Position numbers and translations under genes: made by a program
Notes under the pieces: model-generated
The model's database searches: none
What the model was told of the DNA's origin: nothing
What the model saw: only the letters and a program-made list of their open reading frames with translations
Assembly (NCBI GenBank): GCA_002894685.1
Contig: NCRC01000009.1
Location: 1 to 64,000 of the forward strand
Length of the DNA: 64,000 nucleotides
Direction: 5' to 3'
Source of the DNA: Salinivenus lutea
Lineage (GTDB): Bacteria > Bacteroidota > Rhodothermia > Rhodothermales > Salinibacteraceae
In this document: piece by piece, positions 1-64,000 of the stretch
Layout of the letters: each line of letters starts with the position of its first letter
How positions within the stretch are numbered: the stretch's first letter is position 1

Positions 1-13
1 CCACCCGCCCCTT

Positions 14-1237
14 ATGCCTGAGACTGCCCCTGCCTCCACAACCTCCTACTCCGCCCCCGACGACACCGGCCACTTTGGATCGTACGGCGGGGCGTTTGTG
101 CCGGAAATCCTGAAGCCGGTGCTCGACGACGTGAAGGCCGCCTACCAGACCTACAAAGACGACCCGGACTTTCAGGAGGAATTCCGTCGCCTGTCGAAGG
201 AGTACACCGGCCGTCCCACCCCGCTCACGTACTGCGACCGCCTCACCGAGCACGCCGGCGGCGCACGCATCTACGCCAAGCGCGAGGACCTCTGCCATAC
301 GGGCGCCCACAAGATCAACAACACGATCGGCCAGATCATGCTGGCCACCCGAATGGGCAAGGATCGCATCATTGCCGAGACGGGGGCCGGACAGCACGGC
401 GTGGCCACCGCCACGGTGTGTGCCAAGTTTGGGGTCGACTGCATCATCTACATGGGCGCCGAGGACATGGAGCGCCAGCGCCTGAACGTGGAGCGGATGG
501 AGCTCCTGGGCGCGGAGGTGCGCCCCGTCACCACCGGCAGCCGCACGCTGAAGGAGGCGACGAGCGAGGCGATCCGCGACTGGGTCTCCAACCCCGAGGA
601 TACCTTCTACATCATCGGCTCGGTGGTGGGGCCCCACCCCTACCCCATGATGGTGCGCGACTTTCACCGCATCATCGGCACCGAAACCCGCGACCAGCTG
701 CGGGAGGCCGAGGGGCAGGAGACCCCGGACGCGATTGCGGCCTGCGTGGGCGGCGGCTCCAACGCCATCGGCATCTTCCACCCCTTCCTCGACGACGACA
801 ACGTGCAGCTCCACGGCATGGAGGCCGCCGGGCAGGGGCTGAACGGCAACCACGCCGCCACGCTGGCGAAGGGCTCTCCCGGCGTGCTGCACGGCGCCAT
901 GAGCTACCTGCTGCAGGACACGGAGGGACAGATTGAGCTGGCCCACTCCCTCTCCGCCGGCCTCGACTACCCCGGCGTGGGCCCCGAGCACGCCTACCTC
1001 CGCGACACGGGCCGCGTCACGTACCACCCCGTCACCGACGACGAGGCGCTGGAGGGCGTGAAGCTGCTCTCGGAGAAAGAAGGCATCATCCCGGCCCTCG
1101 AAACGGCCCACGCGGTGGCCCTGCTCCCCCAGCTGGCCCGCTCGCTGGCCGAGGAGCGCGGCGAGGACGCCGTTCTTGTCTTCAACTGCTCCGGGCGCGG
1201 CGACAAAGACATGGAGACCATCGCCAAGCACGTCTGA
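14..1237 (+). CDS. trpB: Tryptophan synthase beta subunit
   Basis: This PLP enzyme makes L-tryptophan from indole and serine, the last step of tryptophan synthesis, as the beta chain of the alpha2-beta2 complex in the cytoplasm. At 407 residues it has normal family length. The N-terminal [10 protein letters not shown] motif is present. The PLP lysine is K100 in HTGAHKINN, and the phosphate-binding glycine loop reads GGGSNAIG near residue 247. The C-terminal SGRGDKD motif is intact. trpA follows 79 bp downstream on the same strand, so the two are probably cotranscribed. Only 13 bases precede the start in this window, so the promoter or upstream trp genes cannot be seen. Confidence 0.97.
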
Positions 1238-1316
1238 CTGCGACCGGGAGCCCGGGTGGGCGAGCGCATGTGCGCCGTCGTCCCATACTTCTCTTTCCCT
1301 CACACCCCCCTCAGAC

Positions 1317-2138
1317 ATGTCCCGCCTCGACGACACATTCGACGCCCTGCAGGCACGCGGCGAAAAGGCCATGGGCCTCTTCCTCACCGACGGCTTCCCC
1401 CAGCCCGACGCCACCGTGCCGCTCCTCCACGCCCTCGACCGCGGCGGCGTCGACTTCATTGAGCTCGGCATGCCCTTCAGCGACCCGCTGGCCGAAGGCC
1501 GCCCCATCCAGAAGGCCAGCGCCCGCGCGCTCGAGCACGGCGTCACGATGGCCGACACGTTCCGCCGGGCCGAAGCCTTTCGGCAGGACAGCGACACGCC
1601 GCTCCTGCTCATGGGATACGTCAACCCGATCCTCCGCTACGGCGTCGAATCCTTCTGCCAGGACGCCGCGGCCGCCGGCGTCGATGGCCTCATCCTTCCC
1701 GACCTTCCCCCCGAGGAAAGTGCGCCCCTCCGCGCAGCCGCCGACACGCAGGGCCTGGACCTCGTCTTCCTCATTGCGCCGAACTCGTCCGACGAGCGCA
1801 TTCGGGCGGTCGACGAGCAGGCCACCGGGTTCGTGTACGCCGTCAGCGTCACCGGTCTCACCGGCAGCAATCTCGACCACGCCCCCACCGTGCAAGAATA
1901 CCTCCAACATGCCCAGTCTCTCGTAGAGCAGAACCCCCTCCTGGTCGGCTTCGGCATCAAAAGTCACGCCGACGCGATGCGCTTGAGCCGCCACACCGAT
2001 GGCTTCATCGTCGGCTCCGCCCTCATCAAAAAGGCCGCTGCCCTCTGGGACAATGCCTCGCTCTCCGAAGCGGATCGGCTTGACGCTGTCGCTCAGTTTG
2101 CCCGTCAGTTGAAACAGGGCACCCCGACAGTCGCATAG
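1317..2138 (+). CDS. trpA: Tryptophan synthase alpha subunit
   Basis: The alpha subunit splits indole-3-glycerol phosphate into indole and glyceraldehyde 3-phosphate and channels indole to TrpB. The ATG at 1317 (MSRLDDTF) gives 273 residues, the usual family length; the open frame runs further upstream, but that part is not TrpA-like. The general acid/base Glu49 is present in [11 protein letters not shown]. The position equivalent to catalytic Asp60 of the enteric enzyme is Glu60 (PLAEGRPIQ instead of PLADG). The phosphate-binding region GFGIKS and the C-terminal FIVGSALIK are conserved. It lies just behind trpB. Confidence 0.96.
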
Positions 2139-2219
2139 GCTGTAGCGCGCAGTCGGGAGCATTCCACGCGCCCCGCTGTTCGACCTGTGTCGTTTGTCTC
2201 GCCGTCCCCGCTCTCCCTC

Positions 2220-3368
2220 ATGCCCCGCCCCGTTCGGTCCGCCCCCACGCTTCTCCTCGCCGCCGCCGTACTCCTGGCCGTCGTGCTGGTCGGATGTGAG
2301 GGCGATTATCGCCCCCGCGCCATCGGGAAGGAGGGCGAGGTCACCGTCGTTGTCGACAGTTCCCACTGGACCGGCCCTGTGGGGGACACCTTCCGCGAAA
2401 CCGTCACGCCCTGGATCAACACCCTTCCCCAGCCGGAGCGCTACTTCGAGATTCGGCACCTCGAGCTTTCGTCCGAACGCGTTTACGACAGCATCCAGGA
2501 CCTCAAAAACGTGGTCGTGATTGCTCCCCTGAGCGACTCGACCAACGAGGCCAACTTCCTCCGCCGTCGCCTGTCGGACGAGGCCCGACAGGCCGTGATG
2601 GACGGGCAAATTGCCGTTGTGAGCAAACCGAACCTCTGGCGACGGAGTCAGCGGGTCTATTTCGTGACGGCCGCCACCCCCGAAGACCTCGTCACCGCCC
2701 TTAAGCAGCGAGGCGATTCCATCCGGAGCACCTTTAAGAAGGCCACCCTGGCGCGCATGGAGCGGGAAATGTACGACGACGCGCGCCAGTTCGCCCTCGA
2801 GGACACCCTCATGAACCGGCACGGGTTTGCCGTCAATGTTCAGCACGACTTCCAGCTCGCCATCGACACCACGACGGCCTCCTCCGGCTTCGTCTGGCTG
2901 CGCCGCCTGCTCGCTAAGACGCGGCGGGAGTTCTTTGTGTACTACGAGGACGACATGAGCCCCAGCGACATCACGCCGGAATGGATCCACCAGACGCGGG
3001 ATTCGCTCACCCGACGCTACCTGCGCGGACAGGTGGCCGGCTTTGTCCGCATCGACGACCGGCGCGCACTCACCACGGAGCAGACGGAGTTCAAGGGCCG
3101 CTACGGGTATGAAGTCCGGGGCCTCTGGCACATGGTCGCGGCCACGGACGACCCCAACGAGTTTCAGAGCGTGGGCGGTGGGGGCCCCTTTGTGACCTAC
3201 GCATTTTACGACCAGTCCACCGATCGGGTCTATCTGATGGACGGCTCGGTCTTCGCCCCGGACTTTGACAAGCTGGAGTTCCTGCGACAGATGGAGGTGA
3301 TGGCCCAGACCTTCCGGACGCAGGAGCAAGCGGCCGGGGACGACTCTGCCGTCGCTGCGTCGCAGTAA
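2220..3368 (+). CDS. DUF4837 family lipoprotein
   Basis: A 382-residue exported lipoprotein of the Bacteroidota-typical DUF4837 family; no biochemical function is known to me. The start at 2220 gives a classic lipoprotein signal: a hydrophobic stretch LLLAAAVLLAVVLVG followed by lipobox Cys at residue 26 (VGCEG). The rest is a soluble mixed domain with no catalytic motif I recognise. A second lipoprotein gene begins 8 bp downstream, so the two likely form a transcription unit and may work together at the envelope. A start 33 bases earlier is open but would put extra residues before the signal. Confidence 0.85.
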   Translation: MPRPVRSAPTLLLAAAVLLAVVLVGCEGDYRPRAIGKEGEVTVVVDSSHWTGPVGDTFRETVTPWINTLPQPERYFEIRHLELSSERVYDSIQDLKNVVVIAPLSDSTNEANFLRRRLSDEARQAVMDGQIAVVSKPNLWRRSQRVYFVTAATPEDLVTALKQRGDSIRSTFKKATLARMEREMYDDARQFALEDTLMNRHGFAVNVQHDFQLAIDTTTASSGFVWLRRLLAKTRREFFVYYEDDMSPSDITPEWIHQTRDSLTRRYLRGQVAGFVRIDDRRALTTEQTEFKGRYGYEVRGLWHMVAATDDPNEFQSVGGGGPFVTYAFYDQSTDRVYLMDGSVFAPDFDKLEFLRQMEVMAQTFRTQEQAAGDDSAVAASQ

Positions 3369-3376
3369 CGCCCCTC

Positions 3377-3781
3377 ATGCCCTTCGTTCCCAGGTCTGCA
3401 CTTGCCGTCGCGGCGGGCCTTGCCCTCAGCGCCCTGTCGCTCGCCGGGTGCTCGGCCGTTTCCCCCGAGCGCCCGCCGCTCCCCGACAGCACCTTCACCC
3501 GTGTGCTCGTGGAAACGCACCTGATGACGGCCCGATCACGCCTCAACACGGCCTTCCCCACGTCCCTCCCCGACTCCATTCTGCAGCGGCACGACGTGCA
3601 GCGGGAGGACCTCGACGCCACCCTCCGCTACTACAGCGAACGCCCGTCCGCCTTCTCCTCCCTGTACAACGGCGTGATTGATACGCTGAACGCAATCCAG
3701 CAGGACCGCTCGCGGAGCATCTCGCCAGACACAGACCGCAGCGAAGAGGCGGCCCGGCGCACCCGGGAGTCCCTGAACTAA
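3377..3781 (+). CDS. DUF4296 family small lipoprotein
   Basis: A 134-residue predicted lipoprotein with signal LALSALSLAGC and lipid-carrying Cys25. The mature part is helical and resembles the DUF4296 family: a conserved LVETHLMTARS segment followed by a RYYSERPSAFSSLYNGVID segment. The family is common in Bacteroidota and has no assigned function. It starts 8 bp after the DUF4837 lipoprotein and probably shares its transcript. Its stop overlaps by four bases the stop of the convergent RecQ gene. Confidence 0.78.
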   Translation: MPFVPRSALAVAAGLALSALSLAGCSAVSPERPPLPDSTFTRVLVETHLMTARSRLNTAFPTSLPDSILQRHDVQREDLDATLRYYSERPSAFSSLYNGVIDTLNAIQQDRSRSISPDTDRSEEAARRTRESLN

Positions 3782-5730
3782 TTCCTCTGCGCGCGCCCCT
3801 TCTCCGTGAGGGCATAGGTTCCCTCCACGGGGTTCTGGGCCGTGAGATACCCCTCGGCCACCAGCCAGTTAATGAGCGCGTCGATTCGGTGTCGCGGCAC
3901 CGGCGCGTCGTCAAACCAGTCGGCGCGGGGCGTCCCCTCGGCCGCCCGCTGCAGAATGGAACGGAGGATCGGCTCGTCGTCGGGCGTGACGGCGGGGGGC
4001 TCGTGACGGCCCAGGCATACGTCGCAGCGTCCACACTCCTCGGGACCGGCCTCCCCGAAGTAGGTAAGCAGAAAGCGCCGTCGGCAGGAGCCGGCCCGGG
4101 CGTAGCGCAGCATATATCGGAGCCGAGTTTCGGCCCGCGCTCGGGCCCGCTGCACGGACGCGTCGTCCACCGGGAGCTTCGACGTTCGGGGGTGCTCAAA
4201 TTCCAGTTGCAGGGCGGCCCCGGGCGGCTGCCACCGCAGAAGTCCGCGTTCCTCTAGATATTCGAGCCCCCGGTGCACCCGCTTCTCGGAGAGCTCCATG
4301 CGACGGGCGGCCGCCGACAGATCCAGCCGCCACCATTCCGTAAACGCATCGGCATGCACGATCCGCAGGAGGGTGTTGAGAAACTGGCCGAGGGCCCGGT
4401 TGGAGACCTCCCGCGCCCACTGCCGGAGGGTCCCGGCGGTCTCCTGAAACCGGATGAGCCCGTACTTGTCGCGCTGCGGAAGCACGCGCCACGCCCCCTG
4501 ACGAGCGATCAGGTCGACCGCGGTGCGCACTTTCGTTCGGGCATACTCGGTGACCTTCAGCACCGCCTCCAGGTTCACGACCAGCGGCCCGTCCGGCTCG
4601 CTGCCGATGGGCACCTGGCCCACGCTGCAGATCGCGTCGTACACCGCCTGCACCTCCTGGGCCGTCGGGTGCGAGGCCTCGATGAGCGCTTCCTGCGTCT
4701 CGGCATCCGGCTCCCGAAAGAGAAGCACGGCGTGGGCGCGCTTGCCATCCCGTCCGGCCCGGCCCGCCTCCTGGTAGTACGCCTCCAGCGACGACGGAAG
4801 GTCCGTGTGAAGAACGAACCGCACGTCGGGCTTGTCGATCCCCATGCCGAACGCATTCGTCGCCACCATCACACGGGTGCGGTCCGCCGTCCAGGCCTGC
4901 TGTCGCGCCTCCCGCTCCTCGGACGAGAGCCCCCCGTGATACCCCTCGACACTCACGTCGTCGGCCCGCAGGCGGCGCGTCCATCGCTTCACGCCCCGCC
5001 GGGTGGCCGTGTAGATGATGCCCGTCCCCTCCACCGCGTCTACGACCTCCTGCACCTTTGCCCGCTTGTTCTCGGCGTGAAAAACGGACCAGACGAGGTT
5101 CGGGCGGTCGAATCCGCGGACGACCTCTTTCGGGTCCGTCATGTCAAGCAGCGTGGCCACGTCCCGCCGCACGGTGGGCGTCGCCGTGGCCGTGACCGCC
5201 AGCGTCGGGGGCTCGCCGAGGTGGGCCCGCGCCTCCGGGATGTCCAGGTAGTCGGGGCGGAAGTTGTGGCCCCACTCGCTCACACAGTGCGCCTCGTCCA
5301 CCGCCAGCAGCGAGACCGGCAGGCGTTCGGCCCGGGCCCGAAAGACCTCGGTCGTGAGGCGCTCGGGGGCCATGTACAGGAGGTCGTAGCGCCCGTGCTC
5401 CGCATCCGTCCACCGCTGCTCGATCTCGTACTTCGACAGCGTGCTGTTCATAAACGCCGCACTCACCCCCCGCGCCTGCAGGGCCTCCACCTGGTCCTGC
5501 ATAAGGGAAATGAGGGGCGACACCACCAGGCACAGCCCGTCCGACAGAAGGGCCGGCACCTGATAGCAGAGCGACTTCCCGCCTCCGGTCGGCAGCACCC
5601 CCAGCACGTCGCGCCCCGCCAGAATGGCCTCGATAATGGCCTCCTGGCCCGGCCGGAACGAAGAATATCCCCACTGCTCCCGCATGACACGACGGGCCGC
5701 TTCCAGGCCGGAGGACGAATCGGCGGACAT
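3778..5730 (-). CDS. recQ: RecQ family ATP-dependent DNA helicase
   Basis: A superfamily 2 3'-5' DNA helicase for recombination and replication-fork repair. The start at 5730 gives 650 residues. Domain order is helicase core 1 with Walker A PTGGGKS (residues 47-53) and DEAH box (AVDEAHCVSEWGHNFRPDY), helicase core 2 (VATNAFGMGIDKPDVRFV, QEAGRAGRDG), a zinc-binding RQC region with Cys cluster CRRRF...CGRCDVC, then a winged-helix-like C-terminus. I see no obvious HRDC domain. The open frame extends 30 codons upstream without family similarity. It is divergent from the glycosyltransferase gene and convergent with the DUF4296 gene. Confidence 0.93.
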   Translation of the reverse strand: MSADSSSGLEAARRVMREQWGYSSFRPGQEAIIEAILAGRDVLGVLPTGGGKSLCYQVPALLSDGLCLVVSPLISLMQDQVEALQARGVSAAFMNSTLSKYEIEQRWTDAEHGRYDLLYMAPERLTTEVFRARAERLPVSLLAVDEAHCVSEWGHNFRPDYLDIPEARAHLGEPPTLAVTATATPTVRRDVATLLDMTDPKEVVRGFDRPNLVWSVFHAENKRAKVQEVVDAVEGTGIIYTATRRGVKRWTRRLRADDVSVEGYHGGLSSEEREARQQAWTADRTRVMVATNAFGMGIDKPDVRFVLHTDLPSSLEAYYQEAGRAGRDGKRAHAVLLFREPDAETQEALIEASHPTAQEVQAVYDAICSVGQVPIGSEPDGPLVVNLEAVLKVTEYARTKVRTAVDLIARQGAWRVLPQRDKYGLIRFQETAGTLRQWAREVSNRALGQFLNTLLRIVHADAFTEWWRLDLSAAARRMELSEKRVHRGLEYLEERGLLRWQPPGAALQLEFEHPRTSKLPVDDASVQRARARAETRLRYMLRYARAGSCRRRFLLTYFGEAGPEECGRCDVCLGRHEPPAVTPDDEPILRSILQRAAEGTPRADWFDDAPVPRHRIDALINWLVAEGYLTAQNPVEGTYALTEKGRAQRN

Positions 5731-5850
5731 AGACGAGGCGGCGGGGGCCGAGTGAGTAGATGCATTTCTTGCACGATGCGTGTTATGTTTGACGCCGGCC
5801 CTTGTGTCCGGTGTCTCCACTTTTTTGATCGCTCGGCCCCGCTCGTGTCC

Positions 5851-6885
5851 ATGGCAGCCCCTCGTGTGTCCATCGTCATTGTGTCCTGGAACGCGCGCTC
5901 CCTGCTGGAGCGGTGCCTCCCATCGGTCCGGGCCACGGACTACCCGAACCTAGAGGTGCTGCTGGCCGACAACGCGTCCACCGACGGCTCCGCGGCCTGG
6001 GTGGCGCGCGAGCACCCGTCGGTCACCATCGTCCGGCATCCCGAGAACTGGCTGTTCGCCCGCGGCAACAACGCCGCGCTCCCCCACGCCACGGGCAAGT
6101 ACGTCGTCCTTCTGAACAACGACGTCGAGGTCCCTCCCGGCTGGCTGTCCCCGCTCGTCGACGTTCTGGAGTCGCAGCCGGACGTCGGGGCCGTGCAGCC
6201 GAAACTCCTCCAGTACGACGACCGCGGGCGCTTCGAGTACGCCGGGGCCGCCGGGGGCTACCTCGACCGCGTGGGCTACCCCTTCACCCGCGGCCGCCTC
6301 TTCAACACCATGGAGCCGGACCACGGGCAGTACGACACGGCGCGGGACGTCTTTTGGGCCACGGGGGCCGCGCTGATGCTTCGCCGCTCCGCCCTCAACG
6401 AAGTGGGCCCTCTCGACGAACGATTCGAGATGCACATGGAGGAGATTGATCTCTGCTGGCGCCTGTGGCGTCACGGCTACCGGGTACGGGTGGAGCCGGC
6501 GAGTCACGTGTACCACATCGGCGGGGCCTCGTTGCCGCAACACTCGCCCCGGAAGACGTACTACAACTTCCGGAACAGCCTCCTGATGCTCTATAAAAAC
6601 CTGCCCCCTCGGGCCTGGAGACGCACCCTTCCCCTGCGCATGCTGTGCGATGCCGCCGCGGTGGGACGCGCCCTGGCCGCCGGCCACCTCACGGAAGCCG
6701 CCGCGATCCTCCGCGCCTACCGCGATGCCGTCCGGATGCAGGGCCACTACCGGTCCGTCCGCCCCGCCCCGGGAGACCGCCCGGTCCGTCCACCGTACCG
6801 CGGACTGGTGGCCGTCGACTATTTCCTTCGCGGACGCACGACGTTCGACGCGCTCCCCCCCGGTCGCTTTCAGATGCCGGCGTAG
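5851..6885 (+). CDS. Family 2 glycosyltransferase
   Basis: A 344-residue GT-A fold glycosyltransferase of the rhamnosyltransferase-like GT2 group, expected to move a sugar from a nucleotide-sugar donor to a polysaccharide or glycan. Seen in the sequence are the N-terminal SIVIVSWN, the nucleotide-binding ADNASTDGS, the metal-binding LLNNDVE (DXD-like), FWATGAALMLRR and the catalytic-side EEIDLCWR. The C-terminal part is basic and may lie on the membrane. The ATG at 5851 fits the family N-terminus; the frame stays open far upstream only because of GC bias. There are no other glycan genes beside it, so the product is unknown. Confidence 0.9.
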   Translation: MAAPRVSIVIVSWNARSLLERCLPSVRATDYPNLEVLLADNASTDGSAAWVAREHPSVTIVRHPENWLFARGNNAALPHATGKYVVLLNNDVEVPPGWLSPLVDVLESQPDVGAVQPKLLQYDDRGRFEYAGAAGGYLDRVGYPFTRGRLFNTMEPDHGQYDTARDVFWATGAALMLRRSALNEVGPLDERFEMHMEEIDLCWRLWRHGYRVRVEPASHVYHIGGASLPQHSPRKTYYNFRNSLLMLYKNLPPRAWRRTLPLRMLCDAAAVGRALAAGHLTEAAAILRAYRDAVRMQGHYRSVRPAPGDRPVRPPYRGLVAVDYFLRGRTTFDALPPGRFQMPA

Positions 6886-6907
6886 GCCCATCCCGCCCCC
6901 CGTAGCC

Positions 6908-7807
6908 TCAGTCGGCGTCCCCTTCCGTCCGCTGTCGTCGCCAGACGACCACCGCCACGCCCCCCAGGACCACAACCATTCCCCCCACGGAGGCCACGGG
7001 CGGCACCTCCCCAAAGAGGACGTACGCCAGCACCGACGCGCCGACGGGCTCCAGCAGTGCCAGCATCCCCACGATGGCGGCCGGGACGTACTGCAGGGCG
7101 TAGTTGAAGGAGCCGTGGCCCAGGAGTTGGGGCCCCAGGGCCAACCCGGCGCACAGCCCGTACACGCTCCACGAGTAGCCGAACAAGGGCACTCCCCGAA
7201 CCACCGCCACGCCAAGGGCTGTGGCGGCCGCCGTGGCGTAGAGGGGCGCAAGGTAGGCCAGCCACGAGACCTTCTGTCGCACCACGCGCCCGATGAGGAG
7301 ATACAGGCTCACGAGGAGCGCCCCGGTCACGGCCAGCGTATTGCCCCAGAGCGCCCCTCGCCCCAGCGTGACGCTCCCGGCATCGGCCCAGCCGATGAGC
7401 ACGGCCCCGCCCACCGCGGCCAGGATGCCCCCCACCGTTGCCGGTGTGAGCGTTTCCCCCAGCACCAGGTACCCCAGCACGGCCAAGATCACCGGGCTCG
7501 ACGTGACAAAGACCGAGGCGCTGGCCACGGTGGTGTGGTACAGCGACTCAATCCACGCGATGAAGTGCAGTCCCAGGAAGATGCCCGCCGCCAGGACGAG
7601 GCCCAGTTCGCGCCAGCTAAAACGCCGAATCTCGGGGGAGACCCTCACGGCAGGGGGAAGAAGCACCGCCGCCGCAATCACCGTCCGCCACACCGCGATG
7701 GCGAGCCCCGGCACGTCGCCCGCCAGCCGGACGAAAATCGGGGCGAACGCGAAGCTCAGTACGCCCAGCGTGAGGGCGATGTAGACCCGAAGCGGACGCT
7801 CAGCCAT
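6908..7807 (-). CDS. EamA/DMT family transporter
   Basis: A 299-residue inner-membrane protein with about ten hydrophobic helices arranged as two repeats, typical of the drug/metabolite transporter (EamA) superfamily. The first repeat begins with FAFAPIFVRLAGDVPGLAIA and the second with GALWGNTLAVTGALLVSLYL. Each repeat ends in the helix-rich segment common to exporters of amino acids or other metabolites. The substrate cannot be told from sequence. A short Arg/Asp-rich tail (WRRQRTEGDAD) ends the protein. It is convergent with the glycosyltransferase (22 bp gap). Confidence 0.88.
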   Translation of the reverse strand: MAERPLRVYIALTLGVLSFAFAPIFVRLAGDVPGLAIAVWRTVIAAAVLLPPAVRVSPEIRRFSWRELGLVLAAGIFLGLHFIAWIESLYHTTVASASVFVTSSPVILAVLGYLVLGETLTPATVGGILAAVGGAVLIGWADAGSVTLGRGALWGNTLAVTGALLVSLYLLIGRVVRQKVSWLAYLAPLYATAAATALGVAVVRGVPLFGYSWSVYGLCAGLALGPQLLGHGSFNYALQYVPAAIVGMLALLEPVGASVLAYVLFGEVPPVASVGGMVVVLGGVAVVVWRRQRTEGDAD

Positions 7808-7870
7808 CGGGGCAAAAGAGGTGGCAGAAAATGCGCCGCGGTCGGCCGTCTTTGTCTCGTCCCGGTTCCA

Positions 7871-8296
7871 TTATCGAAGGCGATCCATCGACTCGACGAG
7901 TTCGATGTCGTGGTCAATGCCACGCCGCGCCAGCCAAAAAAAGACGTACGCCACAATCGGAAGCAGGAGCGCGATCGTCTTCCCCCACAGGAGTCCAGCA
8001 TCTCCCCCAAAATTGAGCTCCGCCGTGAGGTAAAGCCCCCCGTAGTACACTCCCGCAAGCCCGACCGTCAAAACCTGCACCCCCACCACGACCCGGCGTT
8101 GCACTTTCCGTTGTTCATAGAGGAAAATGGCGCCCAGGGCCGTTCCCGCCGTTCCCACGAGGAGCCCGATGAGAGACGGCAGGTACCACGCCTGCGTCGC
8201 CGCGGCGGTGCTGCCCCAGGGCGTATCGAACCCCCCAAGGCTCCCCAGCGTCAGGGCGCCCAGAAAAAGATAAACCGTTTGGATGCGCTGAATCAT
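7871..8296 (-). CDS. DUF4293 family membrane protein
   Basis: A 141-residue four-helix membrane protein of the DUF4293 family, known mainly from Bacteroidota and without an assigned role. The start at 8296 (MIQRIQTVYLFLG) matches the family N-terminus; the upstream extension is not hydrophobic or conserved. A short basic loop (YEQRKVQRR) separates helices 2 and 3, and the tail (DHDIELVESMDRLR) is acidic and cytoplasmic-looking. It lies 47 bp downstream of the isocitrate dehydrogenase-type gene in the same direction. Confidence 0.8.
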   Translation of the reverse strand: MIQRIQTVYLFLGALTLGSLGGFDTPWGSTAAATQAWYLPSLIGLLVGTAGTALGAIFLYEQRKVQRRVVVGVQVLTVGLAGVYYGGLYLTAELNFGGDAGLLWGKTIALLLPIVAYVFFWLARRGIDHDIELVESMDRLR

Positions 8297-8343
8297 ACGA
8301 AGCGTCGTCGGCTGTAGTGACGGAGAAGGAACCAAACAAGCGA

Positions 8344-9366
8344 TTACCGTCCGGTGCGGTGCGAAACGCGGTCCGCAACCGCCTCCGCAAACTCGGTGGT
8401 GGAGGCCGATCCCCCAACATCCGCCGTCAGGCACTCTCCCTCCTCATACATCTCTTCGATCACGTCCGCAATCGTCACGGCGGCCGCCTCCTCATCGAGA
8501 TGACGAAGCATCATGACCGCGGAGCGGATGAGGGCCGTGGGATTGGCCACGTTTTGCCCGGCAATATCGGGGGCACTCCCGTGCACGGCCTCAAAGACGG
8601 CGTACTCGTCGCCAATGTTTGCGCCGGCCGTCACGCCCAGCCCCCCCACGAGGCCCGCCGCGAGGTCACTCAGGATATCCCCGAAGAGGTTGGTGCTCAC
8701 GATGCAGTCGTAATCGCCCGGGTTCATGACGAGCTTCATGCAGAGCGCGTCGATAATTTCGTTATCGAACGCAATCTCGGGATAATCCGCGGCGATCTCC
8801 TCTCCGATGTCCAGAAAAAGGCCCGATGTTTTCTTGAGAATGTTGGCCTTGTGGGCAAGCGTTACCCGATCGCGCCCATACGCCTTCGCGTACTCGAAGC
8901 AAAAGCGGATGATGCGCTCCGATCCGCGCCGCGTGACGCGAGCGATGGAGTCGGCGATCTCCAGCCGCTCATCGAAGTACTCGATGCCCGAGTAGAGCCC
9001 CTCCGTGTTCTCTCGGAAAATAATCAGGTCCGTGTCCTCAAACGGCGTGTTGAGTCCCGGCAGGGTCGTACAGGGACGTACGTTGGCGTACAGATCCATT
9101 CGCTGGCGGAGCTGCACATTTACGCTGGTGAAGCCGCCCCCTACCGGCGTCGTGATGGGCCCCTTCAGAGCGACGCCGGTGGACTCGATAGAGTCAACGA
9201 CATCGGGGGGCAGCGCGGGCCGGTCGTGATCCACCGCCGATTGGCCAATAATCCGGTGTTCATCCCAGGACACGTCTACGCCAGCGGCCTCAATCACCCG
9301 AACGGTCGCCTCGGTAACCTCAGGACCAATGCCATCGCCGGGAAGAAGAGTAATCTCGTGAGCCAT
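8344..9366 (-). CDS. Isocitrate/isopropylmalate dehydrogenase family protein, probably NAD-dependent isocitrate dehydrogenase
   Basis: A 340-residue beta-decarboxylating dehydrogenase. The N-terminal LPGDGIGPEV, the substrate loop SVNVQLRQRMDLYANVRP, the IIFRENTEGLYSG motif, K in LAHKANILK, the metal-binding aspartates in STNLFGDILSDLAAG and the NAD loop EAVHGSAPDIAGQ are all present. The Ser-Val-Asn substrate loop and the RENTEGLY motif favour short-type NAD-isocitrate (or homoisocitrate) dehydrogenase over LeuB. There are no leucine genes nearby, which fits a TCA-cycle role. Upstream is the terminator of the ExbBD operon, so it must have its own promoter. Confidence 0.85.
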   Translation of the reverse strand: MAHEITLLPGDGIGPEVTEATVRVIEAAGVDVSWDEHRIIGQSAVDHDRPALPPDVVDSIESTGVALKGPITTPVGGGFTSVNVQLRQRMDLYANVRPCTTLPGLNTPFEDTDLIIFRENTEGLYSGIEYFDERLEIADSIARVTRRGSERIIRFCFEYAKAYGRDRVTLAHKANILKKTSGLFLDIGEEIAADYPEIAFDNEIIDALCMKLVMNPGDYDCIVSTNLFGDILSDLAAGLVGGLGVTAGANIGDEYAVFEAVHGSAPDIAGQNVANPTALIRSAVMMLRHLDEEAAAVTIADVIEEMYEEGECLTADVGGSASTTEFAEAVADRVSHRTGR

Positions 9367-9410
9367 GCAGACTGATAGTCGAAGTGAGCAAAGAAACGCA
9401 CTCCCACAAA

Positions 9411-9444
9411 CAAAAAAGCCCTGCCGGGAAGCAGAGCTTTTTTG
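9411..9444 (-). terminator. Rho-independent terminator of the ExbBD operon
   Basis: An inverted repeat with arms AAAAAAGC and GCTTTTTT, extended inward by CTGC/GCAG with one mismatch and closed by a loop of about 6 bases. Read on the minus strand it follows the last exbD stop by about 24 bases and ends in a T run. Because of the A/T symmetry it could also act on the plus strand, where no gene needs it. Confidence 0.8.
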
Positions 9445-9467
9445 TTCAGGGAAAACCGGACACCCAC

Positions 9468-9926
9468 CTAATTCGGGGGGTTTTCGCGGTTCGAAGAGTA
9501 GTTAATCCGAAGGGCGCCCGCCTCGCGAAGCTCTTGTTGAACCTCGTTTACGACTTCCATCTCCGAGCCGACGTCCACCTTCAGGGACGCGATGAGCCGG
9601 GGCTCATTCTGGAGCTTGTTGTACATGATTTGACGAATCGCCCGACGATTATCAATCAGGGCATCGTCAATTTGGATTGCCGTATCGCCCTCATTCTCTC
9701 CCTTCTTCAGGGGCCCAATGTGGATTTTAGAGATTAGCCGCTTCTGTTCAATCTTCGTCAGTGCCTCGGCCTCCGGGAGCTGCGTCCGGACCTTGATGTC
9801 CTGCTCCCGCAGCACCGTAGAGACCATGAAGAAGATCAGAAGCATAAACACGATGTCCGGCAGCGAGGCGGTCGTGAATCCCGGCTCGGTATCGGACGTC
9901 CGGCGTTCGAAACGCTGTGAAGCCAT
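9468..9926 (-). CDS. ExbD/TolR family biopolymer transport protein (second copy)
   Basis: A 152-residue single-pass inner-membrane protein of the ExbD/TolR family, which joins ExbB/TolQ in a proton-driven motor that energises outer-membrane transport. One transmembrane helix (LPDIVFMLLIFFMVSTVL, about residues 24-41) carries the conserved proton-path Asp26 in SLPDIVF. The rest is a periplasmic domain. It is the last gene of the operon, 65 bp after another exbD and directly before a terminator. It is shorter than its partner and lacks that protein's C-terminal extension. No tonB is in this window. Confidence 0.92.
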   Translation of the reverse strand: MASQRFERRTSDTEPGFTTASLPDIVFMLLIFFMVSTVLREQDIKVRTQLPEAEALTKIEQKRLISKIHIGPLKKGENEGDTAIQIDDALIDNRRAIRQIMYNKLQNEPRLIASLKVDVGSEMEVVNEVQQELREAGALRINYSSNRENPPN

Positions 9927-9991
9927 AACAGTCAGTCGTCGTCAGTCGAAGAACATGCTGGGGACCACCGGCACCCATACCCACAGAGGGG

Positions 9992-10588
9992 TCAGTCCCC
10001 GGTATCCGGCTCCGCAATGGAAATCTGAGCCTTGAAGGCTTCTCGAATCAGGTTCTCCTCCTGGGGCTCCAGGGTGGACCGGTAGGCCTCATAGCTGTCG
10101 TAGGTCTGGTCCAGCACCTGATCCCCCTGGGGGGTCTGGCCGGTGCGTGCGATCTGATCCCAGATTTCGCGGTAGGCCATCCACACCTCATCGAGCACCT
10201 GGATGTAGGTGTCGTAGGGGGTTTGAGCGTCGGTCTTGATCGAGATCACCGCATCGTCGGGACTCACGGAGAGATCGGGCTCCTCCCCGAAGTTCGTGAC
10301 GTGCGCCTTCACCCGTTGGCGGAGTTGTCCAATATTCGCTGGTTCGTCCTCGACGAGGAGATCGCCCTGGGAGTTCACCAGAATATTAAAGAGGTTCCGC
10401 TCCTTAACGGGGGGCGGCTCTTGGTCTTCCAGCTTTGGCGGAAGGGTCATCCCGATTCCAGTGTCGACGTTAATCGTCGTCACCAGGAGGAAGAAAATCA
10501 GGAGGAGGAAGGCAATATCGGCCATACCGGCCGTCGGGATCTCTCCCTCCTCGCGGTCGTCGCGTCGTTTTTCGAGCAGGCCAGGCAT
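9992..10588 (-). CDS. ExbD/TolR family biopolymer transport protein (first copy)
   Basis: A 198-residue ExbD-type protein. It has a short charged N-terminus, one membrane helix (MADIAFLLLIFFLLVTTI) with the conserved Asp24, then a periplasmic region. It is about 50 residues longer than the downstream copy. The added C-terminal part contains an acidic segment around YDSYEAYRSTLEPQEENLI. It lies between the 90-residue membrane protein and the second exbD. Two unlike ExbD proteins in one operon suggest a hetero-oligomeric or split-role motor, as known for other Bacteroidota ExbB-ExbD-ExbD systems. Confidence 0.92.
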   Translation of the reverse strand: MPGLLEKRRDDREEGEIPTAGMADIAFLLLIFFLLVTTINVDTGIGMTLPPKLEDQEPPPVKERNLFNILVNSQGDLLVEDEPANIGQLRQRVKAHVTNFGEEPDLSVSPDDAVISIKTDAQTPYDTYIQVLDEVWMAYREIWDQIARTGQTPQGDQVLDQTYDSYEAYRSTLEPQEENLIREAFKAQISIAEPDTGD

Positions 10589-10637
10589 AAAAGTTCGGAC
10601 ACCGGTGAAAGAAGTCGAACAGGAAACCAGCAGGACG

Positions 10638-10910
10638 CTACCGGAAGAGGTTCCGAACGCCTGTCAGGAACATCCCTACGAGTGTGAGGCCAAACATCAC
10701 CACAAGGGTGAAAATGGCGGCCTGTGCCCAGGTTTCCATTGTGAAGCCCAGGACAGCGACCAGGACAATGGGAATCACCACAATGGCGACCCCCAGCGGC
10801 CTCACTTTGCCGTATGCAAGGCTGCGGAGTCCCGAAATGCCCATGCCGAGTATGCCGAGCCCGGCAAGGCCTATGGCCGCGTAGATTGCGATCGGAAGAA
10901 TGACGTTCAT
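10638..10910 (-). CDS. Small membrane protein inside the ExbBD operon
   Basis: A 90-residue, highly hydrophobic protein with two or three predicted helices (residues about 3-25, 40-57 and 62-85) and a basic end (GVRNLFR). I recognise no family motif. It sits between exbB (76 bp) and exbD (49 bp) on the same strand and shares the operon promoter, so a role in assembling or modulating the ExbB-ExbD complex is a reasonable inference from position only. Confidence 0.75.
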   Translation of the reverse strand: MNVILPIAIYAAIGLAGLGILGMGISGLRSLAYGKVRPLGVAIVVIPIVLVAVLGFTMETWAQAAIFTLVVMFGLTLVGMFLTGVRNLFR

Positions 10911-10986
10911 AAGTATACCCTCGGTCTGAAACGGTCAGCGGTAAGGGACACGTCCGGCGACGGACGTGCTACGAGCAAGCGCGGCA

Positions 10987-11733
10987 CTATTCTTCGCGCT
11001 CTCCGATCGTTTCGGGAATGGCCTTCTCTCCCGTCACCGAATCGCCTCGCTCGAGGGCCACGAGAGCGTCGATCAGCTCAATCGAGGCATCCTCCATTTC
11101 CGCAACCAGCCGGTCAATCTTCGAGACCGCATAGTTGTAGAAGAACTGAAGAATCACGGCCACAATCAGGCCAAAGGCGGTGGTCAGGAGGGCCACCTTA
11201 ATTCCGCCGGCCACAAGGCGCGGGGAAATGTCACCGGCGCTCTCAATCGCATCGAAGGCCTGAATCATCCCAATGACCGTCCCAAGAAATCCGAGCATGG
11301 GGGCTACGCTGATGAACAGCGACAGCCACACCAATCCTCGCTCCAGAAAGCTCATTTCGATGGACCCGTAGGACACCACGGCCTCCTCGACGGCGTCGAT
11401 GCCCTCGTCGGCGCGCATCAGGCCGGCCTGGAAGACCGAGGCGACGGGGCCGCGGGTGCTGGCGCACTCCTCTTCGGCCGCCGGAATGCCGCCCTCGTCC
11501 AGCGCCTCTTTCACGCGCTGGAGAAAGGCCTGCGTGTTGATGTCTGCGAGGTTGAGCGAAATAATTCGCTCAAAGGCAAGTGCCAGCCCAATGATCAGGC
11601 AGATAAGCACGGGCCACATCCAGGGACCGCCCTCATTGAATCGTTCGACGAGGGCGTTGATGGCGCCCCCACTACCAGCTGCCTGCGGCAGCAAGAGCAA
11701 AACGTGCGCGGTCAGCTTGTCCAGAATCACCAT
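10987..11733 (-). CDS. exbB: MotA/TolQ/ExbB proton channel family protein
   Basis: A 248-residue inner-membrane protein of the ExbB/TolQ family. Helices lie near residues 34-52 (MWPVLICLIIGLALAFERI), 130-160 (LVWLSLFISVAPMLGFLGTV) and 172-205 (AGGIKVALLTTAFGLIVAVI). The second and third helices carry the conserved GFLGTV and TTAFGL motifs of the proton channel. The N-terminal leader with VLLLLPQAAGSGG is an extension often seen in Bacteroidota ExbB. It is the first gene of the exbB-membrane protein-exbD-exbD operon and is preceded by a near-consensus promoter about 225 bp upstream. Confidence 0.93.
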   Translation of the reverse strand: MVILDKLTAHVLLLLPQAAGSGGAINALVERFNEGGPWMWPVLICLIIGLALAFERIISLNLADINTQAFLQRVKEALDEGGIPAAEEECASTRGPVASVFQAGLMRADEGIDAVEEAVVSYGSIEMSFLERGLVWLSLFISVAPMLGFLGTVIGMIQAFDAIESAGDISPRLVAGGIKVALLTTAFGLIVAVILQFFYNYAVSKIDRLVAEMEDASIELIDALVALERGDSVTGEKAIPETIGEREE

Positions 11734-11956
11734 AGGTGACTAATCCTCAATCGTGTCTGTTATCGGAGAAAGACCAGGAAACCAGCGCGGCCCGCTCGAG
11801 GAGCAGCTCCGAACGTGTGGCCGCATACCCAACCGGTGGGGCGAGCGACGAACGGGGCACCGAGGGGTGCTCTACTGACTCCACGGTGGAAGCCCCTCGT
11901 TCTATCCGACCCGCCATAAGCCGTCCGCTGGGCACATACGACAAATTCGTATTCCC

Positions 11957-11985
11957 AGTATATGCAGCCCGAGATAGCTTGTCAA
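11957..11985 (-). promoter_or_regulatory. Sigma-70-type promoter of the exbB operon
   Basis: On the minus strand a perfect -35 TTGACA (11985-11980) is followed after exactly 17 bases by TATACT (11962-11957), one base from the -10 consensus. It reads toward exbB, giving a leader of roughly 215 bases. No other gene lies between it and exbB. Confidence 0.75.
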
Positions 11986-12011
11986 TGTGCCTCGTGGTGC
12001 GCCCGTGCAGC

Positions 12012-13643
12012 TCATTCCGTCCGTCCGTTCCGAACGGGGTAATTGCGCGCCCGGCGCTCCGCTTCGCTCCAGGCGCCCCTCGTTGCATCGAGGACGGGAT
12101 CGCTCCCGTTCCGAATCCGAAGGGCCACCTCGGGCCCGAAGAGGCGCTGCCCCAGTCGCCCTCGCACATACGCTTCGACTCTCGCTCGTTCTATCGAATC
12201 GGCCGGAGGGGTGGGACCGGAGCCTGCCCGTTCTCGACGGACGAAGCGAACAGCGCTCCGATACACGGACGGCGGAAGCTCGTACGATTCGACGAACGCG
12301 TCGGGGCGCCCGTCCCAGACGCTCCGAAGCGAGTCGGCCCGCCCATCAATCCAGCGTCGCGCAAACGACTGAAGAAGTCCCTGCGCCTGCACGGAATCAA
12401 GCACCGAGGAGCGGGGGTGCCCCAAGGGGGCAACTCGGCGGTCCGGCACAATCCCACCCCCACCGATCACCAGCCGCCCGGCGTCGGTTCGGTAGCGTAC
12501 GGAGTCGGGAATCGCCGTCGTGTCGATGGCCGCTGCGGACTCGGTCCACGGGTGGGATGTCGCCCCCTCCTCTGGGCGTTGTACGCGCCGTCCCGAGGGC
12601 GTGTGATACCGGGCGATCGTAAGCCGGAGGGCACTCCCATCCGGAAGGTCGTACTGCCGCTGCACAAGCCCTTTGCCAAAAGTGCGCTGCCCCACCAGAA
12701 GAGCGCGGTCGTGGTCCTGGAGGGCGCCCGCAACGATTTCGCTGGCGGAGGCAGACTGCCCGTCGATGAGAAGGATGAGCGGGCGATCTTCAAAGAGTCC
12801 TTCCTCCGTTGCGTACCGCGCCCCGGCATACTCGGAATGGCGACTCCGAGAGGTCACAATGAGCTGATCCTCCACCAGAAATTCGTCTGCGACCCGCTCG
12901 GCCATCGTGAGCAGCCCTCCGGCATTCCCCCGGAGATCAAAGACGAGCCGTTCCATCCCCTGGGCGTCGAGGCGCCGGAGCGCGCGTCGCAGCTCCTCGT
13001 GGGTCGTCCGGGCGAACCGCGTCAGCCGGACATAGCCCGTGCGGTCGTCGATCATGTAATTGGCCGCCACCGTCTCCATCGGCACGGTGCCCCGCGTGAT
13101 GGTGACCTGCAGGGGCTCGGGGCGGGTGGGGCGTCGAAGGGTCACGTCCACGGTGCTTCCTTTCGGCCCCATCAGGCGAGAACGGATGGTTTCGTCCGTC
13201 CACCCCACGGCGGACGTTTCCCCTACGCCCACGATCCGATCTCCGGCCCGCAGGCCCGCCTTCGCACTGGGTCCGCCTGGCGTCACCGACGACACGAAAA
13301 TGGTATCCTGCCCCTGGGGACCGTCAATCCGCTCGTACGTGATGCCAATGCCCTCGAATTCCCCTTGAAAGACATCCTCAATGTGGCGAAGTTGCTCCGG
13401 CGGGAGATACACAGAGAAGGGGTCCAGACTGCCGGTCATCTTCCGGAGGGCATCCTCAGTGAGCCGGCGTCCCGAAACTGAGTCGACGTACGAGCGCTGG
13501 ATCGTGGCAAAGGCGTCCGAGAGGACCCGGAGATCCTGCGACGGGGGGCCGTCCTGCCACAGCGTGCTCCCCCACTGGCCCAATACGAACCCGATCAAGA
13601 CGAGCGGAAGGGCCGCCAGAAGGCGGGAGGTTGTGGACTGCAT
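12012..13643 (-). CDS. S41 family C-terminal processing peptidase (CtpA-like)
   Basis: A 543-residue exported serine protease of the Tsp/CtpA type, acting in the periplasm on envelope proteins. The start at 13643 gives an N-terminal membrane anchor (LLAALPLVLIGFVLGQWGS). Next come the S41 N-terminal helical domain, a PDZ domain (about residues 95-185, VSSVTPGGPSAKAGLRAGD), and the protease core. The nucleophile Ser is in DGQSASASEIVAGAL and the general base Lys in RTFGKGLVQ. The C-terminal ~150 residues beyond the core are Arg-rich and unassigned. Its 3' end is 26 bases from the -35 element of the exbB promoter. Confidence 0.92.
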   Translation of the reverse strand: MQSTTSRLLAALPLVLIGFVLGQWGSTLWQDGPPSQDLRVLSDAFATIQRSYVDSVSGRRLTEDALRKMTGSLDPFSVYLPPEQLRHIEDVFQGEFEGIGITYERIDGPQGQDTIFVSSVTPGGPSAKAGLRAGDRIVGVGETSAVGWTDETIRSRLMGPKGSTVDVTLRRPTRPEPLQVTITRGTVPMETVAANYMIDDRTGYVRLTRFARTTHEELRRALRRLDAQGMERLVFDLRGNAGGLLTMAERVADEFLVEDQLIVTSRSRHSEYAGARYATEEGLFEDRPLILLIDGQSASASEIVAGALQDHDRALLVGQRTFGKGLVQRQYDLPDGSALRLTIARYHTPSGRRVQRPEEGATSHPWTESAAAIDTTAIPDSVRYRTDAGRLVIGGGGIVPDRRVAPLGHPRSSVLDSVQAQGLLQSFARRWIDGRADSLRSVWDGRPDAFVESYELPPSVYRSAVRFVRRERAGSGPTPPADSIERARVEAYVRGRLGQRLFGPEVALRIRNGSDPVLDATRGAWSEAERRARNYPVRNGRTE

Positions 13644-13811
13644 CGAACGGCAGGGGCCGGGGCGTGCAAGCTCAAAACGGGGAATCACATGTTGTATCTG
13701 TGTCTCGGGGGCGGGATCCTTCGTCACTCTTTCCTGATCGCCCGGAATCGAGAACGGGGGCCAAGCCATTGAACGACTGCGCACGCTCTCTCAGGCCCCC
13801 GGTTTTTCCAC

Positions 13812-15491
13812 ATGAACAACGACGACATTGCCGCCGTCCTCGAGGAAACGGCCGACCTCATCGAACTCACCGACGGCAATCCGTATCGGGCCCGCGCCTT
13901 CCGGCGAGCCGGCCGCGCGCTCAGCGATCTGGACGGGGCGGTCACCGACCGTCTCGAATCGGGCACCCTGACGGACGTCGAGGGAATCGGCGACGGAATG
14001 GCCGACCACGTGACGGACATTGCCCAGTCGGGCACCTTTGCGCTCCACGACGAGCTCCTGAACGCCATTCCCCCGGGGCTCCTCGACGTCCTGCGCGTGA
14101 ACGGCCTGGGCACAAAGCGCACCCGTCGGCTCTGGAACGAACTGGGCATCGCGTCCCTCGACGAGCTGGAGGACGCCGCCGAATCCGACCGAATCACGGG
14201 CCTGAGCGGCTTTGGCGACAAGACCCAACAGAACATCCTGGACAACGTCCGGCGGCTCCGCTCCTACGAGTCGCAGTGGCGCTACGCCGAGGCCTGGAAC
14301 GCCGTGCAGCCCGTCCTGCGCGCGCTGCGCACCCACGACGCCACCACCCGGGCCGAGCCCACGGGCCCCCTCCGCCGCGCCCTCGAAACCGTCGAGCGCG
14401 TCGACCTTCTCGTGGCCACGGAGCGGCCGGACGCCCTCGCGGCCTGGGCCCGGGAGACGCTTCCTTCCGACGTCGAGCACACCGATGACCGCCTGACCGG
14501 CACCCTTCCGGAGGGCCTCCCGCTTCGGGTTCACCTGGCGTCCCCCGACCGCTTTGGCACCGCCTGGTGGCGCACCACCGGCAGCCCCGAACACTGCGCG
14601 GCCCTCGAAGAACAGACGGGATCGCCCGGTCGCCACGCGGAAGAATCCACGCTCTTCGACGCGGCCGGGTGCTCGTTCATCCCTCCCGAGCTTCGCGAAC
14701 ACCGGGGCGAACTCGCGGCCGCGACCAACGACACGCTTCCCTCCCTCCTCACCACCGAGGACCTGCGGGGCTCCCTGCATAATCACTCCACCTACAGCGA
14801 CGGCGCCGACTCCCTCCGCGACATGGCCGAGGCGGCCCGCCGCAAGGGCCTTGGCTACTTCGGCATCTGCGACCACAGCCAGTCCCTCCGGATTGCCAGT
14901 GGGCTCTCTCCCGACGAGGTCCGACAGCAGCAGGAAGAAATCGAACAGATCAACCGCGAGTACGCCGAGAACGACGTCGACTTTCGGGTCTTTGGAGGGA
15001 TTGAGAGCGACATCCTCCGCGACGGCTCGCTCGACTACGAGGACGAGGTGCTTTCATCGTTCGACTTCGTGGTGGCGAGCGTCCACACCGGGTTTAGCAT
15101 GACGGAGGCAGAAGCCACAGAACGCGTCTCCCGGGCCGTCCGAAACCCCTACACGCGCATCCTCGGCCATCCCACCGGGCGTCTGCTGCTCTCGCGAGAG
15201 GGCTACCCGCTCGACCACGAGCGCATCATCGAAGCCTGCGCCGAGGAGAACGTCGCCATCGAACTGAACGCCAACCCCTACCGGCTGGACCTCGACTGGC
15301 GCTGGGTGCGAGAGGCAACCGATCGGGGCGTGCTAATTTCGATTAACCCCGACGCCCACGCGACCGACGAGCTCGAGTACGTGCGCTGGGGGGTCGCGGT
15401 GGCCCGGAAGGGGTGGCTGTCCCCCGATCAGTGCCTCAACGCCAAGTCCCGATCGGCCTTTGCCAGCTGGCTGGCCGATGCCGACGCATAA
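13812..15491 (+). CDS. PolX-type protein with HhH, degenerate polymerase-beta and PHP domains
   Basis: A 559-residue protein with bacterial PolX architecture. Order: N-terminal 8-kDa-like helical region, helix-hairpin-helix (VEGIGDGMADHV, VNGLGTKRTRRL, LSGFGDKTQQNIL), family X polymerase core (about 150-310), PHP domain (about 318-555). The PHP metal ligands look complete: LHNHSTYSDG, GICDHS, GGIESDI, ASVHTG, LGHPTG and NPDAH. The polymerase palm is not: the GS-x-RR loop reads GPLRR, and of the three catalytic aspartates only D198 is visible, with R196 and P237 at the other two positions. A 3'-5' exonuclease or phosphoesterase in base-excision repair without polymerase activity is therefore likely. 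Confidence 0.88.
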   Translation: MNNDDIAAVLEETADLIELTDGNPYRARAFRRAGRALSDLDGAVTDRLESGTLTDVEGIGDGMADHVTDIAQSGTFALHDELLNAIPPGLLDVLRVNGLGTKRTRRLWNELGIASLDELEDAAESDRITGLSGFGDKTQQNILDNVRRLRSYESQWRYAEAWNAVQPVLRALRTHDATTRAEPTGPLRRALETVERVDLLVATERPDALAAWARETLPSDVEHTDDRLTGTLPEGLPLRVHLASPDRFGTAWWRTTGSPEHCAALEEQTGSPGRHAEESTLFDAAGCSFIPPELREHRGELAAATNDTLPSLLTTEDLRGSLHNHSTYSDGADSLRDMAEAARRKGLGYFGICDHSQSLRIASGLSPDEVRQQQEEIEQINREYAENDVDFRVFGGIESDILRDGSLDYEDEVLSSFDFVVASVHTGFSMTEAEATERVSRAVRNPYTRILGHPTGRLLLSREGYPLDHERIIEACAEENVAIELNANPYRLDLDWRWVREATDRGVLISINPDAHATDELEYVRWGVAVARKGWLSPDQCLNAKSRSAFASWLADADA

Positions 15492-15524
15492 CGTTCTCGT
15501 CGCCCCGCCCGACCGTCCCCCTCC

Positions 15525-17504
15525 GTGACTCGTCTGTCCCGCGTTGGCCTCGTCCTCGCGACGGTGCTGTTTTTTGCCGTTGCGATCTGGTGGGGCATGC
15601 TCCGCCCGACGCCTCCCCCCGACCGCTCCCGGGTGGGCGGATTGTCGGACTCCGTAACGGTTGCGGTGGGTACGGATGGTGGTACGTCCATTCAGGCCCA
15701 CACGCCGCGGGACGCCCTCACCGGCCTCGGATACGCCCACGGCCTCCAGCGAGGCTGGACCGTCACCCTCTGGCGGCGCACCGCCCTCGGCCGGTTGAGT
15801 GAGTGGTTTGGGTCCGGCACGCAGGCCCTGGACCGTCACGCCCTTCGCCTCGGCCTCGGGCACCATGCGCGGGCGGCCTACCGTCGCCTGCCGGACTCCA
15901 CGCAGCGGCGCCTTCAGGCGTACGTTGAGGGCCTCAACGCCGCCCTCCGGTCCGAGTACGTACAGGAACAGCCCCCCTTCGTCCTCCTCAATCAGTCCCC
16001 CACGCCCTGGGAGCCCTGGCATCCCCTCGTGGTGGAGCGACTGCTGGCGTGGGTGAGCACGGAGCCCATTGCGCCCCCGGCCCACGCGCCGGACGCCGTG
16101 GTCGACTTCCACCGTCTCGACCGGCACTGGCGACGCTGGCTCCACCTCCACGGGTGGGACCGTAGCGTCATCTGGGCCACGCCGGCAACCTCCGACACGC
16201 CGGCGACGCTCTTTCAGCGGCACGTGCTCGGGGCCTCGGCCACGCCCACGCTTCAGGAGGTGCATCTACGAAGGGGCCGCGGCCGCTCCCTCCGGGGCGT
16301 TACCGTCCCGGGCCTCCCCCTCCTTCCCACCGGCACCGCCAACGGACGAGCCTGGGGATTTTTGCTCGGGAGCACGGCGACGCTTCGGTACGGGCCCCCC
16401 GACTCCACGGCGCACCGGGACTGGCACAACCGCATTTCGCCCCGCGGCGGCGCGGAAGAGCTCGTGTCGGTCCACCGGTACGGCACGGCGCTCCCCCTCC
16501 GCCCCCCCGCCGACACGGTCCCCACACCCGACTCGCTCTGGGCCGTGGAGTGGCCCGGGTTCTCGAGTCAGACCGACCTTCCGGCCTGGCTGCACGCGGG
16601 CGGTCTGGTGCCGTCCCCTCGCGCCCCGTCGTTTCGCCTCTTCGACCCGGCCGGGCTTCGGCTTCCCTCCGACGCGCCGCCCCAGGTGATCGGGACGCCT
16701 CCAGTCGTTGCCCCGGCCGGCCCCGACTCGGGCCTGGTCGTGGGACGGTCGCACTGGAGCCGACACCAGGCCCGCAGCCTCACGGCGCAGTGGGCGGGGG
16801 CCGCAGACATGCAGGCCCTGAGCACGAGCGATTCGAGCACCTGGGCTGGCGAATTGCTGGCTCGTTTTGAGGACGACCTCCAGCCCTTCGCCGAGGCCGC
16901 GCCGCCCGCCCCCCAGGCCCTCGCCTACCTCCAAAACTGGGATCACCGGTACGATCGCGCAAGCATCGGGGCCTCCCTGTTTGAGCACTGGATGCAGGCC
17001 TATCGGGACGAGATTGGGCAGCTGCCTTCGTCCGCCTCCGCCCCGCCATATTTTGCCTCCCACCGCCGGCGGCAGGCCTTCCGGCAGGCCCTCGACACGC
17101 TCAGCGCCCGCTACGGGGCCGATGTGCGGCGGTGGCGATGGGAACGAGTGGCCCGTCAGCGCCGCTATTTCCCGGTATGGTCCGCCGACTCGCTCGTGGC
17201 CGCCGACCGTTCGTCCCTCGCCGAGACGCGCTACGCCCCCCTTGAGCGTCCAGGCCGCGGGCATCCCTCTGCCCTCGCCGGCGGGCGCTCCCTCGTCGAT
17301 CCGGCGTCTACCGCTCCGTCCCCCACCGCCTGGAGCGGATGGGTGTCGCCCCGGGACACGAGCCTCACCGCTCGCCGCCTTCGGTTCGACCCCGAAGGCT
17401 TCTTTGCCCGGGCCCTCTTGACGTCGGACCGTCCCCCCGCCCGGCGCCTCACGGTCCCCGAGGGCGGCACGTCGACAGTCCTCGTGCCCGCGTCGTCCCC
17501 GTAA
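15525..17504 (+). CDS. Penicillin-acylase family protein, divergent and possibly inactive
   Basis: A 659-residue protein with an N-terminal signal anchor (LATVLFFAVAIWWGML). The alpha-chain region is clearly penicillin-acylase-like: GLGYAHGLQRGW, RRTALGRLSEWFGSG and LQAYVEGLNAAL (residues about 68-142). The usual nucleophile segment SNNW...ANDPHL is poorly kept. R213-S214-V-I-W is the closest match, and no ANDPHL follows. The downstream oxyanion-hole ANN motif also seems replaced (VVGRSHW). Active relatives are periplasmic Ntn hydrolases that self-cleave and act on amides or acyl-homoserine lactones. GTG at 15525 is the start; the gene begins 33 bp after the PolX stop. Confidence 0.75.
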   Translation: MTRLSRVGLVLATVLFFAVAIWWGMLRPTPPPDRSRVGGLSDSVTVAVGTDGGTSIQAHTPRDALTGLGYAHGLQRGWTVTLWRRTALGRLSEWFGSGTQALDRHALRLGLGHHARAAYRRLPDSTQRRLQAYVEGLNAALRSEYVQEQPPFVLLNQSPTPWEPWHPLVVERLLAWVSTEPIAPPAHAPDAVVDFHRLDRHWRRWLHLHGWDRSVIWATPATSDTPATLFQRHVLGASATPTLQEVHLRRGRGRSLRGVTVPGLPLLPTGTANGRAWGFLLGSTATLRYGPPDSTAHRDWHNRISPRGGAEELVSVHRYGTALPLRPPADTVPTPDSLWAVEWPGFSSQTDLPAWLHAGGLVPSPRAPSFRLFDPAGLRLPSDAPPQVIGTPPVVAPAGPDSGLVVGRSHWSRHQARSLTAQWAGAADMQALSTSDSSTWAGELLARFEDDLQPFAEAAPPAPQALAYLQNWDHRYDRASIGASLFEHWMQAYRDEIGQLPSSASAPPYFASHRRRQAFRQALDTLSARYGADVRRWRWERVARQRRYFPVWSADSLVAADRSSLAETRYAPLERPGRGHPSALAGGRSLVDPASTAPSPTAWSGWVSPRDTSLTARRLRFDPEGFFARALLTSDRPPARRLTVPEGGTSTVLVPASSP

Positions 17505-17517
17505 GGGTGCGATCGGC

Positions 17518-19518
17518 CTACGCCTGATCCATTGCCTTGCCCCGCCGCTTCTCGATCAGCGTTTCCACCACGCCGGGGTCCGCCAGCGTGGACGTATCGC
17601 CAAGGTCATCGTACTCTCCCGCGGCAATCTTGCGTATGATGCGGCGCATGATCTTGCCGGAGCGCGTCTTGGGCAGCGAATCGGTGAACTGGATGTGGTC
17701 GGGCGACGCGATGGGGCCGATGCGATCGCGCACGTCCTGCACCAGCTCCTCCCGGAGGGTTTCCGTCGGATTTACGCCGCGGACCAGCGTGACGAATGCA
17801 TAGATGCCCTGGCCCTTCACGTCGTGCGGATAGCCGACCACGGCCGCCTCGGCCACCTGGTCGTGCGCCACGAGGGCGCTCTCCAGTTCGGCCGTCCCAA
17901 TGCGGTGGCCGCTCACATTGAGCACATCGTCAATGCGGCCCGTGATCCAGTAGTACCCGTCCTCATCGCGCCGGCAGCCGTCGCCCGTAAAGTAGGTGCC
18001 CGGGACCTGTGAGAAGTAGGTGTGCTCAAAGCGCTCATGGTTCTTGTAGACGGTCCGCATCTGTCCGGGCCAGGAGTCGGCAATCACGAGCCGGCCCTCG
18101 GCGGCCCCCTCCTTCACCTCACCGGCCGCGTCCACGACCTGCGGCTGCACCCCAAAGAACGGCTTCGCGGCCGCCCCGGGCTTCTGCGGGATGGCGCCCG
18201 GCAGCGGCGTAATCATGATGCCGCCCGTCTCGGTCTGCCACCACGTGTCGACGATCGGGCAGTTGCCGTTGCCCACAACGTTGTAGTACCAGCGCCAGGC
18301 CTCCGGATTGATCGGCTCGCCCACCGTGCCCAAGACGCGGAGCGACGACCGGTCGGTGCTCTCGACGTGCTCTTTTCCATGGCGCATGAGCGCCCGAATG
18401 GCCGTCGGCGCCGTGTAGAAGATGTTGACGTCGTGCTTGTCCACCACATCCCAGAGGCGCGACGGGCCCGGATGGGTGGGCGTGCCCTCGAAGAAGACCT
18501 GCGTGGCGCCGTTGAAAAGCGGGCCGTAGACGATGTAGCTGTGCCCGGTAATCCAGCCCACGTCGGCCGTGCACCAGAAGACGTCGCCCTCGTGGTAGTC
18601 GAAGACGTACTCGTGGGTAAGGCTCGTGTAGACGCAGTAGCCGCCCGTCGTGTGGAGCACGCCTTTGGGCTTTCCCGTGGAGCCGGAGGTGTACAGGATG
18701 AAGAGCGGATCCTCGGCGTCCATCGGCTCGGGCTCACACTCAGCGGAGACCTCCGCCGCGGCCTCGTGGTACCACACGTCGCGCCCCTCGGTCCAGTCCA
18801 CGTCGCCGCCCGTGTGCTGCACGACGAGGGTCGTGTCCACCCGGTCGCATCGCTCCAACGCCTCGTCCGCGTTGTCCTTGAGCGAGACCCGATCCCCGGC
18901 CCGCCGCCCCTCGTCCGCTGTAATCAGCAGGTCGGACTCACAGTCGAGGATGCGGTCGGCCAGCGAGTCGGGCGAGAAGCCGGCAAACACCACCGAGTGG
19001 ATGGCCCCGATGCGGGCACACGCCAGCATGGCGTACGCCGCCTCCGGGATCATCGGCAGATAGATCGTCACCCGGTCGCCCTTCTCCACGCCCTGGGCCT
19101 TCAGCACGTTGGCGAAGCGGGAGACCTCGCGGTGCAGGTCGCCGTAGGTGATGTGTTGCGTCTCCTGCTCGCGGGGATCGTCGGGCTCAAAGATGAGGGC
19201 CGTCTGGTCGGCCTTTTCCGGCAGGTGCCGGTCCACGGCGTTGTAGCAGGCGTTCGTGACGCCCCCTTCGTACCAGTTGATGTCGACGTGGTGGGGGTCG
19301 TAGCTCACGTCCCGCACCGTGTCGAAGTCCTCGAACCAGTCGATCCGCTCGGCCTGCTCGGCCCAGAAGGCCTCCGGCTCATTCACCGACCGCTCGTACA
19401 TCTTTTCGTACGCCTCCATGGACCCAATGTGGGCCTGTTCGCGAAAGGCGGCGGACGGTTCATACACGTCGTCACGGCCGGAATAGGCAGCCGTTACTTC
19501 AGGATCTTGCTCAGACAT
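17518..19518 (-). CDS. acs: Acetyl-CoA synthetase
   Basis: AMP-forming acetate-CoA ligase, which activates acetate to acetyl-CoA through acetyl-AMP. The start at 19518 (MSEQDPEV) gives 666 residues, the family norm. Seen are the ACS N-terminal domain ([18 protein letters not shown]), the P-loop [12 protein letters not shown], the acetate pocket and WWQTETGG, the hinge [20 protein letters not shown], and the C-terminal [10 protein letters not shown]. That last motif carries the lysine that is acetylated in regulated homologues. The protein is markedly acidic, as expected in a salt-in halophile. It is convergent with the acylase relative (13 bp gap). Confidence 0.97.
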
Positions 19519-19623
19519 GGGAGAAACGAGTTGGACGAGAAAACAGCGTGCAGAAGAGCACCCGGACAAAAGGGTACATCAAACTACTCCTCCGCCCACG
19601 ACAAATCAACAGTGGGAGCGCTT

Positions 19624-21483
19624 TCATCTCTTCGTTCTCGGTCCGGGCGCTCCGCCCGCGGGACGGGACGCCGGCACGAGCACGGCCGGACAGAAGCCTC
19701 GCACCGCATTGCAGCAGTAGATCGCATCGGCCGACCGGAGATCCTCGGCTGTGAGTTTTTTCTCCCCTGCTCGCTCCTCCGTCTCCAAGACGTACGCCCG
19801 GTACACCCCGCCCAGGAGCCCGCACTCGACCGGCGGCGTCCAGAGGCGCCCGCCCTGCTCCACAAAAATGTTCGTGTACGTTCCCTCCGTGACGTGCCCC
19901 TGCTCGTTCAGCAGGATGGCCTCCTCGCACCCAACCGCCCGGGCGGCGGCCCGCGCCTCCTCGTACACCCCGCGATGCGTCGTTTTGTGGTAGAAGAGCG
20001 GATCCTCGGCGTCGGCCCGCAGGTCCGACACCACAACCCGCCAGGGCGTCGGCCGCGGCTCCCCGACGGGATCCACCGATACGTCCACGGTTCCCCAGCG
20101 GTCGAGCGTCACGCGCACCTTCTGTGGTGCCGACTCGGGCCCGGCGCGAAGGCTCGCCTGGATGCGCTCCCGAATGTGGGCCTCGTCGAAGGGGTAGCCG
20201 ACGTATTCCGCCGAGCGGGCGAGACGGGCCAGGTGCCGATCGAGGAGCGCCACGGTGCCGTTCTCGGCCCGCAGGGTCTCGATCAGCTTCAGCGGCTTGT
20301 CGTCTCTCGACTGCCCCGTGTCGGGCGAGGCGGTCAGAAACCGCCCCTTGAGCTGGCACTCCTCGTACTCGGCCTCCGGGTCGGAGTCCCACACCACCCC
20401 GCTGCCCACGCCCATGCGTCCCTCCGCCCCGCCCAGCACTGCCGTGCGGATGGCCACGTTAAAGACCGCCGTGTCTCCCGGCCCGGCCATGCCGATGGCC
20501 CCACAGTAGACGCCGCGGGGCCCTGGCTCCAATGCGCGGATGATGCGCATGGCCCGCCGTTTGGGCGCGCCGGTGATGGAGCCGCAGGGAAAGAGCGCCC
20601 GAAGCACGTCGGCGAGGCCGGCGTCGTCCCGCAGGCGCCCCTCCACCGTCGAGGTCATCTGCGTGACCGAGTCGTACGACTCCGTCTCGTAGAGCGAAGG
20701 CACTTGCACGGACCCCGGGCGGCAGCAGACCGAGAGGTCGTTGCGGAGGAGATCCACGATCATCAGGTTTTCGGCCCGGTTCTTCGGATCGGTCCGAAGC
20801 GCCTCCCGCAGCGCCCGGTCCTCCTCCAGCGTCCGCCCCCGCCGGATGGTGCCCTTCATCGGCCGCGTCCACACGCGCTCCCCCTCTCTCCGAAAGAACA
20901 GCTCGGGCGAGCAGGAGAGGACCTGCGAGTCGCCGAGGTTGAGGTACGCGCCGTACGGGACGTGCTGGCGATGGCGGAGGCGGCGGTAGAGCGCCCGGGG
21001 ATCGCCGTCGAAGCGAAAACGAACGGGCGCGGTGTAGTTGATCTGGTAGACATCGCCCGCCTGGATGTGATTGCGAATGGTGCGGAGGTCTTCCGTGTAG
21101 CGTGCACGGTCCCGGTCAAACACAGCGTCGGAGACCGTGCACTCCGTCGTGAGAACTTGAAGCCCGTGCTCGACCTCCGTCGGGGCCCCCCGCTGCGGAT
21201 TCTCGTACACCCCAAACCAGGCCAGCGGGCCCGCGTCCACGGACGGCGGCTCCAGATCCAGGAAGGCATACCCGGCCTCGTAGCTCATGTATCCGGCAAC
21301 GTACGCTCCCGCCGCCGTCACACGCTCCAGCTCCTGCACCAGCGCAGGAACGTCCTCCACCGACGCGGCCGACAGCACCCGCTCCGGCGCCGAAAAGCAC
21401 CAACTGGTCCGGTTCTCGTCGTCTGGACGCGCCGTGTCGAGAAGTACGGTGCCGGGACGATCCAACACCTCAGGGTTCAGCAT
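19624..21483 (-). CDS. pabBC: Fused aminodeoxychorismate synthase component I / aminodeoxychorismate lyase
   Basis: A 619-residue bifunctional enzyme for p-aminobenzoate in folate synthesis. The N-terminal ~370 residues are a chorismate-binding PabB domain (PMKGTIRRGR, CGSITGAPKRRAM, YCGAIG). The C-terminal ~240 residues are a class IV PLP enzyme of PabC type (LRAENGTVALLDRHLARL, PLP lysine in FYHKTTHRG, LLNEQGHVTEGTYTNIFV). The fusion of components I and lyase is known in several bacteria. No glutamine amidotransferase component (PabA) is adjacent. The last residues are Arg/Pro/Gly rich. Confidence 0.93.
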   Translation of the reverse strand: MLNPEVLDRPGTVLLDTARPDDENRTSWCFSAPERVLSAASVEDVPALVQELERVTAAGAYVAGYMSYEAGYAFLDLEPPSVDAGPLAWFGVYENPQRGAPTEVEHGLQVLTTECTVSDAVFDRDRARYTEDLRTIRNHIQAGDVYQINYTAPVRFRFDGDPRALYRRLRHRQHVPYGAYLNLGDSQVLSCSPELFFRREGERVWTRPMKGTIRRGRTLEEDRALREALRTDPKNRAENLMIVDLLRNDLSVCCRPGSVQVPSLYETESYDSVTQMTSTVEGRLRDDAGLADVLRALFPCGSITGAPKRRAMRIIRALEPGPRGVYCGAIGMAGPGDTAVFNVAIRTAVLGGAEGRMGVGSGVVWDSDPEAEYEECQLKGRFLTASPDTGQSRDDKPLKLIETLRAENGTVALLDRHLARLARSAEYVGYPFDEAHIRERIQASLRAGPESAPQKVRVTLDRWGTVDVSVDPVGEPRPTPWRVVVSDLRADAEDPLFYHKTTHRGVYEEARAAARAVGCEEAILLNEQGHVTEGTYTNIFVEQGGRLWTPPVECGLLGGVYRAYVLETEERAGEKKLTAEDLRSADAIYCCNAVRGFCPAVLVPASRPAGGAPGPRTKR

Positions 21484-21575
21484 GCCGCCGTCTGACTGGG
21501 CAAAACCAAAGAAATACGACGTTGGATCGTACGCGGCCCCGGGGCGTCGCGTTGAGCCTCAATGCGCCGACGTCG

Positions 21576-24500
21576 TTACATATTGCGGCGGTATTCCCCC
21601 CCGACCTCGAAGAGCGCGTCCGTGATCTGCCCGAGGGAGCAGTACTTCACCGCGTCCATCAACACGTCAAACGTGTTTTCGCCCGCGCGGGCCGTCGCCT
21701 TGAGTGCCGCCAGTGCCTCGTCGCGCTTGTCGGCGTAGCGGGTCTGGAATGCCTTCAGGTGGCGGAGCTGGTGTTGCTTCTCCTCGTCCGAGGAGCGCAT
21801 GAGGTCGACCTCCTCGTCCTCCGGCGCCTCGTCGTCCTCATCCCGGGTAAAGGTGTTGACGCCAATCACGGGCTTCTCGCCGGAGTGCTTCTGCTCCTCG
21901 TACTTCATCGACTCCTGCTGAATCTTGCCGCGCTGGTACATCGACTCCATCGCGCCCAGCACGCCGCCCCGATTGTTAAGGCGCTCGAACTCGTGCAGCA
22001 CCGCCTCCTCCACCAGATCGGTCAGCTCCTCGATGATGTGGGAGCCCTGGAGCGGGTTCTCGTTCATCGTCATGCCCAGCTCCTTGTTGATAATGAGCTG
22101 GATCGCCATGGCCCGCCGCACGCTCTCCTCCGTGGGCGTCGTGATGGCCTCGTCGTAGGCGTTGGTGTGCAGCGAGTTGCAGTTGTCGTAGATGGCCATC
22201 AGCGCCTGCAGCGTGGTGCGGATGTCGTTGAACTGAATCTCCTCCGCGTGCAGGCTGCGGCCCGACGTCTGGATGTGATACTTCAGCTTCTGGCTCCGCT
22301 CGTTGGCGCCGTAGAGCTCCTTCATCGCCACGCTCCAGATGCGCCGCGCCACCCGCCCAATCACGCTGTACTCCGGGTCCATGCCGTTCGAGAAGAAGAA
22401 CGACAGGTTGTGCGCAAAGTCGTCGATGTCCATCCCCCGGCTCAGGTAGTACTCGACGTACGTGAAGCCGTTGGCCAGCGTGAAGGCGAGCTGCGTGATG
22501 GGGTTGGCCCCGGCCTCGGCGATGTGGTAGCCGCTGATCGAGACCGAGTAGTAGTTGCGCACGTCGTGGTCGATGAAATACTGCTGGATGTCCCCCATCA
22601 GCCGCAGGGCGAAGTCCGTTGAGAAGATGCAGGTATTCTGCGCCTGATCCTCCTTCAGGATGTCGGCCTGGACGGTGCCCCGGACGACGTGGAGCGTGTC
22701 GGCCTTGATCTCCTCATACGTCTCGCGATCGAGCACGCCCCACTCCACGAGCTCCTCCCCACTCGTCCCGAGCAGGCCGAGGCCGCTGCCGTCGTGTGTC
22801 GGCGGCAGGTCGTCCTCGCGCCCGTCGGGGCCGTACGGCACGTACTCGGGCCGGTCGTCGCCGAGCTTCTCCTCGATGACCGCCTCGGCCTCGTCCCAGC
22901 GCCCCTCCTCCTTCAGGTGCTTCTCCACCTGCTGGTCGATGGCGGCGTTGAAGAACATCGCCATCAGCATCGGCGCCGGGCCGTTGATCGTCATCGACAC
23001 ACTCGTCTTCGGGTCGCACAGGTCGAAGCCCGAGAAGAGCTTCTTCATGTCGTCGAGCGTGCAGATGGAGACGCCCGCGTTGCCGACCTTGCCGTAAATG
23101 TCGGGCCGCTCCGCGGGGTCGCGGCCGTAGAGGGTGACGCTGTCGAACGCGGTGGAAAGGCGGTTCGCCTCGTCGCCCTCGGCCACGAGGTGGAAGCGGC
23201 GGTTGGTGCGCTCCGGCGAGCCCTCGCCCGCGAACTGTCGCGTCGGCATCTCGCCCTCCAGCTTGAAGGGAAAGACGCCCGCGGTGTAGGGGAAGTATCC
23301 CGGCAGGTTTTCGGTAAGCGCAAACTCCAGCCGTTCGCCGGGGTCGTCGGTCTTCGGCAGGGCCACGCGCGGTATCTTGGTGCCGCTCAGGCTCTCGCGA
23401 TAGAGGGGCACCGTAAAGTCGCGGCCCCGGACCGTGTAGGTAAACTCGTCCTGCTGGTAGTCCTCCGCCAGGTCGTCCCAGCCCTCCAGGATGTCCTTGC
23501 AACGCGTATCGAGCTTGTCCCACCAGTGCTCGGCCATCTCGTCGAGGCGCCCCGCGAGTTGCTCCTGGTCGGCCGGCGCCCAGTCGTCGACTTGCTCGCG
23601 AGCGCCTTTGGCCTCGCCCCACTTGCGGGCGTACGTGACCTGTCGCTCCACCCAGTCGTGGTATTCTTCGCAGGTCTCCACGATCTCGCCGAGGTACCGC
23701 TGCCGGTCCGGCGGAATGATGGCGACCTCCGCGGGGTCCGGTTCGGGCACGGCGTCCGGATCGTAGGTCTGGGTCCGCCGGTCAAAGTCGAAGTCGTCGT
23801 TCAGGCGGTCGAGCAGGCCCAGATACAGCCGCGTGACGCCCGGGTCGCCGAAGTGGGAGGCCATCGTCGGGTAGACCGGCATGTCCTCCGGGTCCTCGTC
23901 GAACCGCATGCGGTTGCGCTGCACCTGCTTCCGCACGTCGCGCAGGGCGTCCTCCGACCCGCGCTTCTCGAACTTGTTGATCGCCACAAAATCGGCGAGG
24001 TCGAGCATGCCGATCTTCTCCAGCTGCGTCGGCGCCCCGAAGTCGTGCGTCATGACGTAGAGCGACAGGTCCGTGAGGTCCACAATCTCGGTGTCGCTCT
24101 GTCCGATGCCGGCGGTTTCGAGAATGATGAGGTCGAAGCCGGCGGCCTGACAGACGCCAATGGCCTCTCGCAGTGCCTCGCTGGTGGACCGGTTGGCCTC
24201 CCGCGTGGCGAAGGACCGCATGTACACGCGGTCGGAGGTGGGGCCGTACATCGCGTTCATCCGGATGCGGTCCCCGAGCAGGGCCCCGCCGGTCCGTCGT
24301 CGCGTCGGATCAACCGACAGCACGGCGATCTCGACGTCATCGAAGTCATTGAGGAAGCGCCGCACAATCTCATCCGTCAGCGTCGACTTGCCGGCGCCGC
24401 CGGTCCCCGTGATTCCCAGCGTGGGAACGTGGGAACGTTCAACGTTCAACGTTCCCACGTCTACCGCTTCGGGACTGCCATCCCCCCGTGGTTCACCATC

Positions 24501-25094
24501 ACTTCGGGTCGGGTCGGTCGCTCCCTCTCCGGAGGCCGCCCCGACCACAACGGCTGCCTTCTCCGGCTCCGGCGCCTCCACCCGCGTCAGGTTCCGGGCC
24601 ACCACTCGCGAGTCGCGGGCCGGCACCTCGTCGGGAACCTGAAAGTCGGCGTCCACAACCGGATAATCGCACGCCTCCACCATGTCGTTGATCATGCCCT
24701 GCAGCCCCATCTCCATCCCCTCGTCGGGCGAGTAGATGTGAGCGATGCCGTAGGCCTCCAGCTCCTCTTTCTCTTCCGGAACGATCACGCCGCCCCCTCC
24801 GCCGTAAATCTTGATGTGCCCCGCCCCCCGCTCTTCCAGCAGGTCGTACATGTATTTGAAGTACTCCATGTGCCCGCCCTGGTAGCTGGACACCGCAATG
24901 CCCTGCGCGTCCTCCTGGATCGCGGTGTCTACAATGTCCTGCACCGAGCGGTTATGACCGAGATGAATCACCTCCGCACCGGTCTGCTGCAGGATGCGGC
25001 GCATGATGTTGATCGCCGCGTCGTGCCCGTCAAACAAACTCGTGGCGGTCACGAAGCGGACCGGATGCTCCGGCTGATAACGATCGGGATTCAT
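21576..25094 (-). CDS. icmF: Fused isobutyryl-CoA/methylmalonyl-CoA-type mutase (IcmF)
   Basis: An 1172-residue coenzyme-B12 enzyme that isomerises short acyl-CoAs (isobutyryl/butyryl type). The start at 25094 fits the family. Order: B12-binding domain (residues ~10-140, FDGHDAAI with the cobalt-ligating His), a low-complexity linker (~155-225), a MeaI-type GTPase chaperone (P-loop GTGGAGKS at ~230, [26 protein letters not shown]), a second linker, then the TIM-barrel mutase domain (~520-1172, [17 protein letters not shown]). IcmF is a known natural fusion of mutase and its G-protein. A palindromic repeat lies in the first linker (24421-24460). The product is very acidic. Confidence 0.94.
24421..24460. 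repeat. Palindromic repeat element inside the icmF linker
   Basis: A perfect 13-base inverted repeat, ACGTGGGAACGTT (24427-24439) and AACGTTCCCACGT (24448-24460), with an 8-base loop CAACGTTC. It overlaps short direct repeats: GTGGGAAC twice in tandem from 24421, then GTTCAAC twice. It is read in frame on the minus strand as about residues 212-225 of IcmF, in the linker between the B12 and GTPase domains. It looks like an inserted mobile or structural repeat tolerated by a flexible linker. Confidence 0.8.
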
Positions 25095-25317
25095 GGGAAC
25101 GGGCAACTGATGAGACAAAACGGAGACGAGCAGGGGCCCCTCGGCCAGAGTGAAGCGCTTCCATCGGGTATACGAGCGGAGAGGAGACACGTTGCACTCC
25201 GCTCCTCTCCCCTGCGCCCCTCCTGTCGCCCTCGAGGGTCCGGAGACTCGGTTCGGAACGGAGGGCGGGCGACTCGTTCAAGGAATGGAGTCACAGTCGA
25301 ACCAAGCGCACTGCCCC

Positions 25318-26094
25318 ATGAAACTGGTTGTCCCCGGCGGAAACGGATTTATCGGGAGCGACATCTGCCGCATCGCCGTCCGAAACGGTCACGACGTTGC
25401 TGCCTTCGGGCGCACGGGCCGTCCGGACATCTCTCCGGCCCAGCATCCGTGGGTCTCGGAGGTCGAGTGGCGCGCCGCCGACGTCCTGGAGCCCAACACG
25501 TGGAGCGATTTCCTGGACGGGGCCGACGCCCTCGTCCACTCCGTCGCCACAATCCGGGAGCGTCCCAGCGACGGCATCACGTATGATCTCGTAAACGCCC
25601 AATCGGCCTTGCGGGCAGCAAAGGCCGCCGTCGCGGCCGACCTGGACGCCTTTGTCTTTCTGTCCGTGCGCGACAAGCCCCCCGTCGTGCCGCAGAGCTT
25701 CCTCGCGTCGAAGCGGCGGGTGGAGCGACAGCTCCCCGACCAGTTCCCCTCCCTCCGGTTTGTCAGCCTGCGCCCGAACCTCGTGTTCGGCGCTCGTCGG
25801 CCCGGCACCGGCACCATGGCCGCCGTCCTGAACCAACTGCCCGGCGGGCTACACGGATACAGCGCCCGGGCGGGTCGACCGCTTCCCGTCGAGCTCGTCG
25901 CGGCCGCCGCCGTCCACGCCGCCACCACCGACACGCTGTCGGGCATCCTGGACGTCGATCAGATCGCCGACCTCGGGCGCACCAGCGGACTCGTCGACCT
26001 CGAAGCGGTGTCCGAGCCCTCGCTTACCCCCCTCCTCGCCGGACTCGGCAGCACCGCCCTGGCCGGGTGGCTCTGGCGCCGGTGGCAGTCCTAG
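25318..26094 (+). CDS. NAD(P)-binding Rossmann protein, NDUFA9-like / atypical short-chain reductase
   Basis: A 258-residue atypical short-chain dehydrogenase/reductase. The N-terminal nucleotide-binding loop is GGNGFIGSDI, and VVPGGNGFIG at the very start fixes the ATG at 25318. The catalytic Tyr-x-x-x-Lys pair of classical SDRs is replaced by a short SFLASKRRVE segment, as in NDUFA9/NmrA-like members. A hydrophobic C-terminus (LLAGLGSTALAGWLWRRW) may anchor it to the membrane. Possible roles include a quinone or redox sensor or an isomerase; no substrate can be named. It diverges from icmF and overlaps the convergent PPTase gene by four bases. Confidence 0.82.
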   Translation: MKLVVPGGNGFIGSDICRIAVRNGHDVAAFGRTGRPDISPAQHPWVSEVEWRAADVLEPNTWSDFLDGADALVHSVATIRERPSDGITYDLVNAQSALRAAKAAVAADLDAFVFLSVRDKPPVVPQSFLASKRRVERQLPDQFPSLRFVSLRPNLVFGARRPGTGTMAAVLNQLPGGLHGYSARAGRPLPVELVAAAAVHAATTDTLSGILDVDQIADLGRTSGLVDLEAVSEPSLTPLLAGLGSTALAGWLWRRWQS

Positions 26095-26753
26095 GGGGAC
26101 GACGCCTCCGCGCTCGGAACCGCCACGGAGGTCCAGTAGTCGTCCCAGGCGGCAAACGACACCGTCCACCGCTCCGCATCGCCCACCACCGCCGTGGCCG
26201 TCTGGGCCTCCGCGTCGACCGTGAGTCGAAGCGTCTTCGGGGAGAGACGAAAGCCCGACCGCCGCGCCTTCAGGGGCGCCTCCTTCAGGGTCCAGAGGAG
26301 CAGGAGCGTGCGGTTGCGGTCGTACGGCAGCGCGTCGAGAAGGGGACGCTCGTCGGGATGCAGGAGGAAGCGCGCCACGTCCGGGTCGCGGGGCTTCAGG
26401 CGCTCCACGTCGCTCCCCACCCGATGGGGCGCCGCCGCGGCAAGGGCCCGATCGCCAGAGTGGGCAATCGACAGGTGCCAGTCGGTTCCCACGACGTCCA
26501 CCGCTCCGTCGTCGGCCCGCCGCAGGGGCACGTCGGACGGGCGGAGGGAGAGCTCCGTCGCCAGGAGCCGACGCGCCACCGCGCGGCCCGTCAGGAAGGC
26601 CCGGCGCCGCCGCTCGGACCCAAACTCCTGGAGGCAGTTCCGTTCCTCGTTCGAGAGCCAGGCCCGCCAGCGTTCCGCCTCCTGCGCGTCGTACACCCCG
26701 CCCAGAAGCACCACGCTGGACGACAACCGGGCCGCAAGGGGCGGAGAAACCAT
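26091..26753 (-). CDS. 4'-phosphopantetheinyl transferase superfamily protein (Sfp type)
   Basis: A 220-residue transferase that moves the phosphopantetheine arm of CoA onto a carrier-protein serine. The two metal/CoA signatures are present: VGSDVERLK (G-x-D-x-E) and WTLKEAPLKA (W-x-x-K-E-x-x-x-K). An upstream LSIAHSGD matches the third motif. The length and N-terminal helper region fit Sfp/EntD rather than AcpS. It lies 39 bp after mrpE on the same strand and could be read through from that operon. No polyketide or peptide synthase genes are nearby, so the carrier protein is unknown. Confidence 0.88.
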   Translation of the reverse strand: MVSPPLAARLSSSVVLLGGVYDAQEAERWRAWLSNEERNCLQEFGSERRRRAFLTGRAVARRLLATELSLRPSDVPLRRADDGAVDVVGTDWHLSIAHSGDRALAAAAPHRVGSDVERLKPRDPDVARFLLHPDERPLLDALPYDRNRTLLLLWTLKEAPLKARRSGFRLSPKTLRLTVDAEAQTATAVVGDAERWTVSFAAWDDYWTSVAVPSAEASSP

Positions 26754-26792
26754 GCCGAACCGCGAGGGCGAATGAGCACCACTAGGTCTTGA

Positions 26793-27299
26793 TCACCCGG
26801 CCGCCACCGGCGCGCCGGCGTCGCCTCCCAGCGCCCGAATGACCCGACGCTCGAGCGTGTTTTTTAGGTGGGCGACCTCCGCCTCCGGGGTGTCGTCAAT
26901 GTACATGGCGTGGACGAACAGGCGGCTCCGGTCGTCGCTGAGCTCTAGGCTGAGCGTGCCGGGCGTCAGGGAGATCAGATTGGCGAAGAGCGTGATTCCC
27001 AGATCCGACTCTACGTCGAGCGGCACCGCAATGATGCCGGCGCGCATCCCGAAGCCGGGCGTGGCCGCCTCGTACGCCACCCGCAGGCTCGACAACACCA
27101 GCTCCACCACGAAGACCCCGACCAGGGTGACCTGGTGCCAGAGCCGGGCATCGTAGCCGGCCTCGCCCAGCAGCGGCTGCATGATGAGCAGCACCAGGTA
27201 GCCGAGCACAAACCCGAGGGCGAAGTTACTGAGCGTGAACGCCCCCTGCACGGCCGTCCAGATCAACGCGAGTAGCAGAGTCAGCAACAGATTCTTCAT
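26793..27299 (-). CDS. mrpE: Mrp Na+/H+ antiporter subunit E
   Basis: A 168-residue membrane subunit of the multi-gene Mrp/Mnh cation/proton antiporter. The N-terminal LLLALIWTAVQGAFTLSNFALGF is characteristic of MrpE, and the later LTPGTLSLELSDDRSRLFVH is the family core motif. The start at 27299 lies inside the 3' end of mrpD, overlapping it by 74 bases in another frame. This suggests translational coupling. It is the last antiporter gene of the operon. Confidence 0.9.
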   Translation of the reverse strand: MKNLLLTLLLALIWTAVQGAFTLSNFALGFVLGYLVLLIMQPLLGEAGYDARLWHQVTLVGVFVVELVLSSLRVAYEAATPGFGMRAGIIAVPLDVESDLGITLFANLISLTPGTLSLELSDDRSRLFVHAMYIDDTPEAEVAHLKNTLERRVIRALGGDAGAPVAAG

Positions 27300-28788
27300 G
27301 GCCCGTTACGGCTTCAATGTAGGCAGAGGAGTTCATGAGTTCGTCGGCCGATTGCTCGGCCATTTCGTACACCGGCCCGGCAAAGACACTGATGAAAATC
27401 GTCGCGGCCGCCAGCGCCCCGATGGACAGATACATCACGCGGACGGCGGTGGGCGTGCGCCCGGCGTCGACGTCCTCGTCGGTGCCGGGGAGAAACGCGT
27501 TCACCCACACCTTCGACATCGAGTACATGGTGAAGAGCCCCACCGCCATGGCCACCGCGACAATCCAGTACGCGCCGGCCTCAAGTCCGGCCTTCGCCAG
27601 AATGAGCTTCGCCCAGAAGCCCGACAGCGGCGGGAACCCCGCCAGCGAAAAGGCGGGAATGACGAAGAGCACCGCCATGAGCGGGTGGGCCGCGTACAGC
27701 CCCTTCAGTTTCTTGAGGCTGAAGGTCCCCTGGAGCTGGTTGGCGGCCCCACTGACCAGGAAGAGGTTGGCCTTCACGATGATGTGGTGCACGATGTAGA
27801 ACACCGCCCCAATCAGCGCCAGCGGCGTAAAGAGGGCCAGCCCCATGATCATGTACCCGATCTGGCTGATAATGTGGAAGGAGAGGATCTTGCGGAAATC
27901 GGTCTGAATCGCCGCCGCCAACACCCCGCTCACCATCGTCAGCCCCGCCGCCCATAGCAGCAAGCCGTGCGTGAACCCGACGTCCTGCGTGAAGAGGAGC
28001 GTGAAGACCCGGATGAGGGCGTACACGCCCACCTTGGTCAGCAGCCCCGCAAAGAAGGCGGACACGGCGGCCGGGGGCGTGTGGTAGGAGGCCGGGAGCC
28101 AGAAAAAGAGCGGAAAAAGCGCGGCCTTAATGCCAAAGGAGACCAGAAAGAGCATGGCGACCACTGTGACGAGGCCCTCCTGCTCCACCTGCGGAAGCGC
28201 CATCGCCAGCTCGGCCATGTTCAGCGTCCCGGTCAGGCCGTAGATCATCCCCACCCCGGCCAGGAAGAAGAGCGACGAGACGAGGTTGATCACGACGTAC
28301 TTAATGCCGCCCGCGAGCTGCTCATCCGTGTTGCCCAACACAATGAGCACGAACGAGGAGATCAGCATCACCTCGAACCACACGTAGAGGTTGAAGAGGT
28401 CGCCGGTCAGGAAGGCCCCGTTGATGCCCACCATGAGCAGGTTCATGAAGGGGTAGAACCCGAAGCCAACGCGCTGGGCATCCACATTGGGAATGGCGTA
28501 GATCGCCACCGCCACCCCGATGAGGGCCGACACGATCAGCATGATGACGCTGAGGTGGTCGGCCACCATCATGATGCCGAAGGGCGCCGGCCAGCCGCCG
28601 AGGCCCGTGGCCTGGATGCCCTCGTTGCCAATCCGGACGAGGAGCGCAATCGACGCGGCGAGGATGCCCGTCATCCCAATCAGGTTGAGCGCCTTCTGCA
28701 GCCCCGGACGGGTCCGCAGCGCCAGGGTCGCCACGGCGACGACGAACGGAATCAGAAGCGGCAGAAGCAGCAGCGTATGCGAATCCAT
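27226..28788 (-). CDS. mrpD: Mrp Na+/H+ antiporter subunit D
   Basis: A 520-residue polytopic protein with about 14 helices, homologous to the NuoM/NuoN-type proton-translocating subunits of complex I. The proton-antiporter module signatures are present, including a conserved Glu in YVWFEVMLISSFVLIVLG and Lys in SFGIKAALFPLFFWLP. HIISQIGYMIMGLALF and IVHHIIVKANLFL mark the second half. With MrpA it forms the ion-translocating core. The hydrophilic C-terminal tail (after ~490) is acidic and its coding region overlaps mrpE. Confidence 0.94.
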   Translation of the reverse strand: MDSHTLLLLPLLIPFVVAVATLALRTRPGLQKALNLIGMTGILAASIALLVRIGNEGIQATGLGGWPAPFGIMMVADHLSVIMLIVSALIGVAVAIYAIPNVDAQRVGFGFYPFMNLLMVGINGAFLTGDLFNLYVWFEVMLISSFVLIVLGNTDEQLAGGIKYVVINLVSSLFFLAGVGMIYGLTGTLNMAELAMALPQVEQEGLVTVVAMLFLVSFGIKAALFPLFFWLPASYHTPPAAVSAFFAGLLTKVGVYALIRVFTLLFTQDVGFTHGLLLWAAGLTMVSGVLAAAIQTDFRKILSFHIISQIGYMIMGLALFTPLALIGAVFYIVHHIIVKANLFLVSGAANQLQGTFSLKKLKGLYAAHPLMAVLFVIPAFSLAGFPPLSGFWAKLILAKAGLEAGAYWIVAVAMAVGLFTMYSMSKVWVNAFLPGTDEDVDAGRTPTAVRVMYLSIGALAAATIFISVFAGPVYEMAEQSADELMNSSAYIEAVTGHEESVADSATRVDLDGRAGGVHAQ

Positions 28789-28838
28789 GCAGCTGGGTAG
28801 GGGTCAGAGCAAAACAGTGCGACGGCGCAGCGGGGCCT

Positions 28839-29198
28839 CTACGTGCTCGGGTCCGGCCCTTCATCCACGAAGGCCTCCGCATCGACGGTCCCCGTGGACT
28901 GCTGGGTGCGGTACAGCAGAACGAGCGCAAATGAGAGCATGCCAAACCCGATGACGATGGCGGTGAGGATGAGGGCCTGCGACAGCGGGTTGGCAATGCC
29001 TTCCGGAGGCACCTTGTCCGCGGACGGGATGAGGGGCGAGGCCCCCTGCGTCACCCGCCCGACCGTAAAGATGAGCAGGTTGATGGCATTCGAGAGGATC
29101 ACGACCCCGATGACTTTACGGACCAGGTCGCGCCGCATCAGAAGATAGATGCTCACGGCAACCAGGCCGCCGATCACAAAGGCAAGAAGCGTCTCCAT
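28839..29198 (-). CDS. mrpC: Mrp Na+/H+ antiporter subunit C
   Basis: A 119-residue, three-helix protein homologous to NuoK. METLLAFVIGGLVAVSIYLL at the N-terminus fixes the start at 29198 against an in-frame ATG 30 bases upstream. The conserved VVILSNAINLLIF and QALILTAIVIGFG helices carry the family signature. It lies between mrpB and mrpD in the operon with gaps of 42 and 50 bp. Confidence 0.92.
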   Translation of the reverse strand: METLLAFVIGGLVAVSIYLLMRRDLVRKVIGVVILSNAINLLIFTVGRVTQGASPLIPSADKVPPEGIANPLSQALILTAIVIGFGMLSFALVLLYRTQQSTGTVDAEAFVDEGPDPST

Positions 29199-29240
29199 CG
29201 TACTGAAGCGTGATGCGACTCGTGGCAAACGGTGCGGGCC

Positions 29241-29708
29241 CTACGCCGACTCTTCGGCCTCGGCCGGCAGGGAGGCCGGATGGGGCTCCTGCGGAAAGAA
29301 CTGCACGCCCGATTCGTCCAGCTCGTAGACGATCATCAGCGTAATGCCGATGACGATCAGGTAGACCCCCACGTCGAACAGGATGGGCGTGCCCACCTTC
29401 ACCCCGAGGGGCTTGGCCCAGAGGCCCTGCAGCATCGCCCCGCCCTGAAACAGCGGAATGACGGCGCTGAGCAGGGCCGTGGCCAGCCCGGCCGCCAGCA
29501 GCGCCTGCGGGGTTGTCCGGAGAGCGCGACGGGAGGCCGCCGTGCCGTACGCCATCGCGTAGAGGGCAAAAGCCGTCCCGGCCACCAGTCCCCCGATAAA
29601 CCCGCCGCCGGACTCGTTGTGGCCGCGCAGCATCAGGAAGACGGAGAACAGCAAGATGAGCGGCACGAGCAGGCGCGCCGCCGTACGCAGGATCAGGGAG
29701 TTTCTCAT
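29241..29708 (-). CDS. mrpB: Mrp Na+/H+ antiporter subunit B
   Basis: A 155-residue, four-helix membrane protein of the MnhB family. Diagnostic is [19 protein letters not shown] (residues ~27-45), followed by [19 protein letters not shown]. The start overlaps the mrpA stop by four bases, which implies coupling. The acidic tail (LPAEAEESA) is cytoplasmic-looking. Confidence 0.93.
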
Positions 29709-32116
29709 GATACCTCTTCAGCCGGTTCGGAAGAAGCGGAGGCGACGGCGTCGGGCTCGGCGGGGGCATCGGTCGCGGCCCCGCCCAACTCCTCCGGGGT
29801 GAGGGCCCGTCCCAGCCCCAGCATCGCATAAATGCCCATGCCCGCAATCAGCAGCACCGTAATCTCCCCCAGCGTGTCGAGCGCACGGAAGTCGACCAGG
29901 ATGGTGTTCACAATGTTTTGCCCCTCGGCCTCCACGTAGCTGTTTTGGGAATAGTACTCGCCCATCGGGTTAGAGAACGGCACGTGGAGCACCGCAAGCA
30001 CGAGGGCCGTGACCGTCCCCCCCACCCCAATCGCGATCGCCCCGTCCCGCACCGCCGTCCCGGGAGACAGCTGCTCGCGGACGAGCGGCATGGTCGCCAG
30101 CACGAGCACAAAGAGGATCACCGTGAGGGTCTCGATCAGGAACTGGGTCATGGCCAGGTCCGGGGCGCTGTAGGCGAGGTACAGCAGGGCGATGCTAAAC
30201 CCGGACACCCCCAGCGAGATGACCATTGCGAGGCGGGAGCGGAAGAAGATGGTAGCCGCGGCCCCGCCCACCACCAGCCCCCCCAGGATCCACTCCTGCA
30301 CGGCAATGCCCGCCACCGAGGGCGACCACTGGAGCGCCCCAGTGTGGACGGCGGCGGAGGCAACCAGCACGAGGAACGTGACCAGGATGGTCGAGAGGTA
30401 GTTGCGAAGGCGCCCATTTTGGAGAAGGCGCGTCTGCCACGCCCCGAACGCCATGAGGCCGTTCACGACGTGATCGTAGCCGTTGTCGAGCCCGGTCCCC
30501 AGCCACCGCTCGAAGGCCCGCCCCGGCGCGCTCGTATACATCGCGTTCCACCCGAAGTACGTCGCCACGCCCCCCGCCAGCGTCAGCGCACTGAGTCCCA
30601 ACTCCAGGTTCAGGCCGTGCCACAGGGCCAGGTGTGGGGAGACGGACGCGCCCAGGACCGCCCCCACGGACGGGCCGAGGACGGCGGCGTCGAGCACCCA
30701 GGGCGCCAGGCCGAGGCCCAGGCTAAAGACGGCCAGCACCGCCGGCCCAAACCAGAGCCCGGCCGCCGGCCGGTGCGCCTTCTTCGTGACCTCGTTCAGC
30801 GACCCCCAAAAGGGACGCACCGCCAGCAGGCCCGCCGAGGCCACGAGCGCCACATTCGCGAGCACCGACACGACCGTCACCGCCGCCACGGCCGGCCCAA
30901 AGTGCAGGGCAGCCGCGTAGATGAGTTCTTTTCCGACAAACCCGAAGAGCGGGGGAATCCCCGCCATCGACAGGGCCGCAATGCCCGCGGCGGCCGCCGT
31001 AATCGGCATCTTGGATTTCAGTCCGCGCAGCTTCGTGATGTCCCGCACGTGCAGCTCGTGGTCCACCGCCCCCGCCACCATAAAGAGCGCCGCCTTGTAG
31101 AAGGCATGGACGAGGACAAACACGAGGCAGGCCGTCACGGCCGCCTCCGTCCCCACCCCGAGCAGCATCGTAAGCAGCCCCAGGGCCATGATTGTCGTGT
31201 AGGCCAGGATGCTCTTCATGTCCGTATACTGCAGGGCCAGCCACGCACTCAGCAGCATCGTCGCGGCCCCGATGCCGCCAACCAGCACCACCCACAGCGT
31301 CGTGCCCGAAAGCACCGGGTGGAAGCGAGCGAGGACGTAGATCCCTGCCTTCACCATGGTGGCCGAGTGGAGATAGGCGCTCACGGGCGTGGGCGCCTCC
31401 ATCGCGTTCGGCAGCCAGAAGTAGAACGGGAACTGGGCCGACTTGGTGAACGCCCCCGCCAGCACCAACAACAGGATGGGCACGTAATAGGCCGAATCGC
31501 GCAGGGCGTCGCCCATCGTCAGGAGGGCCGAGATCTGCAGGGTGCCGGTGACCTGCTCCATGAGCAGGAAGCCGACGAGGAGGGCAAGCCCGCCCGCCTT
31601 GGTCACCAGAAGGGCCTGCCAGGCGGCCCGGCGGGACGGGGCCTCGTCGTGGTTGAAGCCGATCAGCACGAACGAGGCAAAGCTCGTGAGCTCAAAAAAG
31701 ATGTAGAAGGTAAAGAGGTTGTCCGCCAGGACGAGCCCAATCATGGCGGCCATAAACATCGACAGGTAACTAAAGAACCGCCCCAGGTGGTGATGCCCCT
31801 TCAGGTACCCTCCTGCGTACACAAAGATGAGGGTGCCAATGCCGGCAATCAGGAGCGCAAAGAAGAGGCTCAGGCCATCGACATAGAACGCCATGTCCAC
31901 ATTCAGGCCCGGCACCCAGGACACCCCGACCTGCAGGGTCTCCCCGGCCGCGACCGGCCCAACGAGCGTGGCCAGGTACCCCGTAATGGCGGCGGGGAGG
32001 AGGCCCAGGATCCATCCGGTGGCCCGGCCGGTCCGGGGGACGATCCAGGGCGCGAGCAGCGCCAGCCCGAACCCAGAGAAGACGACGGCAAAAAGACCCA
32101 TGGTGCTCAGCATCAT
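29705..32116 (-). CDS. mrpA: Mrp Na+/H+ antiporter subunit A
   Basis: The 803-residue large subunit, homologous to NuoL in its first ~500 residues with an MbhD/MbhE-like C-terminal part. Seen are [38 protein letters not shown], the Lys/Glu residues of the proton channel, and near the end [19 protein letters not shown] with [19 protein letters not shown], typical of MrpA. With MrpD it carries the proton and sodium paths. A C-terminal Ala/Pro/Glu tail of about 30 residues is unconserved. Confidence 0.95.
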
Positions 32117-32152
32117 TCACGAAAGGACGACAGAAACGCGGGCGCCGGTTCG

Positions 32153-32533
32153 TCAACCGGCGGGGGACGAACCGGACGCGGAATCATCCGTGGGCCAGAG
32201 CGCGTCGTGCATCTCATCAATCACCGTACCGTCCCAGAGGTGCACGTTGAACTCCTCCCCGCCGTAGTACGACGCCCGCCCAATCATGTGGGCGGCCACC
32301 GGCGCTGTCAACAGCAGAAACAGAATGAGCGCTGTTCCTCGGGCGGCAATGCTGAGCGTAGGATAAAAGCACATGACCCCACTCGCCACGAAGGCCGCGC
32401 CGAGCGTTCCGGCCTTCGTTGAGGCGTGGAGTCGCATGAGCGGGTCTGGGAAGCGCACCATGCCCACGCTGGCGACCACAACGAAAAACGTTCCCAGGGT
32501 GAAAAACAACACCCCGATCACTTGCAAAATCAT
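32153..32533 (-). CDS. mrpG: Mrp Na+/H+ antiporter subunit G
   Basis: A 126-residue MnhG-family protein with three helices. The family segment MVRFPDPLMRLHASTKAGTL (residues ~26-45) is clear, followed by LILFLLLTAPVAAHMIGRA. The C-terminal tail, from the GGEEFNVHLWDG segment onward, is hydrophilic. It begins 3 bp after the mrpF stop and precedes mrpA by 36 bp. Confidence 0.93.
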   Translation of the reverse strand: MILQVIGVLFFTLGTFFVVVASVGMVRFPDPLMRLHASTKAGTLGAAFVASGVMCFYPTLSIAARGTALILFLLLTAPVAAHMIGRASYYGGEEFNVHLWDGTVIDEMHDALWPTDDSASGSSPAG

Positions 32534-32536
32534 GAG

Positions 32537-32845
32537 CTACGGGGAATCAGAGGAAGGGGTTTGGGGGGCAGTCTGATACTCCAGGTACCGGGCAAACGCA
32601 ACCGTCCCCAGGAAGGCGATGAGCGCCAGGACCAGCGCCACCTCCAAAAAATTGGGTTGCCCCATCACCACGGCGTACGTCAGCATCAGAGCCACCGCCT
32701 GGTAGGCCACCAGGTCGAGGGCAATGATGCGATCGGGGAGGCTCGGCCCCCGGAGCAACCGAATAAACGACAACACGAGCGACAAGCCAAGGGCCGCGAG
32801 GCACCCGCTTAGCACCCAGGCCGCCATGCCGCTAAGTTCGATCAT
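32537..32845 (-). CDS. mrpF: Mrp Na+/H+ antiporter subunit F
   Basis: A 102-residue, three-helix subunit. The motif FIRLLRGPSLPDRIIALDL is diagnostic of MrpF, and FLEVALVLALIAFLGTVAFA forms the third helix. The start at 32845 (MIELSG) gives the family N-terminus. It is the first gene of the operon, so the order read from the promoter side is F-G-A-B-C-D-E. The 267-bp region upstream also holds the terminators of the superoxide dismutase gene. Confidence 0.9.
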   Translation of the reverse strand: MIELSGMAAWVLSGCLAALGLSLVLSFIRLLRGPSLPDRIIALDLVAYQAVALMLTYAVVMGQPNFLEVALVLALIAFLGTVAFARYLEYQTAPQTPSSDSP

Positions 32846-33034
32846 GGGATAACGCGCAGCAGAAAAACAAAAGGGAGCCGCTCGCGCGACCATTCAACCT
32901 CTCCCTGACAAAGAGCACGAGGAAACTAAGGGACGCACCGAGAAGTCGCATCCCCTTCACCGAGACCTCAAAGGGCCGCGTCCCCAATGCCAATGACGGC
33001 CATCGCCCGCGAACTCCGACGGAGCCCGTCCCAA

Positions 33035-33102
33035 ACGTCAAAAGGGTGGCGGCGCGTGCCACCACCCTTGACGTGGAACAAGAGGGAAGAGCCAGGCTCT
33101 TC
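33035..33102 (-). terminator. Tandem hairpins downstream of superoxide dismutase
   Basis: Two inverted repeats follow the sod stop on the minus strand. The first, GAAGAGCC/GGCTCTTC (33086-33102), has a one-base centre. The second pairs ACGTCAA + GGGTGG (33035-33041, 33044-33049) with CCACCC + TTGACGT (33062-33074) and, read on the minus strand, its inner stem is followed by TTTTG. Together they form a likely transcription stop between sod and the mrp operon. Confidence 0.6.
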
Positions 33103-33112
33103 TCTACGGGGC

Positions 33113-33727
33113 CTACGCGACAATGGCCTCGTAGTTGTCCGCCACGGCGTCCCAATCGACCACGTTCCACCACGCGTCGATGTAGGTGCCGCGCTCATTC
33201 TGATAGTTCAGGTAATAGGCGTGCTCCCACACGTCCAGCCCGAGAATCGGGGTGTGGCCCTCCAACAGGGGATTGTCCTGGTTGGGGGTGTCGGTCACGG
33301 ACAGGTCGCCGCTGGGTTGTGCAACGAGCCAGGCCCAGCCGCTCCCGAATCGCCCGGACGCCGCGTCGGAAAAGGCCGACTGAAACGCGTCGAAGGAGCC
33401 AAACGCTTCCTCAATCGCACCGGCAAGGTCGCCGCTCGGCGTGCCTCCGCCGTCGGGGGACATGACGGTCCAGAACAGGCGATGGTTGTAAAAGCCTCCT
33501 CCATTCTGGCGGACGGCGGTCTGGACGTCGGCCGGGAGGTTGTCAAGCCCGGTCAGCAGCTCCTCGATGGAGTGCTTCTGAAGCTTCTCGTGTCCCTCAA
33601 GGGCATTGTTCAGTTTGCGGGTGTAGCCGGCGTGGTGCTTGTCGTGGTGGATCCGCATCGTACGTTCGTCGATGTGCGGCTCCAGGGCATCGTAGTCGTA
33701 GGGCAGCTCCGGAAGATCAAAAGCCAT
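33113..33727 (-). CDS. sodA: Superoxide dismutase, Fe/Mn family (probably Mn)
   Basis: A 204-residue cytoplasmic superoxide dismutase. The start at 33727 ([20 protein letters not shown]) is the family N-terminus. Metal ligands are present: the first His in [12 protein letters not shown], the second in FYNHRLFW, Asp in [11 protein letters not shown] and the final His in the same motif. TPNQDNPL is the pattern seen in Mn rather than Fe enzymes, so manganese (or cambialistic) use is favoured. The longer upstream open frame is not conserved. Hairpin terminators follow the gene. Confidence 0.95.
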
Positions 33728-34222
33728 GGGTGAAGGGGGGTTCGTGGACAAGACCATGAGTTGACGTTCCCTTGGCAAGCCCAGACATGAATATACTCGG
33801 GCACACCCTGCAAGGGAATGATTGCGTAGCAGGTACGGAAAGGGATGCCCCCCCATTTTGTTCTTTTCTCTCGCGCAACGATCTGGTATTCGCCCCACCT
33901 CCAAAGAGCGGGGTTTCGTGTGCCTTCGACGTCGCCCAGGAACGCCCTCGCGCCCCTCCCTACCGGACAGTTCGCATCTGGGCGCGATCCCACCGCCCCC
34001 TCCCCCTCCGTCACGTCCTCGCACACTGCGATGCGGCGCGGGGATCACACGGGAGAAGGGCGGGGCCTGCTGCCCGCACCACGAGCACTCTCGGAGCGGA
34101 TCGTTTCCGAACTGGCCGCCAATGGCAAAGAGGCCGCGGCTCGGGGCCCGAAAGACTCCCGTGCTATTACGGGGATGGCTCGGCGGATCGGGCCCGCGCC
34201 TCCGGGAGCGGGTCGCTTGGCG
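33728..34222. other. 495-bp intergenic region with no convincing gene
   Basis: It lies between the sod start and the end of the saccharopine-dehydrogenase-like gene. Open frames here have no recognisable protein features. Near the sod start is a promoter candidate. At 34144-34195 is a nested inverted repeat: GGGCCCGA (34144-34151) pairs with TCGGGCCC (34188-34195), enclosing CCCGT (34058-like arm at 34158-34162) with ACGGG (34169-34173). I see no tRNA cloverleaf or ORF that explains it. Confidence 0.6.
33790..33818 (-). promoter_or_regulatory. Candidate sod promoter
   Basis: On the minus strand a -10-like TATATT (33795-33790) lies 17 bases after a weak -35-like TTCCCT (33818-33813). It is about 65 bases upstream of the sod start codon. 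The -10 matches five of six consensus bases but the -35 only three. Confidence 0.4.
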
Positions 34223-35260
34223 CTACTGCGTAACGCCCTCAATATCCAAAATAAAGGACGAGCCGAAGGCGGTCGCGGGCGTCTGATAGCCCGGGGCCGC
34301 CCCGCCGTCCAGGACGTGGCCCACCGCCGCCACCGCCGTCCGGGCCGTCAGCGTGTAGGCCTCCGGTCCCTGCAGGCGCGCCGAGTGGCGATCCCCGTCG
34401 GGATTCCGCACCGACGCCCACACGACCGAGTGCCCCTGCCGGCGCGCCTCCGGCGACGGCCCTGCCTCGAGCCACCCGACGAGCCGGCGCAGGAGGGCCT
34501 GCACGGGGGCTGCCCCGAAGAGGGGCTGCACGTGGCGACTGGCCCGCAACAACCGACGCCCGAGGGGCGGCAGATACGTGTAGGTTGTGATGTTCGGAAT
34601 GCCGGTGCTGTGCGCCGCCGTGACGAGGTCGCCCCACGGGATGGAGACGACCGTCCGCGGATGATCGCCGAAATCAACGGTCCGGGACGTCCATCCCGAC
34701 GGAACCGACACGAGCCGCCCGTCCCGCCGGACGAGGCCCCCCTTGCCCAGCTGCCCAACCGCCGTCTTGACCGTGCCGGTGGACCAGCCCCCCGTGCTCA
34801 TGAAGGCAATCTCAAGCGTGGTGGCGGACGGCATCCGCTCGTGGAGCGCCGCGGCCATGCAATCGGTCGGCACCACATCGAACCCAACGCCCGGCAGGAG
34901 CACAACCCCGGCGGCCTTCGCCTCCCGATCGCGCCGCGCCAGGGCGCTGAACACGTCCAACTCTCCGGTGATGTCAAGGTAGTGCGTGCCCGTATCCAGA
35001 CAGGCAGCAACCATGGGGGCGGCCGTGTCGGCAAAGGGACCCGCGCAGTGAAGCACCGCGTCCACCTCGTCGAGCACCGCCCGGAGTCGCCCGTCCTCGC
35101 TCAGATCCACGGGCCGATGGGGAAGCCCCAATTCGTCCGCCAGGGGACGGAGGGCCTCCGGGTTTCGACCGGAGAGAATGGGCTGATGGCCCTGCTCGAC
35201 GGCCCGACGGGCGATGAGGCGGCCCGTGTACCCGTACGCTCCGTACAAAAGGTATGACAT
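34223..35260 (-). CDS. Saccharopine dehydrogenase-like NAD(P)-binding protein
   Basis: A 345-residue Rossmann-fold protein. The N-terminal LLYGAYGYTGRLIA binds NAD(P). LHCAGPFADTAAPMVAACLDTGTHYLDITGE matches in pieces the saccharopine dehydrogenase / trans-acting enoyl reductase family; members include membrane-lipid reductases and uncharacterised proteins. The C-terminal half, with GGWSTGTVKTAVGQLGKGG, is the typical substrate domain. The substrate cannot be told from sequence and no lysine pathway genes are nearby. It diverges from the outer-membrane-type gene at 35474. Confidence 0.85.
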   Translation of the reverse strand: MSYLLYGAYGYTGRLIARRAVEQGHQPILSGRNPEALRPLADELGLPHRPVDLSEDGRLRAVLDEVDAVLHCAGPFADTAAPMVAACLDTGTHYLDITGELDVFSALARRDREAKAAGVVLLPGVGFDVVPTDCMAAALHERMPSATTLEIAFMSTGGWSTGTVKTAVGQLGKGGLVRRDGRLVSVPSGWTSRTVDFGDHPRTVVSIPWGDLVTAAHSTGIPNITTYTYLPPLGRRLLRASRHVQPLFGAAPVQALLRRLVGWLEAGPSPEARRQGHSVVWASVRNPDGDRHSARLQGPEAYTLTARTAVAAVGHVLDGGAAPGYQTPATAFGSSFILDIEGVTQ

Positions 35261-35408
35261 AGGGAGTGGCGTTCAATTTGTGAAGGACAGAAGAGGGGAC
35301 AACTTCGACCGGAAGCTCTTGGAGACGCTTGGACGGCACGCCGGGGAGACAAAACCGACGGTCAGGAAGAGGATCGCTCCCCAACGTCAGAAATACCCCT
35401 GTCTCCGC

Positions 35409-35437
35409 TTGATGCTCCGTGCGCCCCGGGCTACACT
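35409..35437 (+). promoter_or_regulatory. Promoter of the outer-membrane-type gene
   Basis: TTGATG (35409-35414), a 17-base spacer and TACACT (35432-35437) form a sigma-70-like promoter. It ends 36 bases before the start codon at 35474. Confidence 0.6.
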
Positions 35438-35473
35438 GCCGGGGACCCATTCTTCCCCCAAGTCCTCCTTCCC

Positions 35474-36061
35474 ATGTCGCCCCGCGGCCTGTGTCTCCTG
35501 CTGACTGTGATGCTCGTTTACGGGTCGGCCCCGGCCGTTGGTCAACCCGAGCAGGGCGCACCCCCGACCATTGGCGTAGGGGTTGCCCTGAATGCAGCGG
35601 CGCCCTCCCTCTCCGAGCCCACCGCCGCGGCGGCCCCCGTGGGGCTCACCGTCCCCATCACCTTCGGACAGGTGCGCCTGGAACCGCAGGTCGGCTATGT
35701 TCGACAGGCCCAGTCCGAGGCGGCGCAGTCGGAGACGACCTCGGCCCTCACGTTTGGCACCGGGGCCTTCTACCGCGCGGATTTCGGACAGACCCTGCTC
35801 CTGACGGGCGCACGGATCGGGGTTACCCGCGAGGTGGAGAGCCTCGAATCAGCGAGCGCGCCGGAGCAGCGCCTCGCCGCCATCAACCTGTTCCTCGGGC
35901 CCGTCGTCGGGGGCGACTACTACGTGAGCGACCACTTCTCGGTGGGCGCGGAGGCGCGGTTCTACTACATCAACCTGGGCCAGCCCGAAAACGCCCCACC
36001 GGAGCGCTCCGCGTCCGTGCTCCGGACGGGGGGAGCGGCCTTTCTTCGATTCCACTTTTAG
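35474..36061 (+). CDS. Predicted outer-membrane beta-barrel protein
   Basis: A 195-residue exported protein. The signal peptide (MSPRGLCLLLTVMLVYGSAPAVGQ) probably ends near residue 24. The mature part alternates short hydrophobic strands (ALTFGTGAFYRADF, LLLTGARIGVTREV, FSVGAEARFYYINLG) and ends in an aromatic residue (AAFLRFHF), the usual C-terminal signature of outer-membrane barrels. The predicted strands fit a small eight-stranded barrel. The function is unknown. It is convergent with the M14 peptidase gene (4-base stop overlap). Confidence 0.72.
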   Translation: MSPRGLCLLLTVMLVYGSAPAVGQPEQGAPPTIGVGVALNAAAPSLSEPTAAAAPVGLTVPITFGQVRLEPQVGYVRQAQSEAAQSETTSALTFGTGAFYRADFGQTLLLTGARIGVTREVESLESASAPEQRLAAINLFLGPVVGGDYYVSDHFSVGAEARFYYINLGQPENAPPERSASVLRTGGAAFLRFHF

Positions 36062-37131
36062 CGAACGGCGCCCCCGACGCCCCCGTCCTCCGCCACGGAT
36101 CGAAGCCCCAGCTCCACGGCCCGCATCTGCAGCCGCATGCCCACCGCCGGGGGCACCGGGCGTAGGTCGAAGGAGCTCAGGAGCCCGTCGATGTCGTCGC
36201 CTCGCTCCAGCCGCGCCCGCACCTCTGGGAGGCGGTCCCGCAGCCGCAGGTACTCGTCGGGATGGCCAGGGGTCGGATCGTCGTTCCGCACGACAAAGAG
36301 GGGAAGCTCCGTGACCAGGGCGAGGGGATCTCCCCCACGCTTCATCACAAACTCCATCGAGCTGTCGTGGAAGCGGCGGGCCATCGCCTCGTCCCCCTGC
36401 GCCCGAAAGTATGTCCGCATCGCATCCCCTCGCGGGGTCGTCTGAAACCCCGGTTCGAGCCAGAAGAAGCCCTTCTCTCCCTTCCGATTGTGGTCGTGCA
36501 TGCGAAGGCCCTCGGCCCGCACCGCCCGTCGAAAGTCGTCGCGAAGCGACTGCGTGCGAAACGTCCAGGGACGATTGATCAGCAGCAGCCCCCCTTCCGC
36601 CACCGACATCCCGTGCAGGTTGGCGTGCAGTGCAAACGGAGCGTGCGAGCGAAGGAACGAAGCGACGTGCTGGTTCTCGGGCCGCATGTCCGGGTATCCG
36701 TATTCCAGGTCGCGCCCCGGCGCCTCCCGTACCACGTGCTGCAGGTAGGCCGACAGGTCGGGCCACTGCTCAATCCAGGGACGATTGCGCGCCTCCCCAT
36801 CCGGGTTCACGTGCGGCACCACAACAAACCGGTATCGCCGAAACCACGGGGCCATCAGGTCGCGGTGGTGGAGGGCGCGGAGAATGAAGCACCGGAGCGC
36901 CTCCGGCCCCACCGGCTCGTCCGCGTGATGGCCCGCCACGAGGCTGACCGTTTGGTCCCCGTGCCCCAGTACCGCCCCGTAGAGGGGGCGCCCCTCCTCG
37001 CTCGCCCCCAACTCGTGGAACGACGCCACGTCGGGATGCGCCGCACAGGCCGATTCGATTGCCTCCCGCACGACCTCCTGCGTGCGGAAGCGAGGCGGAT
37101 CATCGACGAGACTGGTGAGCGCGAGAGCCAT
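36058..37131 (-). CDS. M14 family zinc carboxypeptidase
   Basis: A 357-residue metallocarboxypeptidase-like protein. Zinc ligands are seen in GHHADEPVGPEAL (His-x-x-Glu) and ALHANLHG (third ligand His). VVPHVNPDGEARNRPW is the substrate-binding block and the likely catalytic Glu is in VTELPLFVV. There is no signal peptide, so it is probably cytoplasmic and acts on peptides or amino-acid amides. Its large His-rich loop (HDHNRKGEKGFFW) lies between the core strands. It is transcribed away from the cold-shock gene. Confidence 0.85.
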   Translation of the reverse strand: MALALTSLVDDPPRFRTQEVVREAIESACAAHPDVASFHELGASEEGRPLYGAVLGHGDQTVSLVAGHHADEPVGPEALRCFILRALHHRDLMAPWFRRYRFVVVPHVNPDGEARNRPWIEQWPDLSAYLQHVVREAPGRDLEYGYPDMRPENQHVASFLRSHAPFALHANLHGMSVAEGGLLLINRPWTFRTQSLRDDFRRAVRAEGLRMHDHNRKGEKGFFWLEPGFQTTPRGDAMRTYFRAQGDEAMARRFHDSSMEFVMKRGGDPLALVTELPLFVVRNDDPTPGHPDEYLRLRDRLPEVRARLERGDDIDGLLSSFDLRPVPPAVGMRLQMRAVELGLRSVAEDGGVGGAVR

Positions 37132-37243
37132 AGCAGAACACGTAGGGTCCGTGGAACGATGAACGAGGGTCTCAATCTGTCTGCCAGAAAAGAGGGTATG
37201 CGGGCCTTATCCCCCTTTTTCTGTAGTCAGGACGAAGAACGTG

Positions 37244-37273
37244 TTGACTTTCCCGTAACTATAACGCTATAAT
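37244..37273 (+). promoter_or_regulatory. Promoter of the cold-shock gene
   Basis: TTGACT (37244-37249), an 18-base spacer and a perfect TATAAT (37268-37273). The predicted mRNA leader to the start codon at 37394 is about 115 bases. Long leaders are typical of cold-shock mRNAs, where they control stability and translation. Confidence 0.75.
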
Positions 37274-37393
37274 CAAGAAAGAGTCCCAAGTCGGTTCCTA
37301 TCTCGGCGTGTGCCTTTCTCGGCGCAGGGCGAAAACGGGGTCGCCACTTGGCCACGGCCAGCACATGTATTCTTCGTAACACCTTGCAGCACA

Positions 37394-37609
37394 ATGGACG
37401 AGCGACAGACAGGAACCGTGAAATGGTTCAGCAACGAAAAGGGCTACGGATTCATTGTCCCCGAAGGTGGGGGGGAGGATCTGTTTGTCCACTACAGCGA
37501 AATTGACACGGACGGATTTAAGAGCCTCGACGAGAACGACCGAGTGGAGTTCAGCGTCGGCCAAACCGACAAGGGGCCCAATGCCCAAGACGTGGTTGTC
37601 ATCGGCTAG
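37394..37609 (+). CDS. Cold-shock domain protein
   Basis: A 71-residue OB-fold single-stranded nucleic-acid chaperone. RNP1 is KGYGFI and RNP2 is DLFVHYSEI; the N-terminal GTVKWFSNEKGYGFIVPEGG is classic Csp. The start at 37394 gives the family length; 28 extra codons upstream are open but fall in the leader. Its own promoter and a terminator bracket it, so it is monocistronic. Confidence 0.95.
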   Translation: MDERQTGTVKWFSNEKGYGFIVPEGGGEDLFVHYSEIDTDGFKSLDENDRVEFSVGQTDKGPNAQDVVVIG

Positions 37610-37636
37610 CCCCCGTCCCTCATGTGATTATTTTGG

Positions 37637-37665
37637 AGCGCCCCTCCTGTTCGGGACGGGGCGCT
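37637..37665 (+). terminator. Rho-independent terminator of the cold-shock gene
   Basis: Arms AGCGCCCC (37637-37644) and GGGGCGCT (37658-37665) with a 13-base loop, followed by TCTGTTAT. It begins 27 bases after the csp stop. The gene on the other side ends at 37706, so the stem could serve both, although only the plus side has a T-rich tail. Confidence 0.7.
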
Positions 37666-37705
37666 TCTGTTATATGTGGGCCGCGCTCGTGCCCGCCAGA
37701 CACAA

Positions 37706-39025
37706 TTACCGCTGAAGGCTCCGGACCTGAAGGAGCCGGTCGGTGCCGCGGCTCGGGTCTTCGTAGTACACAAACGTGGTGTAGACGTTGTCCCGACGCC
37801 TCGACTGCGTGCGGCGCATCTCTTCGGTCAGCGCTGCGTCCTCCGAGGCGTAGAAGTACTGGTACTGCCCCTGTTTCAGAAGCACCTCGCCCTCGTAGCG
37901 GCCACGCCCGGCCACCCAGCGCATCTCCGTTCCACGGGCGGGCGTCATCCCCGAAAAGCTCCCGGCCACCGTGAGCCCTCCCTGGACGGGCTGTTCGTTT
38001 GGCGGCACAAAGGCGAACGTGGTCTCCACGTACTCGGCCGTAAGGGCAGGATTGGCACGCCCCCTCACCGCATTGCGCACAACGATTTGCCCGTTGAGCA
38101 GCGCCTCCGGGCGCCCCCCTGAGAAGCGGGCATAATCCGGCTCCAGGAGCACCCGAAACGGGGACGACGTGCGGTCCGTGCGCTCAATTCGTCGTCCGCC
38201 CTGCAGAACCCCCAAGTCCACCGTGTAATCGGCCGTGAGGGGGGCAAAGGCGCGACGGCGATCCATCTCGAACTCGAGTCGCGGTTGGCTTGCAAGACGC
38301 GGGCGCTCCTCACACCGAACGTCGTCGAAGCGCCCGTTGCGCACGAAGCAGGCGGTGTACCCGAACGGGTCCCCCCGCAGACTCGAGGGCGGGTCGAACT
38401 GAGCAAGGGGGCGCACGGACAGGAGCTGTTGCCCCGGAATGGGGAACGTTTCCAGTCGGGCCTCCAGCGTCCCTTCCCCCTCGGTCACAAAAAACGCCTG
38501 CTCGAACAACACCGAATCGCGCCGCCCGCGCTCCGTGACCTGCAGCACGTAGTTCCCGCTCGTCCGGAAGCGGATGTCGTCGTTCGGAAAGCGGTAGGTG
38601 TAGTGGGTGTACTCGACCTGCGTCCCCCGCGACGATTGATACTCCACCAGCGCATCGTCGGTGTACGACTCCAGGGCGCGGCTCGGCGCAAGATCCTCTT
38701 CCCACTGCCGGTTCGCATGCTTGAATCGAACCGTGAGCGGACGCCCCTGTGCCTCCATCAGATCAAACTCCAGCGTGAGCTGCGGCCCCTCCCGAAGCGA
38801 CGTAATCGGCAGGCGGCGCTCATCGTCGCCCGGGTACAGCTGAATGGTGCGAATGGACCGGACGGGCGGAGCCAGGTCGGGGCCGAGGGACTGCACCTCG
38901 GACTGTCGCGGCTCGCCGTCCGCCCCCTCCTCCTCCGTCTGGTTCGAGGACGCACACCCGCCGAGCCCAATGAGAAGCCCCCCACACACCACGCAGAACA
39001 GGAGACGAACCTCCGACAACATCAT
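37706..39025 (-). CDS. DUF5103 / type IX secretion plug family lipoprotein
   Basis: A 439-residue predicted lipoprotein (LLIGLGGCASS, Cys near residue 24). The N-terminal domain matches the DUF5103 pattern: SIRTIQLYPG, LTLEFDLMEAQG, a YTHYTYRFPNDDIRFRTSGN segment and YVLQV. The C-terminal part is a beta-rich domain ending in a DNVYTTFVYYEDPS motif. Family members include the T9SS translocon plug protein, which closes the SprA channel in the outer membrane. A membrane-anchored form by lipidation is unusual in what I know of the family. No other T9SS genes are in the window. The start is one of two adjacent ATGs. Confidence 0.78.
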   Translation of the reverse strand: MMLSEVRLLFCVVCGGLLIGLGGCASSNQTEEEGADGEPRQSEVQSLGPDLAPPVRSIRTIQLYPGDDERRLPITSLREGPQLTLEFDLMEAQGRPLTVRFKHANRQWEEDLAPSRALESYTDDALVEYQSSRGTQVEYTHYTYRFPNDDIRFRTSGNYVLQVTERGRRDSVLFEQAFFVTEGEGTLEARLETFPIPGQQLLSVRPLAQFDPPSSLRGDPFGYTACFVRNGRFDDVRCEERPRLASQPRLEFEMDRRRAFAPLTADYTVDLGVLQGGRRIERTDRTSSPFRVLLEPDYARFSGGRPEALLNGQIVVRNAVRGRANPALTAEYVETTFAFVPPNEQPVQGGLTVAGSFSGMTPARGTEMRWVAGRGRYEGEVLLKQGQYQYFYASEDAALTEEMRRTQSRRRDNVYTTFVYYEDPSRGTDRLLQVRSLQR

Positions 39026-39130
39026 GAAACGGCCGGTGCGGCAACGAACAGTGTAGAAGCGACGCTACCCGATGAACCCGAGCGGTCCCCGCAGGTTCAC
39101 CGGCGCGCAGAAACGGCATGTCTTCCGACG

Positions 39131-41323
39131 TCACTCCCCCAACGCAGGGCGCCCGTCGCCCCACCGCTGGATGGAGCGCGCCCAGCCCCTGGCCCCCATT
39201 CGACGGGCCCGTTCCGCCCCCGCCTCGGCCGTCCGCTCCGCAACCTCCGACCGACCGGCCCGGGCCGCGGCCTCCGCCTGCCAGGCCTGGGCCTGCACAT
39301 CGGCGGTCTGACGCCAGGCCCGGGGCCACGAGGCCGTCGGGAGTCGGAGCCCGTCCCACACCGCTGCGGCCGCCTCGTACCGGTGCGCCTCCTGCCACCG
39401 GAGGGCCCGCCATGCATCCACACCGGGATCGCCCCGCCACGAGCGGAGCCTCCGCGCCTGCACGTGGGCCGAATCGCCACTCGTGAGCACCCGCACCACC
39501 TCGGGCCGAGACGCCACGGCGGCCCGAAGGCGCCGGTGCACCCGCTGAGACGGGGCATATCGAGGCGTTCGGGCCGCGGCGCGGCGGTACAGCGCCCGGG
39601 CCGTGTCCGGCTCGTCCGTGAGCGCGTGCGCATCGCCCCGCAGCCGGAGGAGACGGGCCGGCATCGGGGTCATCGAGAGGGTGTCGAGCTGGTGACGAGC
39701 CGCCGCGGCCGCCCCGGTCGCCAGCTGCAGGCGGGCCAATGCCGCGTGGGCCTCCACGGACTGGGGCGCCTGCCGCAGTGCCGCCCGCAGGTGCTCCTGC
39801 GCCTGGCTGGTGTCCCGTCGCCGCTCCGCCCGGCGCGCCGCCTGCACGTGTCGACGGGCGGGCGGGACGTAGTGCGGGCAGTCGGTCTCGAAAAGAGACG
39901 GCCGGGCAAACTGCCGCGAAATCACACTGTAGGTGGAGGCCGCTACGATTCGTCGATCTCGAATGTATTCGACCCACTCTTCCGCGAGCTGGCGCAACGG
40001 CCGGCCATACACCGCCTCAAAGTTGCCCCGGGCGTATACGGCTTTGAGTCGGGAGGGGCCGTACGCAGACAGAAGGTACGCGGCAAACGACCCCATCGTC
40101 GCGTAGGAGACGGCCCCTCGCCCCGTCCAGAACCCCCACGGCGAGAGGCGCTGCGTCAGCGCGTCGGCCCGGTCCTCCACCGCCCCCGCCGAGTCGGCCG
40201 CCCAGGCCGTAGCGATCAGATCGTGCGGCGTCGGCCCGGGCGTCGGCGCCTCCAGGGCCACGGCCCACCCCTCCACCAGCCCAGGGGCCCACGACGCCTT
40301 CAGCAGCGGGAGGCCGTAGGGGCGCGACCAGACGTGGGCCAACTCGTGCCCCAGGCTCGCCTCGGCCCGCCGCTCCAGCAGGTGCACCTGGGGCCGATCC
40401 AGCCACACCGGCGCCACGCTCGTGGTGCGGGCCCCCGTCAGCCGCCCCTTCACCTCCGGCGACGGATAGAGATAGCTCTGGATGCGCTCGTCCCCTGGCG
40501 GCTCCGACGCCAGACGCCGCCGGAGACGATCGTAGTGCATCTCGTGATCGGCCGCCAGGGCCGCTACCGCAGCCGAATCGAGACTCGACGGCTCGTAGTA
40601 CAGGTCGAAGTGCTCCGTCTGGTAGTGTCCGCCCAGGGCCGATTGCAGTCCCTCGGCCGTCGTGTTCATCCCCAGCGGCCCAGCGTACCCGTAGGCCAGA
40701 GCGATCAGCACGAGCGACCCGACGAGCCCCGCTCCGCCCCGCCCTCCCCGGAGCCACCGGCCCACCTGCACCGCCGCAAAGGCCCAGAGGAGCGTCAGCC
40801 CTCGGAAGACAAAAAGGCCGTCCCGGATGGCGAGCTGCTCGTCGTAGATGGGGCCGAGCACCCCACCAAACACGTGATTGTACGTGTAAAACTGCGGGTG
40901 CCCCCCAAGGTCGTACAGCGGGCCCAAGACGGAGAGAGACACCCCTACCCCCGCAAGCAGGGCAAACGGTCTGCGTGGCGAACGGGCCGTCAGGGCGTAG
41001 GCCAGCCCAACCGCAAAGACAACGGTGACGACCGGAAACAAAAGGTAGAACAGAAGCCCCTGTCCCAGGGTGCAGTTCGGGGCCCAGAGCTGCGCGATCA
41101 GTAGCATCCCCAGGGGGAGCAGCCCCGCTCCGACCTGACGGGCCAGCACGCCCCAAACCGACCGCCCCCCGGCCACAAACGAGCGGGTCGCGCCCCACCC
41201 CGCCACGAAAAACGACACAAACGCCACCACCGCGGCCGATTCCGCCTGCAACACATTCAGAAGAGGAATCGGCCACAGTGCAGCCCCCAGCAGCACGTAC
41301 GCGGCACACACACGAACCATCAT
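39131..41323 (-). CDS. Polytopic membrane protein with HExxH metallopeptidase and TPR-like segments
   Basis: A 730-residue protein with three parts. Residues ~1-215 hold about seven hydrophobic helices. Residues ~230-400 resemble peptidase-MA-like gluzincins: HFDLYYEPSSLDS opens the domain, HELAH lies at 326-330, and the third ligand Glu351 in LVEGWAVALE is 21 residues after the second His. The remaining ~330 residues are helical, Ala/Arg-rich repeats of TPR type. The catalytic domain would lie outside the cytoplasm if the N-terminus is inside. The substrate is unknown. The parts are familiar but I do not recognise the combination as a named family. Confidence 0.75.
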   Translation of the reverse strand: MMVRVCAAYVLLGAALWPIPLLNVLQAESAAVVAFVSFFVAGWGATRSFVAGGRSVWGVLARQVGAGLLPLGMLLIAQLWAPNCTLGQGLLFYLLFPVVTVVFAVGLAYALTARSPRRPFALLAGVGVSLSVLGPLYDLGGHPQFYTYNHVFGGVLGPIYDEQLAIRDGLFVFRGLTLLWAFAAVQVGRWLRGGRGGAGLVGSLVLIALAYGYAGPLGMNTTAEGLQSALGGHYQTEHFDLYYEPSSLDSAAVAALAADHEMHYDRLRRRLASEPPGDERIQSYLYPSPEVKGRLTGARTTSVAPVWLDRPQVHLLERRAEASLGHELAHVWSRPYGLPLLKASWAPGLVEGWAVALEAPTPGPTPHDLIATAWAADSAGAVEDRADALTQRLSPWGFWTGRGAVSYATMGSFAAYLLSAYGPSRLKAVYARGNFEAVYGRPLRQLAEEWVEYIRDRRIVAASTYSVISRQFARPSLFETDCPHYVPPARRHVQAARRAERRRDTSQAQEHLRAALRQAPQSVEAHAALARLQLATGAAAAARHQLDTLSMTPMPARLLRLRGDAHALTDEPDTARALYRRAAARTPRYAPSQRVHRRLRAAVASRPEVVRVLTSGDSAHVQARRLRSWRGDPGVDAWRALRWQEAHRYEAAAAVWDGLRLPTASWPRAWRQTADVQAQAWQAEAAARAGRSEVAERTAEAGAERARRMGARGWARSIQRWGDGRPALGE

Positions 41324-41362
41324 ATCAGCCGAGCCCCGTCCCCAGACGGCGAGGAAAAAGGA

Positions 41363-42349
41363 CTACAGGAGCGTAAAGGACACCCCGACCGAAATCGTCT
41401 CGCGGAGCTGAATGGCGTCGATCGTCGTCTGATCGTAGAGGGCCGTGAATTCCAGGTTGGTCGTCAGCCAGTCGTTGACGGACAGAATCACCTCGTTCTC
41501 CCACAGCACGTCCGGGGGCTCCTCCAGCTGGTTCACCGCAAAGAAGGCGTTGAGGTCGGAGCGGTACCGAATGTTTTCAGTCAGCCGCGCGTCCAGCGAC
41601 GACGCAAACTCTGCACCCGCTTCCACCCGGGCCAGCGCCTCCGAATCCACCCCGTATAGCTCCCGGAAATCCTCCTCGACGACAATCGTTTGCTTCGACG
41701 CCGCACCCAGGCGCAGGGTGAGGATCTCTGCGGGCTGATACGTGAGACCAATAGACTCGGTCAGAAAGGCCGGCGCGAAGAACGAGGAGGTTTCAAACGG
41801 AGGCTCCTGCTGATCGAGCCGCGGATCTCCGGGTTCTACCTCTCCCTCAAAGGGATTGTCGTCCCCGTAATCAAACCCGGAGGCAAACTGGGTACGAAGC
41901 TGGCCCGCGACTGTGGGATTGAACACCCGAAAAAAGCCGTCTCCCTGGTATCGGAGGCTCGACTGGTAGCGGATTTGATCTTCCGCTTTTCGAAGAGCCT
42001 GATCCTCTTGATTGAGCACGCCAAAGGCAAGGCGTACTTCGTGCAACTGAAGCCAATCCCCCTGACGCTCCTGGGCCACGGCCCCCGTCGCCGCCGAGAT
42101 CGACAGCGAGTTGAGCCCGCCCCCTTCCTGCCAGTCTTTGTAAGCCGCCTGCGAGACGTTCAGGCGCGCCGTGGCATCGTACGTCCACCCCGTATCCGCC
42201 TCCGTACTGTCAGGCACCTTGGGGGCCTCTTGCTCGTCCGAGAACACAGGCTCCACGGGACGTTCGGGTTGGGCCCCTGCCAAATGGAGCCCTCCCCCGA
42301 GCAGAGCAATGAGGAATGTAAGGAGGGCAAAGCGCAGAGAAGAATCCAT
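41363..42349 (-). CDS. DUF3078 family exported protein
   Basis: A 328-residue protein with a cleavable signal (LLTFLIALLGGGLHLAGAQ). The mature part matches DUF3078 of Bacteroidota: the conserved ARLNVSQAAYKDWQEGG block (Ala-x-x-x-Trp-x-x-Gly-Gly) followed by alternating beta strands and a C-terminal ISVGVSFTLL, which suggests an outer-membrane barrel. The function is unknown. It lies 38 bp downstream of no gene on its own strand but just before the metallopeptidase gene, and downstream of the H1-like gene, from which it is separated by a terminator. Confidence 0.82.
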   Translation of the reverse strand: MDSSLRFALLTFLIALLGGGLHLAGAQPERPVEPVFSDEQEAPKVPDSTEADTGWTYDATARLNVSQAAYKDWQEGGGLNSLSISAATGAVAQERQGDWLQLHEVRLAFGVLNQEDQALRKAEDQIRYQSSLRYQGDGFFRVFNPTVAGQLRTQFASGFDYGDDNPFEGEVEPGDPRLDQQEPPFETSSFFAPAFLTESIGLTYQPAEILTLRLGAASKQTIVVEEDFRELYGVDSEALARVEAGAEFASSLDARLTENIRYRSDLNAFFAVNQLEEPPDVLWENEVILSVNDWLTTNLEFTALYDQTTIDAIQLRETISVGVSFTLL

Positions 42350-42419
42350 AGGAATCGGTTGTTGCAAAACCAGAATGCAGCCGGCCCGTGGTCCCCTCGG
42401 CACGGGACCACCGAAAACA

Positions 42420-42452
42420 AAAAAGGCTATGCCAGAGGGACATAGCCTTTTT
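42420..42452 (-). terminator. Rho-independent terminator of the histone-H1-like gene
   Basis: A perfect 12-base inverted repeat AAAAAGGCTATG / CATAGCCTTTTT with a 9-base loop. On the minus strand it follows the H1-like stop by about 50 bases and ends in a T run. A second hairpin (GTGGTCCC 42388-42395 with GGGACCAC 42404-42411) lies just beyond, in the leader of the DUF3078 gene. Confidence 0.85.
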
Positions 42453-42501
42453 GGGCCATCGAATGGCCGTACAGGAGAGGTCGACCGTCACTGTCGGTCG
42501 G

Positions 42502-42693
42502 TTAGAGATCGTTGTTCTTAATCTCCTGAATCTCCTGGCGCATTTCGTGGGCAAGCTTCTTCAGCTCCATCAGGCTCTTGCGGGCACGGGTTCCGGCCGC
42601 CTTGTTGCCTTTCTCATAGAACTTCATCAGGTCCTCCTCGGCGCCGTCCACAAGATCGGTCAGCTGGCCGTAGCGTTCTTCGAATGTGCTCAT
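42502..42693 (-). CDS. Histone H1/Hc1-like small protein
   Basis: A 63-residue, helical, mixed-charge protein with the segment FYEKGNKAAGTRARKSLMELK, which is the signature of the short bacterial Hc1-like (PF07432-type) proteins common in Bacteroidota. It lacks the Lys/Ala/Pro-rich tail of larger H1 homologues. By family it is probably a nucleoid-associated protein, but DNA binding is not shown here. A strong promoter and terminator bracket it, so it is monocistronic and likely well expressed. Confidence 0.85.
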   Translation of the reverse strand: MSTFEERYGQLTDLVDGAEEDLMKFYEKGNKAAGTRARKSLMELKKLAHEMRQEIQEIKNNDL

Positions 42694-42745
42694 ACGATTT
42701 AAGAGTTGAGTGTAAAAAGGACGCGAGTCGGTTAAGAGTCAGAGG

Positions 42746-42774
42746 AACATAATACCTCCCTGAACCGCTGTCAA
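42746..42774 (-). promoter_or_regulatory. Promoter of the histone-H1-like gene
   Basis: On the minus strand a perfect -35 TTGACA (42774-42769), a 17-base spacer and TATGTT (42751-42746). It lies about 50 bases upstream of the start codon at 42693. A TATTAT overlaps the spacer end but would give a 14-base spacing. Confidence 0.7.
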
Positions 42775-42833
42775 GCCGGATTCGGGTGGGGAGGTGCTCC
42801 TGTGGGACCGAGGGTTCTAATTTGTCAAAAGGT

Positions 42834-43586
42834 TCAAGCCGCAGAGGGGTCCCGCGACTCCGACGGCACGGAGGGCGTGATTTGGGTCCCCGTCGGCCCC
42901 TCCTCGTCCAGGAGCCCGCCGAGCGTCGTGACCAGCGTCGGCAGCCCGGCCTCAACGAAGCGCCGGACAGCGGGGGGCTCCGACACCTGCTCGTCGTCCA
43001 CCGCATCCACCGGGGCCGTCGACCGCACGCCCTCCGGCCCGGGAAGCCCCGCCTGCTCCGCGGTGCTCAACGTACAGGCAACCGGATCAAAGTCGTCGGC
43101 CAGGGCCGTCGCCAGCGCCACAATCACATCGGCCGGCCACACCTCCTCCACCTCCCCGTCGTCGACCAGGCCGGACACGACCGGGATCACGCGCTGTTTG
43201 ATCAGAGGCACCAGCCAGCTGGCATTTTCGGCCCGGAGCCCCTCCTCCGCGTCCCGCCGCAGGAGGGTGCGATCCACCCCCTGAATGCCCACGGTCGACA
43301 CGACCTCGTCCGTGAGGGCCGCTACAATCTCCTGGTTCGTCTCGCGGACGGCACGCTCCACGAGGCGGCGCTGATCGGCAGTCTCCACTTGAAGCACCCC
43401 GTCCGTCCGCTCCGGAAAGTACCCCTTCGACTCCAGCGTTCGCTCCACCTTCTCGCCGCTGCCATGGACGAGAAGCACGGGCGGCTCCCCCGCCGGCGCC
43501 TTGGCAAAGTGCTGTGCCAGCGACTTCAAAAAGAGCTTGTCGCCCAGGTGGTGACGGTCCAGATGCACCAGGTAGAGGGATTGCAT
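42834..43586 (-). CDS. Acetylglutamate kinase-like (amino acid kinase family) protein
   Basis: A 250-residue relative of ArgB. LLVHGSGEKVERTLESKGY and FPERTDGVLQVETADQRRLVE match the acetylglutamate kinase block after the first strand, followed by a NQEIVAAL segment and VGIQGVDRTLL. The N-terminal phosphate loop that should read K-x-G-G is replaced by VHLDRHHLGD, and the C-terminal nucleotide region is short and acidic. It may be a divergent or inactive kinase, perhaps regulatory. The start at 43586 gives the only family-like N-terminus; the longer frame runs antisense through dnaE. It diverges from dnaE. Confidence 0.7.
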   Translation of the reverse strand: MQSLYLVHLDRHHLGDKLFLKSLAQHFAKAPAGEPPVLLVHGSGEKVERTLESKGYFPERTDGVLQVETADQRRLVERAVRETNQEIVAALTDEVVSTVGIQGVDRTLLRRDAEEGLRAENASWLVPLIKQRVIPVVSGLVDDGEVEEVWPADVIVALATALADDFDPVACTLSTAEQAGLPGPEGVRSTAPVDAVDDEQVSEPPAVRRFVEAGLPTLVTTLGGLLDEEGPTGTQITPSVPSESRDPSAA

Positions 43587-43820
43587 GGCGGCGGGGGGAG
43601 TCCAGAGCAGAAAGCGGCAGAACATGAGATGGGCGAAGTAAAATGCATAGCCCCCTCGCTCGATTCCTCCCCGTACGCCCCGTGCCCGGAAGTCCAGAAA
43701 ACTTCTCGACAAACCGCCCCCGGTCGTTGACGGACCCGGGCCCGCTTCTTTGTTTACAATGGCTTCGGTGTTCGTCCGCGTCGCCCCCGCCGCCGCACTG
43801 CTCTCCACCCCCACGTCCGT

Positions 43821-46800
43821 ATGCCCGACATCTCGCACCTTCACTGCCACACGCAGTACTCGCTCCTCGACGGCGCCGCCGGCATCGACAACCTGCTCGA
43901 AAGTGCCGACCGGCGCGGGATCAACTCGGTCGCCATTACGGACCACGGCAATCTTTACGGCGTCCCCGAGTTTTACACCACGGCGCAGGACTACGATGTC
44001 GACCCCATCATCGGGTGTGAGTTTTACCTCACGCCCAGCGGCATCGACGACAAACAGGATTCGACCCGCTACCACCAGGTGCTCCTGGCCAAGAACCAGA
44101 CCGGCTACGAGAACCTGATGCAGCTCTCCTCCCTCTCGTTCACGGAGGGCTTCTACTACAAGCCGCGCATCGACCGCGACCTGCTGCGCGAGCACCACGA
44201 GGGCCTCATCGCGACCACCTGTTGCCTGCAGGGAGAGGTGCCGCAGGCCATCCTCAACCAGGGCGAGGAGCGGGCCCGCGAGCTCTTCGAAGAGTACCTG
44301 GACATCTTCGGGGACGACTACTACATCGAGCTGCAGGACCACGACATCGACGATCAGCACACGGTCAACGAGGTGCTGATCCGCTGGGCGAAGGAGTACG
44401 ACGTGGAGGTCGTGGCCACCAACGACGTGCACTATGTGGACCAGCAGGACCACGAGGCGCAGGACATCCTCCTCTGCCTCCAGACCGGGGCCGACTACAA
44501 CGACCCCAACCGGATGCGCTTCAGCAACGACGAGTTCTACCTGAAGAACTCGGAGGGCATGATGGAGGCGCTCACGGGCATTCCGGAGGAGTTTCAGCGC
44601 GAGGCGCTCGTGAACACCAACAAGGTGGCCGACAAGTGCAACTTCGAGTTGCCGATGGGGGACCTGCTGATGCCGCACTACCCCATCCCGGACGGGTTCG
44701 ACGACATGGACGAGTACCTCCGGCACGTGACCTTCGAGCGGGCGAAGGAGCGCTACGGCGACCCGTTGCCGCAACAGGTGGTGGAGCGCCTGAACCACGA
44801 ACTCGGCATTATCGCCGACGAGGGATACTCCGGGTACTTCCTTATTGTGCAGGACTTTACCGACGCCGCCCGCGAGCTCGACGTGCGGGTGGGGCCGGGC
44901 CGGGGCTCGGCCGCCGGGTCGTGCGTAAGCTATTGCCTCGGCATCACCGACGTCGACCCCATCGAGTACGACCTGCTCTTTGAGCGCTTCCTGAACCCGG
45001 AGCGCGTGTCGATGCCGGACATCGACATCGACTTCGACGACCGCGGGCGCTCGAAGGTGATCGACTACGTGGTCGAGAAGTACGGCCAGGAGAACGTCTG
45101 CCAGATTATCACCTTCGGGACGATGGGGGCGAAGACGGTGGTGCGCGATGTCTCGCGGGTGTTGGATGTGCCGCTGGACCGCGCCGACGAGATTGCGAAG
45201 ATGATCCCCGAGGGACCGGGCGTAGACCTCGACCAGGCCTTCGAGGAGAATCCGGACTTCCGCGCCTTAAAGGATTCGGACGATCCCGACGTGCGCAAAA
45301 TGATGCAGTACGCCGAGGTGCTGGAGGGCTCGGTGCGACACACGGGCGTCCACGCCGCCGGCGTCATCATCGCCCCCGGCGAGATCAGCGACTACGTGCC
45401 GGTCTCCGTCTCGAAGAGCAAGGGGGAGAAGGTCCTCACGACCCAGTACGACGGCGACTGGGTCGAGGAGTTTGGGCTACTGAAGATGGACTTTCTCGGC
45501 CTCAAGACCCTCACGCTCATTGAGGACACCGTCGACCTCGTGGAGGAGACGCGGGGGGTTGAGATCGACATTGACAACCTCCCGCTCGACGACGAAAAGA
45601 CGTTTGAGCTCTTCCAGCGGGGCGATACGGTCTCGATCTTCCAGTTCGAGTCCACCGGCATGCGGGAGTGGCTCCGCAAGCTGAAACCGACGGAGATCGA
45701 CGACCTCATTGCCATGAATGCCCTCTACCGTCCGGGGCCCATGGAGAACATTCCCACCTACATTGCGAGGAAGCACGGGCGCGAAGAGGTGGAGTACCCG
45801 CACCCCCTCCTCGAAGACATCCTGGAGCCGACCTACGGCATCGCCGTGTTCCAGGAGCAGGTGATGCAGATGGCCCGCGAGCTCGCCGGCTTCTCCCTCG
45901 GCGAGGCCGACATCCTGCGCCGCGCCATGGGCAAGAAGAAGGAGAAGCTCATGCGCAAGCAGCGCGAGAAGTTCGTTGCGGGCTGCAAGGAGGAGAACGA
46001 CATTGACGAGGAGGAGGCGAACGAGCTCTTCGATATCATCAATGAGTTCGCCGGGTACGGCTTCAACAAGAGTCACAGCGCGGCCTACTCGCTCGTCGCC
46101 TACCAGACGGCCTACCTCAAGGCCCACTACCCGCCGGAGTTCATGGCGGCGGCGATGACCAACGAGATGGGCAACACCGACAAGCTCTCGAAGGTGCTGG
46201 AGGAGGCCCGCAGCATGGACCTCGAGGTGTTGCCGCCGTCCATTAACGACAGCAAGGCGTACTTCACCGTTCAGGACGGCAAGATCCGCTTCGGCCTCGC
46301 CGCCATCAAGAACGCGGGCGAGAAGGCGATCGACAAGATCATTGAGGCGCGCGAAGAGCACGGTCCCTTCGAGACGATCTTCGACGTGACGAAGAACGTA
46401 GACCTGAGCTCCGTCAACAAGCGCACGCTGGAGGCCCTCGGCCAGGCGGGGGCCCTCGACGACCTGGAGGGCCATCGGGGGCAACTCGTCGAGTCCGTCG
46501 GGATGGCCGTGGAAGAAGGGCAGCGGTACCAGACCGAACAGATGCGCAACCAGACGAACATGTTCGGGGAGGGACAAAGCGGGTTCGAAGCGGATCCCTC
46601 CCTCCCCTCCATCGACGCCTGGCCCAAGTCGAAGCGCTTGAAGCACGAGCACGAGGTGCTGGGCTTTTACGTCTCGGGCCATCCGCTCGACGAATACCGC
46701 GCCGAGGCCGAGGCCTTCGCCACGGCCCGATTCGGCGAGCCCGACCAACTGGAGCAGGTCATCGAACAGGCCGCCGGGGGCGACGGGCGGAATCGGGGCC

Positions 46801-47303
46801 CCGTTCGCACGTTCTGCGGCATCATCACCGAGGTCAACCGCAACACCACAAAGTCCGGCAAGCCCATCGCCTTCGCCACGATCGAGGACTTCACCGGACA
46901 GGGCGAGATGGTGTGCTTCTCCAGCGTCCTCGACCGCATCCAGCCCTACCTGGAGGTGGACAACGTGGTGCTCGTGAAAGGCAACGTCGAGGTGCGCGGC
47001 GGCACCGTGAAGGTGATCGCCAAGGACGTCATTCCCATGTGGAAGGTCCGCGAGCAAATGGTGCAGGAGGTCGTCCTGCACGTGGACCTCGACCAGGTGA
47101 TGCCGAAGGAGCTTCGGGAGTTCAAATCCCTCTGCGAGCGCACCACCGGCAACTGCACCCTCTATTTCGACGTGGACGCCCCGGAGCTGCGGGGGCGCGA
47201 ACGCCTTCGCAGTCGGTCGTACGTCATCGAACCGACGGCCGAATTTATGAACGGCGCCCGCCGCCTGTTCGGGGCCGATAACATCTCGTTAAAGGGAAAT
47301 TGA
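43821..47303 (+). CDS. dnaE: DNA polymerase III alpha subunit
   Basis: The 1160-residue replicative polymerase (PolC family C, DnaE1 type). Order: N-terminal PHP domain (HLHCHTQYSLLDG), polymerase palm with catalytic aspartates in MPDIDIDFDDRGR near residue 400, fingers (GVHAAGVIIAPG), helix-hairpin-helix region, and an OB domain near residue 990 (GIITEVNRNTTKSGKPIAFA). The metal-binding PHP residues look kept. Length and order are typical. Several parts are rich in Asp/Glu. It is preceded by the divergent ArgB-like gene and followed by a probable terminator. Confidence 0.97.
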   Translation: MPDISHLHCHTQYSLLDGAAGIDNLLESADRRGINSVAITDHGNLYGVPEFYTTAQDYDVDPIIGCEFYLTPSGIDDKQDSTRYHQVLLAKNQTGYENLMQLSSLSFTEGFYYKPRIDRDLLREHHEGLIATTCCLQGEVPQAILNQGEERARELFEEYLDIFGDDYYIELQDHDIDDQHTVNEVLIRWAKEYDVEVVATNDVHYVDQQDHEAQDILLCLQTGADYNDPNRMRFSNDEFYLKNSEGMMEALTGIPEEFQREALVNTNKVADKCNFELPMGDLLMPHYPIPDGFDDMDEYLRHVTFERAKERYGDPLPQQVVERLNHELGIIADEGYSGYFLIVQDFTDAARELDVRVGPGRGSAAGSCVSYCLGITDVDPIEYDLLFERFLNPERVSMPDIDIDFDDRGRSKVIDYVVEKYGQENVCQIITFGTMGAKTVVRDVSRVLDVPLDRADEIAKMIPEGPGVDLDQAFEENPDFRALKDSDDPDVRKMMQYAEVLEGSVRHTGVHAAGVIIAPGEISDYVPVSVSKSKGEKVLTTQYDGDWVEEFGLLKMDFLGLKTLTLIEDTVDLVEETRGVEIDIDNLPLDDEKTFELFQRGDTVSIFQFESTGMREWLRKLKPTEIDDLIAMNALYRPGPMENIPTYIARKHGREEVEYPHPLLEDILEPTYGIAVFQEQVMQMARELAGFSLGEADILRRAMGKKKEKLMRKQREKFVAGCKEENDIDEEEANELFDIINEFAGYGFNKSHSAAYSLVAYQTAYLKAHYPPEFMAAAMTNEMGNTDKLSKVLEEARSMDLEVLPPSINDSKAYFTVQDGKIRFGLAAIKNAGEKAIDKIIEAREEHGPFETIFDVTKNVDLSSVNKRTLEALGQAGALDDLEGHRGQLVESVGMAVEEGQRYQTEQMRNQTNMFGEGQSGFEADPSLPSIDAWPKSKRLKHEHEVLGFYVSGHPLDEYRAEAEAFATARFGEPDQLEQVIEQAAGGDGRNRGPVRTFCGIITEVNRNTTKSGKPIAFATIEDFTGQGEMVCFSSVLDRIQPYLEVDNVVLVKGNVEVRGGTVKVIAKDVIPMWKVREQMVQEVVLHVDLDQVMPKELREFKSLCERTTGNCTLYFDVDAPELRGRERLRSRSYVIEPTAEFMNGARRLFGADNISLKGN

Positions 47304-47305
47304 GG

Positions 47306-47332
47306 CCAGAGATTTCCTCTGTTCTCTTTTTT
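47306..47332 (+). terminator. Probable terminator of dnaE
   Basis: A short stem CAGAG (47307-47311) / CTCTG (47317-47321) with loop ATTTC, followed by TTCTCTTTTTTG. It begins 4 bases after the dnaE stop. Confidence 0.5.
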
Positions 47333-47375
47333 GCATTTCGGTCTCGACCCGCGGGAACGCACCCCGGCTTCGGCG

Positions 47376-47404
47376 GTGATCTTATGAAGATCACGTTCGT
47401 GAAC
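47376..47404 (+). promoter_or_regulatory. Palindromic sites upstream of the amidotransferase gene
   Basis: A perfect 8-base inverted repeat GTGATCTT / AAGATCAC (47376-47394) around ATG, immediately followed by the palindrome GTTCGTGAAC (47395-47404). The pair ends 14 bases before the start codon at 47419. They could be an operator or an mRNA hairpin near the translation start. Confidence 0.45.
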
Positions 47405-47418
47405 TGACGCGCCGCCCC

Positions 47419-48129
47419 ATGCACCTCGCCTTATTCGACGCTTCCCTCGGCACCCCTCATGCGAGCCGCAACTTCAAGCGAGAGCTGGATGCCTCTCTCT
47501 CCATCTTTCAGGTCAACCAGGGCGAGATGCCCCCGCCCGTAGGCGCCCCCGACACGCCTTCCTTCGATGGGGCCATCATTAGCGGGTCCCAGTCCTCTGT
47601 CTACGACGACCGCCCCTGGATTCAGGAGTTCAGCCGGTGGGTCGAAGGCGCCATTGCCGACGGCCTGCCCCTCCTGGGCGTATGCTGGGGCCACCAGCTG
47701 CTGGCCCAAATTCTGGGGGGCACCGTCAAGGGCGGCGAGTACGAGCTTGGCTACGTGCGGGTCAACCAGGAAGCCGAAGACCCCATCTGGGCTGGCATCC
47801 CGGATCCGTTCACGGTCTTCGCCACGCACTCCGACCACGTGGTCGCCCTTCCGCCCGATGCCACCCTCCTGGCCACCAACGATACGGGCATCCAGGCCTT
47901 CCGCCACGAACAGGTGTACGCGGTGCAGTTCCACCCCGAGTACGACCGGCAGACGGCCGAGGCGATGATCAACTCGAAAGACCTCCCGGCCGACGACCTG
48001 CAGGCCGCCCTCGACACCTGCACTCCCGAACACGTGGCCGCGGCCCAGGCCCCGAAGCAGCTGTTCGATAACTTTCTCGATCACGTAGCGTCCCGGGACC
48101 CCCAATCGTCCCCTGCACTCGACGCCTAA
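47419..48129 (+). CDS. Class I glutamine amidotransferase-like protein
   Basis: A 236-residue GATase1 protein of the stand-alone GMP-synthase-like type. The nucleophile Cys is in LLGVCWGHQLLAQILGG, and the His-x-Glu pair in VQFHPEYD. It starts MHLALFDASLGTPH and has the SGSQSSVYDDRPWI loop of the family. Stand-alone members hydrolyse gamma-glutamyl amides or donate ammonia, but the partner is unknown. A SWIM-domain gene follows after 28 bp. Confidence 0.87.
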   Translation: MHLALFDASLGTPHASRNFKRELDASLSIFQVNQGEMPPPVGAPDTPSFDGAIISGSQSSVYDDRPWIQEFSRWVEGAIADGLPLLGVCWGHQLLAQILGGTVKGGEYELGYVRVNQEAEDPIWAGIPDPFTVFATHSDHVVALPPDATLLATNDTGIQAFRHEQVYAVQFHPEYDRQTAEAMINSKDLPADDLQAALDTCTPEHVAAAQAPKQLFDNFLDHVASRDPQSSPALDA

Positions 48130-48157
48130 GCGTCTTCTTCTCACCGTCGATACTGCC

Positions 48158-48601
48158 ATGTCTCTTCCGTCTCTTACCGAAGCCGACATTCGCGAGCACA
48201 CGGCCGGCGGATCGTTTGAGCGAGGCCAACAGTACCTCGCCGACGGCGCCGTACACTCCCTGGAACGAACCGGCGAGCATACGCTCCGCGCCAAAGTGCA
48301 GGGGAGTGACGTCCATCCCTACCTCGTGTCCATCCGGTTTAACGCCGAGGAGGTGACCAACGTGCGGTGTACGTGCCCGTACCACGAAGGGTCGTGGTGC
48401 AAGCACATCGTCGCGGCCCTCCTCAAAACCCTTTCGGTTGACGAGCTCCCCCGCGGCGAACCGGCCACCGTCGCCGACCTCACCGACGACCTCAGCCGCC
48501 AGGAACTCGTCTCCCTGATCGAGCGCCTGGTGGAGCACGATCCCCGCCTCATTGACCAACTCGAACGGGAACGGGCGCGCCAGACGGAAGACTCGACCTG
48601 A
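48158..48601 (+). CDS. SWIM zinc-finger protein
   Basis: A 147-residue protein built around one SWIM zinc finger: VRCTCPYHEGSWCKHIVAALL shows the Cys-x-Cys...Cys-x-His pattern (residues ~68-82). Before it is the usual SWIM-associated segment GSFERGQQYLADGAV. The C-terminal part is helical and acidic/basic mixed. SWIM fingers bind DNA or proteins; bacterial short forms are often linked to Snf2 helicases, but none is nearby. It lies 28 bp after the amidotransferase gene. Confidence 0.85.
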   Translation: MSLPSLTEADIREHTAGGSFERGQQYLADGAVHSLERTGEHTLRAKVQGSDVHPYLVSIRFNAEEVTNVRCTCPYHEGSWCKHIVAALLKTLSVDELPRGEPATVADLTDDLSRQELVSLIERLVEHDPRLIDQLERERARQTEDST

Positions 48602-48651
48602 TCCGTCGGGCATCGCCTCGCGGGCACTGGGCCGTTGATGCGCCGCTTCCC

Positions 48652-49572
48652 ATGCACACCTGCGCCATTGTGAATCCGGCCGCCGGGGGCGGGCGCGTCC
48701 GGCGGCTCTGGCCCCGCCTGCGGCCCCTGCTCCACTCTGCCTGCCCTCAACTGACGATCCGCTGGACCTCGGGGCCCGGGTCGGGGACGGCCCTGACGCA
48801 GCAGGCCATCCGCCAAGGCGTCGATCGGGTGGTGGCGGTGGGGGGAGATGGCACCTTCCACGAAGTCGTCAACGGCCTGGCGGGGACCCGGTCGTCTCGC
48901 GAGGCCCCGGTGTGCGCGTTCGTGGCCTGCGGCACCGGGAGTGATGCGCGGCGGGCACTTGGCCTTCCGGCCGGACTGGACGGGGTGGCCCACCTTCGGA
49001 CCGCCCCCATCCGGCCTGTGGACCTCCTCCACCTCCAGTACACGACGTCGGACGGACGCACGGCGTCCCGGGTTGCCCTCAACGTCGCCTCGTTTGGGCT
49101 CAGCGGCGCCGTGGTCCGGTGGGCCCAACGCGGACGCGCCCTGCCGCTCCCTCCCCGGCTCCGTTACTTCGGCGCCATCCTGGTCGCCCTATGCACCAAC
49201 CGTCCCCGTGCCGTCGCCCTCACGTTGGACGGGCGCCCCCTTCCCGTCGACCGAGTGTGGGCCGTCGCGGTGGCCAACGGTCCCACATTCGGGGCGGGGC
49301 TCCAGATCGCCCCGTCGGCCCGAATCGACGACGGGCAGGTAGACGTCACCGTCATCCACGATGAGCCGGTCCGTGCTCTCCTTCGGCACGCCCGGCGGTT
49401 TTACCGCGGCACGCACGGCTCGCTCGACGGCGTCACGATGCACCGGGGCCACACCCTCACGGCCCGGCCGGCCGGCTCCTCCCCCGTGTGGCTGGAGGCC
49501 GACGGCGAACGCCTCGGCCGTCTCCCCGCCCACATCGAGGTCCGTCCGCGGGCCCTCCGCGTTCAGGCGTAA
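48652..49572 (+). CDS. Diacylglycerol/lipid kinase family protein (DagK catalytic domain)
   Basis: A 306-residue DAGK-catalytic-domain protein, similar to YegS and DgkB. Seen are NPAAGGGR at the start, GGDGTFHEVVNGL (nucleotide loop) and GTGSDARRALGLP. DAVTLDLG-type C-terminal strands (DGQVDVTVIHDEPV, LTARPAGSSPVWLEADGERL) complete the fold. It phosphorylates a lipid such as diacylglycerol, undecaprenol-like lipid or ceramide; the exact substrate is not told by sequence. The gene starts 51 bp after the SWIM gene and its 3' end overlaps the convergent cyclase by 10 bases. Confidence 0.9.
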   Translation: MHTCAIVNPAAGGGRVRRLWPRLRPLLHSACPQLTIRWTSGPGSGTALTQQAIRQGVDRVVAVGGDGTFHEVVNGLAGTRSSREAPVCAFVACGTGSDARRALGLPAGLDGVAHLRTAPIRPVDLLHLQYTTSDGRTASRVALNVASFGLSGAVVRWAQRGRALPLPPRLRYFGAILVALCTNRPRAVALTLDGRPLPVDRVWAVAVANGPTFGAGLQIAPSARIDDGQVDVTVIHDEPVRALLRHARRFYRGTHGSLDGVTMHRGHTLTARPAGSSPVWLEADGERLGRLPAHIEVRPRALRVQA

Positions 49573-50363
49573 GGGCCGTCCGCCGGCGCATTTTCTGCCA
49601 CCGGCACGGCGTACGTCTGCACCGGCTCCGCCATTCCTTGCACGCGGCAGGGCGGCCGCGCCTCGGTGTCAATCGACGGGGCCAGGTCCTCTTTCACCGC
49701 CTCCGAAATGAGGATGTCCGCGTCGTGCGTGCGGGTCATCTCCTCGATTCGCGAGGCGAGGTTCACGTGGCGCCCAATCACGGTGAACTCTTTCACTTCC
49801 AGGCTGCCCATAATGCCGGCCACGACGGGCCCCCGATGAACGCCCACGCTGAGGTGGAGAGCCGGGAGCGAGGGGTCGTCGAGCCGACGGTCGAGGGCCT
49901 CCACCTCTCGGTGCATCTGCAGCGCCGCCTGGACCGCATCCGTCGACTGCCAGGGGTTGTGGTAGAGGGCCCCAAAGAGCACCAGCAGCCCATCGCCGAT
50001 GAATTTCGACACGAAGCCGCTGTGCGCGTCGGCGGCCTCGTCCATGCGCTGGAAGTAGGTGTTGAGGAGCTTCACGAGGTCCGCCGCCTCCATCTGCTCG
50101 CTCAGCGCCGTAAAGCCGCGCAGGTCGGCAAAGAGCATGGTCACCTCCCGCGACTCGGCAATGTCGAGGGACTCCTGTTCCAGCACGGTGTCCACGACCC
50201 GGGACGGCGCAAACCGATTGAAGGTGCGCTGCACCTGCTCCAGTTCCTGGTTGGCCTCCGCCAATCGACGGCGCAGCACCTGAGTCCGCCGGTAATAAAA
50301 CCAGAACGCGGTGCCGAGCCCCGCGATCGCGGCAAGAAGGAGGAGAAGGTCGGTCGACGCCAT
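49563..50363 (-). CDS. Class III adenylate/guanylate cyclase, membrane-anchored
   Basis: A 266-residue protein. The start at 50363 (MASTDLLLLLAAIAGLGTAFW) gives one N-terminal helix and a short coiled coil (LRRRLAEANQELEQVQRTFN). The cyclase domain follows: metal Asp in LFADLRGFTALSE, FIGDGLLVLFG, and FTVIGRHVNLASRIEEM with the transition-state Asn and Arg. The base-selecting positions do not settle ATP versus GTP. It starts one base after the stop of the AhpD-like gene, so the two are translationally coupled. Cyclic nucleotide signalling with that protein as partner is inferred. Confidence 0.88.
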   Translation of the reverse strand: MASTDLLLLLAAIAGLGTAFWFYYRRTQVLRRRLAEANQELEQVQRTFNRFAPSRVVDTVLEQESLDIAESREVTMLFADLRGFTALSEQMEAADLVKLLNTYFQRMDEAADAHSGFVSKFIGDGLLVLFGALYHNPWQSTDAVQAALQMHREVEALDRRLDDPSLPALHLSVGVHRGPVVAGIMGSLEVKEFTVIGRHVNLASRIEEMTRTHDADILISEAVKEDLAPSIDTEARPPCRVQGMAEPVQTYAVPVAENAPADGPYA

Positions 50364-50364
50364 C

Positions 50365-51498
50365 TTATTCGTCGAGGGTTTGCAGGACGTGAAGGCGGGC
50401 AAGGGCGTTGGTAAGCGCGATGGAGGCGACCGCGTCGATCGTCTCGTCGCGGGTCAGGCCCTGGGTGTGGCGACGGGCCGCACGCTGAATGTGGCCGGCC
50501 TCGTAGCGGATGGCGGCCCGCGCCAGTTGAAGCAGCCCCGCCTCCCGGTCCGGCTCGACGGCTCCGGCAAAATGATCGACGATCGCTTCGGCCTCCGAGC
50601 GTGCGGTTTCGGTTCGCTGGACCAGGAGCCGGTAGGCGGTCTGTTCGAGGGCGGCGGCGTGCAGCCCCCGCGCCACCACGGCCAGCATCAGGAGCTTCGT
50701 GCGCAGCGACAAGGCATACTCATGGTGAAGCCACTGCGTGGTAAGGTCCTGCAGCACATATCCGATGCTCGTTCCTTCCAGCGTGCCGGTCCACGCGGCC
50801 AGGGGGCCCGTCACGCGATCGGCCGACAGGGGCGGCACTCGGGGCGACAGGCGCTGCCACCCGCTCAGCAGCGGCCCGACCACCGGCTGGAGCAGGTCAA
50901 AATACCAGCTCGCGGTCATGTCCTCCAGCCGGTGATTGACGGGCGCCGATAGCATGGTGCTGGTGCGGTTCACGAGCGTCCCGAGCACCGCCGCGCCCAC
51001 CACTTCTCGGATCGCGGGGGCCGACAGGCCCTGCTCGTGGAGGTCGTCCGCCGAGGCGCCCGCGTGCGCCTGCAGACGCCCCTGGGACACGCGGATGGCC
51101 AGTCGAAGGGCCGCCTCCTCGACGGGGTCCCGATCGCCGAGGTACATCTCTCCCTCCAGCCGATCGAGGTCCGCCTTGGTATAGCCCGCCATGCGCAGGA
51201 ACGACCAGAACGTGCCGAAGCAAAAGCGACAGGCGTTGTCCCGCGCCACCACGAAGCAAATGGCCGACACGAGGTCCGCGTCGATATGCTCAACCGTGGG
51301 GGCCGACAGAAACAAAAACGGATGGTAGAGCCACGGGTGGGGTGCCAGGTACGGCACCACATTGGGCACAAGCCCCGCCCGCCGCCGGAAGGTCCGGCGC
51401 AGGGGCGTGCTCTCGTGCGCCTCCACCAGGGGGTCATCCCAGTCCGACGCGTCCATCATGGACGCCCGGTACGACGGAGGGGACGAGGTCGTAGTCAT
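50365..51498 (-). CDS. Carboxymuconolactone decarboxylase/AhpD-like two-domain protein
   Basis: A 377-residue protein with two copies of an AhpD/CMD-like helical fold. The first (~55-180) carries the redox Cys pair C90-x-x-C93 in DNACRFCFG. The second (~230-360) has a matching LSLRTKLLMLAVVARGL block but Ala/Leu where the cysteines should be. AhpD-type proteins are peroxidase partners; the second domain probably serves structure or dimerisation. It is cotranscribed with the cyclase downstream (1-base gap). The start at 51498 (MTTTSSPPS) is preferred over an upstream ATG. Confidence 0.8.
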   Translation of the reverse strand: MTTTSSPPSYRASMMDASDWDDPLVEAHESTPLRRTFRRRAGLVPNVVPYLAPHPWLYHPFLFLSAPTVEHIDADLVSAICFVVARDNACRFCFGTFWSFLRMAGYTKADLDRLEGEMYLGDRDPVEEAALRLAIRVSQGRLQAHAGASADDLHEQGLSAPAIREVVGAAVLGTLVNRTSTMLSAPVNHRLEDMTASWYFDLLQPVVGPLLSGWQRLSPRVPPLSADRVTGPLAAWTGTLEGTSIGYVLQDLTTQWLHHEYALSLRTKLLMLAVVARGLHAAALEQTAYRLLVQRTETARSEAEAIVDHFAGAVEPDREAGLLQLARAAIRYEAGHIQRAARRHTQGLTRDETIDAVASIALTNALARLHVLQTLDE

Positions 51499-51744
51499 AG
51501 CAAATGCAAGCGGACGCAGGACAAAGGACCAGAACGACGCCATCGGGCGCGTCGGAGACACGGCGGCCGGGCCGGGATGTTTTCACGGCTCGGGCGTGGG
51601 GGCCGACTCGGGGCGTCGCCCGTTCGCATCAAGCCTCAAGGGCGGGGCCGCGGCCCCACACACGGCACCTCGAACACGGACCTTTCCGCGCAATCTTTTC
51701 GTTGGAAACGCATCTTCACTCCACGAACCAACCCGCCGGCGCGC

Positions 51745-52077
51745 ATGAGCACACCGCACCTGGATGACGACGGCCGCGTGGTGACCCTCGACCTCCACGG
51801 GGCGACGGTGGATGAGGCCATCGACCTGACGTACCGCACCCTCCGGCTCGCCGAAGAGCGCGGCCGGTCCCGCCTCCGCCTCATCCACGGCTCCTCGACC
51901 ACCCAGGCCGGCGAACGGCGCACAATCAAAAACGCCCTCCACGACCTGCTGGACCGCGGCGAATTGGGCACGCACGCCACCAACGTCATCCGTCAGCGCG
52001 ACACGCTGGTCCTGGCCCTCGACGTCACGGCCGCCGGCGACGGCCCCCCGATTCAGCTGCACGAGGTGCAGCGGTAG
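51745..52077 (+). CDS. Smr domain protein
   Basis: A 110-residue stand-alone Smr domain. VVTLDLHGATVDEAIDL and LRLIHGSSTTQAG carry the LDLHG and the HG-x-x-motif of the nuclease/RNA-binding fold. VLALDVTAAGDGPPIQL forms the last strand. Stand-alone Smr proteins may nick DNA or act on RNA at collided ribosomes; which is not evident here. The ATG at 51745 is the family N-terminus. The C26 peptidase gene follows after 53 bp. Confidence 0.85.
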   Translation: MSTPHLDDDGRVVTLDLHGATVDEAIDLTYRTLRLAEERGRSRLRLIHGSSTTQAGERRTIKNALHDLLDRGELGTHATNVIRQRDTLVLALDVTAAGDGPPIQLHEVQR

Positions 52078-52130
52078 CGCCCCTCGCCCCTACGCTCGTT
52101 CCTCCGTTCCGCCCCCGTCCCGCCCCTGCC

Positions 52131-52844
52131 ATGCCCCCTCGCATCGGAATTACCACCAGCTACGACGACGGCACGCAGTCGCTGGACCGTCGGTACGTGG
52201 CCGCCGTTGAGGGGGCCGGGGGCACGCCCCTGCCGCTGCCCATGCTCGATGAGGCCGCGACCTACGACGACCTCGCCTCCCTGCTGAGCGGGCTCGTCAT
52301 TGTGGGCGGACCGGCCGTGACCGAAGGCCTCGTCGGCCCCTTGGCAGACGAATTGTCCCCGCCGTCGGACCGCCGCGCCGCCTCCGATCGGGCGTGGCTG
52401 GCCCGTGCCCGGCGCCGCAACCTGCCCGTTCTCGGGATCTGCTACGGCATGCAGCTCCTGAACGCCCGGGCGGGCGGCACCATCTACGGCGACGTGGAGC
52501 GCCAGCGCGACGAGGCGCGCGCCCACAGCCCGAAGCGCACCGGCACCGCCCACGACGTGAGGCTCTCGGCTTCGTCTCGGCTGTCCGACCTGCTGGGCCG
52601 CGAGTCCCTCTCGGTAAACACCCGGCACCTTCAGTCCGTCGCCTCCGTCGGCGATGACTTTTCCGTAACCGCCCGGGCCCCCGACGGGGTGATCGAGGCC
52701 ATTGAACACGACCGCGAATGGATTCTGGGCGTCCAGTTCCACCCCGAGCGCATGGGCGATACAATGGCCCCCCTGTTTCGCGCGCTCGTAGAGCACGCCG
52801 CCTCCCAAACGGCGCCCCGGTCCCCCACCCCCACCACGAACTAA
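52131..52844 (+). CDS. Gamma-glutamyl-gamma-aminobutyrate hydrolase family peptidase (C26)
   Basis: A 237-residue class I GATase-like amidase. The nucleophile Cys is in NLPVLGICYGMQLLN and the His-x-Glu in LGVQFHPERMG. GITTSYDDGTQSLDRRYV at the start and GLVIVGGPAV are family landmarks. By family it splits gamma-glutamyl amides such as gamma-glutamyl-GABA. No putrescine-pathway genes are adjacent. It is followed by the transglycosylase-like gene after 28 bp. Confidence 0.88.
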   Translation: MPPRIGITTSYDDGTQSLDRRYVAAVEGAGGTPLPLPMLDEAATYDDLASLLSGLVIVGGPAVTEGLVGPLADELSPPSDRRAASDRAWLARARRRNLPVLGICYGMQLLNARAGGTIYGDVERQRDEARAHSPKRTGTAHDVRLSASSRLSDLLGRESLSVNTRHLQSVASVGDDFSVTARAPDGVIEAIEHDREWILGVQFHPERMGDTMAPLFRALVEHAASQTAPRSPTPTTN

Positions 52845-52872
52845 CCCGCCACGCGGCGGCCCGCCGGTTCCC

Positions 52873-54705
52873 ATGCCCCGCCTGTTCACTCCCCGTCCGT
52901 CTCGACTCGTCATCGGCCTGGCCGTGGGGAGCCTCGTTGCGCTCCTGCTGGCCGCGACCGTGCGCATGGAGCCGTGGGGCCAGACGATCCCGATGCCGTT
53001 CCGCTCGCCGGTGTCCCTCTCGTCGCTTCCCCTCTCCCCGGACGATGCACTCGCCGAAGATGCCTCGTCGCGCTCCCTGCGCTCCCTCGCCCTCCACCCG
53101 GCCCGCACGCTCCAGCCGTACTTTCCCCCCGGCGCCCCGACGAGCGGCACCGCCTCGCCCTCCGTCCTCCGCTCGTTCCACGACTTGCTCGACCAGTTTG
53201 CCCGGCGGCAGGGGGTCGACGACAACTTCACGGTCCGCGTGATTGACCGGCGCTCCCACGAAACGCTGGAGGTGCACACGCTGACAGACCTGCGCGCACA
53301 GTACCGATCCGAGGGCACGGCGGACTGGGAAGAGATCGACAACCGGCGGCGCACGGTCACCGACCGGCTCGTCGACAAGTACGAGGCCCGCGGCATCCCG
53401 CTCGACGACATTATCGTCCGCTGGGGACGGGCCGACCAGGTCCAGCGTGCGCACGAGCGGGGCGCCCCCTACGCGGACTACGAGATTCAGCTGGCCCGCG
53501 CCCTGGACCTGAGCCTCCTCGCCACAGAAATTAGCACCGTCGAGACGTTCAACCAGGACGACCTCGTCTCGGGCGCCGGGGCGCGCAGCCGCTACCAGAT
53601 GATGCCCTGGATCCTCCAGCAAAAAGGCGTTCACCAGTACCGGCTGTACACCAAGGGCGGCACGCCCATTTCTGTGAAAGAGGAACAGCACCCCCTCCTC
53701 GTCCTGGAACCCGCCTTCCTGTTGTTGCGCGGGTACGTCAACGCAGTCGGCCACGAAATCCCCGGCCTGTCCGCCTACCACACGGGGCCCGGCAACATCT
53801 TCAAGCTCTACCGGCACTACTACACCAAGTCCGAGCACTTTTCCGCCGCCTCCACCGTGGCCGACGCCTACATCTGGGCCATTACCGACGGCTTTTCCAC
53901 GGTCCGCGAACACTCCACCTTTGGCCCCTACTCTCGCGGCTACGTTCCCTCGCTCCATGGTGCCCTGCAGGCCCAGAGCCGCGGGCGCCCGGACTCCTCT
54001 GAAACCATACGGGCCGCCCGCGTGCAACTGCGTCCGGGGACCAGCGTGACCCTCGATGTGCTGCTCACAACCCTCGCCCGCGCCAGCGACTCCACCGGGC
54101 GCGCGCTGCAGTGGGGCCCGACGGCCCAGGGGCCCACCCTCTACCACCGCTTCCGCGCCCTCAACCCGCACCTGGACCTCCCGGCCGAGGCCTCGCCCAC
54201 GGGCGGCGTGCCCGCGGACGGCAATGTGCGCCTCATCTCCTCCACCGAGGGCAAGACCGTGCACGTCTTCCTCCCGCTTCAGGCCCCCGACCTCCTGCGC
54301 GCCGCGGGGCTGGACGTGATCCGCCCAAACGCCACGAAGCGGTTCGACGCGTCCACCTACCGCCCCCCGACGGAGGCGCAAATCACCCGCTGGGACCGGC
54401 AGTACGCGGCCCTCGTGGACGACATCGGCGAGTTCGGGTTCACGCCCAAAAACCGGGAGCGACTCTTGTCCCTCCGCGATACCTTCGCCACCCTGGCCGA
54501 GGAAACCCCCTCCGCGTACCGACAGCGGCAGCTCGACATCATCCAGACGCACCGGCGCCTCTGGCTCTCCGGGCCATGGGAGGACCTCTCGGACCTCACC
54601 ATGCGCGTGTCGGGCCGCGTCCCCACACAACCCCCCACGGACCTGCCGCCCCTGGATCTCTCGCCCACCCAGTATCCGCCCGTCCTGCCCGAGGTACCGG
54701 AGTAG
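52873..54705 (+). CDS. Exported lytic-transglycosylase-like protein
   Basis: A 610-residue protein with an N-terminal signal/anchor (LVIGLAVGSLVALLLAATV). The middle (residues ~215-345) resembles the transglycosylase SLT fold: ATEISTVETFNQDDLVSGAG with a likely catalytic Glu, RSRYQMMPWIL (Q-x-M-P motif) and LSAYHTGPGNIFKLY. About 260 C-terminal residues form a domain I do not recognise, with a Pro-rich end. By fold it would cut or bind peptidoglycan in the periplasm. It is convergent with dnaG (20 bp gap). Confidence 0.78.
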   Translation: MPRLFTPRPSRLVIGLAVGSLVALLLAATVRMEPWGQTIPMPFRSPVSLSSLPLSPDDALAEDASSRSLRSLALHPARTLQPYFPPGAPTSGTASPSVLRSFHDLLDQFARRQGVDDNFTVRVIDRRSHETLEVHTLTDLRAQYRSEGTADWEEIDNRRRTVTDRLVDKYEARGIPLDDIIVRWGRADQVQRAHERGAPYADYEIQLARALDLSLLATEISTVETFNQDDLVSGAGARSRYQMMPWILQQKGVHQYRLYTKGGTPISVKEEQHPLLVLEPAFLLLRGYVNAVGHEIPGLSAYHTGPGNIFKLYRHYYTKSEHFSAASTVADAYIWAITDGFSTVREHSTFGPYSRGYVPSLHGALQAQSRGRPDSSETIRAARVQLRPGTSVTLDVLLTTLARASDSTGRALQWGPTAQGPTLYHRFRALNPHLDLPAEASPTGGVPADGNVRLISSTEGKTVHVFLPLQAPDLLRAAGLDVIRPNATKRFDASTYRPPTEAQITRWDRQYAALVDDIGEFGFTPKNRERLLSLRDTFATLAEETPSAYRQRQLDIIQTHRRLWLSGPWEDLSDLTMRVSGRVPTQPPTDLPPLDLSPTQYPPVLPEVPE

Positions 54706-54726
54706 GGGCCGGATCGGGGCCTCGGC

Positions 54727-56706
54727 TTAGTCCTCCTCCAGAAATTCGCCGCGGGTGATGCGTTTCCGAAGGTCCTGGAACGACATCATTTTCTGCTGAA
54801 GGCGCTGCATCCGCTCCTCGTCGCCCGCCCGGGAGGCCGCAAACGCCTGCTCGCGGACCGCGTCGATGGCCTCGTCGACCCGGTCGAGCTTCAGGAACTT
54901 CATCGCGCTCTCGGCCGCCTCGTACGGCCGCTCGTTGAGGCGGGGGACGGGAATGTCTTCCCGCTCGGCCCAGTTCTTCGACGCCTCGTGCTCGTCCATC
55001 ATCACCGCCGCGGCGAGGCGCTGCAGCTCGTCGCCGTGCGCCCCCGAAAGGATGCGCTGCGGCTGCATCTGGTCGTTCTGGTACATCTGCACGAGCGTCC
55101 GCACCAGCTCGCGGGCCGGCCCTTCGGTAAACTCGTCGAGCGCCATGTGCCCCAACACGTGCGAGACCATGCGGGTGCCGTGCTCCAGCATCAGGCGGAG
55201 AAGCACCTTCTCTTCCGGGAGCAGAGAGCGGGACGACGCGTCCGGTGCCTCGTCCGAGGGGGGCGCGTCCGCCTCCTCGTCCGGCGGAGCGGACGGGGGC
55301 GGCGCCCCTTGGGTCGGGGCGCCCGCCGGCTGCGGGGCCCGCTGCGGATTCGCTTGTTCCTGCCGCCGGGCCTCCCGCTTCCGACGGCGTTTGTTCTGCT
55401 CCTCCAGCTGCTCGCGTTCCTCTTCAAGCATCCGGAAGAGGTCGGCGTCCGGGACGCCCGCCACCTCACTCGTCCGCGTCACGTACTCCCGGCGCAGGTT
55501 GGGGTCCGGGATTTGGGCCACGGCGGCAATAATCTGCTGCTGCACCTCCACCCGGTCCTCGGGCGTTTCCAGCTCCCCGGCCCGTCGAGCGCGCTGGTAC
55601 GAAAAGGCCGGCAGGTCCTGCCGGTGCTCGTCCACGTATTCCTCGAAGGCGTCTCCCCCCTTCTCCTGCACGAACGCGTCCGGATCGCTTCCATCCGGCA
55701 GCTCGACCGCATAGGCCCCCATGCCCTGCCGCAGGACACGCTTCAGCCCCCGCATGGCGGCGCGCCCCCCCGCCTCGTCCGCGTCGTAGAGGAGCAGGGC
55801 GCGCTTTGCGTAGCGGTCGAGCGTCTCAATCTGCCCCTCCGTGAGGGCCGTGCCGCTGGACGCCACGACGTTTTCGACGCCCGCCTGCGACAGACTGATC
55901 ACGTCCGTGTAGCCCTCCACCAGCAGCACTTCATCGGTCTGCCGGATGCTGCGCTTGGCCTGGCGGAGGCCGTACAGCACCTCCTTCTTGTGGTAGACCT
56001 TCGTCTCGGGAGAGTTGATGTACTTCGGCTGCTCCTTGCTCTCATCCAGGATGCGTCCGGCAAAGCCCAGCACCTTGCCGATGTGGGAGAAGATGGGAAA
56101 GATGACCCGGCCGCGGTAGCGGTCGTAGTAGCCGCTGCCGTCGTTGCGCGCCACCAGAAGCCCCGCCTTCTCCAGGATCTCGGGATCGAGCTGCTCGCTC
56201 TCCGCGGCCGTTCGGAGGGCGTCCCACTCGTCGGGCGCGTAGCCCAGCCCAAAGCGCTTGATCGTCTTCGGTTTGAAGCCGCGCTCCCGGAGGTAGTCGA
56301 GCGCCGGGCGTCCGCGGTCGGTTTGCGTGAGCTGGCGGTAGAAAAATCGCGCCGCGAACCGGAGGGCGTGCAGGATCGACTCGCGCTCGTTGGCCGCCTC
56401 CGGATCCCCCTCCTCCTCGGGCAACGGGATGCCGTAGCGCTCCCCCAGGATGCGCACGCTTTCGAGAAAGCCGACGCCCTCAATCTCCTGGATAAACTTG
56501 AACACATCGCCCCCATTCCCGCACCCGAAGCAGTAGTAGAGGTTCTGGTCCGGGTCGATGCTGAAGGAGGGCGTATCCTCGTTGTGGAAGGGGCACAGCC
56601 CCTTGAACCGCGACCCGCTCCGCTTCAACTGCACGTAGTCGCCCGCCACATCTACGAGATCGGCCGCGGCGCGGATCTCGTCGATCTTTTCGTCGGGGAT
56701 GGGCAT
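54727..56706 (-). CDS. dnaG: DNA primase
   Basis: The 659-residue primase that makes RNA primers at the replication fork. Order: CHC2 zinc finger (CPFHNEDTPSFS...YCFGCG, residues ~37-65), primase core, TOPRIM domain (VEGYTDVI and LYDADEAGG), an unusual Gln/Arg/Pro/Ala-rich linker near residues 430-490, then the C-terminal DnaB-binding helical domain. All catalytic acidic residues in TOPRIM appear kept. The linker is longer and more charged than in E. coli. A 49-residue lipoprotein gene lies 71 bp upstream on the same strand and probably shares its promoter. Confidence 0.96.
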   Translation of the reverse strand: MPIPDEKIDEIRAAADLVDVAGDYVQLKRSGSRFKGLCPFHNEDTPSFSIDPDQNLYYCFGCGNGGDVFKFIQEIEGVGFLESVRILGERYGIPLPEEEGDPEAANERESILHALRFAARFFYRQLTQTDRGRPALDYLRERGFKPKTIKRFGLGYAPDEWDALRTAAESEQLDPEILEKAGLLVARNDGSGYYDRYRGRVIFPIFSHIGKVLGFAGRILDESKEQPKYINSPETKVYHKKEVLYGLRQAKRSIRQTDEVLLVEGYTDVISLSQAGVENVVASSGTALTEGQIETLDRYAKRALLLYDADEAGGRAAMRGLKRVLRQGMGAYAVELPDGSDPDAFVQEKGGDAFEEYVDEHRQDLPAFSYQRARRAGELETPEDRVEVQQQIIAAVAQIPDPNLRREYVTRTSEVAGVPDADLFRMLEEEREQLEEQNKRRRKREARRQEQANPQRAPQPAGAPTQGAPPPSAPPDEEADAPPSDEAPDASSRSLLPEEKVLLRLMLEHGTRMVSHVLGHMALDEFTEGPARELVRTLVQMYQNDQMQPQRILSGAHGDELQRLAAAVMMDEHEASKNWAEREDIPVPRLNERPYEAAESAMKFLKLDRVDEAIDAVREQAFAASRAGDEERMQRLQQKMMSFQDLRKRITRGEFLEED

Positions 56707-56777
56707 GGGGTGGAGCGAAGGACGGGCAGCCGGCGCGAGGCGTATGTATGGACCGGACGCCGTTCAGATCCAGCCGG

Positions 56778-56927
56778 CTACACGTGGGCGCCGGGCCCGG
56801 TCACAACCTGAGACTGTTGCTGATCCCCCTCGTCCTCCACCGGCCCGACGTCGGGCTTATCGGCACACTGGCACGAGGCCAGTCCCGTGCAAAGAACCAG
56901 GGCAACGAAGAGAAGGAGCCGCTTCAT
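56778..56927 (-). CDS. Small lipoprotein upstream of dnaG
   Basis: A 49-residue reading frame: MKRLLLFVALVLCTGLASC then a short polar tail (QCADKPDVGPVED..., ending GPGAHV). The LASC lipobox with Cys19 and preceding hydrophobic run is a textbook lipoprotein signal. The mature part would be about 31 residues and rich in Asp/Glu/Gln. A promoter with a perfect dyad over its -10 lies 40-65 bases upstream. Entericidin-like or uncharacterised envelope lipoproteins have this size; function unknown. Confidence 0.72.
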   Translation of the reverse strand: MKRLLLFVALVLCTGLASCQCADKPDVGPVEDEGDQQQSQVVTGPGAHV

Positions 56928-56957
56928 GAGCTACGCGTTGGCTGTCCGGAGGGATGA

Positions 56958-56994
56958 GTGCCCGTAGAATAGCGGGCACGGCCGCCGGTCGCAA
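56958..56994 (-). promoter_or_regulatory. Promoter with dyad operator upstream of the lipoprotein-dnaG unit
   Basis: On the minus strand -35 TTGCGA (56994-56989), 17-base spacer, -10 TATTCT (56971-56966). A perfect 7-base inverted repeat GTGCCCG / CGGGCAC (56958-56964, 56973-56979) with 8-base centre TAGAATAG lies exactly over the -10. A repressor bound there would block the promoter. Confidence 0.6.
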
Positions 56995-57164
56995 GGACCC
57001 AGGGCGGGCGCCGCCCCGGATCCAAGCATTTTTCCGTCATTTTTCCGGTGGACGGCCGATTCGGCCTGGTGTCGCCTTTACAATGACGGCGGCGCTTGCC
57101 AGCTTCTACAGTCCAGAGTCAGACCTTTTCGCTTCCCTCATTTTTTCGGAGCCTCCGCTTTTTT

Positions 57165-57998
57165 ATGACCGATCTGCGCGAACGCATCCACACCCTCGCC
57201 GCTCAGGGCGACGACGTGAGCCGCGGCCCGGCCGGCAATGCCGTCGCCGACCTCGTTCAGGCCCTCAACGCCGGCGAGGTGCGCGCCGCCGCCCCGGCCG
57301 ACGACGGCAGCTGGACCACGAATGCCTGGGTGAAGGAGGGCATCCTGCTGGGCTTTCGGATCGGGCGGATGGTGGACTACTCGACCGATCAGTTTCCCTT
57401 CTTCGACAAGAACACGTTTCCCGTCAAGCCCCTCCAGAAGGCCGACAACGTCCGGCTCGTGCCCGGCGGGTCCGCGATCCGCACCGGAAGCTACCTGGCG
57501 CCGGGCGTCGTGTGCATGCCCCCGATGTACGTGAACGTGGGCGCGTACGTGGATGCGGACGCAATGATCGACTCCCACGCCCTGGTGGGCAGTTGCGCCC
57601 AGATCGGCCAGCGCGTGCACCTGTCGGCCTCGGCGCAGGTGGGCGGCGTGCTGGAGCCGGTCCATGCCGCCCCCGTCATCGTGGAGGACGACGTGTTTGT
57701 GGGCGGCAACGCCGGAATCTACGAAGGCTGCATCGTGCGGGAACGCGCCGTCCTCGCATCGGGGGTGACGCTCACCTCGTCGACCCGCCTCTACGACCTC
57801 GTGGAGGAGACGGTCTACACGGCCTCCGAGGACGACCTGCTCGAGGTGCCGGAGGGAGCCGTGGTGGTGCCCGGCTCGCGTTCGGTGGGCGGCGACTTTG
57901 CCGACGAGCACGGCCTTTCACTCTACGCGCCCATCATCGTGAAGTACCGCGACGCCAAAACCGACGCCGCGACGGTGCTTGAGGACACGCTTCGGTAG
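57165..57998 (+). CDS. dapD: Tetrahydrodipicolinate N-succinyltransferase
   Basis: Transfers succinyl from succinyl-CoA to tetrahydrodipicolinate in lysine and peptidoglycan precursor synthesis. The 277-residue protein has an N-terminal helical domain and the left-handed parallel beta-helix of hexapeptide repeats (residues ~105-235). [12 protein letters not shown] and [20 protein letters not shown] lead into [20 protein letters not shown], all DapD signatures. The start at 57165 ([12 protein letters not shown]) is the family N-terminus. A 5-bp hairpin CGGAG/CTCCG followed by a T run lies directly before the ATG. Confidence 0.95.
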
Positions 57999-58151
57999 GC
58001 TCTCTCCGCGGCTCGCGCCCGGCCCCACGCCCGTATGTAGACACGAAAGTCTCTGGAAAACGCACGACGCGGGGCCAATGAACCTGCGGTCCATCGTCTC
58101 TCCTCCTACCTTGGGTACTCTCTGTCTTTTGCTCGCACACAGCATCCCTAT

Positions 58152-59936
58152 ATGGATCCGCAGTTGATCGTCGTCCTTGTCATTCTGGGCATCACGGTGA
58201 GCCTCATCGTCACCGAGTGGTTCCGGATTGACCTCGTGGCGATCATCGCCATGCTGGCGCTGGTGTGGGCCGGCAGCATTAGCCCCGAGCAGGCCCGGTC
58301 CGGTTTTTCGAGCAATGCCGTGTGGGCCGTCATTGGCGTGATGATTATGGGACGGGGACTGGCGAAGTCCGGCGTCACCGAAACCATCGCCCGCTTCATC
58401 CTGCAAATCGCGGGCGAGGGGCGTCGCCGGATCCTCTCCACGGTCTCGCTCACCGTCGGCGTCATGTCCGGGTTCATGCAAAACATTGGCGCGGCCGCCC
58501 TCTTTCTGCCGGTCATGATGGGAATCTCGAAGCGGCAGAAAATCCCCATTTCGGGCCTCCTCATGCCGATGGGGTTTGCGGCGCTGCTCGGCGGAACCCT
58601 CACGATGGTGGGCACCAGCTCGCTCATCATCCTCAACGACCTGTTGTCCACGCAGGGCATCGAGCCGTTCGGGTTGTTTGCCGTGACCCCGATCGGGATC
58701 GCGCTTCTGCTGATGGGGATCGGCTACTTCGCGGTGCTCGGCCCGTCCGTCTTCCCCTACACGAAGCAGCAGAATCACACCACCTCGCCGGGCAAGCGCC
58801 TGCTGAACGTGTGGGGACTCTCGGATTCGATCTACACGTTTTCGCTCCCGGCCGACAGCCCCCTGGTGGGGCGGAGCGTGGAGGAGTCCGAGATGGGAGC
58901 GGCCTACAACGTCAACCTGCTGCGGGTCACCGACCCGGACGGCACCGAATACACGATGTGGGAGGATCTCGATTTCACGCCCGGCCAGACGATCATCGTG
59001 CAGGGACGGGAAGAGGACGTGATGCCCTTCGCCCGCGTCCACGATCTGGAGCTACGGGAGGAAACCGAGAAAGCGCAATCCAGCTCGTCCTCCGGCTACC
59101 TGGAAGTCGTCATTCCGGCGCGGTCGAATCTCGTGGGCAAAACCCTTCGCGACGTGTCCCTTCGCGAAACGTACAAGGCGCAGGTGGTGCTCCTCTTTAG
59201 CGACAGCGAAGTGATTGAAGAGGGCCGCGCGGACCGGCCCATCAAGGCCGGCGACACCCTTGTCATTCAGGGCAACTGGGACCACCTTCGGTTTTTCGAG
59301 GAGAGCGAAGACTTCATTACCGTTACGCCCTTCCCCGACGACCCCAAGATTCCCGAAAAGGCAGGAATGGCCGTCGCCGGGTTCCTCGGCGCCATCGGCC
59401 TCGTGATGGCGCTCGACCTGTCCATTTCGATCGGGTTTCTCACCGGGGCCGTGGCCATGATCCTCGGCGGCGTTCTCACGATCGAAGAGGCCTACCGGGC
59501 CATCGAGTGGAAGGTGATCTTCCTCATCGCCGGCCTCATTCCCATCGGGATCGCCATGGAGTCCTCCGGCGCGGCGGCCCTGATTGCGCAGTCACTTGTG
59601 ACGACGATAAGCTCCGTGCACCCCTTCCTCATCCTTCTGGCGCTCGGGGCCCTGACCACCGTGTTCGCCCTCTTCATGTCGAACGTGGCCGCCACGGTGC
59701 TTATGGTGCCGCTGGTGCTGGAGCTGGCCGGGATTGGCGGCCTCAGCTCGCGGGTGCTGGTGCTACAGGTGGGCGTCTGCGCGGCGAACTCCTTCGTGCT
59801 CCCCACCCACCACGTCAACGCGCTCCTCATGACGCCCGGCGGCTACCGCGTCCCCGACTACCTGAAGGCCGGAAGCCTCCTCTCCGTTCTCTTCCTCCTG
59901 GTGTCGACGACCGTGCTGTACACGCTGTATCTGTAG
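58152..59936 (+). CDS. SLC13-type permease with TrkA-C domains
   Basis: A 594-residue membrane transporter of the DASS/SLC13 family. About five helices come first, with SGFMQNIGAAALFLPVMMG and GGTLTMVGTSSLIILND, the two re-entrant signature loops. Two cytoplasmic TrkA-C-like domains follow (about residues 220-300 and 310-390; SLPADSPLVGRSVEESEMG, VIPARSNLVGKTLRDVSLR). The last helices close with FALFMSNVAATVLMVPLV. Substrates in the family are sulfate, dicarboxylates or other anions, coupled to Na+. TrkA-C domains suggest nucleotide or ligand control. Confidence 0.9.
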   Translation: MDPQLIVVLVILGITVSLIVTEWFRIDLVAIIAMLALVWAGSISPEQARSGFSSNAVWAVIGVMIMGRGLAKSGVTETIARFILQIAGEGRRRILSTVSLTVGVMSGFMQNIGAAALFLPVMMGISKRQKIPISGLLMPMGFAALLGGTLTMVGTSSLIILNDLLSTQGIEPFGLFAVTPIGIALLLMGIGYFAVLGPSVFPYTKQQNHTTSPGKRLLNVWGLSDSIYTFSLPADSPLVGRSVEESEMGAAYNVNLLRVTDPDGTEYTMWEDLDFTPGQTIIVQGREEDVMPFARVHDLELREETEKAQSSSSSGYLEVVIPARSNLVGKTLRDVSLRETYKAQVVLLFSDSEVIEEGRADRPIKAGDTLVIQGNWDHLRFFEESEDFITVTPFPDDPKIPEKAGMAVAGFLGAIGLVMALDLSISIGFLTGAVAMILGGVLTIEEAYRAIEWKVIFLIAGLIPIGIAMESSGAAALIAQSLVTTISSVHPFLILLALGALTTVFALFMSNVAATVLMVPLVLELAGIGGLSSRVLVLQVGVCAANSFVLPTHHVNALLMTPGGYRVPDYLKAGSLLSVLFLLVSTTVLYTLYL

Positions 59937-59957
59937 AGACCGGGCGCCGGGGGGCGA

Positions 59958-60980
59958 CTATCCGTCGTACCGGGCGTCCGGGACCAGCACCACGCGGAAG
60001 CGGGCGTCGTTGTTGATCATCCGCTCGTAGGCCGCCTCCGCCTCGGAGAGCGGGTACGTTTCGATCATCGGCGTGGTGTCCGTGAGGGCGCTGAAGTCGA
60101 GGGTGTCCTCCGAGTCGTCGGCCGAGCCGCTGGGCCAGCCCGAGACGGACTTGCGTCCCTGAATGAGCGCCATCGGCGACACCTCGACGGGCTCGCCGGT
60201 CGCGGCCACGATCACGAGCGAGCCGTCGCGCCCCAGCCCGCCGGTAATGCTGGTAATGGCCGCCGAGCTGGGCGCCGTGGCCAGGATGACGTCCGCCCCA
60301 CCGTGCGCCTGCAGCGCCTCCGCGGCGTCGGTCGAAGAGGCATCAATGAAGTGGTGCGCCCCCAGATCGTGTGCCAGGGACTCCTTGTCGGCACTCGTGG
60401 AGAGCGCCGCCACCTCGGCCCCAAACGAGGCCGCGTACTGGATGGCCAGGTGCCCCAGCCCCCCAATGCCCTGCACGGCCACCAGGTCGCCGGGGCCCGC
60501 ATCGCTGTTTCGGAGGGCGTTGAACGTGGTGATGCCGGCGCAGAGCAGGGGCGCCGCGTCCACAAACCCGAGGTCGTCGGGCAGTGCGGCGACGGCCTCC
60601 TGCGGTGCGCACAGGTACTCGGCGTACCCCCCGTCAAAGGTGATGCCCGTGACCCCGGCGTTCTCGCAGTTTACAAAATCCCCGTCGCGGCAGGCCTCGC
60701 ACGTGAAGCAGTGGCCGCCGTGCCACCCGACGCCCACACGCTCCCCCTCCGACCACGCCTCCACGTCCGCTCCCACCGCATCGACCACGCCGGCCACTTC
60801 GTGGCCCGGCACCCGCGGGTAGTCGATGCCCGGAAACGTTCCCTCTTTTACGAAGGCGTCGCTGTGGCAGATGCCACAGGCCTCGACGCGCACCCGCACC
60901 TCGTCGGGGGCGGGCTCGGGCGTCGGCAGATCGGCCAACTCGAAATCGGCACCGGCACTTGGAACGCGGGCAGCTTGCAT
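59958..60980 (-). CDS. Zinc-dependent alcohol dehydrogenase
   Basis: A 340-residue medium-chain dehydrogenase of the AdhA/AdhP type. Catalytic zinc ligands: Cys in ACGICHSDAF and His-Glu in RVPGHEVAG. Structural zinc Cys cluster: HCFTCEACRDGDFVNC. The NAD loop is VQGIGGLGHLAIQYA. By family it oxidises ethanol or reduces aldehydes with NAD(H). The start at 60980 (MQAARVPSAG) is the family N-terminus; a promoter is just upstream. It is convergent with the SLC13 permease (21 bp gap). Confidence 0.93.
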   Translation of the reverse strand: MQAARVPSAGADFELADLPTPEPAPDEVRVRVEACGICHSDAFVKEGTFPGIDYPRVPGHEVAGVVDAVGADVEAWSEGERVGVGWHGGHCFTCEACRDGDFVNCENAGVTGITFDGGYAEYLCAPQEAVAALPDDLGFVDAAPLLCAGITTFNALRNSDAGPGDLVAVQGIGGLGHLAIQYAASFGAEVAALSTSADKESLAHDLGAHHFIDASSTDAAEALQAHGGADVILATAPSSAAITSITGGLGRDGSLVIVAATGEPVEVSPMALIQGRKSVSGWPSGSADDSEDTLDFSALTDTTPMIETYPLSEAEAAYERMINNDARFRVVLVPDARYDG

Positions 60981-61017
60981 GCGACTCGGACGTTTTGTGG
61001 ATGAAATGATGTGTGTA

Positions 61018-61046
61018 ACAGTAGGGACCGTGGCACGGGTCGTCAA
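61018..61046 (-). promoter_or_regulatory. Candidate promoter of the alcohol dehydrogenase gene
   Basis: On the minus strand TTGACG (61046-61041), a 17-base spacer and TACTGT (61023-61018). The -35 matches five of six bases, the -10 three. It is about 40 bases upstream of the start codon. Confidence 0.5.
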
Positions 61047-61154
61047 CCCGAATGGGCCGACCGTTACGGAAACCCAACAGTCACTCTAAGGGAATGTGCC
61101 GGCCCGGAGAATCGGGATCTGGATCGTGTCCGTGTGCGCCGATGGGCCCGGTGC

Positions 61155-62009
61155 CTACTCACTCTCCCTACGCGGCTTTCGGGCCACGAGGCGGCCGTAG
61201 CGGAGCACCCCCAGGTGCTGCGCACACCAGATGCGCGGCACGGTGCGGGCGAAGACGCGCTCCGACTCGGTCGGGTTGAAGAGCAGGCGGCGGGCCGCGG
61301 CGTCGGTGAGCAGGGCCCAGACGAGGCGGCGGAGCACCACCGTCCAGGTATGTCGCACCTGCGCGGTCCAGTCATCGACCCGCTCGACGCGGAGGCCCGC
61401 CGCGGTGACCGTGTTGCGAAGGGCCGTCGGGGTGGGCAGAGCGGCCAACCGTCCCTCCTCCACGATGGGATCCAACAGGTGCCGCCGGGCCCAGCCTGGG
61501 GCTCGCGGGGCCGCCATCCAGACACAGGCCACCAGCCGTCCGCCGGGGCGAAGCAACCGGGCCGCCTCCTCCAGGGCCGACGCCGGCGGGTCGATATGGG
61601 TGAGGCTCTCGACGGCCATCACGGCATCGGCATCTCCCGCCGGAAGCGAATTGTCCAGGATGTCCCGCAGGCGCACGTCCGGCGCCGGGCCGTCCCCGTC
61701 GGGCGTCCGTCGCCGGGCGTACGCGTACTGGGCCTCCGACACGGTAAAGCCCGTCACGTGGGCCCCGTACGCCTCGGCCCAGAGGCGCGCCGGGGCCCCG
61801 TAACCGCACCCAATGTCGACGACGCGGTCTCCACCGGACAGACCGGCATCCCGCGCCACCTCGTGTACCAGACGACGCACGGCCTGCGTCGGGGACGCGT
61901 CGGGATCCAGCCAGAGGCCGTGGTGCACGTGCTCCCCCCACAGCTGACGGTAGAACCGGTCGAGCCGATCGTAGTGGCGGGCGGCAGCGTCGGGGGCGGA
62001 TGCGCTCAT
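61155..62009 (-). CDS. SAM-dependent methyltransferase
   Basis: A 284-residue class I methyltransferase. The SAM loop is VVDIGCGYGAPARLW (residues ~63-77). ACVW...LLRPGGRL supplies the post-II motif, and DADAVMAVESLTHID lies at the family motif II. The N-terminal HYDRLDRFYRQLWGEHVHHGLW is shared with tocopherol/sarcosine-type methyltransferases. A small molecule substrate is likely but unknown. It is divergent from galT and upstream of the alcohol dehydrogenase gene on the same strand. Confidence 0.87.
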   Translation of the reverse strand: MSASAPDAAARHYDRLDRFYRQLWGEHVHHGLWLDPDASPTQAVRRLVHEVARDAGLSGGDRVVDIGCGYGAPARLWAEAYGAHVTGFTVSEAQYAYARRRTPDGDGPAPDVRLRDILDNSLPAGDADAVMAVESLTHIDPPASALEEAARLLRPGGRLVACVWMAAPRAPGWARRHLLDPIVEEGRLAALPTPTALRNTVTAAGLRVERVDDWTAQVRHTWTVVLRRLVWALLTDAAARRLLFNPTESERVFARTVPRIWCAQHLGVLRYGRLVARKPRRESE

Positions 62010-62103
62010 GGGGACGCGGGACGAATTCTGGCGACCGTGCTTGATTCGCCGAGGACCTGGCGTTTTGTTTCGTGGAGACGATTGTCACGAATCCCCACCG
62101 CGC

Positions 62104-63123
62104 ATGGCTCCCGATTACGCCCCCGAGACCCGAAAGGACCGCATCACGAAGCAGTGGGTCGCCTTCGCCCCCACCCGGAGCGAGCGCCCGCACCGGACCG
62201 ACCGCGATGCTGCCTCCGACGCCCCCGACCACGAGGCCCCGGTCGAGGGATGTCCGTTCTGCCCCGGCCACGAGGACATGCTGCCGTCGGTGCTGTGGGA
62301 ACTGGACACTGCCCCCAACCGCTCCTGGTGCACCCGGGCGGTGCCGAACAAGTTTCCCGCCCTCACCGCGGGCGCTCCCGCACCGGCCTCCCCTTCCTCG
62401 CCCCTCTATTCGTCGCGGCAGAGCCGGGGCCGGCAGGAGGTCATCATCGATACGCCGGCCCACCACCGCTCGCCGGCCCACTTCTCCGCCGACGAAATGG
62501 ACGCGCTCCTCCAAACATACCTGGCCCGATACCGGGCGGTCCGGGAGGCGGACGACGACCTTCTCCCCATTCTTTTCCGGAACCACGGGCCCGCCGCCGG
62601 CGCCTCCATCGACCATCCCCACAGCCAACTCATGGCCCTGCCGTTTGCCCCTCCGCGCATCCGGCGGGAGGAGGACGCCGCCGAGGCCCGTCACGACGAG
62701 CTGGGCCGATGCCCGTACTGCGCCATGATCGACGCCGAACTGGAAACCGAGGAACGCCTCGTCCGGGCCACCGATGCGTTCGTCGTGTTCGTGCCGTACG
62801 CGGCGCGGGAGCCGTACGAGATGTGGATTCTGCCTCGCCGGCACACCCCTGAACTCGGACGCATGACGGAAGCCGAGCGCCAGGCCCTTGCCCCCGTCCT
62901 GCAAGATGCCCTCTGGCGACTCGATACCTGTCTCGACGACCCCGACTACAATTACTTTTTCCGCACGGCACTCACGTACAATACGGACGCCCCGCATCTG
63001 CACTGGAGCCTTCGCATCCGCCCCAGACGCTCCGTAGAGGCCGGCTTCGAGCAGTGTACCGACGTGCGGGTCAATCCGTCCATCCCCGAGCGCGACGCGA
63101 GCGTGCTGCGGGAGGCGGACTGA
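62104..63123 (+). CDS. galT: Galactose-1-phosphate uridylyltransferase-type protein
   Basis: A 339-residue HIT-superfamily nucleotidyltransferase. The Cys pair CPFCPGHE and its second copy CPYCAMI bind a structural metal. The catalytic HPH is in GASIDHPHSQLMALP. ILPRRHTPELGRM and HLHWSLRIRPR fit the GalT C-terminal domain. It exchanges UMP between UDP-glucose and galactose-1-phosphate or a related sugar phosphate. The ATG at 62104 is the family N-terminus. No other Leloir genes are adjacent, so substrate preference is uncertain. Confidence 0.88.
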   Translation: MAPDYAPETRKDRITKQWVAFAPTRSERPHRTDRDAASDAPDHEAPVEGCPFCPGHEDMLPSVLWELDTAPNRSWCTRAVPNKFPALTAGAPAPASPSSPLYSSRQSRGRQEVIIDTPAHHRSPAHFSADEMDALLQTYLARYRAVREADDDLLPILFRNHGPAAGASIDHPHSQLMALPFAPPRIRREEDAAEARHDELGRCPYCAMIDAELETEERLVRATDAFVVFVPYAAREPYEMWILPRRHTPELGRMTEAERQALAPVLQDALWRLDTCLDDPDYNYFFRTALTYNTDAPHLHWSLRIRPRRSVEAGFEQCTDVRVNPSIPERDASVLREAD

Positions 63124-63147
63124 GCGCCGTCGCTCCTACAAATAGAA

Positions 63148-63181
63148 CCGGCCGGAGGCCCCATCTGGGACCCCCGGCCGG
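63148..63181. terminator. Bidirectional hairpin between galT and the NTF2-like gene
   Basis: Self-complementary arms CCGGCCGG (63148-63155) and CCGGCCGG (63174-63181), extended inward by GG/CC and CCC/GGG. It lies 25 bases after the galT stop and about 40 bases after the stop of the convergent gene. T tails are weak on both sides. Confidence 0.5.
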
Positions 63182-63222
63182 CTCCTGAATTCCTAGCGGG
63201 CAGCCCCCCGCCGGGCACAGAG

Positions 63223-63582
63223 CTACCCGATCTTGTAGAAGCGTTCGCGGGTGATCTGACCGTCCTCGTTCCAGGTACGGACGGACACCTGCTGCTGATC
63301 GACACGCCCGACGCCCTCAAGCGTCATCTCGTTGTGCCATTCGGACAGCGTTTTGTTGTTCTCCGCGTCCACGGCACGCGCCTTGATCTCGGCCGCGTGA
63401 AACTCCTCGAGGGCCCCGACGAACTGCTCTTCGTACTCGCGGTTGGCCTCCTTGCCAACCCGCTGTTTGTCTTCTTCTTCCATGACCACGTCCTCGGCGT
63501 AGAATTCGTCGAAGGCCTCCAGAATCTTGCCCTGGAGAATCATGTCGTTCAGCTCTTGATCGCGCTTATTGATGTTGCTCAT
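63223..63582 (-). CDS. NTF2-like/SnoaL-like small protein
   Basis: A 119-residue alpha+beta protein of the NTF2-like cone-barrel superfamily: an N-terminal helix DMILQGKILEAFDEFYAEDV, then strands ending with QVSVRTWNEDGQITRERFYK. Many members are SnoaL-like isomerases, many are non-enzymatic. It is very acidic. The start at 63582 is preferred because upstream codons are unconserved. A MarR-type gene lies 133 bp upstream on the same strand, with a dyad-symmetric site between them. Confidence 0.82.
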   Translation of the reverse strand: MSNINKRDQELNDMILQGKILEAFDEFYAEDVVMEEEDKQRVGKEANREYEEQFVGALEEFHAAEIKARAVDAENNKTLSEWHNEMTLEGVGRVDQQQVSVRTWNEDGQITRERFYKIG

Positions 63583-63677
63583 GGCAGTGGTGCGTTGGTG
63601 ATGAGAAGATCGTTCAGGTGCTGCGTGCCCCCGTCCGGGGGCGCCCCCCGCGCCGAGGCCGTCCGGCCGCGACGCGG

Positions 63678-63713
63678 TGTATGCTGTTTCAACACTTTTC
63701 GTTACAACATACA
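63678..63713 (-). promoter_or_regulatory. Dyad-symmetric site between the MarR and NTF2-like genes
   Basis: Arms TGTATGCTGT (63678-63687) and ACAACATACA (63704-63713) form a 10-base inverted repeat with one mismatch across a 16-base AT-rich centre. It starts two bases after the MarR stop codon and about 95 bases before the NTF2-like start codon. A regulator-binding site is the likely meaning. Confidence 0.45.
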
Positions 63714-63715
63714 AT

Positions 63716-64000
63716 TTAGTCGGCTGAGTCTGCGTCCTCGTACCCAGCGTAGATGCCCTCACAGATGCGGGACAGGTGCCGAAGGTCGCGGTCCGAGACA
63801 CGCCCCCCGAACCACTCCTGCACCCCCTGAATTGCGGGATGCATGTCATCGAGCACCTGAATGCCCTTCTCCGTGATGGTGTGGATGCGCATGCGGCGGT
63901 CCTCTTCGCTTCGGGACCGTCGGACCAACCCCCGCCCCACCAGCTTGTCGATGAGGCGCGTCACGTCCGGCGACGGGTCAATCATCCGCTCGATGATCTC
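63716..64000 (-). CDS. MarR family transcriptional regulator, 5' end outside the window
   Basis: The C-terminal 94 residues of a MarR-type winged-helix regulator. Seen are the recognition helix (SPDVTRLIDKLVGRGLVRR), the beta-hairpin wing (RSRSEEDRRMRIHTITEKG) and the C-terminal dimerisation helix. The start of the gene, including the first helices and any promoter, lies beyond base 64000. It is in the same direction as the NTF2-like gene, which may be a target or cotranscribed. Confidence 0.88.
   Translation of the reverse strand, partial: EIIERMIDPSPDVTRLIDKLVGRGLVRRSRSEEDRRMRIHTITEKGIQVLDDMHPAIQGVQEWFGGRVSDRDLRHLSRICEGIYAGYEDADSAD

Follow-up and report, generated by a model that had tools for sequence, protein, structure and literature searches.

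The 49-codon open reading frame at positions 56778-56927 on the minus strand of the window (the whole 64,000-nucleotide stretch of DNA that was analysed) is almost certainly a real, conserved lipoprotein gene. It represents a new and apparently undescribed family among the very small lipoproteins, a kind already known, and the conserved part of its product, the lipidation-site Cys and the 12 residues behind it, is under purifying selection. Our explanation as a whole, to which we give an even chance, is that a lipid-anchored short linear motif, produced from a unit shared with the primase gene dnaG, would dock on a machine of the outer membrane. The features of the locus are listed in order of position:

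54727-56706, minus strand: dnaG, DNA primase, the downstream gene (NCBIfam TIGR01391, 449 bits at a cut-off of 283.6, and Pfam domains).
56707-56777, minus strand: spacer of 71 nt between the lipoprotein gene and dnaG, with no intrinsic terminator called on the minus strand.
56778-56927, minus strand: micro-lipoprotein gene, 49 codons plus stop (sequence, orthologues and selection).
56781-56834, minus strand: variable tail, residues 32-49, without predicted structure (alignment and pLDDT).
56835-56873, minus strand: conserved motif of the mature N-terminus, C19 to E31, CQCADKPDVGPVE (invariant residues, motif counts and pN/pS).
56874-56927, minus strand: signal peptide, residues 1-18, with K2 and R3, a hydrophobic stretch and the lipobox residues LAS (sequence and a predicted helix over residues 2-17).
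56958-56979, no strand: perfect 7/7 dyad over the -10 element, lineage-specific and without support as an operator.
56966-56971, minus strand: putative -10 element TATTCT (CTAT-CT invariant in six aligned congeners).
56987-56994, minus strand: putative -35 element TTGCGACC (invariant in six aligned congeners).
57165-57998, plus strand: dapD, the divergent neighbour (NCBIfam NF008808, 306 bits at a cut-off of 204; below the cut-off of the older dapD model TIGR00965, 188.3 of 375.4; start picked by eye).

The frame opens with ATG and its 49-residue product reads MKRLLLFVALVLCTGLAS followed by CQCADKPDVGPVEDEGDQQQSQVVTGPGAHV. It carries the sequence characteristics of a bacterial lipoprotein, i.e. 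a positively charged N-terminus, a hydrophobic stretch and a lipobox with terminal Cys (L16-A17-S18-C19), and the mature peptide comprises 31 residues beginning with CQCADKPDVGPVE. The genome of the window contains one match above cut-off to LspA (PF01252). Of three queries, one hit LPAM_1, the lipobox model of Pfam, and stayed below its cut-off (12.7 of 20 bits). In the model predicted with AlphaFold (mean pLDDT 68.5) residues 2-17 form a single helix and the remainder is unstructured, with block means of 54 for residues 31-40 and 48 for residues 41-49. Genes of 49 codons are below the size found by most gene finders. For the window protein and two orthologues no family of Pfam or NCBIfam was matched above cut-off. 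The preliminary description, which had announced an uncatalogued 49-residue lipoprotein with a perfect lipobox, was thus right on both points: the gene is real and its lipobox complete. Searches of PHROG returned nothing for the window protein and a weak match of one orthologue to an Rz-like spanin (E 0.26). Pfam DUF4995 was matched weakly (E 0.11 and 0.2, residues 1-25), the profile search of the PDB gave nothing useful (best E 0.86), and literature searches turned up no publication that looked relevant. The PG1828 family of small lipoproteins (NF050142) from Bacteroidota falls in a similar size class but differs from the window family, as it was matched by one of the three queries over residues 1-24 only, with 12.9 bits against a cut-off of 50.

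Orthologues are spread through much of one order, the Rhodothermales. An initial search with the window protein against 60 relatives gave hits at E≤1 in 54 genomes; many of the weak hits are chance. With a profile built from 18 orthologues, hits at E≤1e-3 were obtained in 62 out of 114 genomes from the order, a count that includes two genomes (G013 and G459) in which the match lies inside an unrelated frame of 638 or 246 amino acids and is probably due to chance. A draw of 394 genomes from the phylum yielded 58 matched genomes at E≤0.01, 33 of them outside the order; these 33 (E 2.7e-4 to 0.0097) were taken as chance, being mostly signal-peptide matches in longer frames. Scanning named genomes with the CQC pattern gave 27 loci under the names Salinivenus, Salinibacter, Roseithermus, Rhodothermales, Rhodothermia, Rhodothermaceae and Bacteroidetes/Bacteroidota, and the nearest named relative found was Salinivenus iranica CB7, whose protein is 98% identical. 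The lipoprotein is dispensable, because the profile found no match in family f3 or in most of f5, and in f14 the gene is missing from five of five stretches with dapD, the kinase and dnaG all in place. One genome (G034) has two different copies, L058 on contig C332 and L144 on contig C167, one of which has a dnaG match on its contig.

Counted from the lipidation-site Cys, the conserved part reads C-Q-C-x-x-K-P-x-[IV]-G-P-V-E. The residues C+1 (C19), Q+2 (Q20), C+3 (C21), P+7 (P25), P+11 (P29), V+12 (V30) and E+13 (E31) were invariant in all 18 orthologues picked by similarity. In a larger set of 54 distinct proteins, Q+2 was present in 52, V+12 in 48, E+13 in 47, K+6 in 45 and G+10 in 37, and the residue preceding the Cys was S, A or G in all 54; this set was gathered by a pattern demanding CQC or CLC together with the prolines, so that the invariance of C+3, P+7 and P+11 in it arises partly by construction. 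A re-scan that dropped the demand for the second Cys and kept that for the prolines yielded 39 different strings, and 35 of these had CQC or CLC; the other four (L071, L089, L267 and L270) were judged to be chance. C+3 is kept throughout, which indicates selection for a thiol at a distance of two residues from the lipid. Purifying selection on the motif is evident from pN/pS values of 0.21 for the motif and 0.73 for the signal peptide in the 54 proteins (1431 pairs), and of 0.19 and 0.52, respectively, in the 18 similarity-picked orthologues (153 pairs). Removal of the invariant C and P codons in the latter set raised the value of the motif to 0.26. The tail varies among orthologues in both length and letters. 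Mature lengths range from 16 to 48 residues (median 27), and the 16-residue mature form of L066-L068 is very short among lipoproteins. Judged from sequence and predicted model, the anatomy is that of a lipid anchor joined to a putative short linear docking motif.

We propose that the lipoprotein gene would head a transcription unit that continues into dnaG and that its product would be exported and cut by signal peptidase II. C19 is probably lipidated and the protein probably located in the outer membrane, given the Gln at +2, for which the sorting rule leads one to expect outer-membrane placement. The acyl chains would then reside in the membrane and the extended, Pro-rich motif would dock on a machine of the outer membrane, at a periplasmic or luminal face, thereby stabilising this machine or aiding its assembly, while the variable tail would be dispensable. 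That the lipoprotein is a motif-docking peptide we regard as slightly favoured. As its partner, the LPS translocon protein LptD would be the leading candidate by analogy with E. coli LptM, a tentative assignment that we consider doubtful. The lipoprotein belongs to neither the LptM nor the VirB7 family by the tests described below, though it may work like either of them.

The likeliest of the alternatives holds that the second Cys serves for covalent bonding, in a homodimer or a mixed disulfide, to an outer-membrane or periplasmic protein other than LptD, so that the lipoprotein would act as a peg in the manner of VirB7. VirB7 of type IV secretion is likewise a small lipoprotein, and it has a second Cys and forms disulfides with VirB9. 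The retention of C+3 throughout the family agrees with such a role, and the NCBIfam model of VirB7 (NF010433) gave the best of the weak matches: each of the three queries hit it (best E 0.0064), with a match that starts in the signal peptide and extends over the first six or seven mature residues. With 16.2 bits at most, however, these matches stayed below the cut-off of 60, which led us to reject membership, and no secretion genes were seen beside the lipoprotein at the loci examined, where the neighbours were dnaG, dapD, a ROK-type kinase and unrelated frames. We consider this alternative unlikely.

The comparison with LptM (YifL; PF13627 LptM_cons and NF047847) rests on architecture. Both are very small lipoproteins in which the lipid-bearing Cys and a short stretch behind it (about ten residues in LptM) are conserved and the tail is variable, and several orthologues of the window family read K-P-P-I where LptM has K-G-P-L. 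They differ in that the motif of the window family ends in GPVE and has a second Cys at +3, and in that its neighbour is dnaG whereas the E. coli LptM gene lies next to dapF. The family models did not join them. PF13627 gave no match at E≤10 for the three proteins, in a search whose HMMER filters drop most matches above about 0.1; among 113 genomes of the order it was above cut-off in none and below cut-off at E≤0.001 in two, and the E. coli control was matched. NF047847 was hit by two of the three queries over residues 1-19 only, with at most 11.2 of 27.7 bits, and by the window protein not at all. With no match above a curated cut-off, membership of the LptM family was rejected.

Two reports describe how LptM engages its partner. 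Next to the interdomain disulfides of LptD, the first ten mature residues of LptM touch the barrel and the hinge that leads to the beta-taco, and no more than the N-terminal region is required for co-purification (PMC12644819). The reports further place LptM between the two interdomain connections of LptD (PMC12644819) and its acyl chains at the lateral gate of LptD (PMC12644819, PMC10567701), and the latter states that E. coli LptM promotes LptD oxidation (PMC10567701). These descriptions, together with an extra Cys in LptD (YTTC-x-C) that occurs in the same part of the order as the lipoprotein, are in line with a more specific alternative, namely an order-specific LptM analogue whose second Cys takes part in LptD disulfide chemistry, either through a mixed disulfide with the extra LptD Cys or by helping to shuffle the long-range LptD disulfide. 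LptD sequences have YTTC-x-C where the lipoprotein occurs, and those of the 10 outgroup genomes and of families f10, f13 and f4, which lack the lipoprotein, have the first Cys only.

LptD_2 was found in 111 of 113 genomes of the order, and the presence of LptD therefore gives no phyletic signal; that LptD is nearly universal, yet the lipoprotein absent from many genomes of the order, also speaks against LptD as the partner. The extra Cys was present in all 20 lipoprotein-positive genomes among the first 40. Over 94 genomes (84 of the order chosen to cover its families and 10 of one outgroup family) it was found in 40 of 43 positive, 26 of 41 negative and 0 of 10 outgroup genomes, with G441 of f13 counted as lacking CxC although the alignment is misaligned there. 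A test on the tree found three usable pairs on starred branches (five on all branches) and p=1; the tree was computed with FastTree from 91 rows, gave long-branch warnings and had G441, G366 and G045 dropped as partial. A single branch common to both accounts for the overlap between CxC and lipoprotein, which is consequently not independent evidence. The three positive genomes without CxC (G014, G020 and G024; L197, L198 and L199) have lost both CxC cysteines of LptD, which almost all their relatives retain, and kept the CQC of the lipoprotein, which argues against an obligatory LptD disulfide. In view of these three, of the 26 of 41 negatives with CxC and of p=1, co-evolution of the LptD cysteines with the lipoprotein was rejected and kept as a lead only. 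An order-specific LptM analogue acting in LptD disulfide chemistry is very unlikely in our estimate. Equally improbable is its furthest extension, a lineage-specific, possibly covalent accessory subunit of the LPS translocon that may have as few as 16 residues and would hold the LptD gate, use its second Cys in LptD oxidation, replace LptM and, through expression from the primase operon, couple outer-membrane building to replication capacity.

Some further features of LptD were observed. The C-terminal Cys is Ala in G014 and G024 (G020 is not aligned there). The third Cys of the order (e.g. L157, L173 and L182) is lineage-specific, the compared sequences being YTTCxC and YTTCxL..DHPHY, and part of the window's genus has a fourth LptD Cys in a CxCW near the C-terminus.

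The lipoprotein gene is firmly linked to dnaG. Of 64 lipoprotein matches, 60 have a dnaG match on the same contig, and in all 60 of these genomes the lipoprotein gene lies upstream of dnaG on the same strand. The match-end distances between the two range from -10 to 333 nt in 56 genomes and from 857 to 1505 nt in four, bearing in mind that a late-starting dnaG match may make this distance larger than the actual gap. The stretches upstream of dnaG in 40 genomes without a profile match held no such CQC/CLC motif, which was found in 20 of 20 positive stretches. On its other side the lipoprotein gene is flanked by dapD in all 13 loci from the window's genus and, among 20 further positive stretches, by a ROK-type kinase in 10, the one kinase tested being named polyphosphate--glucose phosphotransferase. 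L031 has a subtilase-like frame in this place and L042 a methylase-like frame about 1 kb off (both named by eye). As this neighbour varies and dnaG is constant, it is with dnaG that the lipoprotein gene stays. The two genes are likely to form one transcription unit. ARAGORN called no tRNA in the whole window.

Several observations concern dnaG and its spacer. Repeats resembling CACAT-N5/6-CACATG were seen by eye in the dnaG spacers of about half of 12 aligned congeners; they are degenerate in the window (56707-56777) and none was seen in L017. Those of L006, L007, L008 and L011 resemble, by eye, a DnaA box with a single mismatch. In L047 (4188-8096; also in G428, G430 and G431) a DnaG frame of 1303 amino acids, open at the end of the locus, contains three DNAG_N and two Toprim_2 stretches; judged by eye, one catalytic core is complete and two are decayed. 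These three genomes belong to family f15, and the dnaG query hits their frame three times in succession, as though there had been a triplication of the primase core.

A promoter of the lipoprotein gene is credible, since TTGCGACC and CTAT-CT are invariant in six aligned congeners, which also share a G-AAAA stretch farther upstream. In the window TTGCGA stands 17 nt upstream of the -10 element. A generic sigma-70 scan (at least nine of 12 matches) of 56600-57300 called no promoter, and no terminator was found there on the minus strand. Among the upstream regions of 54 distinct orthologues (one of them only 33 nt long), TTGCGACC occurs in six. In the other subclade of the genus, five distinct orthologues (L007, L008, L010, L011 and L012) have a second conserved promoter-like element in its place, TTGTAAACC followed by TAGC(A/G)TTTT.

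The dyad that the preliminary description had placed over the -10 element does exist: it reads GTGCCCG-C-TATTCT-A-CGGGCAC, its arms pair perfectly and the hexamer lies within the 8-nt centre. Its proposed regulatory role did not hold up, and the dyad looks like chance. It is present in 2 of the 54 upstream regions, those of the window and the near-identical S. iranica, and four aligned congeners keep the -35 and -10 elements without it. The window holds 80 perfect repeats with 7-nt arms and spacers of 3-12 nt, compared with 67-93 in five shuffles, and when the 238-nt upstream region was shuffled 1000 times, at least one such repeat arose in 13.4% of cases. In the genome of the window the dyad pattern occurs four times (one exact and three one-mismatch copies), compared with seven times for a control read backwards, and the exact 22-nt pattern recurs nowhere else in window or genome. 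On these grounds (conservation in 2 of 54 regions, repeats at chance level and a commoner control pattern) an operator of a regulon was rejected; selection does not maintain this part of the locus, the one with the most regulatory appearance. The linkage to the primase gene put forward in the same description was confirmed as a conserved gene order with probable co-transcription, and the frame was indeed conserved upstream of dnaG in relatives. The suggested connection between envelope state and replication found no backing, as nothing linking them was found and a shared transcription unit is enough to explain the arrangement.

The constant position before dnaG and the promoter conserved in the near subclade could also suggest a frame that is mainly a leader setting dnaG expression, with a peptide of little importance. 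Such a leader would hardly account for an amino-acid motif under purifying selection and a complete lipobox, nor for match-end distances reaching 1505 nt and absence of the lipoprotein without loss of dnaG, and we regard it as highly improbable. A chance open frame in GC-rich sequence is practically out of the question: many other short frames are present around 56778-56927, but this one is beyond chance because its orthologues span an order, and its conserved motif, selection and fixed neighbour refute the idea.

The lipoprotein represents an apparently undescribed family spread through much of an order, in which the function must sit in about 13 residues and which is therefore easily accessible to tests by mutation and crosslinking. 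If docking on LptD were true, short lipid-anchored regulators of the LPS translocon would have arisen more than once, and outside Proteobacteria too.
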